From Azotosporobacter soli (GTDB taxonomy: Bacteria > Bacillota > Negativicutes > SG130), in the NCBI RefSeq assembly GCF_030542965.1, contig NZ_JAUAOA010000002.1, positions 186,001 through 250,000 on the forward strand: a DNA stretch of 64,000 nucleotides. The letters are read 5' to 3'. Both the position numbers and the translations under genes were made by a program. Every line of letters starts with the position of its first letter. Positions within the stretch are counted from its first letter, which is position 1. The notes below the pieces were generated by a model. That model was given only the letters and a program-made list of their open reading frames with translations. It was not told where the DNA came from and searched no databases. Shown here piece by piece: positions 1-64,000 of the stretch.

Positions 1-420
1 AAAAAAGTCGTCGCCCAAAGCGATCGAACGGATGCCCGCCAAGGCTTCATAAGACTTCGCTTCCCTGCCCCGTTCTTTCACATATAATTGGTCATTCACA
101 TACGCCTGCAGATACCAGCCACGCTCTTTGAAGAGCTGCCTGACCTTCGTCGCCGCTTCGTCTTCGATCGTCTGATGAAAAAGCGTGGCATCCGTTTGCG
201 GATGGCGGATCAGAGCGCCGTTGTAAGTGATGATCGGCACCTGCATCGCCAGCTGTTTCGCATACGGCAGTGCGGAGGAAAACATCCGCCCGGTCGCAAT
301 CGCCACTGCGACGCCTTTTGCCTGTGCGGCCGTCACTGCGGCAAATGTCCTTTCACTGATCGCCAGTTCGCTGTTTAAGAGCGTGTCATCCATGTCAATT
401 GCGATTAATTTGATTTTCAT
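1..420 (-). CDS. Cof-type HAD-superfamily phosphatase (3' part cut by window edge)
   Basis: The first 140 codons read MKIKLIAIDMDDTLLNSELA, a HAD motif I (DxDxT) at residues 9-13 with the aspartate nucleophile and acid/base Asp. Motif II lies in IATGRM, and the ITYNGA segment is typical of the Cof/YidA subgroup with a C2 cap. Such enzymes dephosphorylate sugar phosphates, FMN or PLP in the cytoplasm; the substrate cannot be told from sequence. The ATG at 418-420 is preceded by AGGAGG at good spacing. The gene runs off the left edge, so motifs III and IV are not visible. Confidence 0.85.
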   Translation of the reverse strand, partial: MKIKLIAIDMDDTLLNSELAISERTFAAVTAAQAKGVAVAIATGRMFSSALPYAKQLAMQVPIITYNGALIRHPQTDATLFHQTIEDEAATKVRQLFKERGWYLQAYVNDQLYVKERGREAKSYEALAGIRSIALGDDFF

Positions 421-443
421 CGTGTTCCTCCTAAATAGTGTGT

Positions 444-545
444 GACGAATGGCTATGGGCTATGGGCTTTGGGCCCGTGGCTCGAAGTCGTTCTGCCCAT
501 CCTGCCATTAACTATGCGCCATGCGCTATGAGCCGTCCTGCCATG
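444..545 (+). repeat. Family B heptad repeat, copy B1
   Basis: Intergenic block with seven-base periodicity (GGCTATG, GGCTATG, GGCTTTG, GGCCCGT, GGCTCGA) followed by a TTCTGCCC / CCTGCCATTAAC core. It lies between the HAD gene start and the 3' end of the holin-like gene. Three similar blocks occur near 11.65, 25.95 and 33.85 kb. No protein-coding signal is seen. Confidence 0.7.
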
Positions 546-558
546 TGTCCGTTCAAAC

Positions 559-586
559 TAAAAACAGGCGCCTCGGCGCCTGCTGT
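559..586 (-). terminator. Rho-independent terminator of the 4-TM protein gene
   Basis: CAGGCGCC (565-572) pairs perfectly with GGCGCCTG (575-582) around a two-base loop. On the minus strand it is followed by TTTTTAG. It sits directly at the stop codon of the gene ending at 586. Confidence 0.85.
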
Positions 587-936
587 TATCGGTCTTGTAC
601 AACTTTGCTCAGCGCTGCACTAGAAGCGCTCAGGAGCAGTAGTGCCGCCGCGGCCTGGATCGCGCTGTCCACGCGAAAGCCCGGTAGCAGTTTCATCAGC
701 ATACCAGGAACAATCATATTTACGAGCAACGCCGCGCCAACCAGCCATGCGCCCTTCATCGGCCAGCCTTTACGGGCAAAGACGGGACGCAATATTCCAT
801 TCGCCAGGCCAACAACCAGTGCGGCAACCAGCAAAGCGCCGAGCGTATCGACAAACAGCCCCGGCAATTCGAGCGCGACCAGCATCACCAATAGCGCGAT
901 CGCCAAGATTCGCAGTAAAAACCCGCTCATAATCAA
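586..936 (-). CDS. Phage-holin-family / PF04020-like small membrane protein
   Basis: A 116-residue, very hydrophobic protein with about four membrane helices (roughly residues 6-24, 30-50, 64-84 and 92-112) and short polar linkers such as RPVFARKGWP. The pattern matches the small family annotated as phage holin family protein or PF04020, widespread in bacterial chromosomes and of unknown function; despite the name there is no prophage here. The reported start is TTG at 934-936, six bases from an AGGAGG; an in-frame ATG at 928-930 is twelve bases away and possible. It stands alone, with a terminator at its stop. Confidence 0.7.
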   Translation of the reverse strand: MIMSGFLLRILAIALLVMLVALELPGLFVDTLGALLVAALVVGLANGILRPVFARKGWPMKGAWLVGAALLVNMIVPGMLMKLLPGFRVDSAIQAAAALLLLSASSAALSKVVQDR

Positions 937-1018
937 TGATATCCTCCTTGCACTGCATCAAGCTAGCCCCTATTATACTCTCTCTTGCAGTCCAAGACAA
1001 TGCCTTCTTTGCCAGCAT

Positions 1019-1369
1019 TCATACTTTCTGCAGCCAAATTTCAAGTTCTGCCGCGGCCAGCGCATATTGCCGCCGAACCGGCTCGATCCTCGTCGCCGCA
1101 TCGGCCACATTCTCTGCGTTCGCGAACGCTTCGATCGCCGCCAGTTCACCGGCCAGATCAACCGCTCCCACGTAATGGCTGGAGGATTTGAAACTGTGCG
1201 CAACGCGCTTTAAGTTCAGCGCATCTTCCGTTTCCACAGCCTGCGCCAGTTTAGCCACACAGTCCGAGCCGGCAGCCAGATATTCTCGGACGATCTCCGT
1301 TACGCACGCCTGATCGCCGTCCATCATTTCCAAGAGTTCCTGCAGTTTTTCCACCTGTATGCAGTTCAT
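1019..1369 (-). CDS. Histidine phosphotransfer (HPt) domain protein
   Basis: A stand-alone 116-residue HPt domain. The motif VAHSFKSSSHYVGA carries the phospho-acceptor His at about residue 58, followed by the small-residue helix turn typical of HPt four-helix bundles. It should shuttle phosphate between response-regulator receiver domains. It starts 19 bases after the stop of the REC-PP2C gene and is probably co-transcribed with it. The hybrid kinase at 5.9-9.0 kb has its own HPt, so the natural partner may be the neighbouring receiver domain. No transmembrane segment is seen. Confidence 0.85.
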   Translation of the reverse strand: MNCIQVEKLQELLEMMDGDQACVTEIVREYLAAGSDCVAKLAQAVETEDALNLKRVAHSFKSSSHYVGAVDLAGELAAIEAFANAENVADAATRIEPVRRQYALAAAELEIWLQKV

Positions 1370-1388
1370 CGTCCGCGCCTCCTCCCGA

Positions 1389-2516
1389 TTACTCTAAGCG
1401 CACCAAGGCCATCGCCACATCGTCTTTTAGCTCCGCTTCGGCTAAGAAGGCCTGACGCAAATATTCCAGCACTTCCTTTTCCCGTCCGGGCAACCAGTCC
1501 CTGCAGTCGTGGAGCAAACTCGTCAGGCGACGCTTGACGTCCGCCTGAAACCAATTGCCTTCCGTCAGCAAGCCGTCCGTATATAAAAGCAGCCAGGCAC
1601 CGTCTTTGATCGGGCACGTCTCCTCTTCGTACACGGCTTCGGCAAACAGGCCGAGCGGCAAACTGTCCTGTCCGAGAAAATCAGGCGCCGCGTCTTCTCT
1701 CCACCAGGCAGGATTCGGATGTCCAGCATTGGCATAACGAAATACACCGTCGCTTGCCTGACCGACAAAAGCGGTCAGAAAGACATCGCCTTCTGTCAGA
1801 TGGTGAAAAACCGCATTCATCTGCATTAAGATCTCTGCCGGACTGCCGCCGCGCATCACGCAATGATAAAATTCCAATTTGACCATCGAAGCCACCATCG
1901 CCGAGACCATGCCGTGCCCGGAAACGTCGGCCATCATCACCCAGAACGCGTCGCCGACCTGCAGACAATCGTAGACATCGCCGCCGATCATCTGGCAGGG
2001 CAGGTATAAGCCGACCAGGCTGCCATTTGTGCAAATGCGTTTTTCTTCGCCGACAAGACGTCGCTGAAAAGCAGCAGCCAGGCGCAATTCGCGCGCCACC
2101 AGTTCATTGGCGCGGCGCAACTCCTTTTGCACGCCATAGCTGTCAAGTGCGTTGCGCACTTTTAACGGGATGATGTATTTCATTTGTTCCGGCGTCAAAG
2201 GCTTGGTGAAATAATCATACGCGCCCATGCCGAGCGCCTGATGGATGCTGTCAAGATCCTGCACCGCCGAATGAACGAGAATCGGAATATGCTGCAGGCT
2301 GCGTTTGGCGCGCATCGCCTGCATCACTTGAAAACCGTCCATATCCGGCATCAGCAAATCCAGCATCAGCAAATCGACGTCCTCTTTCTCCATGATCTCC
2401 AATGCTTCACTGCCGCTGGCGGCTTCCAACCAAACCACATCCGGCATCTTGCCGAGCACTTTGATCAAAAGCGTCCGGTTTACCGGCAAATCATCGGCTA
2501 CCAGTACATGCCACAT
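1389..2516 (-). CDS. Response regulator with C-terminal PP2C/SpoIIE-type phosphatase
   Basis: 375 residues. Residues 1-120 form a receiver domain with the acidic pair D8/D9 in VADDLP, phospho-acceptor D53 in LMLDLLMPDMDG and K105 in FTKPL. After a coiled linker (about 115-150), a SpoIIE/RsbU-type Ser/Thr phosphatase domain carries the metal-binding motifs IGGDVYD, ADVSGHGM and YTDGLLTEG and the C-terminal KDDVAM. This architecture usually dephosphorylates an anti-sigma-factor antagonist in a partner-switching pathway. No anti-sigma or STAS partner lies in the window, so the target is unknown. The next gene is an HPt protein. Confidence 0.9.
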   Translation of the reverse strand: MWHVLVADDLPVNRTLLIKVLGKMPDVVWLEAASGSEALEIMEKEDVDLLMLDLLMPDMDGFQVMQAMRAKRSLQHIPILVHSAVQDLDSIHQALGMGAYDYFTKPLTPEQMKYIIPLKVRNALDSYGVQKELRRANELVARELRLAAAFQRRLVGEEKRICTNGSLVGLYLPCQMIGGDVYDCLQVGDAFWVMMADVSGHGMVSAMVASMVKLEFYHCVMRGGSPAEILMQMNAVFHHLTEGDVFLTAFVGQASDGVFRYANAGHPNPAWWREDAAPDFLGQDSLPLGLFAEAVYEEETCPIKDGAWLLLYTDGLLTEGNWFQADVKRRLTSLLHDCRDWLPGREKEVLEYLRQAFLAEAELKDDVAMALVRLE

Positions 2517-2713
2517 TCCTTTCCCTCCAGTACAGCCTGCTCAACGCTTTACCGTCTTTGGCTCCACTATCCTTTCGGGCCGATACTCCAGCGCCGCAGG
2601 AATTTCCTGCCCAGCGCCTTTGCTCTTTCTACAATGATTGTATATTCTCGCCGCGATTCTCATATTCCTTTTTTTAACAAGCGTCCGTCGCGCAGAAAAA
2701 AACGCAGTACCTG

Positions 2714-2888
2714 CGCTCAGAGTGTAGACAATTGAAAAATAGCATGCGATAAAATTAAGGGGCAGAAGGAGTAAAAAAAACGATAACACGAAGAATCGAA
2801 GCGGACCGATCATATCGGCCCGCTGGGAAGAGAGGAAGAAGAATTTAAAAATCCTTCCGCTCTTCCCTTCTTCAACTCTTCGTGTTAA
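2714..2888. repeat. Family A inverted repeat, copy A1 (extended form)
   Basis: Terminal arms TAACACGAAGA (2784-2794) and TCTTCGTGTTAA (2877-2888) enclose a purine-rich then pyrimidine-rich interior with an inner CGGACCGAT/ATCGGCCCG stem. An extra module at 2714-2752 (TCAGAGTGTAGACAATTG...) is shared with copy A7. It occupies most of the gene-free stretch 2517-2951 between the PP2C regulator and the chemoreceptor stop. The open frame crossing it is repeat sequence, not a believable gene. Confidence 0.8.
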
Positions 2889-2951
2889 AAACGCCCCACT
2901 TGATTGCGTTTTGGCGAAAGTCTCAAAGCACAGCATCTGCGCTTTTTTCGT

Positions 2952-4649
2952 TCATATTTTAAAACGCGCCGCCTGTTGCGCCAGTTCTCTTGCCAGGTTT
3001 TCCAGATCGACCGCGCTACGGTCGATGCCGTGCATGCCGGCTGCCTGTTCTTGCGCTGCTGCGGCAACGGCCTGTGAATTCGAGGATGTACCTTCGGCAA
3101 TGCCGCTGATCGACTCAATGCCATGTACCATCTGCTGCGTGCCGCGCGCCGTCTCTTCCATCGCCTCGGCGATGCTGCGAATGCCCTGCTGCACGGTCGC
3201 CAGTTTCTCTTGAATGGAGGAAAAGCCTTGCCGCGTGCTGTCCGCAGCCTCGCGCCCTCTGGCCGCTTCCTGGTTGGCATCGCCGACCGCAACGGCAGCC
3301 CGGCCGATTTCATCGCCCATTACGCCAATGATCCCGGTGATGTCTTCCGTCGCCTTGGCGCTTTGTTCCGCCAGTTTGCGCACCTCTTCCGCCACGACCG
3401 CAAAGCCGCGTCCGGCCTCACCGGCCCGCGCCGCCTCGATCGCGGCATTGAGCGCGAGAAGATTCGTCTGCGCCGCGATCGAACTGATCACGCCAACGAT
3501 GCCTTTGATCTGCTCCGAGCCTTGAACCAGGTGATCGGTCACTTCGGTGATATTGCCCATTGCCTGACCAATCGAAGCGTTCTGTTTCACCACCTGCTCG
3601 AGCAGCGCCATTCCCTGGTTCGTTTCACCAACGGCGATTTCCGTGCTGCCGCTCACTTCCGCCGCGCTGGCGCTGATCGCCTGCGCATTGGCCGATATTT
3701 CCTGCACCGTCGCCGACAAACCGGCGAGGCTGTTCGTATTTTGCGCGACGCCGCCGGCGATTTCCGTCACGCTTTGCGCAACGGTATCGACCGCCTTCAA
3801 TTGTTCGGCAACCGCCTGCGACAACATTTCGCTCGCACCGGCCAGCGACTGGCTGCCTTGGTTGACGCCGCCGACAAAACGGCGCAGTTCGCGTTGCACA
3901 TCCTGCAGCGCAGCGGCCATATCGCCGATCTCATCGTTCAGCGCTGCCCGATGGCTGTCCTGCGATAAATCAAGCAAACTGACGCGATGCAGATCGTTCT
4001 TCAGTTTCTCCAAACGACCGGCCGTACGTTTGCTGTAGAAATAGACGATCAAAATCACCAAGAGCAAGATCATCACCGCCGCCGCGACGGCCAGGCGCAC
4101 GCTCGTCCGGCTGTTTTCCACCAGCTGATTGGCGCCCGTTTCCATATACTGTTCCTGCAGCTGCGTCAGGACCGAGAATTGATCATCGATCTCCTTGACC
4201 AGTTTTCGCCCCTGCGCCGTCATGGCGGTCAGACCCGGATCATTCTTCTGCTTCGCGACGATCAGTCGCTCACCCAGATCAATATAGTCCGCCACCAGTT
4301 TTTGCAGCTTCTTCGAGGCTTCGACCGTGTCCGGCTGCTTTGAATTTTCCTGGAAGAGCTTCACATTATCAAAACTCTTTTTGATATTATCACGGTAGCC
4401 TTGCGCATATGCCGCGCCATCCGGATAAAACAAGAAGCCTCGCATATCCAGCAAAGCCCGCGTAAAATCGGTATGCGCGCTCTTAACGAGCGACAAACGA
4501 GCCGCCGTGTGTTTCAGCAGATTCTCCCCTTGCGCACTACTTCCCTGCAGCTGGTAAAGACTAAAACCCAATACGCCCAACAATAAAACCGCTACCAAGG
4601 AAAACATACAGGCCAATTGCAGCGCCATCGGCATCCGACGTGTCGACAA
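2952..4649 (-). CDS. Methyl-accepting chemotaxis protein
   Basis: 565 residues. TM1 is about residues 9-31 and TM2 about 183-205, bracketing an extracytoplasmic helical sensor of four-helix-bundle type ([16 protein letters not shown] and following). A HAMP segment follows, then a long coiled-coil signalling domain whose hairpin tip contains [20 protein letters not shown], the CheA/CheW-contact signature. No C-terminal CheR-tethering pentapeptide is seen. The ligand is unknown; small-molecule or redox cues are usual for this sensor fold. The start is TTG at 4647-4649 with GGAGGG seven bases upstream; an internal ATG five codons later is an alternative. Monocistronic. Confidence 0.93.
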
Positions 4650-4756
4650 AAGAATTCCCTCCCCATCCCTCTGACCTTATTGTCAGAAAAAACATTACTT
4701 TCTTATTTTACGACATTTTTTTCTAAAAAGCGACACGTTTTTCTCCGCTTTCATAA

Positions 4757-4793
4757 ATAAAAAACGGAGCGACCGCAGTCGCCCCGTTTTTTC
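4757..4793. terminator. Terminator downstream of mdh
   Basis: AAAAACGG-A-GCGAC and GTCGC-CCCGTTTTTT form a stem around CGCA, flanked by A/T runs on both sides, so it can work in either direction. On the minus strand it follows the mdh stop at 4810. Confidence 0.8.
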
Positions 4794-4809
4794 ACTTCGT
4801 CAGCCTGAC

Positions 4810-5748
4810 TTAGATCACTTTCATGTCGGCCAGGACCTGGTTCATTTTGCGAACCGCATCGGCGCTCTTATTGAACTCGGCTTGTTCTTCCGCGTTCAGT
4901 TTGAAATCGACGATTTCTTCGCAGCCGTTCTTGCCGATAACGACAGGAACGCCCAGGCAGATATCTTTTTGGCCATATTCGCCATCCAATGCTACGCAGC
5001 AAGGATATACTTTCTTTTCATCGCGTACGATCGCTTCGACCAGCAACGCACCGGCAGCGCCAGGAGCATACCAGGCAGACGTTCCGAGCAGACCGGTCAG
5101 CGTAGCGCCGCCGACCATCGTGTCAGCCGCCACTTTTTTCAGGCAATCGGCAGACAAGAGCTGAGCAGCCGGGATGCCTGCACGGGTAGCAAAGCGAGTC
5201 AACGGAATCATCGTAGTGTCGCCATGGCCGCCGATTACGACGCCTTGTACATCACTGGACGGGCATTCCATCGCTTGGCTGAGATAATATTTGAAGCGGG
5301 AGCTGTCCAAAATGCCGCCCATACCGATGATGCGGTTTTTAGGCAGTCCGCTGGCTTTCAACGCCAAATAAGTCATCGTGTCCATCGGATTGCTGATGAT
5401 GACGAAGATTGCATCCGGGGAATACTTCAGGATGTTTTCGACAACGCCTTTTACGATACCAGCATTCGTGCCGATGAGTTCTTCGCGGGTCATGCCCGGT
5501 TTGCGGGGAATACCGGAGGTGATCACGACTACATTCGAGCCAGCCGTTTTGCTGTAATCGTTAGTGCTGCCGCTTACGCGGCTGTCGAAACCAAGCAATG
5601 CCGACGTTTGCATCATGTCCATCGCTTTGCCTTCAGCTACGCCTTCCTTGATGTCCAAGAGCACCAATTCGCTAGCTAATTCTCTCTGCGCAATGACGTT
5701 TGCACAAGTTGCACCGACATTGCCTGCACCTACAACGGTAATTTTCAT
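4810..5748 (-). CDS. mdh: Malate dehydrogenase (NAD-dependent, LDH-like type)
   Basis: 312 residues, usual for the family. The N-terminal Rossmann motif is VVGAGNVGA. The substrate loop IPRKPGMTREELIGTN carries the arginines that select a dicarboxylate, which argues for malate rather than lactate. The catalytic pair is Asp in ILDSSRF and His in GGHGDTTM. It interconverts malate and oxaloacetate in the cytoplasm, here probably in a reductive branch toward fumarate and succinate or in anaplerosis. Monocistronic, with a good RBS (AGGAGG) before the ATG and a terminator just after the stop. Confidence 0.95.
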   Translation of the reverse strand: MKITVVGAGNVGATCANVIAQRELASELVLLDIKEGVAEGKAMDMMQTSALLGFDSRVSGSTNDYSKTAGSNVVVITSGIPRKPGMTREELIGTNAGIVKGVVENILKYSPDAIFVIISNPMDTMTYLALKASGLPKNRIIGMGGILDSSRFKYYLSQAMECPSSDVQGVVIGGHGDTTMIPLTRFATRAGIPAAQLLSADCLKKVAADTMVGGATLTGLLGTSAWYAPGAAGALLVEAIVRDEKKVYPCCVALDGEYGQKDICLGVPVVIGKNGCEEIVDFKLNAEEQAEFNKSADAVRKMNQVLADMKVI

Positions 5749-5883
5749 TCTGACATCCTCCTCTTAAATCGAATTCAAAATAGAGTATATAGATGTGAAC
5801 CCAACTCAAATTATATCCTTGCCTTTCCGCTTTGTACAGGGGCAAGTGAAATTTATTACGAACCGTTCAAATAGCAAGATTCG

Positions 5884-8800
5884 TCACTCAATTCCGACAT
5901 TTCTTCCGCTTCCCGCCGCCTCTTGCGCGGCGATTCCTGCGAGACATTCTTTCAACTTCGCCGTCAGCGCCGGAATTTTTTCCACTTCGCCGCCCTCGAT
6001 CGATGTTTCCGCCGTTTTTGCCATTTCGGCGACTTCATCAATGCGCAAACTGGCCGCGGCTCCCTTTATCTTGTGCAATATCGCCTTTGCCTCCGGCTGC
6101 TGCTGCGCCGCCAACACGGTCTCCAGCTCCGTGAGCAATGCCGCGATGCCGGGCAGCCCCTCGCGCAAAAGTTCCGTCGCGGTTTCCTTTTCGAAACCGA
6201 CTTCCGTCATCAGACGTTCCACGGCCGCCTCATATTCGTTTGCCGCGCTCGGTTCGCCACAGGAGGCGGAGTAGCGAAGGATTACGCTTAATAAGCGCTC
6301 CACTTCCAGCGGTTTGCTCAAATAATCGTCCATCCCGGCCGCCCGGCATTTTTCGGCCTCGCCGGCCATCGCATTCGCAGTCAGCGCAATGATCGGCGTA
6401 TGCCGCGCGCTGCCTTCCGCCGCACGGATGCGCCGCGTCGCTTCGTAGCCATCGAGCAGCGGCATCTGACAATCCATGAATACCATGTCATACGACTTGG
6501 CCAGGCAAGCGCGCAGCGCTTCTTCACCATTGACCGCGATATCACAGCGCAGCCCTTTCAAGCGCAAAAGGCGGATGAAGAATTTTCGGTTGACCTCGTT
6601 GTCCTCGACCAGTAAAATCTTAAGCCGCTTGTTAAAGACGACTTCCTGCACGGAATGGCGCGTGACGAACGGAACGCTTTCCTTCGCTCCCGCGCTGCGG
6701 CCTTGCAGAACCATCGCCATACAGTCGAGCAGCTCTCTGCGCCGATAAGGCTTGGCCAAATAACTGGAAAAGCCTTTTTCCTGCGCCTTTTTCGCTTCTC
6801 CCTTTACTGCCGCAGACGTCAAGAGGATTCTTGGAATGTCACGCGTCCCCGGAATCATCTTCAGCATAGCCGCCAATTCATAGCCGTTCATGCCCGGCAT
6901 ATTGGCATCGATCAAAAACAGATCGCACGCCAGCTCTCCGTCCTGGCCGATAGCGGCAATCGCCGCGGCCGCGCTGTTAGCTTCGCTCGCTTCACACGCT
7001 ACATCCTTGAGGTACATTTTGACAATGCCCCGATTAGTCGCATTGTCGTCAACCACCATGATTTTCTTGCCTTGCAAGACGGCATAGTCCAGTTCGCACG
7101 CTGCCACCTGATTGGCGGCAGGCGGCAAACGGAGGCTGAAACTGAAGCGGCTGCCGCGTCCGAGCTGGCTTTGCACCTCGATTTCGCCGCCCATCAGCTC
7201 GACGATGTTTTTGCAGATCGTCAGTCCCAAACCGGTCCCCCCGTAATAACGCGTTGCCGAACTGTTCCCTTGTACAAACGGCCTGAACAGTTTTTGCAGC
7301 GTCGGCCCGTCAATGCCGATTCCGGTATCCTGTACAGCAAAACGGATTCGCTCCGCATCACGCTCGACTTCCAGCGTGACTTCGCCAAAATCGGTAAATT
7401 TTACGGCATTGCCGATCAGATTGATGATCACCTGCTTCAACCGCGTCGGATCGCCGCTGACAAATTGCGGCACATCGCCTTTGATCAGAAGATTGAGCTC
7501 GAGCTTTTTTTCTCTGGCGCGGGCAACCAGCGGCAGCACCGCCCCTTCGACCGTCGCCCGCAAATCAAAATCAATCTCTTCCAGTTCCATTTTTCCGGCT
7601 TCGATCTTTGACAGATCCAAAATATCGTTGATGATCGCAAGCAAGGTATCGGTCGAAGCTTCCATCGTCCGCACATATTCCGCCTGTTCCTCTGAAAGCG
7701 GCGTATCCGCCAGCAGTTGCATGAAACCGAGGATACCGTTCATCGGCGTTCTGATCTCATGGCTCATATTGGCGAGAAAATAACTTTTCTCAATATTGGC
7801 GGCCTCCGCCTGGAGCGCTAATTCTTTCGCCTGGCAGGCCGCTTCATTCAACTGACGGTTGCTGGCCTTCAGCTCCCGCTCCCGGCGGACAAGTTCCTCC
7901 AACAGCGCATTCACCGCATTGCGCAGCATTTCAAGTTCTGGAATATCGTTCGCGCTAAAACGCTGTTGGCGATCCGCCCCAGGCTGCGCCATTTTATGGA
8001 TCTTCAGCGTCAGTTCGGCCAAGGGCTGCGCAATTCCGGCGCCGATTTTCTGCGCCAGCCCGACGCTAAAGAGCAGCACAAGCAGCATCGCCGTCAAGTA
8101 ATAATTCATGAAATTCCGGATCGGTTGGTACGCTTCCTCGAGAGGATAATTGGCCGCCAGGATCCAACCGGTCGTCGGCAGGCGTTTAAAAGAAGCCAGC
8201 ATCGGCACGCCATTGGAATTGATCGTTTCGCCCGATCCCTCAAAACCGAGCAGCGCCTTGTCAAACAACTCATTTTTCCCCGCTGCGGCATCCTGTTTCA
8301 TGATGCGCGACATCTCCGGATGCATGATCAACGTCCGATCCGGCGCAAACATATACAAATAGCCCGTTTCTCCATCCTTCGTCGCCCGCACAACATCAAA
8401 AAAGCCGCTTTTGTTGTAAAGATCGATTGCGCCGCCAAGCAGTCCCAGCACTTCGCCCTGCGCATCATAAATCGGCGCTGTCATCATGATGACCGGATTG
8501 TCGTTCACTACTGTCTGAAATGGCGCGCTGACATAAGGCTTTCCGCTTTGCATACTCTCTTTAAAATACTCACGGTAGGCATACGATTTACCGTAAATCT
8601 CCGGCCTGGCCGGTGACGCCGAAATTAAGACGCCATTTTTATCCAGCAGGATCATACTGTGCGTGAACACCGTCCGAATGCCGGTACGATTATCAAGCCA
8701 CGTCTGCGCTTTTGCCGGATTGGTTATGACATCTCTCGGCGCAACGGCGGCCACATTGCTTAAACTCTCCAAAGAAACGGAAATATCCGTATCGACGCCT

Positions 8801-8967
8801 TGCGCCATACTGGAGACCAGTGCAAATTGCTGCTGCAGGATCAATTGCTTTGCCGAATGCCAAAAGTAGGCGTAGGTTCCGCCGGCAATCGCCAACAATA
8901 ATGCGGTCACCAAAAAACTGATGCTCCAGATCAGGCGTTGGCGGATGCTGCTTTTCACTTTGCCCAT
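5884..8967 (-). CDS. Membrane hybrid sensor histidine kinase with two receivers and an HPt
   Basis: 1027 residues. TM1 is about 14-34; a large extracytoplasmic dCache-like sensor spans about 40-275 ([19 protein letters not shown] is typical); TM2 is about 283-303, followed by a HAMP-like linker. The HisKA domain has [19 protein letters not shown] (His about 405); HATPase N, G1 and G2 boxes follow ([25 protein letters not shown]). REC1 ([19 protein letters not shown]) and REC2 ([24 protein letters not shown]) are both intact. A C-terminal HPt has [12 protein letters not shown]. All phosphorelay residues are present, as in BarA/ArcB-like kinases. The output regulator is unknown. Monocistronic. 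Confidence 0.93.
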
Positions 8968-9080
8968 CTCGTCGCCTCCTTACTCCGGCTTTAGCCGACC
9001 ATTCAACGCATCTCTTTGTGTTTTTCTATATTATTCCAATTTCCCCTGCTCTTTTCGTTCCGCTAATTGCAAAAGCAATA

Positions 9081-9104
9081 AAAAAAAGAGCCCCGAAGGG
9101 CTCT
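9081..9104 (-). terminator. Terminator of the first zinc-ribbon gene
   Basis: AGAGCCC (9087-9093) and GGGCTCT (9098-9104) around CGAA, followed by a T-run on the minus strand; 14 bases after the stop at 9118. Confidence 0.88.
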
Positions 9105-9117
9105 GTTTTGCTAAATC

Positions 9118-9399
9118 TTAACGACCTTTGCTGAAGCAATCGCGGCAGTATACCGGACGATCGCTGCTCGGACGGAAAGGCACTTGGGTGTTCACACCGC
9201 AAGCGGCGCAAACGACATCATGCATTTCACGTTGACGGCCAGCGTCGCCACCAGTGCGTTGCTTGCGAGCTGCACGGCAAGTCGGGCAACGGCCCGGCTC
9301 ATTAGCGAAACCTTTTTCAGCGTAGAACGCTTGTTCGGATGCGGAGAAAATGAATTCCACACCACACTCTTTACAGGTCATTGTTTTGTCTTCGTACAT
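9118..9399 (-). CDS. Small zinc-ribbon protein, paralogue 1
   Basis: 93 residues with four Cys pairs: CKECG, CPTCR, CAACG and CRDCF. The first pair is followed by VEFIFSASEQAFYAEKGF and the last ends a VPFRPSSDRPVYC motif, a family often annotated as zinc-ribbon domain or probable zinc-binding protein. Function is unknown; nucleic-acid binding or a redox/chaperone role are guesses. The ATG at 9397-9399 has AGGAGGAG seven bases upstream and is preferred over the TTG two codons earlier. A close paralogue lies at 45.4-45.7 kb. A TTTACA-16-TATACT promoter candidate lies at 9529-9556. Confidence 0.85.
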   Translation of the reverse strand: MYEDKTMTCKECGVEFIFSASEQAFYAEKGFANEPGRCPTCRAARKQRTGGDAGRQREMHDVVCAACGVNTQVPFRPSSDRPVYCRDCFSKGR

Positions 9400-9528
9400 G
9401 TTCAAACTCCTCCTCAGGACAAATATTGGGCCAGAACGGTTTGGAGTCCACTACGTCCCATGCCAAGGACTTCTCTTGAGCAGGAGCATAAGTTAGCTCG
9501 CGAAACCAATTTTCATGGCTACACCTCT

Positions 9529-9556
9529 AGTATATCTATTTTTATATAAATGTAAA
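9529..9556 (-). promoter_or_regulatory. Promoter candidate for zinc-ribbon gene 1
   Basis: On the minus strand, TTTACA (9551-9556) is 16 bases from TATACT (9529-9534). Transcription from here would give a leader of roughly 120 nt. An 8-codon ORF (MKIGFAS, 9493-9516) begins almost at the predicted start site. Confidence 0.45.
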
Positions 9557-9692
9557 GAGGAAAAATTCTGTATAAACAACGCTCCAAAATTCACAAAACA
9601 AATGGATTTTATTCCACTTCCAGTGTACATTCGCGTTGTCGAATATTTTTCAGCGCCTTCGCTGCTCCTACGGATCGGAACTGCAAAAGAGC

Positions 9693-9731
9693 ATAAAAAA
9701 CACGCGGAGACGATTGTCATTCGCGTGTTCA
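9693..9731 (-). terminator. Terminator of the rubredoxin gene
   Basis: AACACGCG (9699-9706) pairs with CGCGTGTT (9722-9729). On the minus strand the hairpin ends in TTTTTTA. It lies just after the rubredoxin stop. Confidence 0.8.
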
Positions 9732-9737
9732 CACTTC

Positions 9738-9896
9738 TTATTGCTTTTCGAACTGATCCTTGCCAACGCCACAGAGAGGGCAGACCCAGTTATCAGGAAT
9801 ATCGGCAAATTTGGTTCCCGCTGCAATACCGCTGTCCGGATCGCCGACCTCTTCGTCATAGACATAGCCGCATACTACACATACCCATTTTTCCAT
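9738..9896 (-). CDS. Rubredoxin
   Basis: A 52-residue ORF beginning [20 protein letters not shown], with the two metal-binding knuckles CVVCGY and CPLCGVGK that hold one Fe(Cys)4 centre. The conserved aromatic residues (W4, Y11, Y13, F30, W37) of the rubredoxin core are present. It is a cytoplasmic one-electron carrier, in anaerobes often serving superoxide reductase, rubrerythrin or flavodiiron proteins; none of these lies in the window. GAGGAG lies eight bases before the ATG at 9894-9896 and a strong terminator follows, so it is probably monocistronic. Confidence 0.95.
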
Positions 9897-9979
9897 TTGC
9901 TTCGCTCCTCTTCATTTTTTTACTGGCTCCATTTTACCATAATCAATAAACATTCGCAACTAACATTCTGTATCTTTTT

Positions 9980-10753
9980 CTACCAGTTGCGATTGGAACC
10001 GCCTCCGCCACCGCTGCCGCCGCCAAATCCATCGGAGCCTCCGCCGCTTCCGCCACCGCCGCCTCGGCGTCCCATCGTTAGAATCAGGATGATCAGCGAC
10101 GTGATATTGCCGCCCAAAAACAGCCAGTCAATCAAAAGCAAGCCGATCAGGCCAAGCGCAGCCAAGACCTTGACCCAGGTCGGCAGATCATCGAACCAGT
10201 TTGCGGAGTGTTTGGCCGGCGCGGTTTGCGTGCCGCCGGCCTTTAGATCCACGTTGTATTCTTTCGCCACAACCGTCGTCAGCACCTGATAGCCATTGAC
10301 GATTCCGGCTTCATATTTTCCCTGCTTAAAGAACGGCACCATGCTTTCGTCCTGGATCCGCCCTGTCTTGCCATCCGGCAATGCGCCTTCCAGACCATAG
10401 CCTACTTCAATGCGCGATACCCGATCCTGAACCGCGACCAGCATCACGACGCCATTATTCAACGTCTTATCGCCGACGCCCCATTGACGCAAGATCGCAA
10501 GTCCGAATTCATCCGGATTTGCGCCGTCCAGTGTCGGAACCGTCACGACAATGACCTGCGCCTTCGTTTGCGAAGCAAGCTTCGCACCTAGTGAACGGAT
10601 GCGCCCCTTCGCTTCTTCTCCCAATACGCCGGCATAGTCCTGTACGTAAATGCTGGATGTCGGACGCGGCGGAATCGGCGTTTCCGCTCCCGCCGCACCG
10701 GCCCAACTCATCAGCAAAAGCAGGAGAAGCAAGGCAGACAACCATCGTTTCAT
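9980..10753 (-). CDS. TPM-domain (YgcG-like) membrane protein
   Basis: About 257 residues. The signal peptide is MKRWLSALLLLLLLMSWAG, with cleavage near AGAAGA. A TPM (TPM_phosphatase) domain spans about 35-165, including the YVQDYAGVL entry motif and the VGYGLEGALPDG segment. One membrane helix (about 195-230) is followed by a low-complexity Gly/Ser tail ending GGGGSNRNW. TPM proteins are commonly encoded with LemA, as here (LemA lies just upstream); the pair is envelope-associated and of uncertain function. The ATG at 10751-10753 is chosen because GAGGGG lies eight bases upstream; the ATG two codons earlier is too close. Confidence 0.85.
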   Translation of the reverse strand: MKRWLSALLLLLLLMSWAGAAGAETPIPPRPTSSIYVQDYAGVLGEEAKGRIRSLGAKLASQTKAQVIVVTVPTLDGANPDEFGLAILRQWGVGDKTLNNGVVMLVAVQDRVSRIEVGYGLEGALPDGKTGRIQDESMVPFFKQGKYEAGIVNGYQVLTTVVAKEYNVDLKAGGTQTAPAKHSANWFDDLPTWVKVLAALGLIGLLLIDWLFLGGNITSLIILILTMGRRGGGGGSGGGSDGFGGGSGGGGGSNRNW

Positions 10754-10831
10754 ATCCATCGCCCCTCTATCTACCCTTTTGGACGGCAGATCTTCGCTTT
10801 CTAAAATAATAAAAGCAAAGCATATTTTTTC

Positions 10832-10935
10832 AACACGAAGCTGGGAAGGGGCAGATAATATCTGCCCTGTTGAAGAAGCGCTTCGCCTCTAAAAAGTCTT
10901 CCGTTCTTCCTTCACGCTTTGTGTCTTCGTGTTAA
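10832..10935. repeat. Family A inverted repeat, copy A2
   Basis: AACACGAAG (10832-10840) opposite TCTTCGTGTTAA (10924-10935), with GGGAAGGGGCAG and CTTCCGTTCTTCC-like interior arms. It sits between the LemA stop and the TPM-protein start, so it may lie inside a lemA-tpm transcript. Confidence 0.8.
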
Positions 10936-10956
10936 AAACTTATCCTTATCGCATCG

Positions 10957-11514
10957 TTAAAACTTAACCTGCGGCACTGCTTTGGCAGCTTCGTCCGCTT
11001 TGAAGTATTCTTTCTGCGTAAAACCGAATGCGCCTGCAAAGATGCTGGTCGGCAAGGATTTTATCTTCGTATTGTAGACCTGCACCGCATCGTTATAATC
11101 TTTGCGTGCTACCGCGATTCTGTTTTCTGTGCCGGCCAGTTCATCCATCAGTTGTTTGAAGCTGGCATCCGCTTTCAGGTTCGGATAATTTTCCGCCACC
11201 ATCAGCAAACGGCTAAGCGCGCCGTTCATGTCGCTGTTGGCTTGCGCCTTGGCTGCAGGGCCTTGGGCGCCCGCTAATTTGGCACGCGCATCCGAAACAG
11301 CCTGAATTGCGGCCTGTTCATGCGCCGCATAGCCTTTTACCGTATTGACCAGATTCGGAATCAGATCGCCGCGTCGCTGCAGCTGATTTTCAATCTGACT
11401 CCATTTCCCGTTAACGCTTTCGTTCATGCCGACCAGACCGTTATAGCTGGAAAAAGCGCCTATAGCGATCACCGCGACTAAAGCCAGGACTATCCACAAT
11501 GCTTTATTGTTCAT
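10957..11514 (-). CDS. lemA: LemA family protein
   Basis: 185 residues. One N-terminal membrane helix (about 5-23) is followed by the LemA helical domain; the conserved segment QLQRRGDLIPNLVNTVKGYA is clear, as is the C-terminal YNTKIKSLPTSIFAGAFGF. Topology is N-out with a helical domain outside the membrane. The role is unsettled, with links to envelope stress and to TPM/M48 partners; the TPM gene follows on the same strand. AGGAGG precedes the ATG. Confidence 0.93.
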   Translation of the reverse strand: MNNKALWIVLALVAVIAIGAFSSYNGLVGMNESVNGKWSQIENQLQRRGDLIPNLVNTVKGYAAHEQAAIQAVSDARAKLAGAQGPAAKAQANSDMNGALSRLLMVAENYPNLKADASFKQLMDELAGTENRIAVARKDYNDAVQVYNTKIKSLPTSIFAGAFGFTQKEYFKADEAAKAVPQVKF

Positions 11515-11614
11515 TTTAAATTCCTCCTTAGATGCTGTGCCTTATTGCACAGAATTCCCTTTCATTGTACTACGACTCGAAGCAACTTGTCACGCGAAGA
11601 TGAGACTCAGGCGG

Positions 11615-11712
11615 ATTGTCTCGTAGCTATTGGCTTAGGGCTCCTGGCTCAAAAAGCTTCTAGCCGTTCTGCCCGTCCTGCCATTAACCATTCTTTTATT
11701 AACCATCCTGCC
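11615..11712 (+). repeat. Family B heptad repeat, copy B2
   Basis: TAGCTATTGGCTTAGGGCTC, CTGGCTC and then TAGCCGTTCTGCCCG and CCTGCCATTAACC. Its last bases overlap the final codons and stop of uvrC, so the repeat supplies the uvrC 3' end. Confidence 0.65.
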
Positions 11713-13531
11713 GCCGTTGCTCCGTAGCGCGAAAGAAATTCTGCATCTCTTCCGCGGCCTTGCGGTTCATGCCGGGAACAGCGCACAGCTGTTCGAGCGT
11801 CGCCGCGCGCATTTCCTCGATGCTGGCAAACGCCTGCCAGAGCGCCTGCCTTCGTTTCGGCCCAATGCCTTCGATATGATCGAGTACGGAGGCGACATTA
11901 CGCTTGCTGCGCAATTTACGGTGATAAGTGATCGCGAAACGATGCGCCTCGTCGCGAATGCGCTGCACAAGGTACATCGCCGCCGATTCCTTCGGCAGGA
12001 TGACAGGCTCGCTTTCGCCTTCGCGAAAGATATGTTCGAATTCTTTCGCCAGTCCAACGACCGGTATCTGATAATGTCCCGCAGCGCGAATGATTTCAAG
12101 CGCCGAGGAAAGCTGGCCCTTACCGCCGTCGATGATGATCAGATCCGGCAAGTCCTTCGGCGTACCGCTGTAGCGACGGCCGACGACTTCGCGCATCGAA
12201 TTGAAATCATCCGGTTTGCCGTCCTGGCTTGCCAGCCTGAATTTTCGGTAGGCGGCCTTATGCGGTCGTCCGCCTTGGAAGACAACCATCGATGCCACCG
12301 TTTCCGCGCCCTGGATATGGGAAATATCGAAACACTCGATGCGCTGCGGCGCTTCGCTCAGGCCGATCGCATCGGCAAGCTGTTCGATCGCCCCGTCTTC
12401 CAACCTGATCTTGGCGGCGAGGCGCAGATTCTCCGCCGCCAAAACGGTGGATGCGTTATCCGCAGCCATTGTCACTAAATCTCGTTTGCTGCCGCGTTGC
12501 GGCACCAATAGTTCAACCTTGCCTTCGCGTAGTCCGCCCAGCCAACCAGCAATCAACTCCGCCTCCGGCAGTGCAGTCGGTAATAATATTTCCCGGGGAA
12601 TAAATGCGGCCTGACTATAATATTGCTTGAGAAAAGCCGTCAAAACATCAGCCTGTTCTTCATCCAATCCCGCTCCCGTCAAAAGGAAATGATCGCGCCC
12701 CACCAATTTGCCGCTGCGAATAAAAAACACCTGTACGCAACTGCCATTTTCACTTTGCGCAATACCGATCACATCCTGATCGCCTGCACCGGTCACACCG
12801 TTATTCCGTGCGGTAATCTGCTCGACCGCCGCCAACTGGTCACGAAAGCGGGCGGCGCGTTCGAACTCCATCGCCTCCGCCGCTTCGGCCATACGCCGTT
12901 TCAACTCACGCGCCAGCGTATCGCTGCGACCTTCCAGAAGCAAACAGACATCCTGCACCATCTGACGATAGGGCGCCGCTTCAACGAATCCCGCGCAAGG
13001 GCCCAGGCAACGCTTAATGTGATACTCCAAACAAGGACGACGCTGTTCAAGCGTCCGGCAGCTGCGCAACGGAAACATCTTGCGCAACAGTTTTATCGTT
13101 TCATGCACCGCGCCGGCGCTGGTATACGGCCCGAAATAGCGCGCGCCGTCCTTCGCCACGCGCCGCGCAACGTATAGACGCGGGAATTCCTCCTGCAGAC
13201 TGACTTTGATATACGGGTAGGTCTTGTCGTCGCGCAGACTGATATTGTATTTGGGCCGATGCTGCTTGATCAGATTGCATTCCAGGATCAACGCTTCCAC
13301 TTCGCTGCCGGTCACGATATATTCGAGATCTTCAATCCGACTGACCATCGCTTTCACTTTAGGCGAGTGATTCTTATGCGATTGAAAGTAGGAACGCACA
13401 CGGTTTTTCAGAACAACGGCTTTGCCGACATAGATGATATGACCGCCGCGATCCTTCATCAGATAAACGCCTGGTTTTTCCGGCAGATGTTGCAATTTTT
13501 CTTTGATTTTTTCTCTGATTTCTTCGTCCAT
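11699..13531 (-). CDS. uvrC: UvrABC excision nuclease subunit C
   Basis: 610 residues, full length. A GIY-YIG domain at the N terminus (PGVYLMKDRGGHIIYVGKAV) makes the 3' incision. A Cys-containing linker follows, a UVR segment at about 200-235 (MEFERAARFRDQ) binds UvrB, an RNase-H-like domain (ECFDISHIQGAE, IIDGGKGQLSSA) makes the 5' incision, and tandem helix-hairpin-helix motifs end the protein (IEGIGPKRRQAL, VPGMNRKAA). It acts in nucleotide-excision repair with UvrA and UvrB, encoded a few kb away. The ATG has an AGGA site. The C terminus runs into repeat B2. Confidence 0.97.
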   Translation of the reverse strand: MDEEIREKIKEKLQHLPEKPGVYLMKDRGGHIIYVGKAVVLKNRVRSYFQSHKNHSPKVKAMVSRIEDLEYIVTGSEVEALILECNLIKQHRPKYNISLRDDKTYPYIKVSLQEEFPRLYVARRVAKDGARYFGPYTSAGAVHETIKLLRKMFPLRSCRTLEQRRPCLEYHIKRCLGPCAGFVEAAPYRQMVQDVCLLLEGRSDTLARELKRRMAEAAEAMEFERAARFRDQLAAVEQITARNNGVTGAGDQDVIGIAQSENGSCVQVFFIRSGKLVGRDHFLLTGAGLDEEQADVLTAFLKQYYSQAAFIPREILLPTALPEAELIAGWLGGLREGKVELLVPQRGSKRDLVTMAADNASTVLAAENLRLAAKIRLEDGAIEQLADAIGLSEAPQRIECFDISHIQGAETVASMVVFQGGRPHKAAYRKFRLASQDGKPDDFNSMREVVGRRYSGTPKDLPDLIIIDGGKGQLSSALEIIRAAGHYQIPVVGLAKEFEHIFREGESEPVILPKESAAMYLVQRIRDEAHRFAITYHRKLRSKRNVASVLDHIEGIGPKRRQALWQAFASIEEMRAATLEQLCAVPGMNRKAAEEMQNFFRATEQRRQDG

Positions 13532-13662
13532 CCTGCTCGTCCTTTCTTCCTTTCACTGTCAAACACCTACTCTTAGTATCTGCCTATAACGAATCGCTTG
13601 CAAGCCTTGTTTTCATTGCTTTCTGACAACTCGTTGTTCTTTGTATACATTGACATTATCGG

Positions 13663-13691
13663 TTGTGGAATCGCTTTTCCTATACTATAAT
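13663..13691 (+). promoter_or_regulatory. Sigma-A type promoter of accC
   Basis: TTGTGG (13663-13668), a 17-base spacer, then TATAAT (13686-13691), about 70 bases before the accC start. The stretch between the divergent uvrC and accC genes shows nothing else clear. Confidence 0.65.
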
Positions 13692-13758
13692 GAAAACTAT
13701 TAGTTTATTTTTTAACACAGTAAAAATTTTTGCTGATGCAAATGGGGGGTCTACTTCG

Positions 13759-15138
13759 ATGTTCAAACGACTACTAATCGCCAACCGCGGCGAAATTGCG
13801 GTCAGAATCATCCGGGCCTGTCAGGAGCTGGAAATCGAAACCGTTGCAGTTTATTCCGACGTGGATGCGGAAGCCTTGCATGTAAAGCTGGCTGATCAGG
13901 CATATCACATCGGTCCGGCGGATCCGGCCAAGAGCTACCTGAACATGGACGCAATCATCATGGCGGCAAAAGCAGCCAAGGCAGAGGCCATTCATCCCGG
14001 TTACGGCTTTCTCTCGGAAAGCGCCGAATTTGCTGAAAAGGTCACGAACTCCGGACTGATTTTTGTCGGTCCGCACGCAGAAACCATCCGCCAGGTAGGC
14101 AACAAGGACGCGGCCCGCGAAGCGATGCGCAGCGCCGGTTTGCCGATGACGGTCGGCAGTGAGCCGATCAGCAGCGCCGATCACGCCTGCCGTATGGCGG
14201 AAGAAATCGGTTACCCCGTCATCTTAAAACCCATTTCCGGCGGCGGCGGCAAATCGATGTACGTCGCACAATCGCAGGCCGAATTATTATCCGCTTTGGT
14301 AAAAGTTGACGTCAGTCATAAAGGTTTCTACCTGGAAACTTATATTTCGGAAGCCCGCCACATTGAAGTGCAGATTATGGCCGACAACTTCGGCAATGTC
14401 CTGCATGTCGGCGAACGCGAATGTTCCTTGCAGCGACGCAACCAAAAGATCCTTGAAGAATCACCGTCCAGCGCCCTGACGCCGGAAATGCGTCACAAGG
14501 TCGGCGCACTTGCGATTCGTGCGGCGAAAAGTATCCATTACACCAATCTCGGTACAGTCGAATTCTTACTTGACGTACGCACCGGAAAATTCTACTTCAT
14601 GGAAATCAATCCGCGCATCCAGGTGGAACACGCGGTCACCGAAATGGTGACCGGCATCGACCTGGTTCGCCGTCAGATCCGCATTGCGGCCGGTGAACCG
14701 TTAAATAAGAAACAGGAAGACATCGATTTTATCGGTCACGCGATCGAATGCCGCATCAATGCGGAAGATCCAGAAAATGAATTCCGTCCGTCGCCCGGTT
14801 TGATCGACTTTTACCATCAACCCGGCGGCCCCCGTGTTCGCGTGGATAGCGGAGTTTGCGCCGGTGAGACCGTGCAGCCCTACTACGATCCGATGATCGC
14901 CAAAGTCATCGCACACGGGCGCACCCGCGGCGACGCGATCAAGATCATGCGCCGCGCCCTCTCCGAATTCCGTCTCTCCGGCATCAAGACGAATATCGGC
15001 TTTCATTTGGAAGTCCTGAATAACTCCCATTTCTGCAGCGGCAATATCGATACGCAGTTCATCTATAAGCGGATGACCCCAGCCAAAGACAGCTCCCCTG
15101 CAGAAGCGGAAGAAAAACTGATCCATCATCACAGATAG
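13759..15138 (+). CDS. accC: Biotin carboxylase
   Basis: 459 residues starting MFKRLLIANRGEIAVRIIRA, the standard biotin-carboxylase N terminus; the ATG at 13759 has GGGGGG eight bases upstream, and the longer in-frame extension is not needed. The ATP-grasp fold has KPISGGGGKSMYVA, the EINPRIQVEHAVTEM catalytic block and the C-terminal RRALSEFRLSG lid. It carboxylates biotin on a carrier protein using ATP and bicarbonate. No accB, carboxyltransferase or oxaloacetate decarboxylase genes lie beside it, so whether it serves acetyl-CoA carboxylase or another biotin enzyme is open. It is the only plus-strand gene and has its own promoter and terminator. Confidence 0.95.
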   Translation: MFKRLLIANRGEIAVRIIRACQELEIETVAVYSDVDAEALHVKLADQAYHIGPADPAKSYLNMDAIIMAAKAAKAEAIHPGYGFLSESAEFAEKVTNSGLIFVGPHAETIRQVGNKDAAREAMRSAGLPMTVGSEPISSADHACRMAEEIGYPVILKPISGGGGKSMYVAQSQAELLSALVKVDVSHKGFYLETYISEARHIEVQIMADNFGNVLHVGERECSLQRRNQKILEESPSSALTPEMRHKVGALAIRAAKSIHYTNLGTVEFLLDVRTGKFYFMEINPRIQVEHAVTEMVTGIDLVRRQIRIAAGEPLNKKQEDIDFIGHAIECRINAEDPENEFRPSPGLIDFYHQPGGPRVRVDSGVCAGETVQPYYDPMIAKVIAHGRTRGDAIKIMRRALSEFRLSGIKTNIGFHLEVLNNSHFCSGNIDTQFIYKRMTPAKDSSPAEAEEKLIHHHR

Positions 15139-15144
15139 GTTATC

Positions 15145-15176
15145 AAAAGCGACCGCCGCTAGGTGGTCGCTTTTTT
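15145..15176 (+). terminator. Terminator of accC
   Basis: AAAAGCGACC (15145-15154) and GGTCGCTTTT (15165-15174), followed by further T residues, seven bases after the accC stop. Confidence 0.92.
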
Positions 15177-15191
15177 ATGGAGTTACGATTC

Positions 15192-15272
15192 AACACGAAG
15201 AGGGGAAGAGCTGAAGAATTAAAGAAATTCAAACCTCTCCTTTTCTTCTTTTTCTTCTTTTCTTCGTGTTAA
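15192..15272. repeat. Family A inverted repeat, copy A3
   Basis: AACACGAAGAGG (15192-15203) opposite TCTTCGTGTTAA (15261-15272). The interior on the minus strand is almost pure purine then pyrimidine. It lies between the convergent ends of accC and uvrA and is the only candidate transcript end for uvrA. Confidence 0.85.
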
Positions 15273-15292
15273 AACTCCACCTTTTTCACCCT

Positions 15293-18127
15293 TTATTCTT
15301 TTATCCCTTTCGCCAGGACCGGCGCGAGGTATTGGCCGGTGTAGGACTGTTTCACTTTTACGACCTGTTCCGGCGTGCCTTTCGCGACGATCATACCGCC
15401 GCCGCTGCCGCCTTCCGGCCCGAGATCGATGATGTAGTCCGCCGTCTTGATCACGTCGAGATTGTGTTCGATCACGACCACCGTATCTCCGCCGTCCACC
15501 AGACGCTGCAGCACTTCCAGCAGCTTGTGGATGTCCGCGGTATGCAGGCCGGTCGTCGGCTCGTCGAGAATATAGAGCGTCTTGCCGGTACTGCGTCGCG
15601 CCAGTTCCGTGGCCAGCTTGACGCGCTGCGCCTCGCCGCCCGACAGCGTCGTCGCCGGCTGGCCCAGCTTGATATAGCCCAGTCCTACGTCCTGCAGCAC
15701 CTGTAGCTTGCGGTGGATCTTCGGTATGTTCTGAAAGAATTCTACGCCATCGGAGACTACCATGTCCAGCACTTGTGAAATCGTCTTGCCTTTATAATGA
15801 ACCTCCAGCGTTTCACGATTATAGCGCGCGCCCTTGCAAACTTCGCACGGCACGTAGACGTCGGGCAGAAAATGCATTTCAATCTTAATGATGCCGTCGC
15901 CGCGGCAGGCTTCGCAACGGCCGCCTTTGACGTTGAAGCTGAAGCGACCCGGCTTGTAACCGCGCATCTTTGCTTCCGGCGTCTGGCTAAACAGTTCACG
16001 AATCGAATCAAACAAGCCGGTGTACGTTGCCGGATTGGAGCGCGGCGTGCGCCCGATCGGCGATTGGTCGATGTCAATGATCTTGTCGACATGCTCCAGG
16101 CCCCGGATGTCGTCATGCGCACCGGCGCGCAGGCGGCTTTCGCGCTGCAGACGATTCGCCAGCCCCTTATAGAGGATCTCATTGACCAGCGTACTTTTGC
16201 CCGAACCGGACACGCCGGTCACCGCAGTAAAGACGCCCAGCGGAAATTTCACATTGATCGAACGCAGGTTGTTTTCCCGCGCTTTCCTCACTTCCAAATA
16301 GTTCCCTGTACCGCTGCGCCGTTTCAAAGGCACGGGAATATAACGCTTGCCGTTCAAATATTGTCCGGTGATCGACTCCGGCGTCCGGCAGATCTCATCG
16401 ACCGTTCCCTGCGCCACCACCTGCCCTCCGGCCGCTCCGGCCGCCGGGCCGATGTCAATGATCTGATCGGCCGCATACATCGTGTCTTCATCGTGCTCGA
16501 CCACCAGCAACGTATTGCCGATGTCGCGCAGATGTTTCAGCGTCGCCAGCAAACGATTGTTGTCACGCTGGTGCAGGCCGATGCTCGGCTCATCAAGAAT
16601 ATAAAGCACGCCGACCAGGCCGGAACCGATCTGGGTCGCGAGACGGATCCGCTGCGCTTCGCCGCCGGACAGCGTTCCGGCCGCCCGATCAAGAGTCAGG
16701 TACTCCAGGCCGACATTCAGTAAGAAGCCCAGTCTGGCATTGATTTCTTTCAAAATCTGCTGCGCGATTTTCTGTTCGCGCTCCGTCAGCTCCAGGCCGT
16801 CCAAAAACGCCTTTGCCTCGGCAATCGTCAGACAGGTGTATTGGTAGATATCCTGACCGCCGATCTTCACCGCCAGCGCCTCCGGTTTGAGACGCGCTCC
16901 GCCGCAGGCCGGGCAGGGACTGGATGTCATATAAGCCTCGATGTCCTCGCGCGACCAGTCCGAACTGGTTTCCATATAGCGGCGGTTCAACATCGGGATC
17001 ACGCCTTCGAACGGCGTATGATACATTTTGTTGTCGCCGTACATGTTCTCATATTGGAAGGAGAAGCGTCGATTGCCGGAACCGTGCAGAATCAATTTCT
17101 GCAGTTCCTCCGGCAACTCATTCCAGGTGACTTCGAGACCATAGCCATGTTCTTTCATCACCGCTTCCAACTGGCACATGAAATAAGAATTCATATTTTT
17201 GCTGAGCGGCGCGATCGCGCCGTCCTGCAACTCTTTCTCCCCATCCGGTACCACCAGCTCGGGATCCAGTTCCATGTTGCTGCCGAGTCCGGTACAGACC
17301 GGACAGGCGCCAAATGGGCTGTTGAAAGAAAAAAGGCGCGGCGCAATTTCCGGCAGACTGATGCCGCACTCCACACAGGCAAAATTTTGGCTGAAGACCA
17401 GTTCCTTGCCGCCGACCACATCGACGCCAACGACTCCTTCGCCCAGTTGCAGCGCCGTTTCCAGCGAATCGGCCAAACGGGTTTCCATGCCTTCCTTGAC
17501 CACCAGCCGATCGACAACGACTTCGATCGTATGCTTCTTGTTTTTTTCTAAAGTAATCTCTTCGTTGACGTCGAGCACCTGACCATCGACCCGCACTCTG
17601 GCAAAGCCCTGCTTGCGAATGTCGGCCAGGATTTTTTGGTGTTCGCCTTTTTTGCCCCGCACAACGGCCGCCAATAAAATGATCCGACTGTCCGACGGCA
17701 GTGCGGTGATTTGATCGACCATCTGTTCTACGGTCTGCTGACTGATCGCTTTGCCGCAGGTCGGACAATGCGGCCGCCCGGCCCGAGCGTACAAGAGGCG
17801 CAGATAATCATAAATTTCCGTAACCGTGCCGACCGTGGAACGCGGATTGCGGCTGGTCGTCTTTTGATCGATCGAAATAGCCGGCGATAAGCCTTCGATG
17901 TAATCGACATCCGGTTTGTCCATCTGTCCGAGAAATTGACGGGCATATGCCGAGAGCGATTCGACATAGCGTCGCTGCCCTTCGGCATAAATCGTGTCAA
18001 AGGCCAATGACGATTTTCCGGAACCGCTGAGTCCGGTAATGACAACCAGCTTATCGCGTGGTATTTCCAGATCGATATTTTTTAAATTATGCTGCCTGGC
18101 GCCTTTAATGATGATATTTTCCTGCAC
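15293..18127 (-). CDS. uvrA: UvrABC excinuclease ATPase subunit A
   Basis: 944 residues if begun at the GTG at 18125-18127, which reads (M)[20 protein letters not shown] as in other UvrA proteins and has AAGGA seven bases upstream; an ATG two codons earlier (18133) and another at 18148 are possible but have no usable RBS. Two ABC ATPase halves: Walker [13 protein letters not shown] and [12 protein letters not shown]; signatures [12 protein letters not shown] and [12 protein letters not shown]. Zinc modules are CVECG/CPVC and [14 protein letters not shown]. It is the damage-recognition dimer of nucleotide-excision repair, encoded downstream of uvrB with repeat A4 between them. Confidence 0.96.
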
Positions 18128-18166
18128 AACCATTTCCTTCTTTCTCATTTAGGATGCGACGGATTT

Positions 18167-18259
18167 TTAACACGAAGATGGGAAGTGAAAAATAAAGAAT
18201 AGAAGAAATGCATTTTTATTTCTTCGTGCCTTTTGATTTTCTTCGTCTCTTCGTGTTAA
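18167..18259. repeat. Family A inverted repeat, copy A4
   Basis: TTAACACGAAGA (18167-18178) opposite TCTTCGTGTTAA (18248-18259), a perfect 12-base pair of arms, in the uvrB-uvrA intergenic space. It begins 9 bases after the uvrB stop on the transcribed strand. Confidence 0.88.
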
Positions 18260-18267
18260 AATCCCCA

Positions 18268-20334
<2,067 letters not shown>

Positions 20335-20436
20335 AATTGCACCTCATATCACGAACAATTTTCCATTGATAGATATTATATGATATATCCTGTCAAAAAC
20401 CAAGTTGTTTTTGCTCAAGAAAAACGTGCCGTGGTT

Positions 20437-20486
20437 TTGACGCGAAGAGGGAAAGAGACTATTTTCTTCTTTTTTTCGTGGTGAAA
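20437..20486. repeat. Family A repeat, degenerate copy A5
   Basis: TTTGACGCGAAGAGGGAAAG and TTTTTTTCGTGGTGAAA are recognisable but decayed, shortened versions of the family A termini. It directly abuts the stop codon of the PDZ protein gene at 20487. Confidence 0.55.
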
Positions 20487-21722
20487 TCAAAACTTTCGCT
20501 GCAGCCAATTCCAAGCCTTATTCAGCAGACTGGACTGCGCTAGAGTCAGATACGCGCCGACCGGGCGATTGGGTACGAGCAGCAGGCCGAGCGCCGTCAG
20601 ATCCGACGACCAGGTCTGCCGGATGCTGAAAACCCGGCCTTCGCGCAAGATCAAAAGTTCCTGCGGCCACTGCGCTGAAAGCGTCAGCGCAAGAAAGAAA
20701 TCGTCCCTCGAATGCAGCGAAAGATCATCCACCGCCAAAATAACGTCTTCGCGCCGCAAACCGGCACGACTTGCCAGGCTGCCCGGCACGACATCCAGGA
20801 TCAGCACGCCGCGCTGCGCCGGTGCGTAACGCGCTTCGCCCTTCAGTTCACGACGCATCTGCCACTGCACCATGCCTTCGTGTCCGAGCGGAGCCAAGAG
20901 CGCCGCCGGCCAAGCAAAAACTGGCCATTTTAACGAAAGCAGCGCCAAAGCAAGCAGGCTGACGCTATAAAGCACAAGCTGCGCGGCCGCGCGTCGCCCG
21001 CGTTCTTCCGGCGGACAAACGAGCGCCAGATCGCCATAGCCCAGCGCGGCAACAACCGGTAAGAGCAAATAGGTCAACTGTTCCGGCGGCGCCAACGCCG
21101 CGGGGAAAACAGGCCACCACGCAGGCATCGCCAGTGTGCCGCTCAGCACCTGCGTCTCCTGCAGCGGAACTGCCAGTAAAAGCGCCAACGGCAGCGGCCA
21201 AAAATTGAGTAGACTAAAGCCGCCGACAATTCCGTTCTTACCCTGAACGAGAACCGGCAGAAAACTGTCCTGCCCGCTCGCATAAATCAACAAACCTTCG
21301 GTCAGGTGAAGCACCGCGACCAGTGCAACGAGCTGCGCAACATCGACGTCCGGCCAGCCGGTGATCAGATGACAAAGGGCAATCAGGCCGCCCGCATAAG
21401 CAAAACAAAGCAGACGCAGATCGATCAGCAGAAGTGCGATCGCGACCGGCCAGATATAAGCGAGTCCCAAGCGACCAAGATCGATGCCGATCAGCGCAAT
21501 GACCAGGCTGGCAAGAATACCGCCCGCGCTGCCCAAGAGCAGCGCGCGCAACGTGTGACGCCAGACCTGAAAACCGGAGAGACCGAACATCAGCCGTTGC
21601 TGTTTGGCGCTGCGCCGCTGCTGCAGCCAGACAAAGAAGATGATCAGCCAAAAGACCGGCTGCAGATAAACCGCTCCAACCGTAAAAAGAATCATCGCAC
21701 CCAGAGAGTATAACACTTCCAT
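20487..21722 (-). CDS. Polytopic PDZ-domain protein, MinJ-like
   Basis: About 411 residues with seven or eight hydrophobic segments in the first 290 residues (for example VLYSLGAMILFTVGAVYL and AGGILASLVIALIGIDLG), then a cytoplasmic or membrane-proximal PDZ domain (about 300-385: GVLILDVVPGSLASRAGLR, EDVILAVDDLSLHSRDDF). Topology and position between ctpA and uvrBA match Bacillus MinJ/YvjD, the adaptor joining DivIVA to MinD; the function here is inferred from synteny, as sequence identity cannot be measured. The ATG at 21720-21722 is favoured over the upstream GTG because of GGGGGG spacing. Confidence 0.75.
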   Translation of the reverse strand: MEVLYSLGAMILFTVGAVYLQPVFWLIIFFVWLQQRRSAKQQRLMFGLSGFQVWRHTLRALLLGSAGGILASLVIALIGIDLGRLGLAYIWPVAIALLLIDLRLLCFAYAGGLIALCHLITGWPDVDVAQLVALVAVLHLTEGLLIYASGQDSFLPVLVQGKNGIVGGFSLLNFWPLPLALLLAVPLQETQVLSGTLAMPAWWPVFPAALAPPEQLTYLLLPVVAALGYGDLALVCPPEERGRRAAAQLVLYSVSLLALALLSLKWPVFAWPAALLAPLGHEGMVQWQMRRELKGEARYAPAQRGVLILDVVPGSLASRAGLRREDVILAVDDLSLHSRDDFFLALTLSAQWPQELLILREGRVFSIRQTWSSDLTALGLLLVPNRPVGAYLTLAQSSLLNKAWNWLQRKF

Positions 21723-21804
21723 CGTCACGCCCCCCTTTTTTCTCTAAAGGGTTTCACGCACCAAACATATGTTCCTCATATTATATCATAAACTTCTCTA
21801 TAAC

Positions 21805-21846
21805 AAAACAGCTGATGCGGCATTCCTCTGCCGCATCAGCTGTTTT
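21805..21846 (-). terminator. Terminator of ctpA
   Basis: An 18-base perfect inverted repeat, AAAACAGCTGATGCGGCA (21805-21822) and its complement (21829-21846), with T residues in the minus direction; it touches the ctpA stop. Confidence 0.95.
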
Positions 21847-21848
21847 TA

Positions 21849-23018
21849 TCATTGCACCGCCGACGCGCCCTGCGCCAGCTTCATTTTTAAAACGTCGATC
21901 GCCTTCTCTAAGACAAGGTCATTCTGCCCCGCTTCCTTGCCGCCTTCGACCGGGATGTCGGGTTCGATGCCGACGCCGTTGATCGAACGGTCTTTCGGCG
22001 TCAGATATTTGGCAATCGTCAGTTTGACGGCGCCGCCGTTAATCAGCATCGGTTTAATCGTCTGCACCGAGCCTTTGCCGTACGTCTTGCTGCCGACCAA
22101 CACGCCGACGCCCGTATCCTGCAGCGCTCCGGCAACGATTTCCGAGGCGCTTGCGCTGCCGCCGTTAACCAGTACCGCGACGCTGTACTTGGCGTCCTGC
22201 AGCGTCGAAGAATGCACTTCACGCTGTCCGTCGCGCGTCACGACCGAGACGATCGGGCCTTTCGGCACCATTTTTCCGGCCACTTTTACCGACTGATCGA
22301 GCAGTCCGCCCGGATTATCGCGCAAATCGAGAACCAGCGCCTTCATACCAGCCTGCTCAAGTTCACGGAATTTGGCATCAAAATCGGCGCCGGTATGTTC
22401 ATTGAACATCGAGATGCGGATATAGCCCAAGTCACCCGACAGCATTTTTCCCGCCACCGTCTTGATTTCAATCTTCGCTCGAGTCAGCGTATACTCTTTC
22501 GGCTCTTCTTCGCCGCGCCGCACGGTCAAGACAACTTTCGTCCCTTCGTCGCCGCGAATCTTACCGACCGCTTCGTCGAGCGCCATGTCTTTGGTGTCTT
22601 TGCCGTCAATGCGCAGCACCTGGTCGCCGCTCTTGATGCCGGCCTTTTCGCCCGGTGTTCCTTCAATCGGCGCGACAACGGTCAGCATCTTGTCCTTGAC
22701 GCCGATCACAACGCCGATTCCGCCAAAGGAACCATTGGTCTCGAGCAGAAATTCCTTATACATTTTTTCATCCATATACAGGGAATGCGGATCGCCGAGC
22801 GATTTAACCATGCCCTGGATCGCACCCTGCACCAGCATTTCACTCTGCACCGGCTCCACATACTGCGTGCGCAGCATCTTCATCGTCCGCTGCAGACGAA
22901 GCACCGCGCCAAAATCGCCGGTATCGAGCCCCATCAAATAAAGCATGCCGCCCACCGTGCCGGTCATCGTCAAAAACACCAAAAGAATCGCGCTGATAAT
23001 GAGTTTGCTGCGTTTCAA
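21849..23018 (-). CDS. ctpA: C-terminal processing peptidase (S41 family)
   Basis: 389 residues from a TTG at 23016-23018 (MKRSKLIISAILLVF), which has GAGGTGG at correct spacing; the upstream in-frame extension lacks coding character and crosses the upstream terminator. Signal anchor at about 5-27; PDZ domain at about 90-175 (GSFGGIGVVIGVKD, GEKAGIKSGDQVLRIDG); S41 protease core with the catalytic Ser in NGGSASASEIVAGAL and Lys in SKTYGKGSVQTI. It is an extracytoplasmic carboxyl-terminal protease. In Firmicutes it sits between the FtsEX/LytM genes and minJ, as here, where it is linked to envelope or sporulation signalling. Confidence 0.92.
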   Translation of the reverse strand: MKRSKLIISAILLVFLTMTGTVGGMLYLMGLDTGDFGAVLRLQRTMKMLRTQYVEPVQSEMLVQGAIQGMVKSLGDPHSLYMDEKMYKEFLLETNGSFGGIGVVIGVKDKMLTVVAPIEGTPGEKAGIKSGDQVLRIDGKDTKDMALDEAVGKIRGDEGTKVVLTVRRGEEEPKEYTLTRAKIEIKTVAGKMLSGDLGYIRISMFNEHTGADFDAKFRELEQAGMKALVLDLRDNPGGLLDQSVKVAGKMVPKGPIVSVVTRDGQREVHSSTLQDAKYSVAVLVNGGSASASEIVAGALQDTGVGVLVGSKTYGKGSVQTIKPMLINGGAVKLTIAKYLTPKDRSINGVGIEPDIPVEGGKEAGQNDLVLEKAIDVLKMKLAQGASAVQ

Positions 23019-23042
23019 TCCATCCACCTCAATTATAGTAAA

Positions 23043-23066
23043 ATAGGGTGCCCAAGCGGGCACCCT
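23043..23066 (-). terminator. Terminator between envC-like gene and ctpA
   Basis: GGGTGCCC (23046-23053) and GGGCACCC (23058-23065) around AAGC, then TATTTTA on the minus strand. A TATAAT-like box just downstream (about 23033) could start ctpA transcription. Confidence 0.75.
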
Positions 23067-23076
23067 GCTCTTCGAT

Positions 23077-24204
23077 CTACGGCAAATAGCCAGTGGGATC
23101 CACCGGCGAACCGCCTTGGCGAACCTCGAAATGCACATGGGGTCCGGTGGAATAGCCGGTCGAACCGGCACGGGCAATCATCTGTCCTTTCGACACCGCC
23201 TGCCCCTCGCTGACGACCAGTTCCGAATTATGACCATACAGCGTCTGTAAGCCATTGCTGTGTTCAATGATGACCGCCTTACCATAACCGCCGAGCCAGT
23301 CGGCATGTACGACTACGCCGCCATCGGCCGCCACTACCGTATCGCCATAATCGGCGGCGATATCGAGACCGCTATGGAAACGGGCGCTGCCGAAGACCGG
23401 ATGCGTCCGCCAGCCGAACGGCGATGTGATTTCCCCGTTAATCGGCCACATCATTGAACCGCTGCTGACCGCCGGACCTTTCTTCCCGCCGCCGTTTTGA
23501 CGGTTGCGCAGCATCTGCTCGATGCGCCGCGACGTATCCATCAGCTCATTATACGCCTGTTCGGCGATTTCCTTTTCGCCGACCGCCATATTGAGCATTT
23601 CTTTTTGTTCATTGCGGCGCGCTTCGATGATCTTTTTCCGCTCATCGGCCGCACGCTTCAATTCCAGGATGACGGCCCGATCCTGTTCGAGCTCTTCCTT
23701 CTTCTGCATGACCAATTGACGTTCGGCTTTGACCTTGACGATCAGCTCCACGTCGCGGTTGATGACGCGTTTCAATAAGTCCATCCGGGTGGTAAAATCG
23801 CCAAAATCGCTCGCACCGAGCAATACGTCAAGATAGCTCAGCTGACCGTTTTGATAAATATCCCGGATCCGCTTGTCAAGCACCTTGCTCCGCTCTGCCA
23901 GACGGCCTTCCGCCTGGACGAGAATGACTTTGTTCGCTTCGATCTGGCTTTCGGTCTGGCTCAGTTGGGCCTGAATGCTTTTGTATTCCTTCTGCGCGGT
24001 TTCCAAATCGGATTGTATGCCCTGCAGCCTTCCCGATACGCTATTCACCTTTTCCTGCGCCTGCGCCGCCTTGTTCTGTTGCGACTGCATTTGCTGCTGA
24101 ACCTGCTGGTGCTGCTCTTCAAGCTCATTCGCCAACACCGGCGCAACGAGTCCGCTCAGCATCGCTCCGGTCACTAAAATCGCCGCATAATTTCGGAATT
24201 TCAA
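23077..24204 (-). CDS. EnvC-like murein hydrolase factor with LytM (M23) domain
   Basis: 375 residues. Signal peptide (1-25, ending PVLANE); long coiled coil about 28-245 rich in Gln/Glu/Lys; linker; LytM/M23 domain about 265-375. The zinc ligands are present (FHSGLDIA, GPHVHFEVR), so unlike E. coli EnvC this domain may be catalytically active. Encoded right after ftsX, it is the expected periplasmic partner of FtsEX, coupling division ATPase activity to peptidoglycan splitting (inference from family and order). Confidence 0.9.
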   Translation of the reverse strand: MKFRNYAAILVTGAMLSGLVAPVLANELEEQHQQVQQQMQSQQNKAAQAQEKVNSVSGRLQGIQSDLETAQKEYKSIQAQLSQTESQIEANKVILVQAEGRLAERSKVLDKRIRDIYQNGQLSYLDVLLGASDFGDFTTRMDLLKRVINRDVELIVKVKAERQLVMQKKEELEQDRAVILELKRAADERKKIIEARRNEQKEMLNMAVGEKEIAEQAYNELMDTSRRIEQMLRNRQNGGGKKGPAVSSGSMMWPINGEITSPFGWRTHPVFGSARFHSGLDIAADYGDTVVAADGGVVVHADWLGGYGKAVIIEHSNGLQTLYGHNSELVVSEGQAVSKGQMIARAGSTGYSTGPHVHFEVRQGGSPVDPTGYLP

Positions 24205-24255
24205 ATCCTCATCCCTCCTGTCCTTACCTCTTAGCTCTTAATCCTTAGCCGCAAA

Positions 24256-25143
24256 TTATACATCCATAAAGCGCCGCAGCGAAATCGTGCTGCCCAGCGC
24301 GCCGATGCCGGTACCTAAGAGAACCAGCACTACACTCAGATTCGTAATAAACGGGTATTTCGGAATCAACGGCAAAAATGCCAGCGAATCATGCACCTGG
24401 TTGACTAGCGCTCCATACGTCTGGTTTAAAAGAAGCACCGCCAACAGTGCGCCGCCAAAGCCAAGCATCATCCCTTCGATCAAGAACGGCCAGCGGATGA
24501 ACCAGTCGGTCGCGCCGACATATTTCATGATGCCGATCTCGCGCCGTCTGGCAAAAACCGTCAGGCGAATCGTATTCGAGATGATGAACAGCGCCGCCAG
24601 CGCCAGGAAGATGATCAAAACCAGGCCAAAAATCCGGATCATTTTCGTCAGCGTGAACAGCTGTTCCACCACGTCCTGACCGAATTTGGCGTTTTCGACG
24701 CCCTTCAGCTGGCCGATCGCCTGCGCCACCGGTTTGACGCGCTCCGGCTGCTCGACCTTTACTTCAAACGCATTCGGCAGCGGGTTTCCGTCGCCCAAAG
24801 CATTCAGCAAGCCTTTTTGATCGCCTAAACGATCCTTGAAGCGTTTCATCGCTTCATCTTTGGTGACAAACGTCACCTGAACGACGCCCGGTAATTTGCT
24901 GATCCGCGTTCCGACTTCGCGCATTTCGAGATCGCTTTGATTATCCTGAAGAAAGACCGATATCTGAACCTGCGATTCCAGGTTGGAGGCCATGTTGTTC
25001 AGATTCAGCACCATCACGAGGAACATGCCGAGAATCAAAAGCGACAAGGCCACTGTGCTGATCGAGGCGAAACTCATCAGGCTGTTGCGTTTTAACGAGA
25101 CCACCGCATCTTTGATGAAATATTCCCAGGTACTAATCTTCAT
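24256..25143 (-). CDS. ftsX: Cell-division ABC transporter-like permease FtsX
   Basis: 295 residues from the ATG at 25141-25143 (MKISTWEYFIKDAVVSLKRN); this start overlaps the ftsE stop by 11 bases and has GGGAGGAC upstream. TM1 is about 25-47, then an extracytoplasmic domain (about 50-165) and three C-terminal helices with the FtsX/MacB block FARRREIGIMKYVGATDWFI. With FtsE it forms the type VII-like mechanotransmitter that activates murein hydrolases, consistent with the EnvC-like gene next in line. Confidence 0.95.
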   Translation of the reverse strand: MKISTWEYFIKDAVVSLKRNSLMSFASISTVALSLLILGMFLVMVLNLNNMASNLESQVQISVFLQDNQSDLEMREVGTRISKLPGVVQVTFVTKDEAMKRFKDRLGDQKGLLNALGDGNPLPNAFEVKVEQPERVKPVAQAIGQLKGVENAKFGQDVVEQLFTLTKMIRIFGLVLIIFLALAALFIISNTIRLTVFARRREIGIMKYVGATDWFIRWPFLIEGMMLGFGGALLAVLLLNQTYGALVNQVHDSLAFLPLIPKYPFITNLSVVLVLLGTGIGALGSTISLRRFMDV

Positions 25144-25819
25144 AGCCGTATAGTCCTCCCGTCTGGTCACGGACAATGCGGCCCTTTTCAATCGCAATGA
25201 CCCGTTTGCGCATCGCATCCACGACGGTTTTATCATGGGTCGCCATGACCATCGTGGTGCCGTCCTTGTTGATCCGTTCGAATATCTTCATGATTTCCCA
25301 GGACGTTTCCGGATCCAGATTGCCGGTCGGTTCGTCGGCAATCACGATCGCCGGTTTGTTGACGATCGCCCGTGCAATCGCGACGCGCTGCTGTTCGCCG
25401 CCGGAGAGTTCGGTCGGGAAATGTTTCGTCTTGTGACGCAAGCCGACCAAATCGAGCACATGATAGACCCGTTTTTGAATTTCGCGGCGCGGCGCTTCAA
25501 TAACCTGCATCGCAAACGCGACATTTTCATAAATGGTCTTTTTCGGCAGCAGACGATAATCCTGAAAGACGATACCGAGACTGCGGCGCAGAAAAGGAAC
25601 ATCTTCATTCGCCAGTTCACTGACGTTGCGTCCGTTAACAATCAGATGACCGCGCGTCGGCAACTCTTCGCGAAACAACAATTTAATAAAGGTTGATTTT
25701 CCCGCGCCGCTCGGCCCGACGACAAAAAGAAAATCGCCGCGCGGAATCGTGATGTTAATATCGGACAAGGCTACCGAGCCATTGTCATAAATCTTAGTTA
25801 CGCCATCCATTTCAATCAA
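25133..25819 (-). CDS. ftsE: Cell-division ATP-binding protein FtsE
   Basis: 228 residues, one ABC ATPase domain: Walker A VGPSGAGKSTFIK, Q-loop FQDYRLLP, signature [14 protein letters not shown], Walker B AIVIADEPTGNLDPE, H-loop MATHD. It is the cytoplasmic ATPase of FtsEX, translationally coupled to ftsX. Confidence 0.96.
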   Translation of the reverse strand: MIEMDGVTKIYDNGSVALSDINITIPRGDFLFVVGPSGAGKSTFIKLLFREELPTRGHLIVNGRNVSELANEDVPFLRRSLGIVFQDYRLLPKKTIYENVAFAMQVIEAPRREIQKRVYHVLDLVGLRHKTKHFPTELSGGEQQRVAIARAIVNKPAIVIADEPTGNLDPETSWEIMKIFERINKDGTTMVMATHDKTVVDAMRKRVIAIEKGRIVRDQTGGLYGYED

Positions 25820-25916
25820 AGTTTTGCCACTCCCACCGTGAAAAATCGTAATAAACTATCCTGTTTTAAGTTAGACGCCGATCGAAAAATCCCTTTATTT
25901 TTAATAAAATTATTAG

Positions 25917-25996
25917 CTCGTGGCTAGGGAGGCTATGAGCTTATGGCTTATGGCTCAAAGCGGTCCTGCCCGTTCCGCCATGCGCCATCTGCCCGT
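25917..25996 (+). repeat. Family B heptad repeat, copy B3
   Basis: GGCTAGGGAGGCTATGAGC, TTATGGCTTATGGCTC and then GGTCCTGCCCGTTCCGCC, between the ftsE start and the transketolase stop. Confidence 0.65.
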
Positions 25997-26000
25997 TTTC

Positions 26001-26066
26001 CCCTTTGCCTTTGCGGTCGAATCCGTTCAACCGCAAAGGCAAAGGGCGGTGTGCGACCACCGCCCT
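26001..26066 (-). terminator. Tandem hairpins downstream of transketolase genes
   Basis: GGGCGGTG (26044-26051) with CACCGCCC (26058-26065), next to a perfect 16-base inverted repeat CCCTTTGCCTTTGCGG (26001-26016) and its complement (26031-26046). The two structures share GGG and are mutually exclusive at that point. The T-tract is weak (TTTGCCTTTG), so termination is probable rather than certain. Confidence 0.6.
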
Positions 26067-26078
26067 GATCCAACGACG

Positions 26079-27017
26079 CTATGCCTTGCGGCTGATCGCC
26101 TTTTTTGCTGCGGCTACGATATCGTTAGCCGTCAAGCCGTATTTCACCAGCAAATCGCCGGGCGTACCCGATTCGCCAAAGGTGTCTTTTACGCCAACCC
26201 GTTCCATCGGCGCCGGCGTGGTTTCCGCCAATACTTCAGCCACGGCGCTGCCGAGACCGCCAATCACGCTGTGTTCCTCGCAGCTCACCAGCGCGCCGGT
26301 TTCTTTGGCCGCTTTCGCAATCGCGTCGCGGTCAATCGGTTTGATCGTATGGATATTCAGCACGCGCGCGCTAATGCCTTCTTCAGCCAAGGTCTTGGCC
26401 GCTTCGAGCGCCGCCGAGACCATGATTCCGGTAGCCGCCAGCGTGACATCCTTGCCGTCAGCCAATTGCAGCGCTTTGCCGTGCGCAAACTGATAGCCTT
26501 CGCCAACCACATCCGGCACAGCCATGCGGCCGAGGCGGAGATAAACCGGTCCGTTATGCTTTGCGGCAAATTCGACCGCCTGACGAGTTTCTTCGGCGTC
26601 AGCCGGTACGATGACCGTCATGTTCGGCAGACTGCGCATCAGCGAAATATCCTCGATCGATTGATGCGATGCACCGTCCTCGCCGACCGTCAGACCCGCA
26701 TGCGTCGCCGCCACTTTGACGTTCAGCTTCGGATAGCAAATTGAGTTGCGCACTTGCTCAAACGCACGACCGGTTGCAAACATGGCAAAGGTGGATACGA
26801 ATGGAATCTTGCCGCTGGCAGCCAGGCCCGCCGCAATCCCCATCATATTCTGCTCGGCAATGCCGACATTGATGAATCGATCCGGATGCGCTTTCGCAAA
26901 TACAACCGTCTTCGTTGATTTAGACAGGTCGGCATCCAATACCACTACCGCCTGATTCTTGTCGCCCAGTTCTTTCAGGCTGTCGCCGTATGCTTCACGT
27001 GTAGCTAATTTTCCCAT
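26079..27017 (-). CDS. Transketolase, C-terminal subunit (Pyr + C domains)
   Basis: 312 residues. It contains the pyrimidine-binding domain (VVLDADLSKSTKT; GIAEQNMMGIAAGLA, with the conserved Glu that activates thiamine diphosphate) and the C-terminal domain (NIHTIKPIDRDAI, CEEHSVIGGLGSAVAEV). It pairs with the N-terminal subunit encoded 15 bases upstream, together forming a split transketolase as in many archaea and Firmicutes. It transfers two-carbon ketol units in the pentose-phosphate pathway. AGGTG before the ATG. A second, diverged pair is at 60.5-62.2 kb. Confidence 0.92.
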   Translation of the reverse strand: MGKLATREAYGDSLKELGDKNQAVVVLDADLSKSTKTVVFAKAHPDRFINVGIAEQNMMGIAAGLAASGKIPFVSTFAMFATGRAFEQVRNSICYPKLNVKVAATHAGLTVGEDGASHQSIEDISLMRSLPNMTVIVPADAEETRQAVEFAAKHNGPVYLRLGRMAVPDVVGEGYQFAHGKALQLADGKDVTLAATGIMVSAALEAAKTLAEEGISARVLNIHTIKPIDRDAIAKAAKETGALVSCEEHSVIGGLGSAVAEVLAETTPAPMERVGVKDTFGESGTPGDLLVKYGLTANDIVAAAKKAISRKA

Positions 27018-27032
27018 GATTCACACCTCCCC

Positions 27033-27878
27033 TTAGTCGTCCAAATCTTCGAGTTCTTGAATGAACAATTCGCATTCCTGCTGGCTCGGCGCTTTGCCAT
27101 GCCAGTCGACTGCGTTTTCCATCTTGCAAACGCCTTTACCCTTGACGGTCTTCGCGACGATGACCGTCGGACGGCCTTTATGCGCTTTGGCTTCCTGCAG
27201 TGCGGCATAAATCGCCTGATGATCGTGTCCGTCAATCTGCAGCACATTCCAGCCGAACGCCTGCCATTTTTCCGGAATCGGCAGCGGCGACATGACTTGT
27301 TCGATCGGTCCGTCAATTTGCAAACCGTTGAAATCGACAAAGGCGGTCAGATTGTCCAATTTATAATGCGCGGCAAACATGGCTGCTTCCCAGACCATGC
27401 CTTCCTGCAGTTCACCGTCGCCGAGCACGGCGTATACACGGCTGCTGCGGCCATCCATGCGTGCGGCCAGCGCCATGCCGGAAGCAGCGCTGAGACCCTG
27501 TCCGAGCGAACCAGTCGACATGTCGATGCCCGGCAAATCCTTGATGCTCGGATGTCCCTGCATCCGGCTGTTGATCTTACGCAGCGTCAGAAGTTCCTCT
27601 TCGGGGAAAAAGCCTTTCGCTGCCAATGTTGCATATAGCACCGGAGCGGCATGTCCTTTGGACAATACGAAGCGATCCCGTAAAGGATCCTGTGGATTCT
27701 TGGCATCCACCTTCATCTCCGCAAAATATAAGGTGGCCAAAATGTCGGTAGCGGAAAGAGAACCGCCAGGGTGACCGGATTTTGCTTCGCTGACCATAGC
27801 GATGATATTCCGGCGGATGACCCGGGCCTTAGCCTGCAGGTCGCTGATCTGTTCCGGCGTAAGTTTGTCTGCCATCAT
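27033..27878 (-). CDS. Transketolase, N-terminal subunit (thiamine-diphosphate domain)
   Basis: 281 residues. The TPP-binding motif GDGELQEGMVWEAAMFA carries GDG and the metal ligands, and an ordered substrate region is VLSKGHAAPVLYATLAAKG with catalytic His. SEAKSGHPGGSLSATDILA at the start is typical. Two adjacent ATG codons are possible after AGGAGG; the outer one is used. It forms the heteromer with the following gene and is presumably the housekeeping transketolase of this organism. Confidence 0.92.
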   Translation of the reverse strand: MMADKLTPEQISDLQAKARVIRRNIIAMVSEAKSGHPGGSLSATDILATLYFAEMKVDAKNPQDPLRDRFVLSKGHAAPVLYATLAAKGFFPEEELLTLRKINSRMQGHPSIKDLPGIDMSTGSLGQGLSAASGMALAARMDGRSSRVYAVLGDGELQEGMVWEAAMFAAHYKLDNLTAFVDFNGLQIDGPIEQVMSPLPIPEKWQAFGWNVLQIDGHDHQAIYAALQEAKAHKGRPTVIVAKTVKGKGVCKMENAVDWHGKAPSQQECELFIQELEDLDD

Positions 27879-27933
27879 TAAATCCTCCTTGTCTCTTTTA
27901 CTGCTGTATTTCTACCATCTATGGACGCACTTC

Positions 27934-28782
27934 CTATTTTATCGGCGTCTCTTTGAATCCTTCGCCCAAGACTTCATGTGCATCCGCCACGATGACAAAC
28001 GCCTTGGGATCCAGTTGATAGACAATTTCTTTCAGCTGGCTGATTTCGCCCTGTCCGACGACGCTCAGCAGCATTTCCCGTTGATCGCCTGTATAACCGC
28101 CGCGCGCCTGCCAATAGGTCACGCCGCGATCCATCTGTTCGATGATCATATCGCCGACTTCCTGCGGCTTGTTGGAAACGACGAAGAACGCCTTCGCCGT
28201 AGTCGGTCCTTCCTGGACAAGATCAATGATTTGCGCGCAGACAAAAATCGAAATTAATGCATAAAGCGCCAGTTCCGGACTTTGAAAGACGACGCCGGCA
28301 AAGACGATGACGCCGAAATCCGACATCAAAAGAGCCTGCCCGATTCGAATGCCAAAGACCTTGTTCAAAATCGCCGCCATCAGCGCGGTTCCTGCAGTAT
28401 TGCCTTTGAAACGGAAAATAAGGCCGCAGCCAACACCGCCCACAACGCCGCCATAGAGCGAAGCCAGCAGTAAGTCATGCGTCATCACCGGCGTATACGG
28501 CGCGGTCACGTCAATGATGATCGAGAGCATCGCCGCGCCGTAGAGCGTGTTCATACCGTAACGCGCGCCGAGGATCTTTACGCCGATCAAGAATAACGGG
28601 ATGTTAAAGACCAGCATCACGACGCCGACCGGCCAGCCGGTCAGATGATAAAGTACGGTCGCCAAGCCGCTGATGCCGCCTGCAGCGACCTTGTTGGGAA
28701 TAAGGAACATGTTCAAACTGACGGCCAAAAGAAAAATCCCCACCGTCATGCCGATATAATCTTTCACTACTAATTTTTTCAT
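27934..28782 (-). CDS. YitT family membrane protein (DUF161 + DUF2179)
   Basis: 282 residues with five or six N-terminal helices (about 10-200; signature LIPNKVAAGGISGLATVLYH) and a C-terminal cytoplasmic DUF2179 domain (VVSNKPQEVGDMIIEQMDRG, GYTGDQREMLLSVV). The family is abundant in Firmicutes; transport is suspected but no substrate is known. It starts just after the csaB stop with AGGAGG inside the end of csaB, suggesting translational coupling. Confidence 0.9.
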   Translation of the reverse strand: MKKLVVKDYIGMTVGIFLLAVSLNMFLIPNKVAAGGISGLATVLYHLTGWPVGVVMLVFNIPLFLIGVKILGARYGMNTLYGAAMLSIIIDVTAPYTPVMTHDLLLASLYGGVVGGVGCGLIFRFKGNTAGTALMAAILNKVFGIRIGQALLMSDFGVIVFAGVVFQSPELALYALISIFVCAQIIDLVQEGPTTAKAFFVVSNKPQEVGDMIIEQMDRGVTYWQARGGYTGDQREMLLSVVGQGEISQLKEIVYQLDPKAFVIVADAHEVLGEGFKETPIK

Positions 28783-28784
28783 GC

Positions 28785-29879
28785 TTATCGCCTCCTGTCG
28801 GCCAATTCCAAGGCCAGTTCGGCGCTTAAAAGCGCTTTCTTACGTAAGCCGTTAAGCAGTGTCGCCCGCTCCTTCTCCTTTCCGTCGACCGTCAACAGCT
28901 GCCCTGCACGTGCCGCCAGATTCTGCGCCGTAACGGTCTCTAGACTCCCCACCGGCTGATCGCCAAGTGTCGCCAAGAATCGTTCGATCTTCGGATCGTA
29001 GGAAATGCCAAGCAGAGGAACTTGCATCACTGCGGCAAAAATCAGGGCATGCAGCCGGATGCCGATCAAGAGGTCCAGATTCCCTACGATGGACATCAGT
29101 TCGCTCGTCGTATAATCGCCTTCGAGCACCGTCACCTGACCGCCGATCTGTTCGGCCAAACGCTGCGATACCGCGCGGTCGTCCGGCCACTGCATCGGCA
29201 AGAGCACGATGCGCGCGCCTTGTTCTTGCTGCAGTCGGTGCGCCGCATCGATCAGCGCCTGCTGGTAATTTTCCCGGCCCTGCCAGTCGCGGGCCGAAAT
29301 CCCGATCAGCGGCGATACGCCCGCCACATTGTGCTGGCGCAGAATCGTCCGACCGAGATGCTTGTCGACCGGATGCAGCGCCAAGACCGGGTCGGCCGTG
29401 ACATGCACGGCCGGTTTCGTAATCTGCAAGCGCCGGAGTTCTTCGCGTGAACCTTCGTCGCGCACCGTGATCAGATCCACCTGGTTGCCCACGCGGCGCA
29501 TCACCGACTGCGCGAACGAACCGTTGACCGGCCCGATGCCCTGCGCATAAAGCATCACCTTCGTGCCTAAGCGTTTTGCCAGATAGATGATGCCGAGATA
29601 ATAATACAGGCTACGTTCACTGGTCACATCCTGCAGCAGGCTGCCGCCGCCGCTGATCAGAAGATCGCTTTTTGCCAGCGCCATTACGATGGCCGGCGCA
29701 TTCACCCGATCCACCGCTTTGACGCCATGGCGCTTTCGCGTATCGGCGGCGTTACCGGAGATCACGGTAATCCGCGCCGACGGATTCAGTTCGGTCAGCA
29801 CTTCGATCATGGCCGCCAGCATCGCTTCATCGCCGGCGTTGCCAAAACCGTAGTAACCGGAAATTACGATATCGGTCAT
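28785..29879 (-). CDS. csaB: Polysaccharide pyruvyl transferase CsaB
   Basis: 364 residues from the ATG at 29877-29879 (MTDIVISGYYGFGNAGDEAM), one base after the upstream stop. This glycine-rich start and the C-terminal GIRLHALIFAAVMQVPLLGISYDPK motif define the CsaB family, which transfers pyruvate from phosphoenolpyruvate to ManNAc of secondary cell-wall polymers so that SLH-domain proteins can bind. In Negativicutes, SLH proteins such as OmpM tether the outer membrane to the wall, so this gene may serve that anchor (established for the family, inferred here). Confidence 0.9.
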   Translation of the reverse strand: MTDIVISGYYGFGNAGDEAMLAAMIEVLTELNPSARITVISGNAADTRKRHGVKAVDRVNAPAIVMALAKSDLLISGGGSLLQDVTSERSLYYYLGIIYLAKRLGTKVMLYAQGIGPVNGSFAQSVMRRVGNQVDLITVRDEGSREELRRLQITKPAVHVTADPVLALHPVDKHLGRTILRQHNVAGVSPLIGISARDWQGRENYQQALIDAAHRLQQEQGARIVLLPMQWPDDRAVSQRLAEQIGGQVTVLEGDYTTSELMSIVGNLDLLIGIRLHALIFAAVMQVPLLGISYDPKIERFLATLGDQPVGSLETVTAQNLAARAGQLLTVDGKEKERATLLNGLRKKALLSAELALELADRRR

Positions 29880-29880
29880 A

Positions 29881-31902
29881 TCAGGCAGATCTCCTTCCCA
29901 GCAGGGACGACAGATAAGCAAGCACCTGAACGCCCACTACGGCCAAGAGGCCAAACGCCATGCCCGCCGCCATTCCATCCAGACCCCGGACAAACGACAT
30001 CAGTACCGGCGTGCGCATGTGCGCGAACGTCTCGACCAACGAGCCCTGCCCGATTGTCGCGACGAGCACCAACGCATAGTGCAGAATACGCGGCCATTGA
30101 CGGTAAGCCGCCATAACCAGTAAGAAGAACGCCGGGTGACCGATCATAAATTCTTTTTCCCGCGGTCGCGCAAACATGACCCGTTCCAGAAAGGCCCGCA
30201 GTTTCAGTTCGATGTCCGGCACCGGCACGCCAGCCGTATGACCGGAACGTCCGACATAAACCAACGCGACCAGCGCGACCAGCGCACAGCCCAACAGCGT
30301 TTTGATCTGTACCGGATAATTAAGCAGCGCCTTGAGCTGCGCGCCGATGCCGGCCGGAACTTCATCCAGCAAACGGTAGCGGCTGAAATAGGTCAGCGAG
30401 ACCATCAGAATCGGCGCGACAAAGGTCAGTTTAACACCGCGGAAAATTTCCATTTCAAGAAAGAAACGCACGTCGGCCAGCAGCGCGGCCACATAAAGAC
30501 CGCCGATCAACGAGATGCCGACCGTCAAAGCCAAGTAGAGGCAACCATCGCCCATGATGCGCGCCAGACTGCCTTTACCGCTCAGTTCCTTTTTTCGCCA
30601 GGCGTCAAGAAACCAGGTCATCGACAAGGTCGGAAAAAGGATCGCACTGGCCAGCGCGGCCATTTGACGCGCCAGCGTACCGCCGCCTTTGAGCAGCGGC
30701 AACGTCAATGCGAGGCTGAGCAACAGCCAGAGCAGATATTGCCAGCGTTTGCCGAACGGGTGGACCAGACTCAGGAAAAGAACGCCGGCCGCGACTGCCC
30801 CAGCAATGCTGAGCGCGGTCAGCCAGGCCGGAGCAAAATAATCCTGATACACGCCCGCCTTGCCCAGCGTGAAGCCTTTGGCCAGCAGTTCCTGCTTGAC
30901 GCCGCTGACATAGGCCAGATTCGTTTCCACCAGCGTCTTACCCGGTTCCGCTTTGTCAAATTTGCGCAAGAGATTGATTCGGATGTTGCGTTCCTGATCG
31001 GTAACGCCCCAGCGTTGAATCGCGTCCGCCATGCGCAGTTTCGGCTGCTCATCCTTCGGAATCACATAGACTCGGGCCGCGCGATACGCGTCGGCGGCCA
31101 CCAGATTTGTCAAGCCTTCCTGTTTAACGAACTGCAGCTGCAGCGGGTGTTCGATCAGCGCTAGCGTGTAGCCGTTCTCTTTCAGTTTGGCGAGCGTCAG
31201 CGGTAGTTTATCTGGAAAGCCTAGCGCTTCCTCGCCGACAAACATCACCGCCGAGATAGTATCAATGCCTGCCATACGGTTGAAGACGCTTTCAACGTCC
31301 GACGTCTCCACTTTCGTGTAGTTCGACGGCCGGGCAATGACATAGAAGCCCTGCTCCGCCGCATGCAGTATTTCCGCGCGCGGCAGACCCAGGTTCCATT
31401 TCTGCACCTTTTCAAAGTTGGCCTTCGCCGCCAGGATCCGGTGCGGCGCATCGAGCACTGCGACACGTTCCGGGCTGAGGCGGCGGCTCAGATCGTCTCT
31501 GATCTCATTGAACGAGGCCTCATCCTGGCCGACTACATAGACATCCTGCGGCAGGACGCGACCGGCTGCGATCAAAGGCTGCCAGATCGGATCGCTGCGA
31601 TGCAGGCTCTGAATCTCGGCGCCGGAAATCACGGCCGCCTTGCCGCTCTTGCTTAACTTTTCCAGACTGGTCTCATAAACGGCGAGCGAAGTCACGCCCG
31701 CAGCTTTCAGCTGCTGCATCAATGCATCCGTCGGCACGCCGTCAAGCTGCGCCAATTCGATGACATCCTCGTATTCCATCGCCAGTTCAACCTGGTTGTT
31801 TGCTTTTTCCACCTGATGCCGCTGCCAGACTACCGTCAAGGAAGCCAACAGGCCTATGACGATGATGGCGATGAGCAGCCGGTTATAACGAAACTCTTTC
31901 AA
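29881..31902 (-). CDS. DUF5693 family polytopic membrane protein
   Basis: 673 residues. One N-terminal helix (about 8-24), an extracytoplasmic domain of about 320 residues (EYEDVIELAQLDGVPTDALM near its start), then eight or more helices from about residue 355. This matches DUF5693, a family of unknown function that regularly precedes csaB. The TTG start at 31900-31902 has AAGGTGG nine bases upstream. Tight spacing with csaB and DUF2993 suggests one envelope operon. No catalytic motif is recognised. Confidence 0.8.
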   Translation of the reverse strand: MKEFRYNRLLIAIIVIGLLASLTVVWQRHQVEKANNQVELAMEYEDVIELAQLDGVPTDALMQQLKAAGVTSLAVYETSLEKLSKSGKAAVISGAEIQSLHRSDPIWQPLIAAGRVLPQDVYVVGQDEASFNEIRDDLSRRLSPERVAVLDAPHRILAAKANFEKVQKWNLGLPRAEILHAAEQGFYVIARPSNYTKVETSDVESVFNRMAGIDTISAVMFVGEEALGFPDKLPLTLAKLKENGYTLALIEHPLQLQFVKQEGLTNLVAADAYRAARVYVIPKDEQPKLRMADAIQRWGVTDQERNIRINLLRKFDKAEPGKTLVETNLAYVSGVKQELLAKGFTLGKAGVYQDYFAPAWLTALSIAGAVAAGVLFLSLVHPFGKRWQYLLWLLLSLALTLPLLKGGGTLARQMAALASAILFPTLSMTWFLDAWRKKELSGKGSLARIMGDGCLYLALTVGISLIGGLYVAALLADVRFFLEMEIFRGVKLTFVAPILMVSLTYFSRYRLLDEVPAGIGAQLKALLNYPVQIKTLLGCALVALVALVYVGRSGHTAGVPVPDIELKLRAFLERVMFARPREKEFMIGHPAFFLLVMAAYRQWPRILHYALVLVATIGQGSLVETFAHMRTPVLMSFVRGLDGMAAGMAFGLLAVVGVQVLAYLSSLLGRRSA

Positions 31903-31948
31903 ACACTTCGACCACCTTACGCAATAAATATCGTTATCCTATGGAGCG

Positions 31949-32626
31949 CTAGCGTCCGGCATGCAGCAGCACGCGCGCCTGTCCGTCTTCCTGCACGACG
32001 CTTGTCGGGCGCAACGCGAACGGCAATTGTTTGCCGTCCATGACCGGAATCTTGCCGAGCGCCGACCAAATCAAGCCGCTCGCATCGCTATTGTTGATCA
32101 TCAGTTTTTTCGTTTGCAAGACGATGACCTGATCCTGAAGAATCAGCTGACCTTCGAGTGACAGGCGCAATTTAAGAAGTCCGCCGGGGGAAAACGTCCC
32201 CTGCACCAGAACGAGGTCCGGCGTGATCGTGACGCTGACTTCTTTGATGCCCTTTTCTGGGCGACTCAGTAAGCGCACGAGTTCCTCTTCGCCGATCGTC
32301 GCCGTCACGTCGACCTGCCCGGCCGTGAGGCTTTCCAGCCGGCCATTGACAAGCTGCTTCAGCGACAAATGCACATCGCTGAATACGCCATGTACCTGCC
32401 TGAGCGCGAGTTTCTCGCCCTGCAGCTGCGGTATGTTCATCTCGATGCGCGGTATCGTACCGCTCAGCCAGGCCAACGCCGGACGGCCCGACAGCACAAC
32501 CTCGCTGTCGTCTGACGCGCCCGGCACTTTGGCCAGGATAAAATGTCCCCAGATCATCGGCAGCAATAATTCCGCCAGCAGCAAACAAGCCGCCAGGGTT
32601 GCCGCGCCTCTTCGCCAGCCTTTCAT
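31949..32626 (-). CDS. DUF2993 (LmeA-like) exported protein
   Basis: 225 residues. An N-terminal signal anchor (about 8-30) precedes an all-beta/alpha DUF2993 domain (VHGVFSDVHLSLKQLVNGRL, VTATIGEEELVRLL, the C-terminal GLIWSALGKIPVM). The family contains lipid-binding, tubular SMP-like proteins such as mycobacterial LmeA. Its RBS, AGGAGG, overlaps the prfB stop, so the gene is coupled to prfB. An envelope lipid or polysaccharide role is inference. Confidence 0.75.
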   Translation of the reverse strand: MKGWRRGAATLAACLLLAELLLPMIWGHFILAKVPGASDDSEVVLSGRPALAWLSGTIPRIEMNIPQLQGEKLALRQVHGVFSDVHLSLKQLVNGRLESLTAGQVDVTATIGEEELVRLLSRPEKGIKEVSVTITPDLVLVQGTFSPGGLLKLRLSLEGQLILQDQVIVLQTKKLMINNSDASGLIWSALGKIPVMDGKQLPFALRPTSVVQEDGQARVLLHAGR

Positions 32627-32637
32627 CGCGCGCCTCC

Positions 32638-33739
32638 TTATTTGCTATCGCCTTTCAAGTACGCTTCAATGAACTGCGTCAGTTCTCCGTCCATGACCGC
32701 CTGCACGTTGCCGGTCTCGGAACCGGTACGATGGTCCTTGACCAGGTTATAAGGATGGAAGACATAGGAGCGGATCTGACTGCCCCATTCGATCGCCTGA
32801 TAATCACCGGCAATCTCACTGAGCATGTTCTCCTGCTTCTTGCGTTCCAGTTCAAACAGCTTCGCGCGCATCAGCTTCAGACATTGCTCGCGGTTCTTGA
32901 TCTGCGAACGTTCGCTTTGGCATTGCACGATCACGCCGGTCGGAATATGCGTCATCCGCACCGCCGAATCAGTCTTATTGATATGCTGACCGCCCGCGCC
33001 GCTGGCGCGATAGGTGTCGACCCGCACATCGACCATGTTGATGTCGACGCTGACCGCGTCGTCAATTTCCGGCATCACATCCACCGCCGCGAACGACGTG
33101 TGCCGCCTGCCGCTGGCATCGAACGGCGAGATGCGCACCAAACGATGCACGCCTTTTTCCGAACGCAAATAGCCGTAGGCATTGTGTCCGGAGATCAGAA
33201 GCGTCGCGCTTTTAACGCCCGCTTCGTCACCGGCGAGAAAATCCATCGTCTCGACCTTGTAGCCCTGCTTTTCCGCCCAGCGGACATACATGCGAAGCAG
33301 CATCTGCGCCCAGTCCTGCGCTTCGGTGCCGCCCGCGCCCGCATGCAGCGTCAAAATCGCATTGTTGCGGTCGTATTCGCCCGATAAGAGCAGCGTCAGC
33401 TGCAGCGCTTCCAGTTCGCTGCGCATTTCATCAAGCGCCGCGGTCACTTCGTCATAGACGCTTTCATCCTCTTCTTCCGTACCCATCTGCCAGAGCAGTT
33501 CGACGTCTTCATGCCGCTGCGTCAGCTGATAGTACTGCGCGATGTTGTCCTTGATGCCGGTCAGTTCCTGCGCGACTTTTTGCGCTTCGGCGGGATCGTC
33601 CCAAAAACCGGGCGCCGCCATCTTGTCTTCTAATAATGCGATTCGTTCCTCTTTGCCGACGACGTCAAAGAGAATCCCTCACTTCCTGCAATTGTTTAGC
33701 TAACTCCACTATCGGCAGACGCAAATCTTCCAATAACAA
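32638..33739 (-). CDS. prfB: Peptide chain release factor 2, expressed by programmed +1 frameshift
   Basis: Two frames are joined: 24 codons from a TTG at 33737-33739 (33668-33739), then 32638-33666 after skipping T at 33667, giving 366 residues. Frame 1 ends ...QEVRDSL followed by TGA in CTTTGAC; the shifted frame continues DVGKEERIALLEDKMAAPGF. Family motifs are intact: the RF2-specific SPF in RISPFDASG and catalytic GGQ in GAGGQHINKTD. It releases peptides at UGA/UAA, and low RF2 allows the shift, autoregulating its level. A start at 33621 alone would lack the N-terminal helix. secA lies upstream, as is usual. Confidence 0.93.
33664..33679 (-). promoter_or_regulatory. prfB +1 recoding site
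   Basis: On the minus strand AGGGATTCTCTTTGAC: a Shine-Dalgarno-like AGGG upstream, the slippery CTT, and in-frame stop TGA followed by C, the arrangement conserved in bacterial RF2 genes. The SD-like element is weaker than E. coli AGGGGG. Confidence 0.92.
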
Positions 33740-33811
33740 CGCATTCCACCCCGTTTCACACGGCCAACAGGGCGTGCTTTCGCCCCGCCCTGCCTGTCCG
33801 CTATTTCTTCT

Positions 33812-33957
33812 CTATTGGCTCATGGCTTTTGGCTCATGGCTTACGGCTATTGGCTCGTAGTAGCCCGAAGCCATTAGCCGTTCTGCCTAGCCCATCGCTA
33901 TGGCTCATAGCTCGTAGCCCTGAGCCCTTAGCCGTACTGCCACTAACCGCTCCATCA
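33812..33957 (+). repeat. Family B heptad repeat, copy B4 (double unit)
   Basis: Six consecutive heptads (TGGCTCA, TGGCTTT, TGGCTCA, TGGCTTA, CGGCTAT, TGGCTCG), then a hairpin with arms CGGCTATTGGCT (33844-33855) and AGCCATTAGCCG (33869-33880), the core AGCCGTTCTGCC, and a second degenerate unit ending ACTGCCACTAACC. It fills the gap between secA and prfB and ends four bases from the secA stop. Confidence 0.8.
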
Positions 33958-33960
33958 TCG

Positions 33961-36471
<2,511 letters not shown>

Positions 36472-36631
36472 TGAAATCAGCTCCTTACTTCTGTCAGGGC
36501 TAGCTTCGACATTCTACGCCCTAATTTTAGATTTTAGCACAACCAGGGCCGTGAAGTCAAAAAAATCCAGACGATTGCTGTTCATTTTCGCTACTAAATC
36601 ATCTGTCAGATTAACCAGCACGACGGGGCTT

Positions 36632-36717
36632 TTAACACGAAGAAAGGCAAAGATAGGAAGAGTTTAAATTTATCTTTCCTCCTTCCCTTCTTCCTTTTCT
36701 TCGCATCTTCGTGTTAA
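36632..36717. repeat. Family A inverted repeat, copy A6
   Basis: TTAACACGAAGA (36632-36643) and TCTTCGTGTTAA (36706-36717), perfect 12-base arms; pyrimidine-rich CCTCCTTCCCTTC interior. It lies between the secA start and the cytochrome b terminator. The rest of 36472-36776 shows no gene. Confidence 0.88.
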
Positions 36718-36736
36718 CCGTCCCCTACATAAAAGC

Positions 36737-36764
36737 AAACCCCCTCGCCGCGGCGAGAGGGTTT
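36737..36764 (-). terminator. Terminator of the hydrogenase operon
   Basis: AAACCCCCTCGCCG and CGGCGAGAGGGTTT form a 14-bp stem with one mismatch; on the minus strand it is followed by GCTTTTATG. It lies just after the cytochrome b stop. Confidence 0.85.
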
Positions 36765-36776
36765 ATACCTAGTATG

Positions 36777-37448
36777 TTACACCGTTTTGTCTTTGGGCAC
36801 GACCTTGGTTTCCACCCAGAGCGGCGTGTGATGTTTGGCTTCCGAAAGCGACTGCGTTCCGTCGCCGAACATCGTCTTGAACTCACCCCAGTTGTAGATG
36901 CCGAGGAAGATATGCGCGAACATGAACAGTCCCAGACCGACGCCGATCCAAAGATGTCCGAGATCCAGCCAATAGATGAAGGCTTTGGGCGCGAACGGAA
37001 TGAACGCGTACAAAATCCAGCCGCTGAAGATCAGGAACAGCGCGCCCGGCAGGAGCGCCAGCGCAAACTGCTTTTGACCGGCATGCATCTTGTCGACCGG
37101 CGGCAACGGGATTTCCTTGCCGAGCAGCATTTTTTGCGGATAACCGCCGCCGACTTTCAACCAGGCAAAGTCGTTTTCTTCCCAGGTGAACGTCAAACGA
37201 ATGAACGCGATGACGCGGTCGAACGCAAAGATAAAATACAAGAGCGAAGCAATCGAAAAAATCGCTGCACCGATAATATGGATCTGCATCGCCTGATGCA
37301 CGAACTCCGAACCGCCTGGCTTAAGCCAGATGATAAATCCGGTGATCGCCGCCGGTACAAACCCCAAGACCAGACTCCAATGAAACAAACGGGAAGGCAA
37401 TGCGTGTTTTAAAACACGCGACTCATTGCTATCGTGTGTATGCATCAC
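36777..37448 (-). CDS. Cytochrome b subunit of membrane-bound hydrogenase
   Basis: 223 residues, four membrane helices (about 25-47, 65-88, 125-147 and 165-190) with histidines suited to b-haem ligation (RLFHWSLVLGF, VHQAMQIHIIGAA, FMFAHIFLGIYNW). It resembles the FdnI/HupC/b561 family that passes electrons from a periplasmic enzyme to quinone. As last gene after the two hydrogenase subunits it is the likely membrane anchor. GTG at 37448, or the ATG directly after, follows GGAGGAT. Confidence 0.85.
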   Translation of the reverse strand: MMHTHDSNESRVLKHALPSRLFHWSLVLGFVPAAITGFIIWLKPGGSEFVHQAMQIHIIGAAIFSIASLLYFIFAFDRVIAFIRLTFTWEENDFAWLKVGGGYPQKMLLGKEIPLPPVDKMHAGQKQFALALLPGALFLIFSGWILYAFIPFAPKAFIYWLDLGHLWIGVGLGLFMFAHIFLGIYNWGEFKTMFGDGTQSLSEAKHHTPLWVETKVVPKDKTV

Positions 37449-37459
37449 AAGCTATCCTC

Positions 37460-37771
37460 CTACACCAGTTTTGTCCGATTCACATAGCGGGTATGGAACA
37501 ACTCTTCCGACAAAGGACTCAACGGCTTGCCGGCAAAATTCTTATACATCTCCTGGATGGCCGGGTTATTATGGCTCTGCCGAACGGCCGCTTTCTTGTC
37601 ATCCTTATACAGACCGGCGGTCCGCATCTTGATGTATTTGGTCCGATCCTGAATCAAATCGCTGGCCACATACGCGCCGCCCCAGAGCATTGCACCGGCT
37701 ACGCCCATCACGCCGAGAAATTCACGCCGGCTGACCTTGACCGCTTTTTCAACATAATCATATCGTGCCAT
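37460..37771 (-). CDS. [FeFe]-hydrogenase small subunit with Tat signal
   Basis: 103 residues. The twin-arginine motif SRREFLGVMGVAGAM (about 14-28) is followed by a hydrophobic stretch, then the iron-hydrogenase small-subunit domain (HNNPAIQEMYKNFAGKPLS, HTRYVNRTK). As in Desulfovibrio HydB, this peptide wraps the catalytic subunit and carries the export signal for both. AGGAGG precedes the ATG; 14 bases separate it from the large-subunit stop. Confidence 0.9.
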   Translation of the reverse strand: MARYDYVEKAVKVSRREFLGVMGVAGAMLWGGAYVASDLIQDRTKYIKMRTAGLYKDDKKAAVRQSHNNPAIQEMYKNFAGKPLSPLSEELFHTRYVNRTKLV

Positions 37772-37785
37772 TATCTGACTCCTCC

Positions 37786-39042
37786 TTAACTCCAGGGCAA
37801 TAATGCCTTATATTTGTCAGTCCACGAAGTCCCCATCGGATTGATCGGCTGTCCGCCGCCGTTGACGCAACCGCCCGGACAGTTCATCACTTCAATGAAG
37901 TGATATTTTGATTTTCCGGCAACCACTTCATCGGCAACCGCCTTGATGTTTTCCTTGATGCCATGCACGACTGCCACCTGCAAAACAATCTCTTTGCCGG
38001 TTTTAGCATCTTTGATCGGCACACTGGCTTCCTTGACGCCTTGTAAACCGCGCACCGGCGTAAACTCGAGCACGCCCAGCTCCTCGCCGGAAATCACATA
38101 GTAGGCCGTCCTGAGTGCAGCCTCCATGACGCCGCCGGTGTTGCCGAAAATCGTTCCGGCGCCGCTGTACTGCGCCATCGGATTATTATCGCTGCGCTCC
38201 GACTGATTCGCCAGGTTGATGCCTTTTTGTTTCATTAGACGCGCGATATCGCGCGTGGTCAGGACGACGTCGACGTCGGGGTAATCTGCACTGCGACCCT
38301 GTTTATGCCAATATTCGGCCGCACTGTGGAATTCCGGACGCGCCGCTTCGAATTTTTTCGCGGTACAGGGCATGATCGCGACGACGAAAACTTTTTCCGG
38401 TTCCGTCTTGTACAACTCTTTCGCGGCATACGTTTTTAACAACGGTCCGTGCATCATCATCGGCGATTTGGCCGAGGAGAGATACGGCAATAATTGAGGA
38501 TAGTATAATTCCGTATAACGGATCCAAGCCGGGCAACATGAGGTAAACTGCGGCAGGGGGCCGACATGGCCTTCGCCCGTTTCACCCAAAAGGTGGTGGC
38601 GGATCCGGCCGATCAGCTCAGTGCCTTCTTCCATAATCGTCAAGTCGGCCGCATAATTGGTATCGCCGATGACAAAGCCTAACTGGTTCAAAGCACTGTA
38701 CAACTTTTCCGTTGCCAGCGTCCCCGGCGCCATGCCGAACTCTTCGGCGATCGCAACGCGGACCGCAGGCGCGATCGTTGTCACTACGGTAAACTGCTTG
38801 TCCGCGAGCTTCTGCTCGACGGCCGCTACGGGATCCACGACATCCGTCGGTGCGCCGAACGGACAATTCACCAGACACTGCCCGCAAAAAACGCATTTTT
38901 CCTTGTCGATGTGATGTACGGCACCATATTTCCCATCAATGGCATCGCTCGGACAGAATGCCTTGCAACTGTCACAACCTTTGCATTTTTTGCGATCAAT
39001 GGTGATTACCTGGGACAATTCCTGTTGCTGAAAACCTTTCAT
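37786..39042 (-). CDS. [FeFe]-hydrogenase large (catalytic) subunit, periplasmic type
   Basis: 418 residues. Two [4Fe-4S] ferredoxin motifs (CKGCDSCKAFCPSDAI and CVFCGQCLVNCPFGAP) are followed by the H-cluster domain with all three signatures: TSCCPAW (L1), MPCTAKKFEAARPEF (L2) and EVMNCPGGCVNGGGQP (L3). The size and lack of extra N-terminal Fe-S domains match the Desulfovibrio-type dimeric enzyme. No signal of its own, so it should be co-exported with the Tat-bearing small subunit. Probably oxidises H2 outside the membrane and feeds cytochrome b. HydE/F/G maturases are not in the window. Confidence 0.93.
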   Translation of the reverse strand: MKGFQQQELSQVITIDRKKCKGCDSCKAFCPSDAIDGKYGAVHHIDKEKCVFCGQCLVNCPFGAPTDVVDPVAAVEQKLADKQFTVVTTIAPAVRVAIAEEFGMAPGTLATEKLYSALNQLGFVIGDTNYAADLTIMEEGTELIGRIRHHLLGETGEGHVGPLPQFTSCCPAWIRYTELYYPQLLPYLSSAKSPMMMHGPLLKTYAAKELYKTEPEKVFVVAIMPCTAKKFEAARPEFHSAAEYWHKQGRSADYPDVDVVLTTRDIARLMKQKGINLANQSERSDNNPMAQYSGAGTIFGNTGGVMEAALRTAYYVISGEELGVLEFTPVRGLQGVKEASVPIKDAKTGKEIVLQVAVVHGIKENIKAVADEVVAGKSKYHFIEVMNCPGGCVNGGGQPINPMGTSWTDKYKALLPWS

Positions 39043-39167
39043 CCCATATCCTCCCTACACTTTCTTTACCCTATACTTTACCGCGTTTTGTGACTTAATA
39101 TTTCATTATTCGCTATTATTCGACACAATTCGCGCTTCCCCTGCTAGGTTAACGCCTAAATTTAGAT

Positions 39168-39254
39168 AAAAAAAAGCAGGGGGAACAACGGCGACAAACG
39201 CCTCGTTGCCACCCCTGCGCACATTCTCTATCTCTCACGCGCGCCCTAACGGAC
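39168..39254 (-). ncRNA. Putative small RNA or attenuator upstream of the hydrogenase operon
   Basis: From the extended -10 at 39261-39269, a transcript of about 85 nt would contain CACATT...AATGTG and GCGC...GCGC pairing options, then a strong hairpin with arms GCAGGGG (39176-39182) and CCCCTGC (39212-39218) and an inner CAACG/CGTTG stem, ending in eight T residues (39168-39175). It ends about 125 bases before the hydrogenase ATG, so it is either a free small RNA or a terminator/antiterminator control. The family is not recognised; a GGGTGGCAACG stretch is only loosely like a T-box. Confidence 0.5.
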
Positions 39255-39260
39255 AATGTG

Positions 39261-39269
39261 ATTATATCA
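39261..39269 (-). promoter_or_regulatory. Extended -10 promoter element
   Basis: Minus strand TGATATAAT, an extended -10, with an A/T-rich upstream region (39290-39360) that could act as an UP element; the -35 match (TTTAAT) is poor. Confidence 0.55.
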
Positions 39270-39415
39270 TACTTGTTTTTCACATTAAATAGGTAAACTG
39301 TATTTAAGTTTGTATTTTTTATACAAAACTAGTAAAAAAACGTTTTTTAAGTTTTTATCGGATTTGTCCTCTTTTTTTACAGTCTGCATTGCCCGTTATC
39401 TGCATCGCAGCAGAA

Positions 39416-39452
39416 GAAAAAGCGCCCTGCCGGTATTGGCTCCGGCAGGGCG
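39416..39452 (-). terminator. Terminator of hpf
   Basis: CGCCCTGCCGG (39423-39433) and CCGGCAGGGCG (39442-39452), then TTTTT on the minus strand. Confidence 0.95.
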
Positions 39453-39457
39453 TCTTA

Positions 39458-39985
39458 TTAGAATTCTGGTTCGATCAAACCGTAATGCCCGTCTTTGCGG
39501 CGATACACCACATTGACTTCTTCCGTTTCCGTATTGGTGAAAACATAGAAGTCATGGTTGATCATGTTCATTTGCAGCACCGCTTCTTCGACATACATCG
39601 GTTTCACGGCGAAGCGTTTCGTCTTGACGACTTTGGTGTCATCATCCTCTTCCTGCAGTGCGCTTTGCACCAGTTCACTCTTGAAGGTGCCGCTCTTCAT
39701 GCGTTTGGCCAATTTGGTTTTATATTTTTCAATCTGCTTTTCAATTTTTTCCACAACTTGATCAATGGATGCATACATATCAGCAGTGGCTTCTTCGCCC
39801 CGCAGAATCATTCCATTGATAGGAACAGTCAGTTCGACGATATGACGTCCCTTTTCAACCTTTAATACAGCACTCATCTCACCTATATTATCGAAATACT
39901 TGGTGACTTTACTGACACGTTTTGTTACATAATCTTTCAACGCTGGAGTGATTTCAATGTTCTTTCCTCGTACGGCAATGGTCAT
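39458..39985 (-). CDS. hpf: Long-form ribosome hibernation promoting factor
   Basis: 175 residues from the ATG at 39983-39985 (MTIAVRGKNIEITPALKDYV); the ATG three codons earlier overlaps the AAGGAG site and is unlikely. The N-terminal S30AE domain (about 1-95) binds the 30S decoding region; the C-terminal domain (about 120-175, KRFAVKPMYVEEAVLQMNM, GHYGLIEPEF) dimerises ribosomes into 100S particles. Its place near secA-prfB is normal; the hydrogenase genes intervene here. Confidence 0.95.
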   Translation of the reverse strand: MTIAVRGKNIEITPALKDYVTKRVSKVTKYFDNIGEMSAVLKVEKGRHIVELTVPINGMILRGEEATADMYASIDQVVEKIEKQIEKYKTKLAKRMKSGTFKSELVQSALQEEDDDTKVVKTKRFAVKPMYVEEAVLQMNMINHDFYVFTNTETEEVNVVYRRKDGHYGLIEPEF

Positions 39986-40198
39986 ATTGTCCATCTCCTT
40001 CCGTGTGTCTTATAAGTAATATTCGCCGCCCTGCGTTAAATTCCTGTTAAAAAAGCCAAGTTCACCATAAAAATTTCAAAATCTTTTTACAATTTCTTTT
40101 TTCAACCTTCCAAAGCCGCATTTTTAAAGGCTTTCATCGATTTTCGGCTCTTGCTATATTCGCAAACAAACATTACAGAAAGTGGAAAGTCACTGTTA

Positions 40199-40246
40199 AA
40201 AAGACGCCTGCCACTGCCGCAGAAGTTGCTGCGCGTTTCAGCCGTC
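40199..40246 (-). terminator. Orphan terminator-like hairpin between csp and hpf
   Basis: GACGCCTG (40203-40210) with CAGCCGTC (40239-40246), 7 of 8 pairs, plus an inner CGCAG/CTGCG stem, followed by TTTTT on the minus strand. csp already has its own terminator 80 bases upstream, so this may end a short transcript between csp and hpf. The remainder of 39986-40367 is A/T-rich with no gene. Confidence 0.45.
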
Positions 40247-40324
40247 AAAACGCCGCATCATGCCGCGCTGCCCGGGCCGCCGGAATCGTCTCGCTTTAAA
40301 ACGTTCTTTTATTCTTGATAACAC

Positions 40325-40354
40325 AAAACCCGGCTGCTTTTACGCAACCGGGTT
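40325..40354 (-). terminator. Terminator of the cold-shock gene
   Basis: AACCCGG (40327-40333) and CCGGGTT (40348-40354), followed by TTTTGTG on the minus strand. Confidence 0.85.
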
Positions 40355-40367
40355 GGCGATTTATGAA

Positions 40368-40565
40368 TTATGACTTATAGACGTTGGCAGCTTGCGGCCC
40401 ACGAGCGCCTTCTACAATTTCAAATTCAACTTCTTGACCTTCGGCCAAGGATTTGAATCCTTCGTCTTGAATAGCGGAGAAGTGTACGAATACGTCAGCA
40501 CCGTCTTCTCTCTCGATGAAACCAAAACCTTTTTCTGCGCTGAACCATTTTACCTTACCAATCAT
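40368..40565 (-). CDS. Cold-shock domain protein (CspA family)
   Basis: 65 residues starting [23 protein letters not shown]1 (KGFGFIE) and RNP2 (VFVHFSAI) RNA-binding motifs are intact. It is a single-stranded nucleic-acid chaperone. The ATG at 40563-40565 has AGGAGG eight bases upstream; the TTG two codons earlier would give too short a spacing. Clear promoter and terminator make it monocistronic. Confidence 0.96.
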
Positions 40566-40627
40566 GTCCAATTCCTCCTAATACATAAAAACTCTACGGC
40601 CAATCCAAAGACTGGAACCTCATGTTT

Positions 40628-40657
40628 AGTATATCATCGGCTAAATCAGACTGTCAA
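40628..40657 (-). promoter_or_regulatory. Sigma-A type promoter of the cold-shock gene
   Basis: Minus strand TTGACA (40652-40657), 18-base spacer, TATACT (40628-40633), giving a 5' leader of about 55 nt. Confidence 0.8.
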
Positions 40658-40709
40658 CGTAATGTACGGGGTCTATTCCCGCAAACCTTGTCAAACAAGG
40701 TCGAATAGT

Positions 40710-41429
40710 TTACAAAATTTTCGACAAAAAGCTCTTCGTGCGCTCTTCGGTCGCCGCGCTGAAAATTGCCTCCGGCGTTCCTTCTTCCACAATGCAGCCT
40801 TCATCCATGAAGATCACCCGGTCACCGACTTCACGCGCAAAGCCCATTTCGTGCGTGACAATCACCATCGTCATGCCCTCATTCGCCAGTTGTTTCATGA
40901 CGTCGAGGACTTCCTTGACCATTTCCGGATCAAGCGCCGACGTCGGTTCATCGAAGAGCATTACTTTAGGACGCATCGCCAGCGCGCGTGCGATCGCAAC
41001 CCGCTGCTGCTGTCCGCCCGACAATTGCTCCGGATACGCTTTCGCCTTGTCGGACAAGCCGACCTTTTCCAATAGATCCAGCGCAATTTTTTCCGCTTCC
41101 GCACGCGCCAGCTTACGCACTTTTTGCGGCGCCAGGCTGATGTTTTCCAAAACCGTCATATGCGGAAAGAGGTTGAAGCGTTGGAAGACCATACCTACTT
41201 CTTCGCGCACTTTATTAATGTTGGATTCATTCGTCAGCGGAATGCCGTCGACGACGATTTCGCCGCTGCTCGGCTCTTCCAAATAATTGATGCATCTGAG
41301 CAGCGTGCTCTTGCCGGAGCCGCTCGGTCCGATTACAACGACGACTTCCTGTTCCGCCACTTTAAGACTGACGTCTTTTAGGACATGCAGTTGGCCGAAT
41401 TTTTTATGTATATTCTTAATGCTTATCAT
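40710..41429 (-). CDS. Polar amino-acid ABC transporter ATP-binding protein (GlnQ type)
   Basis: 239 residues with Walker [15 protein letters not shown]-loop FQRFNLFPH, signature [14 protein letters not shown], Walker [16 protein letters not shown] and H-loop VTHEM. Closest in pattern to GlnQ/ArtM/HisP ATPases of polar amino-acid uptake systems. The ATG overlaps the permease stop by 14 bases, with a GGAGGT site inside the permease gene. Confidence 0.93.
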
Positions 41430-42081
41430 CGATCTTATACCTCCGCTCCAAATAAGCCACGAGACGCGAAATCGTGAACGTCATCGTCAGATAGATGAGC
41501 GCGACCATCGTCCAGATTTCGAACGAGGCATAGGTTCGCGCAATGATCAGCTGGCCGCTGCGCGTCAATTCTTCAAAACCGATGACCGAAACCAGCGACG
41601 AGTCTTTCAGCATCGCGATGAATTCATTGCCAAGCGGCGGGATGATCCGTTTGAACGCCTGCGGCAAAACAATGTAACGCATCGTCTGCGCCCAGGTCAT
41701 GCCCAGCGAGCGTCCCGCTTCCATTTGCCCTTTATCGATCGACTGGATGCCGCCGCGAAAGATTTCCGCAACGTATGCACCGCTGTTGATGCTGCACGCC
41801 GTGATCGCGGCAATGAACGGATCGACGCGCTGGCCGACGATAAGCGGCAACGCGAAATAAATCAGGAAGATCTGCACCAAAAGCGGCGTACCACGCACAA
41901 AATCGACATAGACCGCGGCAAAGGCCCTAAGCAGCCACTTGCTCGAGAGACGCCCAAGGCTCATCAGCATGCCGATGAAAAGGCCGAAAGCCACACTTAG
42001 CGCCGTAATCTTAACAGTCACCATCGCCCCTGCCAGCAGCAGAGGCAAGGAGCGGCTAATGAGTTCAAAATTCAAATCCAT
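41416..42081 (-). CDS. Polar amino-acid ABC transporter permease (HisM/GlnP type)
   Basis: 221 residues, about five helices. The N-terminal [19 protein letters not shown] and the EAA loop [20 protein letters not shown] are typical of His/Glu/Gln permeases. It probably works as a homodimer, with the ATPase encoded next and one or more of the three binding proteins encoded upstream. About 400 bases, including repeat A7, separate it from the nearest binding protein gene, so transcription may be independent. Confidence 0.92.
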
Positions 42082-42304
42082 ACCCAGTCACACCCTTGTC
42101 TTTATAATCAAAAAAGCCTTGCATATAAATGCACATACTGATTATATGCATCCAACCCTACCCTGTCAATGATTGTAAGGCTAAAGTTGGAGATTTTTTT
42201 AAAATCGCAAAGGCACAACGTCGACATAGTAAGACGAACGATGTTAGCAAATCAACACGAAAAGCAGGCGATTGAAAAAAAGGAAACCGCCCCTAAGCGC
42301 CAGC

Positions 42305-42412
42305 GGTCAGAGTGTAGAAAATTGAAAAATAGAATGCGCTAACACGAGAATTTGAAGTGGACCAGTCATCGACCCGGCGAGAAGAAAAAACCTCTTCCCG
42401 TCTTCGTGTTAA
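42305..42412. repeat. Family A inverted repeat, copy A7 (extended form)
   Basis: CTAACACGA (42339-42347) opposite TCTTCGTGTTAA (42401-42412), with an inner GACCAGTCATCGACCCGG-like segment as in A1. The 42305-42342 flank (TCAGAGTGTAGAAAATTG...) repeats the A1 flank nearly exactly. A further half-site AACACGAAAAGC is at 42254. No gene is seen in 42082-42485. Confidence 0.8.
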
Positions 42413-42434
42413 TGGCCTTTGTGTCTGAAAATGC

Positions 42435-42477
42435 AAAAGGCTGCCGCGAATCGGTTTCCCTGTCGCGACAGCCTTTT
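42435..42477 (-). terminator. Terminator of binding-protein gene 1
   Basis: AAAAGGCTGCCGCG (42435-42448) and CGCGACAGCCTTTT (42464-42477), 13 of 14 pairs. Confidence 0.9.
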
Positions 42478-42485
42478 CATTCATA

Positions 42486-43265
42486 TTACGCTTGCGGCTT
42501 TTTGCCGAACCATTTTTCGTAGATCTTGTCATACTCGCCGTTTTTCTTCAATTCTTCGAGCGCTTTGTTGACTTTCTCGGTCAGTTCGCCGTTCTTCTTG
42601 GCAATCGCCATGCCGTAGTCCTCGGCATTGCTGATTTCGCTCAGCAGCTTGGCGGACTTGTCGCCGCTCTTGGCCATGTAATATTGATTAACCGGCAAGT
42701 CGTTGACCACCGCATCGACGCCGCCTGCCTTCAATTCCATATACGATTCGGCATTGCTGTTAAACTCGCGCACTGTAGCGCCTTTGATTTTCTTAGCTTC
42801 CTCTGCGCCGGTCGTACCGATCTGCACGGCAATTTTCTTGCCTTCCAGTTCTTTAAAGCCTTTGATCGTCTGATTGTCCGCTTTTACGATGATCGAAAGA
42901 CCGGATTTGTAATACGGTTTGGAAAAGCTGACTTTTTCCGCGCGTTCCGGCGTGATGCTCATGCCGGATACGATCAAGTCGATGTTGCCGCCTTCGAGCG
43001 CCGGGATCAGGCCGTCAAAGCCCATGCTTTGGATTTGCACTTCATAGCCCATCTGTTTGCCGACCGCTCTGGCCAGATCCATATCGAAGCCGACATACTC
43101 CTTGCTCTGCTCATCTTGGAATTCAAACGGCGGGAACGTCGTTTCCGCACCGACTTTCAATACCTTTGCCGCCGGCTTGTCCGCCGCTTTTTGGCCGCAG
43201 CCCGCCAGGCCCAGTAAGAGAACCAGCAACGCCGCCATCATTACCATCATCCGTTTGTTAAACAT
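42486..43265 (-). CDS. Amino-acid ABC transporter substrate-binding lipoprotein, paralogue 1
   Basis: 259 residues from the ATG at 43263-43265 (MFNKRMMVMMAALLVLLLGL), preceded by a GGGGGC site. The lipobox LAGC gives a lipoprotein anchored outside the membrane. SBP family 3 core: FPPFEFQDEQSKEYVGFDMD, GMSITPERAEKVSFSKPYY, IAVQIGTTGAEEAKK. The arginine in SITPERAE and the aspartate in GGVDAVVNDLPV are those that bind the amino-acid alpha groups. Nearest of three paralogues to the permease. It has its own terminator. Confidence 0.93.
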   Translation of the reverse strand: MFNKRMMVMMAALLVLLLGLAGCGQKAADKPAAKVLKVGAETTFPPFEFQDEQSKEYVGFDMDLARAVGKQMGYEVQIQSMGFDGLIPALEGGNIDLIVSGMSITPERAEKVSFSKPYYKSGLSIIVKADNQTIKGFKELEGKKIAVQIGTTGAEEAKKIKGATVREFNSNAESYMELKAGGVDAVVNDLPVNQYYMAKSGDKSAKLLSEISNAEDYGMAIAKKNGELTEKVNKALEELKKNGEYDKIYEKWFGKKPQA

Positions 43266-43375
43266 CTGTCCGCCCCCTGTTAATAGATAATTTTTCCACT
43301 TATAATAATACACATTTTACGTACTTTTATCAACACTTGTCCCTCGTTTTTTTGCAATAATCACATACTGCGCAC

Positions 43376-43428
43376 AAAACAGGCTGTCTTCGTGATGAAT
43401 GTAATCCACCAAACCAAGACAGCCTGTT
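43376..43428 (-). terminator. Terminator of binding-protein gene 2
   Basis: AACAGGCTGTCTT (43378-43390) and AAGACAGCCTGTT (43416-43428), a 13-bp perfect stem with a 25-base loop, followed by TTTG on the minus strand. Confidence 0.85.
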
Positions 43429-43440
43429 CCTCTTCTTACT

Positions 43441-44217
43441 TTATTGGACGGGCTTTTTGCCGAACCATTTCACGTAGATTTTTTCATACTCGCCATTTTT
43501 CTTCAGCTCATCGAGTGCTTTGTTGATTTTCTCGTTCAGCTCGGCATTCTTTTTGCTGCTGGCGATGCCGTATTCTTCAGAGCTCATCGGCTCGCCGGTG
43601 AGCTTGGCATCTTTGGCTGCGCTCTTCGCAATGTAATATTCGTTAACCGGCAGATCGTTGACCACCGCGTCGACGCCGCCGGCCTTCAACTCAAGAAAAG
43701 CTTCCGGTGCGGTGTTGAATTCGCGAATCTGAGCGTTCTTTATCTTCTTCGCTTCCTCGGCTCCGGTCGTGCCGATCTGCACGCCGATCCGCTTGCCTGC
43801 AAGATCCGCAAATGATTTGATCGCGGTGTTATCCGCTTTTACCACGATGGACTGACCCGATTTGTAATACGGCTTGGAAAAATTCACTTTCGCCGCGCGT
43901 TCCGGCGTGATCGTCATCGCCGAAATGCTGACGTCGATGTTGCCCGCTTCCAATGCCGGTATGATGCCGTCAAAGTTCATGCTCTGCACCTGCACCTCAT
44001 AGCCCATCTGCTTGCCGACCGCCTTGATCAAATCCATATCGAAACCGACATAGTCTTTGCTGCCTTCGTCCTGGAACTCAAACGGCGCGAATGCAGTGTC
44101 CGAACCGACTTTGAGAATTTTAGCCTCTTTCTTTTGTTCAGCGCAGCCGCCGAGCAGCAGCGCCAATGCAACGACAGTTAACAGGATACTCGTGAACCAT
44201 GTTTTCTTCATCATCAT
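43441..44217 (-). CDS. Amino-acid ABC transporter substrate-binding lipoprotein, paralogue 2
   Basis: About 258 residues. Three consecutive ATG codons (44209-44217) follow GGAGAGG; the outermost is given, the second has the best spacing. Lipobox LGGC. Family 3 solute-binding core nearly parallel to its neighbours (FAPFEFQDEGSKDYVGFDMD, AMTITPERAAKVNFSKPYY, GVQIGTTGAEEAKKIKN). The conserved ligand-binding residues are kept, so it is functional. Flanked by its own terminator and a separate A/T-rich upstream region. Confidence 0.92.
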   Translation of the reverse strand: MMMKKTWFTSILLTVVALALLLGGCAEQKKEAKILKVGSDTAFAPFEFQDEGSKDYVGFDMDLIKAVGKQMGYEVQVQSMNFDGIIPALEAGNIDVSISAMTITPERAAKVNFSKPYYKSGQSIVVKADNTAIKSFADLAGKRIGVQIGTTGAEEAKKIKNAQIREFNTAPEAFLELKAGGVDAVVNDLPVNEYYIAKSAAKDAKLTGEPMSSEEYGIASSKKNAELNEKINKALDELKKNGEYEKIYVKWFGKKPVQ

Positions 44218-44318
44218 CTTCCTCTCCAAATACACTTTTGTTTTTACATTTATAACTATACGCACTTGCGCATATTCAAGCAATATGTTGCAAGAAAATA
44301 TCCATGTATACTTTTATG

Positions 44319-44353
44319 AAAAGACACTGTGCGTTTTCTGCACAGTGTCTTTT
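44319..44353 (-). terminator. Terminator of binding-protein gene 3
   Basis: AAAAGACACTGTGC (44319-44332) and GCACAGTGTCTTTT (44340-44353), a perfect 14-bp stem. Confidence 0.95.
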
Positions 44354-44361
44354 CTATCACC

Positions 44362-45138
44362 TTATGCTTGCGGCGGTTTCTTGCCGAACCATTTCAGGTA
44401 CAGCTTCTCGTATTCGCCGTTTTTCTTCAGTTCATCGAGCGCTTTGTTAATCTTCTCGGTCAGTTCCGTATTCTTCTTGCCGATCGCAATGCCGTATTCT
44501 TCCGCGCTCACTACGTCGCCGACGATCTTCGCGTCTTTCGCGCCGGTCTTAACGATGTAGTATTCATTGACCGGCAGGTCGTTGACCACCGCATCCGCAC
44601 CGCCCGCTTTCAGTTCCATGAATGCTTCGGCAGAGCTGTTAAACTCACGCACCTGTGCATTTTTGATTTTCTTTGCTTCGCTCGCGCCGGTCGTACCGAT
44701 CTGCACGGCAATCTTCTTGCCTTCCAAATCGCCGAAGCCCTTGATCGTCGCATTGTCAGCCTTGACTACCACAGCCAGGCCGGATTTATAGTACGGTTTG
44801 GAGAAATTCACTTTTTGGCTCCGCTCAGCGGTGATCGTCATGCCGGTCGCCGCAATGTCAATGTTGCCGGATTCGATGCCGGGAATGATGCCGTCAAAAT
44901 TCATGTTCTGGATCTGCACTTCGTAGCCCATCTGCTTGCCAAGCGCTTTTGCCAGGTCGATATCAAAGCCGACATATTCTTTGGTGCTTTCATCCTGGAA
45001 CTCAAACGGCGCAAACGCAGCGTCCGTTCCCACCTTCAATACTTTCGGCGCCGCCTTTTCCTGGCTGCCGCAGCCAGTCACTGCAAAGACCAGCGCCAGC
45101 ACCGCCAGCAACAAGCCTGTTTTAAATTTCTTATTCAT
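44362..45138 (-). CDS. Amino-acid ABC transporter substrate-binding lipoprotein, paralogue 3
   Basis: 258 residues from the ATG at 45136-45138 (MNKKFKTGLLLAVLALVFAV), with GGGGGA seven bases upstream. Lipobox VTGC. Same family 3 core (FAPFEFQDESTKEYVGFDID, GMTITAERSQKVNFSKPYY, VQIGTTGASEAKKIKNAQV). It differs from the others in the loops around the ligand cleft. No permease or ATPase gene is adjacent, so all three probably deliver to the one transporter at 40.7-42.1 kb. Confidence 0.93.
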   Translation of the reverse strand: MNKKFKTGLLLAVLALVFAVTGCGSQEKAAPKVLKVGTDAAFAPFEFQDESTKEYVGFDIDLAKALGKQMGYEVQIQNMNFDGIIPGIESGNIDIAATGMTITAERSQKVNFSKPYYKSGLAVVVKADNATIKGFGDLEGKKIAVQIGTTGASEAKKIKNAQVREFNSSAEAFMELKAGGADAVVNDLPVNEYYIVKTGAKDAKIVGDVVSAEEYGIAIGKKNTELTEKINKALDELKKNGEYEKLYLKWFGKKPPQA

Positions 45139-45240
45139 GATTTCGTCCCCCTTGCGGATATTATTCTTTCGATGTTTATAATTATACATTTAACATGCAT
45201 AATTAGTCAATAGTATTTTAAAAAATATCTCGCAACTCTT

Positions 45241-45361
45241 TTAACACGAAGAAGGGAAGACAAGAAGATAAGTATTCCCATTATTCATCATGCCTCCTAA
45301 AAAATTATCGCTGGCGCTCAGCCCGCGACTTCCTTTCTTCCACTCTTCCTTTCTTCGTGTT
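45241..45361. repeat. Family A inverted repeat, copy A8
   Basis: TTAACACGAAGA (45241-45252) opposite TTCTTCGTGTT (45351-45361), with GGGAAGACAAGAAG and CTTCCACTCTTCCTTTC inner arms. Rightmost copy in the window. Confidence 0.85.
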
Positions 45362-45392
45362 CATCCGCCTCCTCTTCCGGTGCAACAAAAAA

Positions 45393-45417
45393 GCCTGGAT
45401 AGTTAATCTATCCAGGC
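45393..45417 (-). terminator. Terminator of the second zinc-ribbon gene
   Basis: GCCTGGATAG (45393-45402) and CTATCCAGGC (45408-45417), followed by TTTTTTG on the minus strand. Confidence 0.95.
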
Positions 45418-45432
45418 CTAACTATACAATTG

Positions 45433-45726
45433 TTATCTTGAGCGTGCGTTGAAGCACTCGCGACAATAGACCGGACGGTCTAAACGCGGTTCGAACGGCA
45501 CTTGCGTCTCTACGCCGCATTCGGCGCAAACCACTGTGAACATTTCGCGCGGCGCCCCGGAACGTTCGCCGCTTTCGCGACTTTGTTTCTTGGCACTGCG
45601 GCAATCACGGCAACGAGCCGGTTCGTTCTCGAATCCTTTTTCAGCGTAAAATTCCTGTTCACCTGCGGAGAAGATGAATTCCGCGCCGCAATCCTTGCAC
45701 GTAAGCGTTTTGTCCTCAAAAGCCAT
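45433..45726 (-). CDS. Small zinc-ribbon protein, paralogue 2
   Basis: 97 residues starting MAFEDKTLTCKDCGAEFIFS. Four Cys pairs (CKDCG, CRDCR, CAECG, CRECF) line up with the protein at 9.1-9.4 kb, and the segments AGEQEFYAEKGFENEPARC and VPFEPRLDRPVYC are almost the same. ATG at 45724-45726 after GTGAGGGG; the 18-codon upstream extension lacks an RBS and crosses a hairpin. Function unknown. Unlike paralogue 1 it lies downstream of a long structured RNA region that may be its leader. Confidence 0.87.
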   Translation of the reverse strand: MAFEDKTLTCKDCGAEFIFSAGEQEFYAEKGFENEPARCRDCRSAKKQSRESGERSGAPREMFTVVCAECGVETQVPFEPRLDRPVYCRECFNARSR

Positions 45727-45761
45727 AAAAATCCCCTCACCTTTTTGAAAGTAGTAGCACA

Positions 45762-45804
45762 CCAGGCTTTGTCGGGTCAAACTGACCCGAACAAAGAACG
45801 CTGG
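45762..45804 (-). other. Long hairpin just upstream of zinc-ribbon gene 2
   Basis: On the minus strand CCAG, CTTTGT and CGGGTCA pair with TGACCCG, ACAAAG and CTGG around GTT, about 17 base pairs in all with small bulges. No T-run follows, so it is not a standard terminator. It lies about 35 bases before the gene start. Confidence 0.6.
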
Positions 45805-45838
45805 TTATACTCAAGTCCGTAAAGGCCTGATTATAAGG

Positions 45839-46078
45839 ACCCTTTTGCTTAGCCGACCTGGTCTTTGCCCCCACACTCGCCTGCTGGAAGTTTTGCTACT
45901 AGAAGTTAATCGCTCACTACTAATCCTCTCGACCATCGCCGCCCCAAGGGCGTCGTGTCCGGCAGGTCTTACCTCTAAGCCGCACCATGCTCAAAGCCGC
46001 TTTGGGCTCCTTACGTGGATCGTTTCGCCTGCGACTGGCATCGATTTTCAACCACAGACCTAAGCAATAAGGTTCTCG
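45839..46078 (-). ncRNA. Structured non-coding RNA of unrecognised class (about 240 nt)
   Basis: A strong promoter fires into a stretch with no credible ORF but many pairings. A terminal stem joins ACCTTATTGCTTAG (46060-46073) to CTAAGCAAAAGGGT (45839-45852), 13 of 14 pairs including G-U. Inside are GTGG/CCAC, CAAAGC/GCTTTG, AGGT/ACCT and CGCCC/GGGCG hairpins. I do not recognise RNase P, tmRNA, SRP, 6S or a known riboswitch core; a raiA-type RNA or a lineage-specific RNA are possibilities. It may be a free RNA or the leader of the zinc-ribbon gene, since no T-run ends it. Confidence 0.65.
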
Positions 46079-46084
46079 ACTTAC

Positions 46085-46113
46085 ATTATAGAATTATCGT
46101 CATAAAATTGCAA
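46085..46113 (-). promoter_or_regulatory. Strong sigma-A type promoter of the structured RNA
   Basis: Minus strand TTGCAA (46108-46113), exactly 17 bases, TATAAT (46085-46090). It lies right after the terminator of the FliD-like gene, so it starts a new transcription unit. Confidence 0.8.
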
Positions 46114-46133
46114 GGAAAAGCCAAGTAAATTTA

Positions 46134-46160
46134 AAAGGGATGACCGCTCGTCATCCCTTT
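46134..46160 (-). terminator. Terminator of the FliD-like gene
   Basis: AAAGGGATGAC (46134-46144) and GTCATCCCTTT (46150-46160), with T residues after the stem on the minus strand. Confidence 0.9.
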
Positions 46161-46167
46161 ACTGTAA

Positions 46168-47475
46168 CTAAATTCGCATATCCATGAACAATCCCTGCGC
46201 TCCGTTCAAGCCGCCCATGCTGTTGCCCAGCAACATCTGCAGGTTCGATTGCTGCGCCTGGCTGTCGTAGGTTTTCCAGTCCATGTATTGCGGCGCTTGC
46301 AGATATTGATTCGCGGCCGTGTTCATAGCCTGCTTGCTGACCGATTCCAAACGTCCGGACAAGCCGCCTGAACCGCTCAATGCATTTTCAACCTGATCGG
46401 GATTTTTTCTCAGTGCGTCCGACAACTTAGTCTGATCCAATTTCAGTTCCCCGGTCGCCGTGTCCTGCGTGATGCCGATATTGGCCAACGCACTTTGGTT
46501 GCTCTGCGATACGCTGTTGCCCAGACGATCCAGCAGATGCTGGCCGCGTCGCGTCAGATCGCCTTGCCCCATCGTATCGAGCGTCTTGTTGTAGGCATCG
46601 ACCAGATTCTGCGTCGCCTTTACCACCGCGCCGCTATCCTTTGCCACCTTGACGGTGGCCGCATTCAGATTGCCTTTGTTGTCGGCAGTCACGGCATTGA
46701 GCTGGAACGTCACATTTCCGTTGTCCGTCGTGACTTTATTGCTTGCTGAGCTGTACGCCGTGCCGTTAATCGTATACTTGGCATCCGCCGCTTGTTGCAC
46801 GGTATTGCCGACGCCCAGTCCCGCCACTGCACCGCCGCTGATGTCGCGCAGCGAAAAGGTCTGCGTCGCGCCGGTCGTCTTCGATTCGAGGCTCAGGAAA
46901 TTCTTGCCTTGCTTGTCGGTCTGTACCGATGCCGTGACATCGAGCTTCGCCGCATTGATCGAACCGGCAAATTTATCGAGCGTCTGCTTGTTCGTATCGG
47001 TTGCCAGCACATTGACCGAGAGTTGTTTTTCCGCACCGCTGCCCACCTTTATGCCGAAGGTGTGGCTGCCGCTGCTGAGCGCACCGTAGGCAGAGCCGGA
47101 AAAAGAAGTTCCCGTATTGCGCTGCGTGGTCGCGAGCTGCGTAACGCCGACCGAATAACTGGCGTTCGTCGCGGTCTTCTTCGCCGTTCCTGTTACTGCC
47201 GCATTGTTGGAGGTGACCGCCTTCTGCTCAAATGAGTCGCTTGTCACGCTCTTGGCCGCGGTATTCAACTCTTTCCAGCTGCTGCTGAACGACTGCACCG
47301 ACTGCTTGTAATCGCTTTGCTGCTGCTGGAAACTCTGTGAGAAAAGCGGCGCCAACGCCTGTAGCGATCCCGGATACATACTGAGCGACTGGGAATTCGT
47401 CGTATTGAAAACGCCCAGCGATGTCGGCGGCTGCACATTGAACATGTTCGTCCTTAATGCCGGTATCGTAGCCAT
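46168..47475 (-). CDS. FliD-like flagellar cap (hook-associated protein 2) family protein
   Basis: 435 residues from the ATG at 47473-47475 (MATIPALRTNMFNVQPP) after AAAGGAGGGA. Helical N-terminal region, then a Ser/Thr/Asn/Gly-rich middle with repeated TQLATTQRN-type and LSLESKTTGATQTF segments, and a helical C terminus (VDAYNKTLDTMGQGDLTRRG, LKLDQTKLSDALRKNPDQVE) typical of FliD_C. No signal peptide, as expected for export by the flagellar type III system. It may be the true cap or a FliD paralogue; fliS and fliC are not in the window. The glycan operon next door fits flagellin modification. Confidence 0.7.
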   Translation of the reverse strand: MATIPALRTNMFNVQPPTSLGVFNTTNSQSLSMYPGSLQALAPLFSQSFQQQQSDYKQSVQSFSSSWKELNTAAKSVTSDSFEQKAVTSNNAAVTGTAKKTATNASYSVGVTQLATTQRNTGTSFSGSAYGALSSGSHTFGIKVGSGAEKQLSVNVLATDTNKQTLDKFAGSINAAKLDVTASVQTDKQGKNFLSLESKTTGATQTFSLRDISGGAVAGLGVGNTVQQAADAKYTINGTAYSSASNKVTTDNGNVTFQLNAVTADNKGNLNAATVKVAKDSGAVVKATQNLVDAYNKTLDTMGQGDLTRRGQHLLDRLGNSVSQSNQSALANIGITQDTATGELKLDQTKLSDALRKNPDQVENALSGSGGLSGRLESVSKQAMNTAANQYLQAPQYMDWKTYDSQAQQSNLQMLLGNSMGGLNGAQGLFMDMRI

Positions 47476-47587
47476 GTTTCTCCCTCCTTTTGAGGTTTCT
47501 TCGAAATAACACACTCCGTCCTATTCTACATTCCCATTTTATCACATTACTGTCAATATTCAAATAGGAATATTGACTCAATTCTGT

Positions 47588-48664
47588 CTATACCACCAGG
47601 TCCACCTGCTGCATGCTGCCCACCTGTCCATCTTCGCGCAAAAAGACGCCGCTGCTGCGCACTTGGCCCTGCAGCTTGTTCTCGCTGTCCTTATGCGAAA
47701 ACTCGCTCGCCACATTGCCGAGGTAAATCGCGCCGACGCCAGCCTGTCCTAGCGCCAAAAGACGATCCTGCCCGGCTTGATCCTTCGTCCAGATGCGCAA
47801 CTTGTTATAGATCGGATCATTTTCATCGATCCAGCCGTTGCCGTCCCCGTCATACGCTTTCAATTCATTAAAGCCGCTGCCGCTTTGCGGCCCGAACAAT
47901 TCCTTGCCATTGTTGATCTTTCCGTCATTGTTCAAATCAAGCGCGAGAAAACCGCTGCCCTTGCTGACGAATGACATCTGTTCCGCATTGCCGTCGCTGT
48001 CCAGATCAAAATGATATTTTTCTTCGCTCAGGCTTGCAGCAGCGCCGCCATAATTGATGACCAGCGGATCTTTTAGCGCATCGCCGGCCCTAATGTCAAC
48101 GCGCTGCTCCGTCATGAAGCTGCGGCTCATCCCGACCTCCAGATTAAAGTCGATTTGCCGCCCATCCGCTGTTTTGACTTGCCCCTTTGCGCTGAACTGC
48201 ATGCTCTCCTCTTCGACATGGCGTTGCAGCGAATGATACTCAAAACCCCAGCCCCGCGGTTGGTTTGCGGCAACGTGCCGTGCACCGCCTTGACGGAGAA
48301 TCGAGGCATCACTTGTTTGATCAGCAACCTTCAGTTCCATCTTGTCGAGCATATAGAATTTGATCTTCTTCCCCGTCAGATTCTCGATGAACTTTTGGAT
48401 CAGCAGCAGCTTTTGCTTATCGGCGTCGCTGATCTCGTAGAGCGGCTTTTCCTCGACCGGCTTGGCCAATTCCGCCTGCAGCGCCGCCTTCGCCCGCTCT
48501 GAGATCTGCAGCGCCACCGCCGCCTGTTCCGTGATGCCGCCCGCGACCTGCTCAGCCGACACCTGCTGGTTGCCCACCCAGGCCCGCATCGATTCCTGCC
48601 TGAGATCCGCCTCCGACTTTTCACTCTTAGCGCTTAGCGCTACCTGGGATGTTTCGATTCGCAT
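47588..48664 (-). CDS. Protein with EF-hand-like calcium loops, function unknown
   Basis: 358 residues from the ATG at 48662-48664 (MRIETSQVALSAKSEKSEAD), with AGGAGGAG six bases upstream. N-terminal half is helical and Ala/Glu-rich. Residues about 225-320 carry three Asp/Asn-rich loops: FDLDSDGNAEQMSF, LDLNNDGKINNGKELFG and YDGDGNGWIDENDPI, each fitting DxDxDG calcium loops. No signal peptide, so non-classical or type I secretion is possible. Proteins of this kind occur near flagellar and surface genes, but the role is unknown. Confidence 0.65.
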   Translation of the reverse strand: MRIETSQVALSAKSEKSEADLRQESMRAWVGNQQVSAEQVAGGITEQAAVALQISERAKAALQAELAKPVEEKPLYEISDADKQKLLLIQKFIENLTGKKIKFYMLDKMELKVADQTSDASILRQGGARHVAANQPRGWGFEYHSLQRHVEEESMQFSAKGQVKTADGRQIDFNLEVGMSRSFMTEQRVDIRAGDALKDPLVINYGGAAASLSEEKYHFDLDSDGNAEQMSFVSKGSGFLALDLNNDGKINNGKELFGPQSGSGFNELKAYDGDGNGWIDENDPIYNKLRIWTKDQAGQDRLLALGQAGVGAIYLGNVASEFSHKDSENKLQGQVRSSGVFLREDGQVGSMQQVDLVV

Positions 48665-48858
48665 TCTGATCTCCTCCTTGATTTCAGACGTTTTGCAAAG
48701 ACGGTTCCGATTACGATATTCCTTTATCATCAGAACAGTCCTCATACTATTGTTATCGTATAAATTCATTGCAAGTATAAGTATCGGCAAACATCTCGTC
48801 CACAAATAAATAAACCATCATATCGCTTCTTACAAATCAGCATGTCCTTTAAAAAGCA

Positions 48859-48893
48859 AACAACCCAATCAGCGTTAGCTAACTTGGGTTGTT
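48859..48893 (-). terminator. Terminator of the glycan operon
   Basis: AACAACCCAA (48859-48868) and TTGGGTTGTT (48884-48893), followed by TGCTTTTT on the minus strand, about 40 bases after the hisH stop. It closes the operon that enters from the right edge. Confidence 0.92.
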
Positions 48894-48931
48894 CACCTGT
48901 CTCTCTATTTTCTTTCATCTTTAAAACATTT

Positions 48932-49567
48932 TTACAGTTCAACAAAATTTTTAATAATACGAAGTCCTACGGCGCCGCTTTTCTCCGGATGAAATTGGCA
49001 GCCATATGCATTTCCTTTCCGGATTACAGCCGAAATAATACAGCCGTCATACTCAGCTTCAGCAAGCTTGTTTTCTGCCAAAGCGGGTACCGCAGAATAA
49101 GAGTGTACAAAATACACCGCTGTTTCCGGCTCAACTCCTTCTAATAAGCTTCCTTGCCAAGTTTCCCCACTACTCTTGATTTCATTCCATCCGATATAAG
49201 GTATTCTATGAACCTTGCCATCCATCCCTTTTTCAGGAATTTTTTGCACAGTTCCAGGAATGATACCAAGGCCTTCGTGAAAGCCAAACTCATCGCTACT
49301 ATCCATCATCATTTGCATTCCCAGGCAAATCCCTAGAAAAGGTCTATTCTGGAAGCAGTAGTCAATGATTGGTTTAACAAAACCACGATCCCTTAATTCT
49401 TTCATGCCATTTGCAAAAGCACCAACCCCTGGCAAAATCAATGCCTCTGCCTTCAAAATATCTGCTGCGTTATCCGAGATAATCACTTCTGCGCCAACAT
49501 ATTCAAAAGCCCTTCTAACGCTTAACAAGTTTCCTATTCCATAATCGATAATCGTAACTTGTTTCAT
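48932..49567 (-). CDS. HisH-type glutaminase subunit of sugar amidotransferase
   Basis: 211 residues, class I glutamine amidotransferase. The nucleophile Cys is in FLGICLGMQMM; His and Glu of the triad are in the C-terminal CQFHPEKSG. It frees ammonia from glutamine. In this setting, next to a HisF homologue and a PseA/WbpG-type enzyme, it is more likely a glycan-specific HisH2 than histidine biosynthesis HisH (inference; no other his genes are here). Overlaps hisF-like by 4 bases. Confidence 0.88.
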   Translation of the reverse strand: MKQVTIIDYGIGNLLSVRRAFEYVGAEVIISDNAADILKAEALILPGVGAFANGMKELRDRGFVKPIIDYCFQNRPFLGICLGMQMMMDSSDEFGFHEGLGIIPGTVQKIPEKGMDGKVHRIPYIGWNEIKSSGETWQGSLLEGVEPETAVYFVHSYSAVPALAENKLAEAEYDGCIISAVIRKGNAYGCQFHPEKSGAVGLRIIKNFVEL

Positions 49568-50328
49568 AACTCATATCTCCGCATTTTAATTCCTTGCTCC
49601 ATCGCCTGTTTTCGTATTTCCGGAACACTTAGTTTCTTATAGTGTAAAACATTGGCCATTGCGATTGCGTCAGCTCCAGAAGCCACCGCATTTCTCAAGT
49701 CAGCTACACTATTCATTCCACCACTAGCGATTACAGGAATAGGGACAGCCGCGCTAACTTCTTGAATCAAACTACAATCAAAGCCTTTTCCCGTCCCTTC
49801 ATTATCGACCGAAGTAAGCAAAATTTCTCCCGCCCCCAACGCATGACCTTTCTTAGCCCATTCAACAACATCGATTCCTGTTCTTTCCCGTCCATTGTCA
49901 TAATACACTTCCCACTTGTCCAATGCATTTTTTTTCGCCTCAATTGACAGCACCATACATTGGGATCCAAAACGCTCCGAAATTTCGCTGATAAGCTTTG
50001 GATTTTTAATCGCAGCCGTATTCACAGCAACCTTATCGGCGCCAACTCGCAAGATGTCTTTCACGTTTTCGACAGAACGGATTCCGCCTCCCACTGTTAT
50101 CGGAATAAACACATTTCTCGTAGCTCGCCGCACAATCTCGACCAGACTATTCCGTTCATAAAGACTGGCCACGATATCCATATATATAATCTCATCGATT
50201 CCCTGCTCATAGTACTCTGTTGCAAAAAGATTCGGATCGCCTAACTTCCTTAATCCTTCAAGCTGAATACCCTTGACCAGATTAGGGCCTTTCACATCTA
50301 ATCTTGCAATCATCCTTATATTTTTCAT
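49564..50328 (-). CDS. HisF-type cyclase subunit / ammonia channel partner
   Basis: 254 residues, a TIM barrel with HisF features (MIARLDVKGPNLVKGIQLEG near the start; ITVGGGIRSVENV; PVIASGGMNSVADL). The first motif differs from housekeeping HisF (usually PCLDV), as seen in the WbpG-associated HisF2 group. It probably passes ammonia from the HisH-type subunit to the amidotransferase encoded six bases upstream. Confidence 0.85.
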   Translation of the reverse strand: MKNIRMIARLDVKGPNLVKGIQLEGLRKLGDPNLFATEYYEQGIDEIIYMDIVASLYERNSLVEIVRRATRNVFIPITVGGGIRSVENVKDILRVGADKVAVNTAAIKNPKLISEISERFGSQCMVLSIEAKKNALDKWEVYYDNGRERTGIDVVEWAKKGHALGAGEILLTSVDNEGTGKGFDCSLIQEVSAAVPIPVIASGGMNSVADLRNAVASGADAIAMANVLHYKKLSVPEIRKQAMEQGIKMRRYEL

Positions 50329-50334
50329 TATTTA

Positions 50335-51651
50335 TCACTCTTCATAGGCGGTATGTCTCAAATTCCATACGCCATTCTCCTTTTTCCACAAATGTGGCGA
50401 ACGAAACTGATCGGCTAGGTTCATGAAATAATCGCGATCCATAATCGGCTGCTCAAACATTTGATACGCAGTTGGGAATTCTTTTGGGTTGATGCTCAAG
50501 TAACTAAAAATTTCATCCGCAAAACGTTCCGGGAACTCACCATCGAATTTTTTGACCAATGCCACGCCTTCTTCACGCGTAATTTCTTGATTACGGATTT
50601 CCTGCGCCGCATCGTATGTCGCCCGTCCAATGCCAAACTTAATAAAAGTGGTATAGTAATGAAAATCGTCAATCCGATCATCAATGCTATTATACTTACT
50701 GTAAGTTCCTGGCGTTCTTTCCGGTGAAGCCTGAAAACCTCCATTTTCCACCGCATAATAATAACATTCCTGGGGATGCCACTTTAAATAATAACCCAGA
50801 TAATGCACTTCTATCTTTTTCTTTTCCACTTGTTCAGGATCTGCCGGCATATATGGCTTTAGCTCCACCGGCTCAACGCCAAAGTCATGCTCTAGCGATT
50901 TGAGCGAAACGCCTCCCAGATGAATTTTTTCTTTATCATGACTAGTGAAGTATTTCCAGTCCCGCTTGGCCGAAGCAGTATCCGAAATAGGATTGCCATA
51001 TTCCGCCTCATTCTCACCGTAAAAAACCAATTCAACATTATGTAATAATGCCATTTTGGGCGCCAAGGATTTTTGTCCAAACATAAACGCCTGAAACGGA
51101 TGAAATATGTTTTCTACCGCCAAACGAGTCAATAAACGATGAGTCCGCGGATTCGGCGTACACAAATAATTGTCAAATCCAGCGCCCAACCACGCTTGAA
51201 AATTTTGCCATCCCCAGGTCGTATAGATATGAGGCGCCCATGTTACCGTTAACGGATGCATCCCATACTTGTATTTCAACATATGAGCCGCATAAAAGCT
51301 GTCTTTTCCGCCTGATCCTGGAACGATGCAATCATACGAGCCATCATTTTTTCGGTATTTGTCACAAAGTTCTTTTAATTCCTGTTCCCGCAACTTCCAA
51401 TCAATGCCATGCATTTTTTGTTCCGTCACACGACAGGCATCACAAACACCTTTCTCATCAAAATGAATTGTCGATTTTTTAGAGTCCTTTGTGTGTTGAT
51501 ATTCGACTGCCGAGTTCGGCCTCTGATTGGAAATAACACATTTTTTACAAAATTTAACTTCCGCCGGCAAGCCATATTTAATCGGCAACTCTTTTTCTGT
51601 TTGGCTAAAGCTTTCCGTATTTATCGGTTCTGGTTTTGCATATTTTTTCAT
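50335..51651 (-). CDS. N-acetyl sugar amidotransferase (PseA/WbpG family)
   Basis: 438 residues from the ATG at 51649-51651. An N-terminal zinc-like site (CKKCVISNQRP; CDACR) precedes a PP-loop ATP pyrophosphatase motif, VPGSGGKDSFYAAHML, which adenylates the acetamido group so that ammonia can replace it, making an acetamidino group. Family members modify pseudaminic or legionaminic acids in Campylobacter and 2,3-diacetamido sugars in Pseudomonas (WbpG-HisH2-HisF2). An upstream ATG at 51669 has no RBS. Genes of the legionaminic pathway follow immediately. Confidence 0.9.
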   Translation of the reverse strand: MKKYAKPEPINTESFSQTEKELPIKYGLPAEVKFCKKCVISNQRPNSAVEYQHTKDSKKSTIHFDEKGVCDACRVTEQKMHGIDWKLREQELKELCDKYRKNDGSYDCIVPGSGGKDSFYAAHMLKYKYGMHPLTVTWAPHIYTTWGWQNFQAWLGAGFDNYLCTPNPRTHRLLTRLAVENIFHPFQAFMFGQKSLAPKMALLHNVELVFYGENEAEYGNPISDTASAKRDWKYFTSHDKEKIHLGGVSLKSLEHDFGVEPVELKPYMPADPEQVEKKKIEVHYLGYYLKWHPQECYYYAVENGGFQASPERTPGTYSKYNSIDDRIDDFHYYTTFIKFGIGRATYDAAQEIRNQEITREEGVALVKKFDGEFPERFADEIFSYLSINPKEFPTAYQMFEQPIMDRDYFMNLADQFRSPHLWKKENGVWNLRHTAYEE

Positions 51652-51676
51652 TACTTTTCCATCCTTCATATTTTAA

Positions 51677-52498
51677 TCACCAAGCGCTTAGTCCGCCATC
51701 AACAATCAAATTCTGGCCCGTCATATATGAAGACGCTTCGGATGCCAAATATACCAACGCCCCCACCATTTCATCACGGTGTGCCATTCTTCCCAGTGGA
51801 ACGCGCGTCGAATATCTCCGTTTGAATTCATCATTTTGTCCACTCTCAACGCCACCTGGCGTCAACGTGTTTACCCTTATATTGTGTTCGGCCCAATACG
51901 TCGCTAAGTATTTTGTCAGACCCACCACGGCCGCTTTCGATGCCGCATAGACAGCCGGAGTATTAATCTCCATTCCTAAATAAGAAGATCCTTCATAAAT
52001 CCGCTTATCCGGAGCCATGATTCCATAAATGGAAGCGGTTTGAATAATGCTTCCACCCGTTTGCTGTACAACCATTTGCTTCCCGACAGCTTGCGCAACC
52101 AAAAACATCCCATCAATGTTCACTGACATAATTTTACGCCATTCTTCCAATGAATACTCTTCAAACGGTGCAAAAAAAGCCGCTAAATTATCGGATTTAG
52201 ATGCTGCATTATTGTGCAACACATCAATTCCACCCCAAATTTTCACCACCGTATCTACCATTTGTGCAACAGCCTGTGGTGAGGTAACGTCGCAGGTTAT
52301 GCCGACACTGCGGACTCCGTAACGCTGCTCCAACTCCGCAGATAACTGAACGACCCTCTCAGCATCGAGATCAACAACTGCAACATCTGCACCATGAGCA
52401 GCTAATCCTTCGCAAAAACGACCTCCCAATATACCGGCTCCGCCAGTCACAATCGCTCGTTTTCCCTGCAACGAAAAATCCGCTAGTTGCTTTGTCAT
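51677..52498 (-). CDS. SDR-family oxidoreductase, PtmA-like
   Basis: 273 residues, classical short-chain dehydrogenase: VTGGAGILGGRFCEGL (TGxxxGxG), NNAASKSD in the NAG position, Ser in SIIQTASIYG and YAASK for catalysis, and GGLSAW end. Position within the cluster and similarity in type point to PtmA of the GDP-legionaminic acid pathway, proposed to help convert fructose-6-phosphate to glucosamine-6-phosphate; that step is not firmly established. ATGA overlap with the cytidylyltransferase gene. Confidence 0.8.
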   Translation of the reverse strand: MTKQLADFSLQGKRAIVTGGAGILGGRFCEGLAAHGADVAVVDLDAERVVQLSAELEQRYGVRSVGITCDVTSPQAVAQMVDTVVKIWGGIDVLHNNAASKSDNLAAFFAPFEEYSLEEWRKIMSVNIDGMFLVAQAVGKQMVVQQTGGSIIQTASIYGIMAPDKRIYEGSSYLGMEINTPAVYAASKAAVVGLTKYLATYWAEHNIRVNTLTPGGVESGQNDEFKRRYSTRVPLGRMAHRDEMVGALVYLASEASSYMTGQNLIVDGGLSAW

Positions 52499-53211
52499 CT
52501 GCCCACCTCCACTATCGTCATTTTTCGTGCCATCAAAAACTCTACCAAACTAAAATCCAGTTCACTATCAATATCAATAGAGCGCTCTTCCGGCATTACA
52601 TATAATCTAGTTCCTGTTTGAAATAAGCTTTGATTTTCTCGCAAACTCTGTGCGGTCCACACATAAATAGATGCATTCATATCGTAACATCTAGGTGCAT
52701 CCTGACGACGCAAGATAGGCTTTTGTGAAACTTTTGCAAGAGCTATCTCACCATTTTCCAGTTCCTCAACCAGGTTAAAATACGGCGATCTGCGTGCGGG
52801 CGCTCCTGTGATCACATTGGTTGCTCCGGACTCCTCCAATAAGTGTACCGAACCTAGTATATCCTCCGGTAAGCGCAAGGGAGACGTGCAGTCCAAATCA
52901 ACAACTATGTCAAATTGAATACCGCTCTGCTTTTCCGCTTCCTCTAAGCAATGCCGTATTGCCGGCAGTTTTCCGGCGGTATCGGTAGCCATCTCCATCG
53001 GTCGTTGGATAATGAAGTCTGCCCCCCATTGTTTGGCAATGGTTAATATTTCCTCTGAATCACTACTGACAGCGATCGCATCAAATAGCATTGTCGCTTT
53101 CGCTTGCAATATACTATGCGCAATAAGCGGTTTTCCAGCCAGCATCCGTATATTCTTATTTTTAACGCCCTTAGATCCAGCTCTAGCACAAATCGTACAA
53201 ATCCTTTTCAT
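52495..53211 (-). CDS. legF: CMP-legionaminic acid synthetase (cytidylyltransferase)
   Basis: 238 residues of the acylneuraminate cytidylyltransferase family: N-terminal ICARAGSKGVKNKNIRML nucleotide-binding loop, QRPMEMATD, and VDLDCTSPLR with metal-binding Asp. It activates the nonulosonic acid as the CMP form for glycosyltransferases. Alternative name PtmB. Its start overlaps the previous gene by 29 bases with GAGGTGG upstream. Confidence 0.88.
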   Translation of the reverse strand: MKRICTICARAGSKGVKNKNIRMLAGKPLIAHSILQAKATMLFDAIAVSSDSEEILTIAKQWGADFIIQRPMEMATDTAGKLPAIRHCLEEAEKQSGIQFDIVVDLDCTSPLRLPEDILGSVHLLEESGATNVITGAPARRSPYFNLVEELENGEIALAKVSQKPILRRQDAPRCYDMNASIYVWTAQSLRENQSLFQTGTRLYVMPEERSIDIDSELDFSLVEFLMARKMTIVEVGR

Positions 53212-54121
53212 TGGAAATCCACCTCTTCAACATTGCTGATTTTTCAATCGACTCTAAGAATCGCATTACTTTATACCCCTGTTCCAGAGTACAGAGCGAC
53301 CCTGTCTCTCCACTTAAAACAGCCTTATGCTGAGTTCCGTAAGTAAAATCACGTTCTACCGAAATTTCCACTCTATCGCCATCCAACTCAAAACTTCCTT
53401 TGACAAAATCCAGTTTGATGCTATGTTTCTCAGTATTCACTATGATTTCACGCTTAGAATTACGATCTAAATAATTCATTTGTATATTAATAATCGGACA
53501 GCGCTTAGTTTCAGCCAGTATTGCAAAAACATCCTCACTCTCAATATCCAGCTGGCTATATTTGCCGCCAATTGCTACGACATTATTCCAGTCGCCAAAC
53601 AACCATAGCAGATAGTCTAGTTCATGGCTCAAATCACGCAGCACGCCGCCGCCCTTAGACTTACTGGCAGAATAAGAAACTCGATAGTCACTCTCCGGGC
53701 GCCAGTTTGGCAAATATTGGCCCACATATACTTGAACAGAGATGACTTTTTCAGTTTCAATAGCAGCTTTCAATTTTTGCATAAGCGGATGAAATCTTAG
53801 ATTATATGCAACATAGCAATGCTTGAAATTATGTTTTGGTAATTCATACGTCTTTTCAAATATAGGCTTCTCAATTAGGACCACGCCTTCATAATTATGC
53901 CGAATCAATTCACAAACTGTACGATAATGATCACCCGTTCTATTGGCAATCACTACATAATCAAAAAAAGATCTACTAAACGCTTCCGCAAGCGAAGAGG
54001 ATGTTTGTGGAAAGTCAACGACTCTTTCGCTAACAACCGTTACATCGCAGCCTAGTTCCCTCAAAACTTTAGCATGACGGCTACCGATTGAGCCATATCC
54101 TACGACGAGCGCCTTGATCAT
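53183..54121 (-). CDS. Gfo/Idh/MocA-type oxidoreductase, PtmF-like
   Basis: 312 residues. N-terminal Rossmann motif VGYGSIGSRHAKVL, the family EKP signature (LIEKPIF) and DLSHELDYL in the catalytic domain. NAD(P)-dependent sugar oxidoreductase; the position suggests the PtmF role in making the glucosamine precursor for GDP-linked legionaminic acid synthesis. Substrate unproven. A/T-rich, tightly packed with its neighbours. Confidence 0.8.
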   Translation of the reverse strand: MIKALVVGYGSIGSRHAKVLRELGCDVTVVSERVVDFPQTSSSLAEAFSRSFFDYVVIANRTGDHYRTVCELIRHNYEGVVLIEKPIFEKTYELPKHNFKHCYVAYNLRFHPLMQKLKAAIETEKVISVQVYVGQYLPNWRPESDYRVSYSASKSKGGGVLRDLSHELDYLLWLFGDWNNVVAIGGKYSQLDIESEDVFAILAETKRCPIINIQMNYLDRNSKREIIVNTEKHSIKLDFVKGSFELDGDRVEISVERDFTYGTQHKAVLSGETGSLCTLEQGYKVMRFLESIEKSAMLKRWISNEKDLYDLC

Positions 54122-55167
54122 CCAAAGACCTCCACAAATTCATCCTTAGCTTTTTTAAAGTCATCCATCTGTCCAATATCTAACCAATACTCTCTAATTG
54201 GAAAGGCTGCCGTCGTCTTTTGTTCTGCAATCAGTTTGTTGAATAAATCCGTCATATCAAAAAAAGTATTCTGTGGAATCATTTCGACGGCTTCTGGATT
54301 CAATACATATATCCCCGCGTTCACAAAAGCAGAACAAGCCGGCTTCTCCTGAAGTTTCGTAATCTGTCCCTGCTCAATTTCAATCACGCCATACGGTATC
54401 TGATAACTATATTCCCGTACGCACATGGTAGCCATAGCCTGACGCTCCATATGAAAATCAATTAAATGTTGAAAGTTTACTTTAGTCAATAAATCCCCGT
54501 TCATTACCACAAGCGGCACTTTCGATTTTTGCAGCAGCAGACTTAATGCACCTGCTGTTCCCATTCGCTTTTTCTCATGTATATATTGAATTTGCACGCC
54601 AAATTTAGAACCATCGCCAAAATATTTCTCAATCATTTCCGCTTTATAATTGACAGCTATATAAAACTTTTCAAAGCCATACTCAATAAAGTTTTCCAAA
54701 ATTGTTTCTAAAATCGGTTTACTGCCAATTTCCAATAAGGGTTTCGGACAATGATCCGTCAACGGTTGCAACCGTGATCCCAAACCACCGGCCATTAGGA
54801 TAACCGGGTTTTCTTTTGCATTAGACCCCATCAGTTCTTTTAACAATTCTATCCCCACGACAATTCCTTTACTGTCAAGAAGTGGGATTTGTTGCAGGCT
54901 TTTCGCATTCATTTTTGCTAAAATTGCATGCTTTTTCTGATTTTCCCGGGCAATTATCGGCTTGCTGTTCATGACATCCTGCACAGAGTTAGTTAATGGC
55001 ACGCCATGCAAAATCGCCCGCCGAATATCACCATCGGTCACCGTACCCAATAGTTTATTGTTCTCATCTACAATGACCGCAATCTGCACGGCACAATCGT
55101 CAATTATTTTGATGGCTTCCAATATTGTTGTACTCGGTGTAATAAGACAGTTCTGCCAATCTTTCAT
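54118..55167 (-). CDS. CBS-domain nucleotidyltransferase, PtmE-like
   Basis: 349 residues. Two CBS motifs (about 1-115: IAVIVDENNKLLGTVTDGDI, IPLLDSKGIVVGIE) precede a sugar-1-phosphate nucleotidyltransferase domain (ILMAGGLGSRLQPLTDHCPK and the metal-binding VVMNGDLLTKVNF). This fusion is characteristic of PtmE, the glucosamine-1-phosphate guanylyltransferase that commits sugar to GDP-based legionaminic acid synthesis in Campylobacter. Overlaps both neighbours by 4 bases. Confidence 0.87.
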   Translation of the reverse strand: MKDWQNCLITPSTTILEAIKIIDDCAVQIAVIVDENNKLLGTVTDGDIRRAILHGVPLTNSVQDVMNSKPIIARENQKKHAILAKMNAKSLQQIPLLDSKGIVVGIELLKELMGSNAKENPVILMAGGLGSRLQPLTDHCPKPLLEIGSKPILETILENFIEYGFEKFYIAVNYKAEMIEKYFGDGSKFGVQIQYIHEKKRMGTAGALSLLLQKSKVPLVVMNGDLLTKVNFQHLIDFHMERQAMATMCVREYSYQIPYGVIEIEQGQITKLQEKPACSAFVNAGIYVLNPEAVEMIPQNTFFDMTDLFNKLIAEQKTTAAFPIREYWLDIGQMDDFKKAKDEFVEVFG

Positions 55168-55805
55168 ATCTTCTTCACTTCTTTCGCAGGATTGCCGTAG
55201 ACTACTTGTTTTTCCTTAACTGGCTTAATGACCAGTGCCCCAGCACCGACCACTGCCTCTTTTCCTATCTTCATGCCTTGAATCAGCGTAGACCCCGCCC
55301 CTATATGCGCACCTTCGTCGATCGTGACCCCACCACAGAGTGTAACACCTGGTGCGATATGCGCATGTGCTTCAACCAGACAATCATGATTCACCGTTGC
55401 TCCGGTATTTACAATCGCATTGACGCCAATTACTGTTCCCGTTTCAATCACCGCACCCGCCATTACCTGAGAACCTTCTTTCAATGCAACATCATCGGCA
55501 ACTATTGCCGCCGGATGGATCAGCACCATGAAGTGGTAGCCCCACTTTTTAAATTTTAAGAACACGTTCCTTCTTAACTGCGTAGAACCAATCGAGCCAA
55601 TGCCGTTAACCAAAAGTATTGCCTCTTTCTCATACCGTAACACCGCGTCGTCATCGCCAATAACCGCCACACCCAATATGCTGTCTTTCTTCTTGTCAAC
55701 AGCCGCTTCCAAAATCCCCAGAATCGTTGCACCCTGTTTCTGCAAAGCAGCAATCACTACTTTTGCATGTCCGCCTGCCCCCACAACAATTACCGGCTTA
55801 TCCAT
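55164..55805 (-). CDS. legH: NeuD/LegH-type sugar N-acetyltransferase
   Basis: 213 residues. An N-terminal PglD-like nucleotide-sugar fold (VIVVGAGGHAKVVIAAL) is followed by left-handed beta-helix hexapeptide repeats (VMAGAVIETGTVIGVNAIVN, HIAPGVTLCGGVTIDEG) and the acetyl-CoA end KEKQVVYGNPAKEVK. The catalytic His lies in NHDCLVEAHAHI. Expected to acetylate the 4-amino sugar made by LegC. Confidence 0.87.
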   Translation of the reverse strand: MDKPVIVVGAGGHAKVVIAALQKQGATILGILEAAVDKKKDSILGVAVIGDDDAVLRYEKEAILLVNGIGSIGSTQLRRNVFLKFKKWGYHFMVLIHPAAIVADDVALKEGSQVMAGAVIETGTVIGVNAIVNTGATVNHDCLVEAHAHIAPGVTLCGGVTIDEGAHIGAGSTLIQGMKIGKEAVVGAGALVIKPVKEKQVVYGNPAKEVKKI

Positions 55806-56878
55806 TACGTCACCTTTTCATCTTGTTTAAAATCGCGCGCCGCCCGGCGCCCCAAATAATCCCAGTAGTAAAGAGGCGAAATGCCGCTACCCGGTCTCTT
55901 GATTGCAATATTATCTTCGTTGAAAACCTCACCCTGGCAAATAGCCTGCGCTGCTACTAAACTCTTTCGCGCTACTATTTTATTGTCCTGCTCAGAAGTC
56001 GTGGGTATTTTCACTTTCCTGCCCAACGCCTGTTCAATTTGCCGTATCCCTAGTACCATGGCCTTGAGTTCTTCCGGTTCAAGAGAGGCTCTATGATCGG
56101 GTCCGGGAAGCTTGCGATTTAGTGTAAAATGTTTTTCAATCAAGATTGCGCCACGTGCTGCAGCCGCCAACGAGATCGCGATTCCTTGCGTATGATCAGA
56201 AAAACCGACCGGCAAATCAAATGCTGCTTTAAGCGTTTCGATATTTCGCAAATTCACGTCGTTGAAAACAGCCGGATATTCTGTCGTACAATGCAGGAGT
56301 ATCACTTTATCGCGTAAAACCTCCTGCCCGTCACCTGAGCTGTACGCCGCTGCAAAACGTTCCACAGAAGGTTTTTCTTCTGCATTTAAGTATCCATACG
56401 CCAAGACTCCCAGCGCCGCTTCTACATCACTCAGTGTACACATCCCCGTCGACAAAATCACCGGCCTGCCAGTCTGTGCAATTTTAAGCAATAGTGGCGC
56501 ATTTGTGATTTCTCCAGATGGTATCTTGATTTTGGCAATATTGCATTCATCAACCAGCAACGTCAAGTTTTCTTCATCAAATGGCGTCGATAAAAATTCA
56601 ATCCCTTGCTGGTTGCAATAAGCGACCAGTTCTCGATGCATTGCATTGGTCAACTCAAGTTTTTTCAGCATTTCATATTGCGACTCTGCTGTCGTAGTAT
56701 TTTCCTTCTGGTATTTTGCCTTCGGCGCCTCTTTACTGACGAGCTTATCCGCCTTAAATGACTGAAACTTCACCGCATCTGCGCCGGCAGCAACAGCCAC
56801 GTCAATTAGCTGCTTCGCCAATTCCATCGAACCATTATGATTGACCCCCGCTTCAGCAATAATGTAAGTTCTGTTCAT
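55805..56878 (-). CDS. legI: N,N'-diacetyllegionaminate synthase (NeuB family)
   Basis: 357 residues. NeuB TIM barrel: IIAEAGVNHNGSMELAKQLI, DAVKFQSFKADKLVS, STPFDEENL; C-terminal SAF/antifreeze-like domain (about 295-357: RKSLVAAQAICQGEVFNEDN, KRPGSGISPLYY). It condenses the six-carbon sugar with phosphoenolpyruvate to the nine-carbon acid. Legionaminate rather than sialate or pseudaminate is inferred from the LegB/LegC neighbours. Confidence 0.9.
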   Translation of the reverse strand: MNRTYIIAEAGVNHNGSMELAKQLIDVAVAAGADAVKFQSFKADKLVSKEAPKAKYQKENTTTAESQYEMLKKLELTNAMHRELVAYCNQQGIEFLSTPFDEENLTLLVDECNIAKIKIPSGEITNAPLLLKIAQTGRPVILSTGMCTLSDVEAALGVLAYGYLNAEEKPSVERFAAAYSSGDGQEVLRDKVILLHCTTEYPAVFNDVNLRNIETLKAAFDLPVGFSDHTQGIAISLAAAARGAILIEKHFTLNRKLPGPDHRASLEPEELKAMVLGIRQIEQALGRKVKIPTTSEQDNKIVARKSLVAAQAICQGEVFNEDNIAIKRPGSGISPLYYWDYLGRRAARDFKQDEKVT

Positions 56879-56896
56879 ACCAGCAAACGCTCCTCG

Positions 56897-58069
56897 TTAT
56901 TGATTCAAATCATAAAACTTTTTCATCACAATATTCTTCAAATCCACTCGCTTAAGGGTTTCTTTTATCATGACAGACGCTTTTCCTGTCCCATAGGGCG
57001 ATATTGCACCATCAACAATTGTCTTGAATTCCGGTGACAGCGCCTTAGTAATCGCTTGCACAACGTTTGCGGTTTCTTCAGAACAATCGACTATCGACGC
57101 AGCTTTTAGACGTCCATTTTGTCGACTGCCGATATTGATTGTAGGTTTTTTCAAAAAAGGAACTTCCAAGAGACCGCTTGATGAATTCCCCATGACTGCA
57201 TCTACATGAGCGATTGTGCTCAAATATCGCAATTGCCCAAGCGAAGCAAATAACTTTGCCCGCTGCGGATTTTCAGCGCAATATCCTTCCAAGATCTGAT
57301 TAACTGCCCGTCCCGCCGCATCAGAGTTCGCTTTAGTGAAAATTATTCTCGCGTCCGGAAAACAGTCCAAAGCAGCCAGAATTTTCTTCAATTGTTCTTC
57401 TGGCGTTATTTCTTCCAGTGTGGCCGGATGGTAAGTGAACAAAAAATTAATTGCCCCAAAAGTGAAATCCAGTTCTTTTTCTAGCTTCGCTTTATCAATT
57501 AACTTTAATTTCATAATATTATCCAAACCTGGCGTTCCTACATTAAAAACATGTTTCGGATTTTCTCCCAATTGAAGAATCCGTTTGCAGTACGCCTCCG
57601 CCGCCGCAAAATGCAACTGCGCCATCTTGGTGATCGCATGGCGGATCGATTCATCTATCGCCCCTTCAGTGACTTCGCCGCCATGAATATGCGCCAAGGG
57701 AATTTTTGCAATCATCGCGGCCTGCGCTGCCGCCAAAATTTCATAACGGTCACCCAAAACAACCACCACATCGGGTTTTAGTCGAGCTAAGCTTTCCGCA
57801 AACCCAATGACCCCTAGTCCAATCGATTTGGCTATACCGACAGGCGTATCGCTCGAGAGCAGCATTTCAATCTTTTCATTAATAAGAAAACCGTCTTTTT
57901 CAATCTCCTGGTATGTCAGACCGAACTCCGGCGAGAGATGCATCCCCGTTACAATAAGCTGCAACTGTAATTCTTCATCCGCCTCGATTTCCTTCATCAG
58001 CCAATACAAGAGCCCATATTCGGCTCTCGTACCAGTGACCACGCAAATTTTACGCAAAACGCTCACCAC
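56897..58069 (-). CDS. legG: Hydrolysing UDP/GDP-sugar 2-epimerase (NeuC/LegG family)
   Basis: 390 residues. Two Rossmann halves of the GT-B-like 2-epimerase fold: CVVTGTRAEYGLLYWLMKEI at the start (the RAEYG signature of hydrolysing forms), VVVLGDRYEILAAAQAAMIA, HIHGGEVTEGAIDE and GNSSSGLLEVPFLKKPTINIG. It releases the nucleotide and inverts C2 to give the 2,4-diacetamido mannose substrate for LegI. GTG GTG at the start; the exact initiation codon is uncertain. Three bases from the LegC stop. Confidence 0.89.
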   Translation of the reverse strand: MVSVLRKICVVTGTRAEYGLLYWLMKEIEADEELQLQLIVTGMHLSPEFGLTYQEIEKDGFLINEKIEMLLSSDTPVGIAKSIGLGVIGFAESLARLKPDVVVVLGDRYEILAAAQAAMIAKIPLAHIHGGEVTEGAIDESIRHAITKMAQLHFAAAEAYCKRILQLGENPKHVFNVGTPGLDNIMKLKLIDKAKLEKELDFTFGAINFLFTYHPATLEEITPEEQLKKILAALDCFPDARIIFTKANSDAAGRAVNQILEGYCAENPQRAKLFASLGQLRYLSTIAHVDAVMGNSSSGLLEVPFLKKPTINIGSRQNGRLKAASIVDCSEETANVVQAITKALSPEFKTIVDGAISPYGTGKASVMIKETLKRVDLKNIVMKKFYDLNQ

Positions 58070-58072
58070 GCT

Positions 58073-59248
58073 TCATAGGTTTACACTGCTCGGTATGTTG
58101 ATCAAGCTTGCCGCGATCCGTTCGGCGACTGGGCAGTCCATGCGCGGAAAAGAGCTAAACATCGGCAACGTATACATCAGATCCCACGCCGGACGCGCCA
58201 TGATGCCGCGCTCATGCGCAAGCGTCAGCAGCGCATCGCGCTTTGCGCTAAATTCCGTTTGCAATAAGATGGCATTCAACCAGTAATTGCTGGTACAATG
58301 TTCCGACTCGCTGACAAACGTAACACCGCTGATCTTTGCAAAAGCAGCCTGATAACGCGCAGCCAAATTCCGCTTTTTCGCTAAGAATTGCGGCAGCGTT
58401 TCCAATTGCGCACAGCCTAGCGCCGCGTTGATATTCGGCAAACGATAATTATAGCCGACCATATCATGGCGGAATTCCCATTGATGCGGCAGCTTGGCCT
58501 GCGTCGTCAAATGCTTGGCCAGCCTGCCCAGTTCCGGGTCATTGGTCAAGATCGCACCGCCGCCGCCGGTCGTGATCACCTTGTTGCCGTTAAAACTGAG
58601 CGCAGTCACCCGTCCCCAGTTTCCGGTGTGCTTTCCTTTATAATAGGAACCCAGTGACTCCGCGGCATCCTCAATCAATTCCAGCGAGAATTCTTCGCAG
58701 ACCGCAACCAAGCCTTCCAGATCGACCGGATGGCCGAAAGTATGCATCGGCACGACCGCTTTGATGCGTCGTCCCGTCTTTTTGTTAAAGCAGCCTTCCG
58801 CCTTCACTTCGGCGATCTCGCTCAAATAGCGACGCAGCTTCTTCGCGTCCACGCCGAGTGTGTTCATTTCACTGTCGATGAAATGCGGCACCGCGCCGCA
58901 ATAACTCACTGCATTCGCGGTCGCAATGAACGTCAGCGCCGGCATCAGGACTTCATCGCCTTGCTCGACGCCGACCAGCTTCAGGCAGATGTGAAGCGCG
59001 GCGGTGCCGTTAACCACGGCAACGGCCCGTTTCACGCCGGTAAACTCCGCTAGTTTTTCTTCGAACAAATCGACATATTTGCCCACGGACGATACCCAAC
59101 GCGTATCGATGCATTCTTTGACATACTGCCACTCATTGCCTGCGAACAAGGGCTCATGCAAAGGGACGATCGCGCTATCCGTCTCGATCACGGAGCGGAT
59201 CGTTTCTACAATTTCATTCAAGTTAATGCTTTCCGCTGCATTTTTCAT
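58073..59248 (-). CDS. legC: PLP-dependent sugar 4-aminotransferase (LegC, DegT/DnrJ family)
   Basis: 391 residues. Aspartate-aminotransferase fold type I: VNGTAALHICLKLVGVEQGD, VVPMHTFGHP, LIEDAAESLGSYYKGKHTGN and the cofactor lysine in SFNGNKVITTGGGG. It aminates the 4-keto sugar made by LegB. With legB it is visibly more G+C-rich than the rest of the operon. ATGA overlap with legB. Confidence 0.92.
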   Translation of the reverse strand: MKNAAESINLNEIVETIRSVIETDSAIVPLHEPLFAGNEWQYVKECIDTRWVSSVGKYVDLFEEKLAEFTGVKRAVAVVNGTAALHICLKLVGVEQGDEVLMPALTFIATANAVSYCGAVPHFIDSEMNTLGVDAKKLRRYLSEIAEVKAEGCFNKKTGRRIKAVVPMHTFGHPVDLEGLVAVCEEFSLELIEDAAESLGSYYKGKHTGNWGRVTALSFNGNKVITTGGGGAILTNDPELGRLAKHLTTQAKLPHQWEFRHDMVGYNYRLPNINAALGCAQLETLPQFLAKKRNLAARYQAAFAKISGVTFVSESEHCTSNYWLNAILLQTEFSAKRDALLTLAHERGIMARPAWDLMYTLPMFSSFPRMDCPVAERIAASLINIPSSVNL

Positions 59249-60255
59249 ATGTTATACACATCTGCCTTATATTGTTTTAGGTTCGCCTTGTCGGTGAACC
59301 ACTCGACCGTTTCCTGTAAGCCCCGTTTAAAGCCGTCCCGCCCACCGTAAGCCGGTTCCCAACCAAGCAGAGCCTTCGCTTTTTTATTCTCCGCCCACAA
59401 ACGTTCCACTTCACTCTTTTCCGGACGCAGGCGGTTTTCATCGGTTTCGATTTCAATCGATGCGCCCATCACTTCGGCAATCAGCTTGACCGTATCGCCG
59501 ATTGAGATTTCATAATTGCTGCCGATATTGATTACTTCGCCGACGGCCTTTTCCGCTTCCGCGACCGCGATAAAACCGCGCACCGTATCTTTCACATAAT
59601 TGAAATCACGTGTCGGCGTGATCGAGCCCAGTTTTATCCTGCGCTTGCCGTTGGCGATCTGCGTGATGATCGTCGGGATGACCGCCCTGGCCGACTGCCG
59701 CGGTCCGTAGGTATTGAACGGACGGATGATCGCCACCGGCGTGTTGAACGAATTGTAAAACGACATCGCGATTTGATCCGCGCCGATCTTGCTCGCCGAA
59801 TACGGCGACTGGCCCTGCAACGGATGTTCCTCGGTGATCGGCACAAAGCGTGCCGTACCGTATACTTCGCTGGTCGAGGTGTGCACCACCTTTTCCACGC
59901 CCAGTTCGCGCGCCGCCTGTACGACGTTCAACGTGCCTTTGATATTGGTATCCACATAGGTATCCGGCGAATGATAGGAATAAGGAATGGCGATCAGCGC
60001 AGCCAGATGCAACACGATATCGCAGCCCTTCATCGCGGTCTTGACGCCGTAGGGGTCGCGGATGTCGCCGGAAAACACGTCCAAACTGTCTTTGACCTCT
60101 TGCGCTGCATGATCCAGCCAGCCCCATGAATTAAAAGAATTATAAAGGGTAAAGGCTTTTACGGAATGCCCTCGACGAACTAATTCTTCAGTCAGATGGG
60201 AGCCGATAAAACCATCTGCCCCGGTTATTAAAATACGTTTTTCTTTTTTTTGCAT
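59245..60255 (-). CDS. legB: NAD-dependent sugar-nucleotide 4,6-dehydratase (LegB)
   Basis: 336 residues, extended SDR: LITGADGFIGSHLTEEL, HLAALIAIPYSYHSP, STSEVYG and YSASK with catalytic Tyr/Lys, RPFNTYGPRQSARAVIPTI. The SEVYG and WGWLD segments are typical of LegB-like inner dehydratases. It starts the 6-deoxy-4-keto step of legionaminic acid synthesis. A GGGGGC site precedes the ATG. 230 bases without a gene separate it from the upstream transketolase pair. Confidence 0.9.
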   Translation of the reverse strand: MQKKEKRILITGADGFIGSHLTEELVRRGHSVKAFTLYNSFNSWGWLDHAAQEVKDSLDVFSGDIRDPYGVKTAMKGCDIVLHLAALIAIPYSYHSPDTYVDTNIKGTLNVVQAARELGVEKVVHTSTSEVYGTARFVPITEEHPLQGQSPYSASKIGADQIAMSFYNSFNTPVAIIRPFNTYGPRQSARAVIPTIITQIANGKRRIKLGSITPTRDFNYVKDTVRGFIAVAEAEKAVGEVINIGSNYEISIGDTVKLIAEVMGASIEIETDENRLRPEKSEVERLWAENKKAKALLGWEPAYGGRDGFKRGLQETVEWFTDKANLKQYKADVYNI

Positions 60256-60319
60256 TGGGATTCTTGCCCCCTTTGTTTAACGATCTCATCCCTAATACTT
60301 ATGTCAATAAATCAGATAA

Positions 60320-60475
60320 AGGCACTTTGAGTTCAGTGCCTACTTTTTTATCGTATTCTTTTCTTCAATTGTTAAGTCATTCAATAAGAAAACAGCAAAC
60401 CCTGTTTCAAGATCCAGTAAGATGAACTTGCTTACGCAATCTCCTTACTGATAATTTCTGAAACATGGTTCACTG
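60320..60475. other. Paired inverted repeats between legB and the second transketolase pair
   Basis: GGCACT (60321-60326) and AGTGCC (60335-60340) form a hairpin followed on the plus strand by TACTTTTTT, pointing opposite to all genes here. Next to it a long imperfect inverted repeat joins GTTTCA..CAGTAAG (60403-60420) with CTTACTG..TGAAAC (60444-60463), extending outward to GCAAACCC/GGTTCACTGC. It may end the transketolase transcript in the minus direction. Confidence 0.5.
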
Positions 60476-60485
60476 CAAACATTCC

Positions 60486-61421
60486 TTATTTTTCGTTGTT
60501 CTCCACTTCCCACCGTATTCCAACGTCCTTAAGATTTACCTTTTCAATTTCAAAATGCTTACGCAATCGCTGCTGATGTCCGACGGTGTGTGAATATCGA
60601 TCAGGAACCGCGACTCGTTTGAACTTTATGCCGCAGCCGCTCTCAGCAATTACTTCGGCGACTGCACTGCCAAGTCCTCCGATTATGCTGTGTTCCTCTA
60701 ATGTTATTATCGGCTTTCCGGCTCTGATCAATGTATTGATCTTTTCAATATCCAGCGGCTTAATCGTGTGCATTGAGATAAGTTCTGCATTTATTCCTTT
60801 TGCTGACCATTCGCAAACCCATTGTCGCCCTTGCTCTAGCATATTGCTAGTGGTGATCAGAGCTAAATCCTCTCCGTGCGTCACGCTGATTGCTTTTCCT
60901 AGCGTTATTTCTGTGTCAGCTTCATGAATGTTAACTTCTCCATTTTTCGCCAGACGAATAAACATCGGGCCTTGATGGTGAAAACTTTCCTTCGTCAATG
61001 CTTCTACTTCGATCGGATCACCAGGGCAGCACACCGTCATATTCGGTAACACTCTCATAATGGCAATGTCCTCCAGCGCATGGTGCGTTGCACCTTGCGC
61101 TCCATAAGAAAACCCGGCGCCAACACCAACCAGTCTAATGTTTGTATTCATGTAAGCAGCCTCAAGTCTGATCTGCTCGTAGCAACGCATCGTGATGAAA
61201 GGAATTATACTATAGACATATACTTTATATCCGGATAAAGCCAATCCTGCGGCAACGCCAATCGCATTTTGCTCCGCTATACCTACATTAAGAAAGCGAC
61301 TGGGAAATTCCTCACGAAACGTCTCCAATACCGAAAATCCAAGATCCGGCGTAATTACAAATATACTGTCATCGACCCTTGCCTGCTCTATTAATGTTTT
61401 TATAAATGTATTTCTCATCAT
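60486..61421 (-). CDS. Transketolase-like C-terminal subunit, glycan-cluster copy
   Basis: 311 residues. Pyr domain (VITPDLGFSVLETFREEF; GIAEQNAIGVAAGLA with the catalytic Glu) and C domain (MHTIKPLDIEKI, LEEHSIIGGLGSAVAEV). The same architecture as the protein at 26.1-27.0 kb but clearly diverged and A/T-rich. In a surface-glycan locus it more likely transfers a two-carbon unit to, or from, a sugar intermediate than serves central metabolism (inference). Overlaps its partner gene by 4 bases. Confidence 0.87.
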   Translation of the reverse strand: MMRNTFIKTLIEQARVDDSIFVITPDLGFSVLETFREEFPSRFLNVGIAEQNAIGVAAGLALSGYKVYVYSIIPFITMRCYEQIRLEAAYMNTNIRLVGVGAGFSYGAQGATHHALEDIAIMRVLPNMTVCCPGDPIEVEALTKESFHHQGPMFIRLAKNGEVNIHEADTEITLGKAISVTHGEDLALITTSNMLEQGRQWVCEWSAKGINAELISMHTIKPLDIEKINTLIRAGKPIITLEEHSIIGGLGSAVAEVIAESGCGIKFKRVAVPDRYSHTVGHQQRLRKHFEIEKVNLKDVGIRWEVENNEK

Positions 61422-62221
61422 AACCCATCCAATTCGCGAATTGACTGTTCCAATTGCTCTTCATTTGGCGATTTATAGTGCCATTCCAATTTGTCTTCCA
61501 TAAAAGACACGCCATTGCCTTTTACCGTATGGGCGATAATAACTTTCGGCCCTTTCTGCGGTTTCAGCAGCGCTTCTTCAATCTCACGTAGATTATGTCC
61601 GTTAATTTCACAGGCTTCCCATAAAAATTCTTGCCACCTGCGCTTAATATTTTCTTGTTGAATAATTTCGTTCGTTCGTCCAAAACCTTGTAACTTGTTA
61701 TAGTCCACAATTACAAGCAAATTGTCCAGGTTAATATTGGGTGCAAGCATAATTGCCTCCCACACCGATCCCTCATTGCACTCACCATCACCTAAAAGGA
61801 CGATAATCCTGCCGGGATTATTCTGCAGTTTATTGGCGAGCGCCATCCCCACGCCAATCGACAGCCCATGACCAAGTGAACCTGATGACACTTCTACGCC
61901 GGGAATAGCCTCTTTATCTAAATGACCTGGCAATTTGCCATTATCCGTGTAAAATTCTTCAAGTATTTTTTCGGCAAAGAACCCTCTTTCTGCCAGTGTC
62001 GCATATAAAGCAGCGCTGGCGTGACCTTTGCTTAAAATGAATTTATCCCGCTCTGAAAATTGCGGATTTCTCACATCAATTTTCATTATTTTAAAATAAA
62101 GTACATACAAAATATCCACAATAGATAGACAACTTCCAACGTGCGATGCTTTAGAAACATGCGTCATCTTCACTACATTTTTTTTAATATTTATTAACTT
62201 GCTATTTTTTTTTTCACACAT
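61418..62221 (-). CDS. Transketolase-like N-terminal subunit, glycan-cluster copy
   Basis: 267 residues. TPP-binding GDGECNEGSVWEAIMLA, SKASHVGSCLSIVDILYVLY at the start (SHVG in place of the housekeeping SGHPGG) and FILSKGHASAALYATLAERG. The changed first loop, where the housekeeping enzyme has GHPG, suggests an altered substrate. Probably co-translated with the C-terminal subunit. Rather A/T-rich with many Lys/Ile/Asn codons. Confidence 0.87.
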   Translation of the reverse strand: MCEKKNSKLINIKKNVVKMTHVSKASHVGSCLSIVDILYVLYFKIMKIDVRNPQFSERDKFILSKGHASAALYATLAERGFFAEKILEEFYTDNGKLPGHLDKEAIPGVEVSSGSLGHGLSIGVGMALANKLQNNPGRIIVLLGDGECNEGSVWEAIMLAPNINLDNLLVIVDYNKLQGFGRTNEIIQQENIKRRWQEFLWEACEINGHNLREIEEALLKPQKGPKVIIAHTVKGNGVSFMEDKLEWHYKSPNEEQLEQSIRELDGL

Positions 62222-62252
62222 GCGCTAGCGCTCCTCTATAAATCTGCTCCAT

Positions 62253-63350
62253 TCAAAACCTTATTATTTCCGGTTTGTCTTTAAAGCACAAGATATCACC
62301 ACGATAACCATACTCATTTCTAATAACATTAACAATCTCATCCTGATATGAAATCGCCATGACGATTATCAAATCACTTTCATTCACCTTAGTACTTGTC
62401 GGTTGCGTAATTTCTTCAATGCAATTGACAATATATTTTCCCTGTTTATTTACATCTGAATCAAACACATATCTGAATTTTACTGTTTCCGCAAATGCCG
62501 TCATTATCGATTGCGCCTTTAACCCGGCTCCCCAAACAGAAACTACAGGATACTTGTGTAAACACTGCTTGATCAAGTTATAATCGTCATCTCTTTTGCA
62601 TTTCAATTTGACTGCCTCATTGCTTTTTCTGATAAATATTTCCAAATAATCCCCGTCAAAATTTTCCTGCAACAGCAGTATATCAAACCCGCTGTCAATA
62701 ACCATTTTACACAAACTTAACGGTGTGAAATAATTTATATGATCTGAAAACAGATCGTAATATCGACCTTGTGCTACTATCTTTTGCATGTTGGGCACTT
62801 CAATCAAGCCAACTGCTTCCGTGTCTATTTTTGAATGTATTATTTGTAAAATTTTTGCCGGATCATCCAAATGTTCAAAGACTTGTCGAGCGGCAAACGC
62901 GTCAATTTCCCCCTCAAATTTTGTCTCCTCTGATAGATATTCATTAATTATTGTTAAGCCACGCGCAGTGCATATTTCATAAAACGGTTTAGATGGTTCA
63001 ACGCCCACCACCTTCTCAAAATGCTGCGCTGCTTTCGCTAAAAAATGACCATCACCACAGCCGACTTCAATGAACTGTCTTTTTTGCTTAGCATAGCCAG
63101 CCAATTTTTGCGCTTGCTCACTTTGCAAATTATGCATCTTTGATGAGAATCCGGTAGAAATGATGTATTCATCATAGTTGTTTTCATTGATATAAGGGAT
63201 CTGAAAATGGCCGCACGCCTCACAGTTAAACAGATTCACATCTACGCCTTCCGATAAAATCGGCTCTGAATGAAGCTTCGATGGTTCTATTACAATATTG
63301 GAAAACGTTTCATATAGTGCCGCCTGTTTCCCGCAAATTCTGCATTTCAT
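62253..63350 (-). CDS. SAM-dependent methyltransferase, sugar C-methyltransferase type
   Basis: 365 residues. A zinc-knuckle N terminus (CRICG, CEACG; Methyltransf_13-like), a central SAM domain (FIEVGCGDGHFLAKAA, FEHLDDPAKIL) and a C-terminal Rossmann-like part (VSVWGAGLKAQSIMTAFAE; Methyltransf_14-like). This three-part layout is that of TDP/CDP-sugar C-3 methyltransferases such as TylC3 and NovU, so a branched-chain deoxysugar is a reasonable guess. Overlaps the next upstream gene by 4 bases. Confidence 0.82.
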   Translation of the reverse strand: MKCRICGKQAALYETFSNIVIEPSKLHSEPILSEGVDVNLFNCEACGHFQIPYINENNYDEYIISTGFSSKMHNLQSEQAQKLAGYAKQKRQFIEVGCGDGHFLAKAAQHFEKVVGVEPSKPFYEICTARGLTIINEYLSEETKFEGEIDAFAARQVFEHLDDPAKILQIIHSKIDTEAVGLIEVPNMQKIVAQGRYYDLFSDHINYFTPLSLCKMVIDSGFDILLLQENFDGDYLEIFIRKSNEAVKLKCKRDDDYNLIKQCLHKYPVVSVWGAGLKAQSIMTAFAETVKFRYVFDSDVNKQGKYIVNCIEEITQPTSTKVNESDLIIVMAISYQDEIVNVIRNEYGYRGDILCFKDKPEIIRF

Positions 63351-64000
63351 TTTTCTCCCCCCTGTACTACACTTCGCAAATATCGGATCAACTCGGCTAC
63401 GCCTGTTGCAATATCTGTTTTAGGTCGCCAGCCACTGTCTCTTGTAAGTTTTTCAATATTCGCCTCCAGATACATAACCTGATCCGGTCGATAAGCGACT
63501 TCCCCAAATCCAAGTTCTAATTCAGGATCAATCAAGTCACGCACAAGCTCTACAACGCTTCTGATTGTCTGACTTTTTCCCGAACCAAGATTATAGATTC
63601 CCGTTACTTTTTCCGTTATACCTAGCAGCCAAAATGCTTCGGCAGCATCCACCACCTGAAGATAATCCCATAGCTGCTCGCCTAACGTCAGCATCGGCTT
63701 CTCCCTGCCTAACAATTTTTTTATCACATCCGGCAAAAGCCATCCTTCGTTATCACCCACGCCATACGTGCTAAATATCCTTACCCAAACGACGTCTAAC
63801 CCTAGTTGTTCTCCAACCAGTCGAGACATTCTGCAAGTTGCAAGTTTTGCTTCTCCATATAAGGTTGTCGGTTGCGTCGGATCCGTTTCTGCAATGCGAC
63901 AATGCAACGTTCCATACTCCGCCTGTGAGCCGGCACCGATCCACTTGACACAGCCTAATTCTTTTGCTGCTTTTAGCGTATCAAGTGAAAGTTTTATATT
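63347..64000 (-). CDS. NAD-dependent epimerase/dehydratase (5' end beyond window)
   Basis: 218 codons are visible, open to the window edge (the frame continues NIKLSLDTLKAAKELGCVKW). Extended SDR features: WIGAGSQAEYG, catalytic YGEAK, VRIFSTYGVGDN, YLQVVDAAEAFWLL and GIYNLGSGKSQTIRSV. The N-terminal NAD loop is missing because of the cut. Probably a nucleotide-sugar epimerase or ketoreductase working with the adjacent C-methyltransferase; substrate unknown. Confidence 0.85.
   Translation of the reverse strand, partial: NIKLSLDTLKAAKELGCVKWIGAGSQAEYGTLHCRIAETDPTQPTTLYGEAKLATCRMSRLVGEQLGLDVVWVRIFSTYGVGDNEGWLLPDVIKKLLGREKPMLTLGEQLWDYLQVVDAAEAFWLLGITEKVTGIYNLGSGKSQTIRSVVELVRDLIDPELELGFGEVAYRPDQVMYLEANIEKLTRDSGWRPKTDIATGVAELIRYLRSVVQGGEK

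Follow-up and report, generated by a model that had tools for sequence, protein, structure and literature searches.

In the 64,000-nt stretch of Azotosporobacter soli DNA analysed here (the window), a predicted promoter followed by an intrinsic terminator lies upstream of the gene for a group A [FeFe]-hydrogenase. On a probability of slightly under 60%, this unit would be a premature terminator (attenuator) located in the 5' leader of hydA itself and acting on the hydA-hydB-cytochrome b operon. In the proposed mechanism, RNA polymerase would start near 39254 and often stop at the hairpin and U8 tract, about 87 nt after the start, and read-through transcripts alone would reach the operon, which would amount to transcription attenuation. 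A possible second layer would act in the read-through RNA, where the 3' arm of the terminator and its U-tract could pair with the hydA Shine-Dalgarno (SD) sequence instead of the 5' arm, so that an open terminator would go with a hidden ribosome site. Termination in the cell, and any regulation of it, are what we infer, and an orphan attenuator of a [FeFe]-hydrogenase operon is a plausible description of it.

Gene order and predicted promoter

On the minus strand, hpf is followed in order by its own terminator, the promoter-terminator unit, hydA, hydB and a cytochrome b561-type gene (Table 1), and hydB carries an RREFLG twin-arginine-type motif recognised by eye. The gap between hpf and hydA measures 415 nt, and 125 nt separate position 39167 from the hydA ATG at 39042, which agrees with the spacing of 125 bases given in an earlier note on this DNA. 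The earlier note had also described the unit itself, with its extended -10 element, its hairpin ending in U8 and its A/T-rich upstream region, and all of these were recovered. As a separate observation, the hydA operon is flanked by hpf and secA-prfB (window 33961-39994), which are presumably adjacent otherwise in Firmicutes; judged by eye, hpf apparently also precedes hydA in loci L103 and L129.

Table 1. Positions of the genes, promoter elements and predicted RNA features around the hydA leader
Feature	Position in window	Strand	Basis or remark
hpf	39994-39458	minus	gene upstream of hydA
Terminator of hpf	39423..39452	minus	set apart from the hydA-leader terminator
A/T-rich stretch upstream of the promoter	39270..39369	minus	composition, 78% A+T
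Extended -10 element TGATATAAT	39261..39269	minus	sequence, perfect match; sole qualifying sense site in the gap; motif enriched upstream of genes
Predicted hydA 5' leader, ~212 nt	39043..39254	minus	inferred from promoter position
Imperfect palindrome (rod), 118 nt	39137..39254	minus	z -4.9
Leader hairpin P1, 8 bp, 12-nt GA-rich loop	39217..39244	minus	folding of nascent prefixes
Alternative hairpin, weak candidate antiterminator	39190..39213	minus	prefix folding; forms before the terminator 3' arm is made
Intrinsic terminator hairpin	39176..39218	minus	folding
U8 tract of the terminator	39168..39175	minus	sequence
Terminator 3' arm and U-tract, complementary to the hydA ribosome-binding region	39164..39184	minus	duplex -24.1 kcal/mol
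hydA ribosome-binding region AGGGAGGA, pairing with the terminator 3' arm in fold B	39049..39073 (ends approximate)	minus	duplex and fold calculations
hydA, group A [FeFe]-hydrogenase large subunit, 418 aa	37786..39042	minus	TIGR02512 above cutoff, PF02906
hydB, hydrogenase small subunit	37460..37771	minus	PF02256
Cytochrome b561-type membrane subunit	36777..37448	minus	PF01292

Sigma-70-like sites were sought on the sense strand of the whole gap between hpf and hydA, requiring a match of at least 9/12 or an extended -10 with at least 5/6, and the TGATATAAT site was the only one found; no other site qualified anywhere in the gap, including the part downstream of the terminator. The -35 box of this site is poor, with 3/6 matches at a spacing of 17 nt, and the transcription start was placed 6-8 nt past the -10 element by a rule of thumb, which gives a predicted position of about 39254. 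Across the genome, the motif TGNTATAAT occurs 78 times on the forward and 80 times on the reverse strand, compared with 43 and 40 occurrences of the reversed pattern. In a genome sample of 450 kb (900,000 strand-bases) it was found 14 times, and seven of these occurrences fall within sense upstream regions, which amount to 42 kb, the hydA site being the farthest of the seven from its gene, at 218 nt. Because of this enrichment in sense upstream regions, the TGATATAAT site before hydA is probably a real promoter. Since it is the sole qualifying promoter-like sense site in the gap and lies upstream of the terminator, and since hpf has a terminator of its own, the unit most likely belongs to the hydA leader, unless hydA uses another type of promoter. 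As DNA, the promoter is also spanned by the dyad AATGTGA-N18-TCACATT, which is not significant, because 58 of 500 shuffles contained one or more 7-bp inverted repeats of this kind.

Predicted folding of the leader and pairing with the hydA ribosome-binding region

The short RNA predicted from the unit is about 87 nt long (39254-39168, minus strand) and ends in a hairpin and U8, close to the RNA of about 85 nt with a strong hairpin and eight T residues that had been proposed. The 45-nt terminator hairpin has a calculated energy of -28.1 kcal/mol, and for the whole 90-nt unit the value is -40 kcal/mol (z -3.7), a stability reached by none of 200 shuffles. A stable G+C-rich hairpin with a U-tract directly after it, as is present here, is the form of an intrinsic terminator, and its predicted place between promoter and hydA start codon is that of an attenuator. 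In the read-through RNA, the hairpin can be lengthened into the rod, in which the U-tract pairs with AGAUAGAGAA.

Folding of successively longer prefixes gave P1, the alternative hairpin and then the terminator, in that order. The GCGC/GCGC pairing of the earlier note corresponds to P1, an 8-bp hairpin that shares 2 nt with the terminator stem, and the alternative hairpin falls well short of the terminator in strength; no strong antiterminator was evident among the nascent prefixes, in which the competing hairpins are weak. The CACATT/AATGTG pairing does not hold, since CACATT (39260-39255) lies upstream of the predicted start and so outside the RNA. The suggestion of a switch-like leader therefore loses the pairing originally named for it, which is mostly untranscribed, but another mutually exclusive pairing was found, since the terminator 3' arm can pair in the full leader either with its 5' arm or with the hydA SD.

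The strong complementarity of the terminator 3' arm and U-tract to the hydA SD region is the new element of this analysis. Among 384 ribosome-binding regions from the genome sample, that of hydA forms the second-best duplex with the 3' arm, and two of the 384 (hydA counted) reach -24.1 kcal/mol or below. The full leader folds almost equally well in two ways: fold A (-66.1 kcal/mol) keeps the terminator and leaves the SD mostly free, and fold B (-66.2 kcal/mol) pairs the 3' arm and U-tract with the hydA SD and opens the terminator, with ensemble energies of -68.85 and -69.59 kcal/mol, respectively. When the upstream sequences of 383 other genes were joined in silico to the same leader head, none matched the 15.9 expected pairs between 3' arm and ribosome-binding region obtained with hydA, and 33 gave more than five; the expected terminator-stem pairs were 1.6 with the downstream sequence of hydA itself, compared with a mean of 6.7 for the others. 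These figures come from a post hoc test, in which the pairing was spotted first and tested after, and they depend on the assumed 5' end: moving it upstream by a few nt, together with a small change in the arm, lowers the expected pairs to 4.7.

Both folds look "off", fold A being terminated and fold B having its SD blocked. Kinetics should favour the terminator fold, and fold B may be rare in the cell because the terminator forms first. A double-acting switch is possible; its most developed form, in which one pyrimidine-rich leader segment would either complete the terminator or block the ribosome site, and would thus constitute a new hydrogenase-linked RNA switch gating transcription and translation in response to a redox or metabolic cue, is a speculative and rather unlikely proposal.

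Competing explanations and known systems

A scan of 450 kb of the genome found 120 terminators directed toward a downstream gene, of which 36 are separated from the upstream gene by 90 nt or more and from the next start by no more than 350 nt, and 12 of these leader-type terminators have energies of -18 kcal/mol or below. The Rfam scan covered the loci of all 12 (two are window sites, and L159 holds the site at 44779) and explains two of them as a tmRNA and a T-box, both in L163; some of the remaining strong ones may follow unannotated genes. With 12 strong examples in 450 kb, units of this kind are uncommon but not rare. At the hydA leader, the Rfam search proposed in the earlier note returned no family of Rfam 15 at its gathering threshold, and up to E 5 just GibS, STnc410 and the Rfam family P1 appeared, far below their thresholds. 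An integron attC reading was dropped after inspection by eye. Elsewhere, the window holds a raiA RNA (RF03072, 182.9 bits; 45844-46068, minus strand) upstream of a zinc-ribbon gene (45780-45433) and about 6 kb from hpf, as well as a cspA thermoregulator match (RF01766, 83.7 bits against a threshold of 78; 40324-40704, minus strand) over a cold-shock gene, and two c-di-GMP-I riboswitches are present elsewhere on the same contig (L158, 4428-4518; L161, 13838-13923).

The earlier note had left the choice between a small RNA and an attenuator undecided. A free-standing sRNA gene of about 87 nt, with a second promoter for hydA between 39167 and 39043, would have its own complete promoter and terminator, a property that does not separate it from an attenuator, and a sigma-H-like pair, GCAGGGGAA-N11-GTCGAATAA, by what we take to be the sigma-H consensus, is indeed present downstream of the terminator and before hydA. 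That pair is no evidence for a promoter, because 68 of 384 genes, hydA included, score as well, and the sigma-H candidate was rejected; no homologue of such an sRNA was found, and the region has no sigma-70-like site by the above definition. Since no other such site exists in the gap, an attenuator in the leader of hydA fits better, and the sRNA gene is judged unlikely. It is improbable that the hairpin is an insulating second terminator against read-through from hpf, combined with an accidental or weak promoter match. Strong terminators away from a preceding gene are not rare, as the 12 examples illustrate, but hpf would not need a second one because it already has its own; hydA would in addition be left with no recognisable promoter, and the strong enrichment of exact extended -10 motifs in upstream regions speaks against an accidental match.

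Two further explanations concern how a leader terminator might work or have arisen. An in-frame AUG ORF of 20 codons (39224-39162) spans the whole hairpin, and its translation could prevent termination; the ORF has neither a convincing Shine-Dalgarno sequence nor a run of a regulatory codon, there is no relative for comparison, and short ORFs are common by chance, which makes control by a leader peptide very improbable. A decayed T-box leader is hardly credible: GGGGUGGCAACGAGG in the terminator 5' arm resembles, by eye, what we take to be the T-box sequence, and this short string is the likeness to T-box leaders (RF00230), but there is no stem I, and the roughly 36 nt between predicted start and hairpin are too short for one. 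No T-box match appeared at the gathering threshold or up to E 5, whereas a genuine T-box elsewhere in the genome was detected by the RF00230 search at 123.8 bits.

Some riboswitches combine a terminator with SD sequestration, and the hydA leader resembles them in its mutually exclusive pairings, which include terminator and ribosome-binding site; it differs from them in having no recognisable aptamer, Rfam match or conservation, and in that both of its folds appear "off". Control of [FeFe]-hydrogenase genes is generally ascribed to transcription factors, also in papers on Rex, and no report of a hydA leader attenuator was found in the open literature searched. If true, a leader terminator would place a periplasmic cytochrome-linked hydrogenase under additional control at the RNA level; for now it amounts to a single, unconserved, predicted element. 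In the available text of PMC9430772, HydA2B2C2 of Sporomusa ovata is described as a periplasmic cytochrome b-linked [FeFe]-hydrogenase, a kind implicated there in the energy conservation of this organism; its operon is of the same kind, with a large subunit, a TAT-type small subunit and a b-type cytochrome, while that text does not contain the word "promoter" or mention a leader RNA. Premature termination in E. coli 5' UTRs (PMC7815308) is an example of transcription attenuators or orphan 5'-UTR terminators, and the hydA case is similar in its succession of predicted promoter, short leader, intrinsic terminator and coding region, differing in being a sequence prediction.

Comparison with relatives and other hydA upstream regions

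At E 1e-100, 51 of the 380 class genomes have a HydA match, and the matches total 58. The upstream regions of 50 of them, including that of the window's own gene, were examined, so that 49 relatives were compared; the eight left out are G275, G264, G258, G278 and the weakest four, G321, G308, G315 and G050 (52-54% identity). A contig search with HydA (loci L021-L100) was set aside, its best match having 58% identity and being more distant than the class-genome matches. The element was absent from all 49 upstream regions of relatives, none of which has a strong terminator standing away from the gene before it. Where other genomes have a strong terminator before hydA, it lies close behind the stop codon of the sense gene that comes before, and only that of the window sits apart, past the terminator of hpf. 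Weaker hairpin-T matches in several relatives were not read as leader terminators, and the alignment of nine hydA upstream regions (f23 and L131, of the same genomes) displays a conserved TTGACA promoter and a leader with no terminator. The order is represented by one genome, its own, in which the order-level search returned no homologue; the link to hydrogenase genes in relatives that had been anticipated is thus neither supported nor strictly refuted.

Homologue searches of other kinds gave similar results. BLAST over 60 class genomes returned the element itself, and the best match apart from it covers 33 bases (query 180-210, E 0.001), which is short and does not convince. DNA search and the covariance model R1 both indicated a single copy in its own genome, which is why a MITE-like repeat was ruled out. 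Over the 50 hydA loci and the window, R1 gave one weak match in another genome (L123, E 0.05), rejected as a homologue since it belongs to the gene preceding hydA there, as that gene's terminator starting about 15 nt past the stop codon, and the model R2 gave one in the same locus at E 2.3. In 379 genomes, R2 returned, besides the self match, weak matches in G008 (E 0.04) and G077 (E 0.84), neither genome being one of those listed as having a hydA match. Since a single sequence underlies both models, distant homologues could have escaped them. Plasmid and phage searches, and a single scan of viral contigs for an exact 20-mer, gave none, or short matches with E of about 0.8-0.9 among the matches listed. 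As no homologue was found in any genome searched, neither covariation nor a ligand or antiterminator could be shown.

Other motifs were observed upstream of hydA in the course of these comparisons. GTGAAA/TTTCAC occurs in several families and in the window (39286-39275), namely in nine of 18 chosen representatives against a shuffled mean of 2.7, and none of 300 shuffle sets had as many occurrences, for a motif that was picked after looking; in f23 it lies at about -180 and, reversed, at about -60. It is possibly the site of a shared regulator. By eye, a CCCCTAGGGG-type palindrome followed by GCTTGT, presumably resembling CsoR-type operators, lies roughly 95-130 nt before hydA in L139, L141 and L143-L150, and in L140 a similar palindrome is followed by TTGTGT about 150 nt before hydA.

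Follow-up and report, generated by a model that had tools for sequence, protein, structure and literature searches.

A full-length raiA (ModT) RNA upstream of a zf_Tbcl gene in Azotosporobacter soli, and its probable additional role as an mRNA leader

What occupies the gap between the FliD-like gene (46168-47514; PF02465/PF07195) and the zinc-finger gene zf_Tbcl (45433-45726, minus strand) is the question raised by this locus of Azotosporobacter soli. The sequence analysed, termed the window, is a stretch of 64,000 nt from one contig, and coordinates without a locus label refer to it. A preliminary description of the gap proposed an unannotated structured RNA with its own near-consensus promoter, and could assign it to no familiar family.

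Identity and distribution of the RNA

The minus strand at positions 45844-46068 is a full-length raiA RNA (alias ModT; Rfam RF03072). The cmscan match scores 182.9 bits (E 1.3e-46), about 80 bits above the gathering score of 101.3 bits, and covers model positions 1-209, i.e., the entire model. A search of the 3.78-Mb assembly shows this to be the sole copy. An Infernal search of Rfam, with raiA among the models to be tried, had been suggested as the check on novelty, a clean match being the outcome that would make the family a known one, and such a match is what the search returned. A new RNA family, which would also be structured, promoter-driven and conserved as this RNA is, can be dismissed as having negligible probability, given a full-length match so far over the curated cut-off. 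The finding is thus real but the family is not new, and the intergenic gap between fliD and zf_Tbcl is hereby correctly annotated. It is highly probable that the locus as a whole represents the raiA RNA of this genome, acting in trans as published and probably processed from a longer zf_Tbcl transcript.

The RNA is conserved: most genomes sampled from its class carry it, with RF03072 matches in 180 of 251. Named relatives (Pelosinus, Selenomonadales) and the gene order suggest that this class is Negativicutes. Among genomes spread over the phylum it is found in 35 of 300, sub-threshold matches included. Most families of the class survey have the RNA; family f12 (e.g., genomes G011, G029 and G039) is without it and keeps the zf_Tbcl gene. 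raiA is among the most conserved bacterial RNAs without known biochemical activity, a property shared with OLE and other ornate large bacterial RNAs, which are likewise conserved, structured and abundant but unrelated in sequence and fold. No Rfam match to OLE, GOLLD or ROOL is present within the window.

Promoter

A sigma-A-type promoter is found at 46085-46113 on the minus strand, with the -35 element TTGCAA at 46113-46108, a 17-nt spacer and the -10 element TATAAT at 46090-46085. Its last base lies 16 nt ahead of the start of the RF03072 model. The sequence agrees with the consensus at 10 of 12 bases, but taken singly the match is weak, as shuffling predicts 0.8 such matches and three are found in 900 bp. 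A promoter with at least 9 of 12 consensus bases recurs at the equivalent position in 103 of 113 related loci (about 19 expected from shuffles), and it is this recurrence that makes the window match credible. The promoter that had been pointed out from the sequence is thus conserved. Transcription is predicted from the promoter spacing to start near 46077-46078.

Secondary structure and pseudoknot

Single-sequence folding was rejected as evidence of structure. The predicted fold of the window RNA has an energy of -79.7 kcal/mol (z = -0.92), and 28 of 200 shuffled sequences fold equally well, so that its stability is not unusual. The internal hairpins that had been read from the one sequence therefore prove nothing by themselves, and the structure was judged from relatives instead. 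An alignment of 82 raiA RNAs was used, onto which the Rfam helices were mapped; the nested core of the Rfam model was replaced by the pairing of P3 and of pk-1, the pseudoknot between the P3 loop and the pk-Loop, defined by cryo-EM (PMC11751092). Residue numbers in that work coincide with the Rfam consensus (e.g., G20, A28, A33 and A43-A46).

In the alignment 91.7% of 4489 cells are paired and 31 pairs have changed on both sides. Double changes occupy 506 cells, whereas shuffled alignments give 152 +/- 14 and slid controls no more than 122; the covariation expected of homologues is thus borne out. P3 is paired in 100% and pk-1 in 99.1% of cells, and 11 of the 12 outer pairs of P1 vary with compensation. 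At the base of P5, two of the Rfam pairs fail across the 82 sequences, consistent with cryo-EM, which shows non-canonical pairing at that place. Homology and covariation, not the single-sequence fold, settle that the RNA is structured.

Of the 56 model pairs the window copy forms 50, with P3 and pk-1 complete, and it can fold, judging from its sequence, into the raiA architecture of P1-P8 with pk-1. The 5′ strand of P1 (46050-46068) pairs with the 3′ strand at 45844-45863. P3 is a GCC/GGC hairpin at 46027-46039, whose 7-nt loop AGTCGCA (46030-46036) forms the first half of pk-1; the second half is the pk-Loop segment TGCGGCT at 45978-45984, and all seven pairs are possible, one of them U-G. 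The P6-P7-P8 domain (45880-45966) has the multi-stem form termed variant 2 in the cryo-EM work, with an extended P7 insertion. The P3 loop-pk-Loop pseudoknot and the variant-2 domain, both predicted from sequence in the window copy, are shared with the C. acetobutylicum raiA RNA solved by cryo-EM (PMC11751092). No sense-strand open reading frame of 60 aa or more is found in the RNA stretch, in keeping with the original observation of an ORF-free stretch past the promoter. A mechanical 72-aa ORF is present on the strand opposite the RNA.

The closing stem extends beyond the Rfam model. The terminal stem that had been drawn between 46060-46073 and 45839-45852 holds, with 13 of 14 pairs, one U-G pair included, and a mismatch of A46068 with A45844. 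The window flanks of the model form a duplex of -6.2 kcal/mol. In 39 distinct zf_Tbcl-linked loci, the 14 nt before the model pair with the 12 nt after it at a mean of -5.84 kcal/mol, as compared with -4.21 +/- 0.26 kcal/mol for flanks swapped from one genome to another and -2.83 +/- 0.28 kcal/mol for shuffled flanks. Since flanks pair better with their own partners than with swapped ones, the closed P1 stem reaches approximately to the transcription start. The probable stem-to-stem extent of the RNA is 45836-46077, and the proposal of a structured RNA with its own promoter is supported at a size of about 225-245 nt.

Linkage to the zf_Tbcl gene

The gene directly downstream encodes a 97-aa protein with two treble-clef zinc fingers (PF13451 and PF23477). 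It has the ribosome-binding site AAGGTGAGGGG at 45733-45743, and the zf_Tbcl ribosome-binding site AAGGTGAGGGGATT is strongly conserved among relatives. The commonest gene order in relatives of like arrangement is raiA RNA, zf_Tbcl, one to three amino-acid-binding proteins, permease, ATPase, CspA, HPF and SecA. The window keeps this order, and thus the hpf (raiA) gene for the ribosome hibernation factor that is the namesake of the RNA (39458-39994) is carried by the minus strand too, about 5.85 kb downstream of the RNA.

The zf_Tbcl-linked loci surveyed comprise 45433-46068 of the window and loci L033-L092, L098-L115 and L126-L204. In 57 of 61 loci from Negativicutes and other Firmicutes, the distance from the RNA to the zf_Tbcl start codon is 31-42 nt; the four exceptions have 62, 66 and 66 nt and, in the window, 117 nt. 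Among the best 80 relatives of the window zf_Tbcl protein in named genomes, 37 (e.g., that of Pelosinus propionicus) are encoded just downstream of the raiA 3′ core. No terminator was found between the RNA and zf_Tbcl in the window or in the zf_Tbcl-linked loci, where apparent terminator matches proved to be the G-rich ribosome-binding site. Several lineages without a zf_Tbcl neighbour have a classical terminator directly 3′ of the RNA. The near-constant spacing and the lack of an intervening terminator suggest that the raiA RNA is probably also the 5′ leader of the zf_Tbcl mRNA across Negativicutes and other Firmicutes, with likely read-through into zf_Tbcl on a shared transcript. No description of this arrangement was found in the literature searched, to which the PNAS 2024 raiA and NAR 2017 discovery papers do not belong.

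The unusually long window spacer (45727-45843) is also unusually stable (z -3.1). It contains a strong, long hairpin at 45761-45805 with the core CTTTGTTCGGGTCA-GTT-TGACCCGACAAAG; this has no U-tract, and is thus not an intrinsic terminator. A reading of the hairpin as a repeated element was rejected, since the genome holds a single copy of the 117-nt spacer.

Partner protein or cis-acting leader

Two other explanations of the linkage were weighed. The zf_Tbcl protein could be a dedicated partner of the raiA RNA, as OapA is for OLE RNA. This would explain the adjacency, which is conserved over a long range, and is in line with published indications of a ModT-protein association (PMC11706538). 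But co-occurrence fails in both directions, as f23 and f28 are families with the RNA only and f12 is one with zf_Tbcl only, and the window genome carries three zf_Tbcl genes and one RNA. An obligate partnership is rejected on these grounds, and a dedicated one appears quite improbable.

Alternatively, the raiA fold may in this phylum be a riboswitch-like leader acting in cis, which senses something and controls the translation or transcription of zf_Tbcl. Rfam types RF03072 as a cis-regulatory riboswitch, and the fixed spacing, the missing terminator and the equal gene order in named Firmicutes described above all favour such a role. However, the families with RNA and no zf_Tbcl at all, or the reverse, and the 117-nt spacer of the window argue against it, and complementation in trans, achieved in two Clostridia, rules out a role solely in cis in those species. 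Nor was an expression platform found: there is no terminator, and for sequestration of the ribosome-binding site by the linker, the one form of switch that was tested, covariation support is absent. Linkers pair with their own ribosome-binding site at -4.94 kcal/mol and with swapped ones at -5.02 kcal/mol; own pairing is slightly better than that of shuffled linkers, but not better than swapped. A cis-acting switch is therefore considered unlikely.

A shortened raiA RNA

An RNA of 110-121 nt, here called mini-raiA, is found in 19 of 22 genomes of one order (families f71 and f124). It scores 39-59 bits with RF03072, below the Rfam threshold, and no match above the cut-off is present among the 22 genomes. 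Mini-raiA loci are L118 (1501-1613, minus strand), L119, L120, L206-L210, L213-L219 and L234-L240. Retained are the promoter, P1 (extended to GGCATT/AATGCC), GAAAGTCGAnGCC, P3 and the P3 loop; P4/P5, GATCCACGTAA, the TTAGAnGTAAG pk-Loop and P6-P8 are absent. Most copies have a segment complementary to the P3 loop (GCCGCG/TGCGGC, GCCGTA/TACGGC or TGCCGCG/TGCGGCA), and pk-1 is thus probably retained, on pair statistics that are thin with so few sequences. Mini-raiA lies about 35 nt ahead of the same zf_Tbcl gene. A model built from eight mini-raiA sequences has matches in 10 of 399 phylum-spread genomes, all in f71 and f124. This form, like the leader arrangement, was not found described in the literature searched (PNAS 2024 raiA and NAR 2017 discovery papers again outside it).

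Function and comparison with known loci

ModT is abundant and acts in trans, as shown by complementation in two Clostridia, and cells that have lost it show elevated c-di-GMP and impaired sporulation (PMC11706538). The window RNA is most likely an abundant, stable, trans-acting timer of exit from exponential growth, a function assigned by transfer from Clostridioides and Clostridium, i.e., from other classes. Under this assignment, the RNA would be strongly transcribed in exponential growth and accumulate as a very stable molecule; acting in trans, it would time entry to stationary phase, with lower c-di-GMP and normal sporulation. At the biochemical level it may be a ribozyme, a ligand-binding RNA or a component of a ribonucleoprotein. 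As no terminator follows it, the RNA would probably be freed by processing of a longer transcript that also bears zf_Tbcl.

The window copy shares with the raiA/ModT family the full-length match, the helices, pk-1, the sigma-A promoter and the single copy in the genome, and differs from it in the extended P7 insertion and the lack of a terminator after the RNA. The commonest published neighbours, which are variable, are comFC upstream and the raiA gene directly downstream (PMC11706538); in the window fliD is upstream, zf_Tbcl directly downstream, and hpf/raiA farther off. The C. difficile ModT locus (PMC11706538) has in common with the window a sigma-A promoter directly upstream, a closed P1 and a length in the 215-260 nt class. 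However, C. difficile ModT has termination sites that give 215- and 260-nt forms, and its downstream neighbour is a PTS antiterminator gene; in the window no terminator was found and the neighbour is zf_Tbcl.

A more specific form of the trans-acting reading can be offered tentatively, with somewhat less than even confidence. One transcript may yield two products, namely a trans-acting raiA RNA cut at the base of the extended P1, and an mRNA for zf_Tbcl and perhaps the transporter genes; mini-raiA would then represent the minimal functional core. This would apply to Negativicutes and related Firmicutes, mini-raiA keeping only P1, P3, pk-1 and the leader position. The fixed distance to zf_Tbcl with no terminator between, together with the naturally shortened RNA, limits the RNA segments and the neighbour that are worth testing.

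Other features of the window

A second zf_Tbcl gene is present in the window at 9256-9393, and the genome has three in total. Three consecutive paralogous genes for family-3 solute-binding proteins (42486-45189) precede a single permease gene and a single ATPase gene. A long hairpin at 45242-45362 (z -4.85, with no shuffled sequence as good) lies in the gap that separates zf_Tbcl from the first solute-binding-protein gene. It is the source of a sub-threshold mir-483 match at 45241-45362 (22.5 bits against a threshold of 60), which was rejected as a chance match. The cspA thermoregulator RF01766 is matched at 40324-40704, barely over threshold (83.7 against 78 bits), and covers the CspA gene (40368-40571) and its leader. 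Beside the flagellar genes, translations point to HisH-like, HisF-like and N-acetyl sugar amidotransferase-like genes at 48932-51669, a set that suggests flagellin glycosylation.
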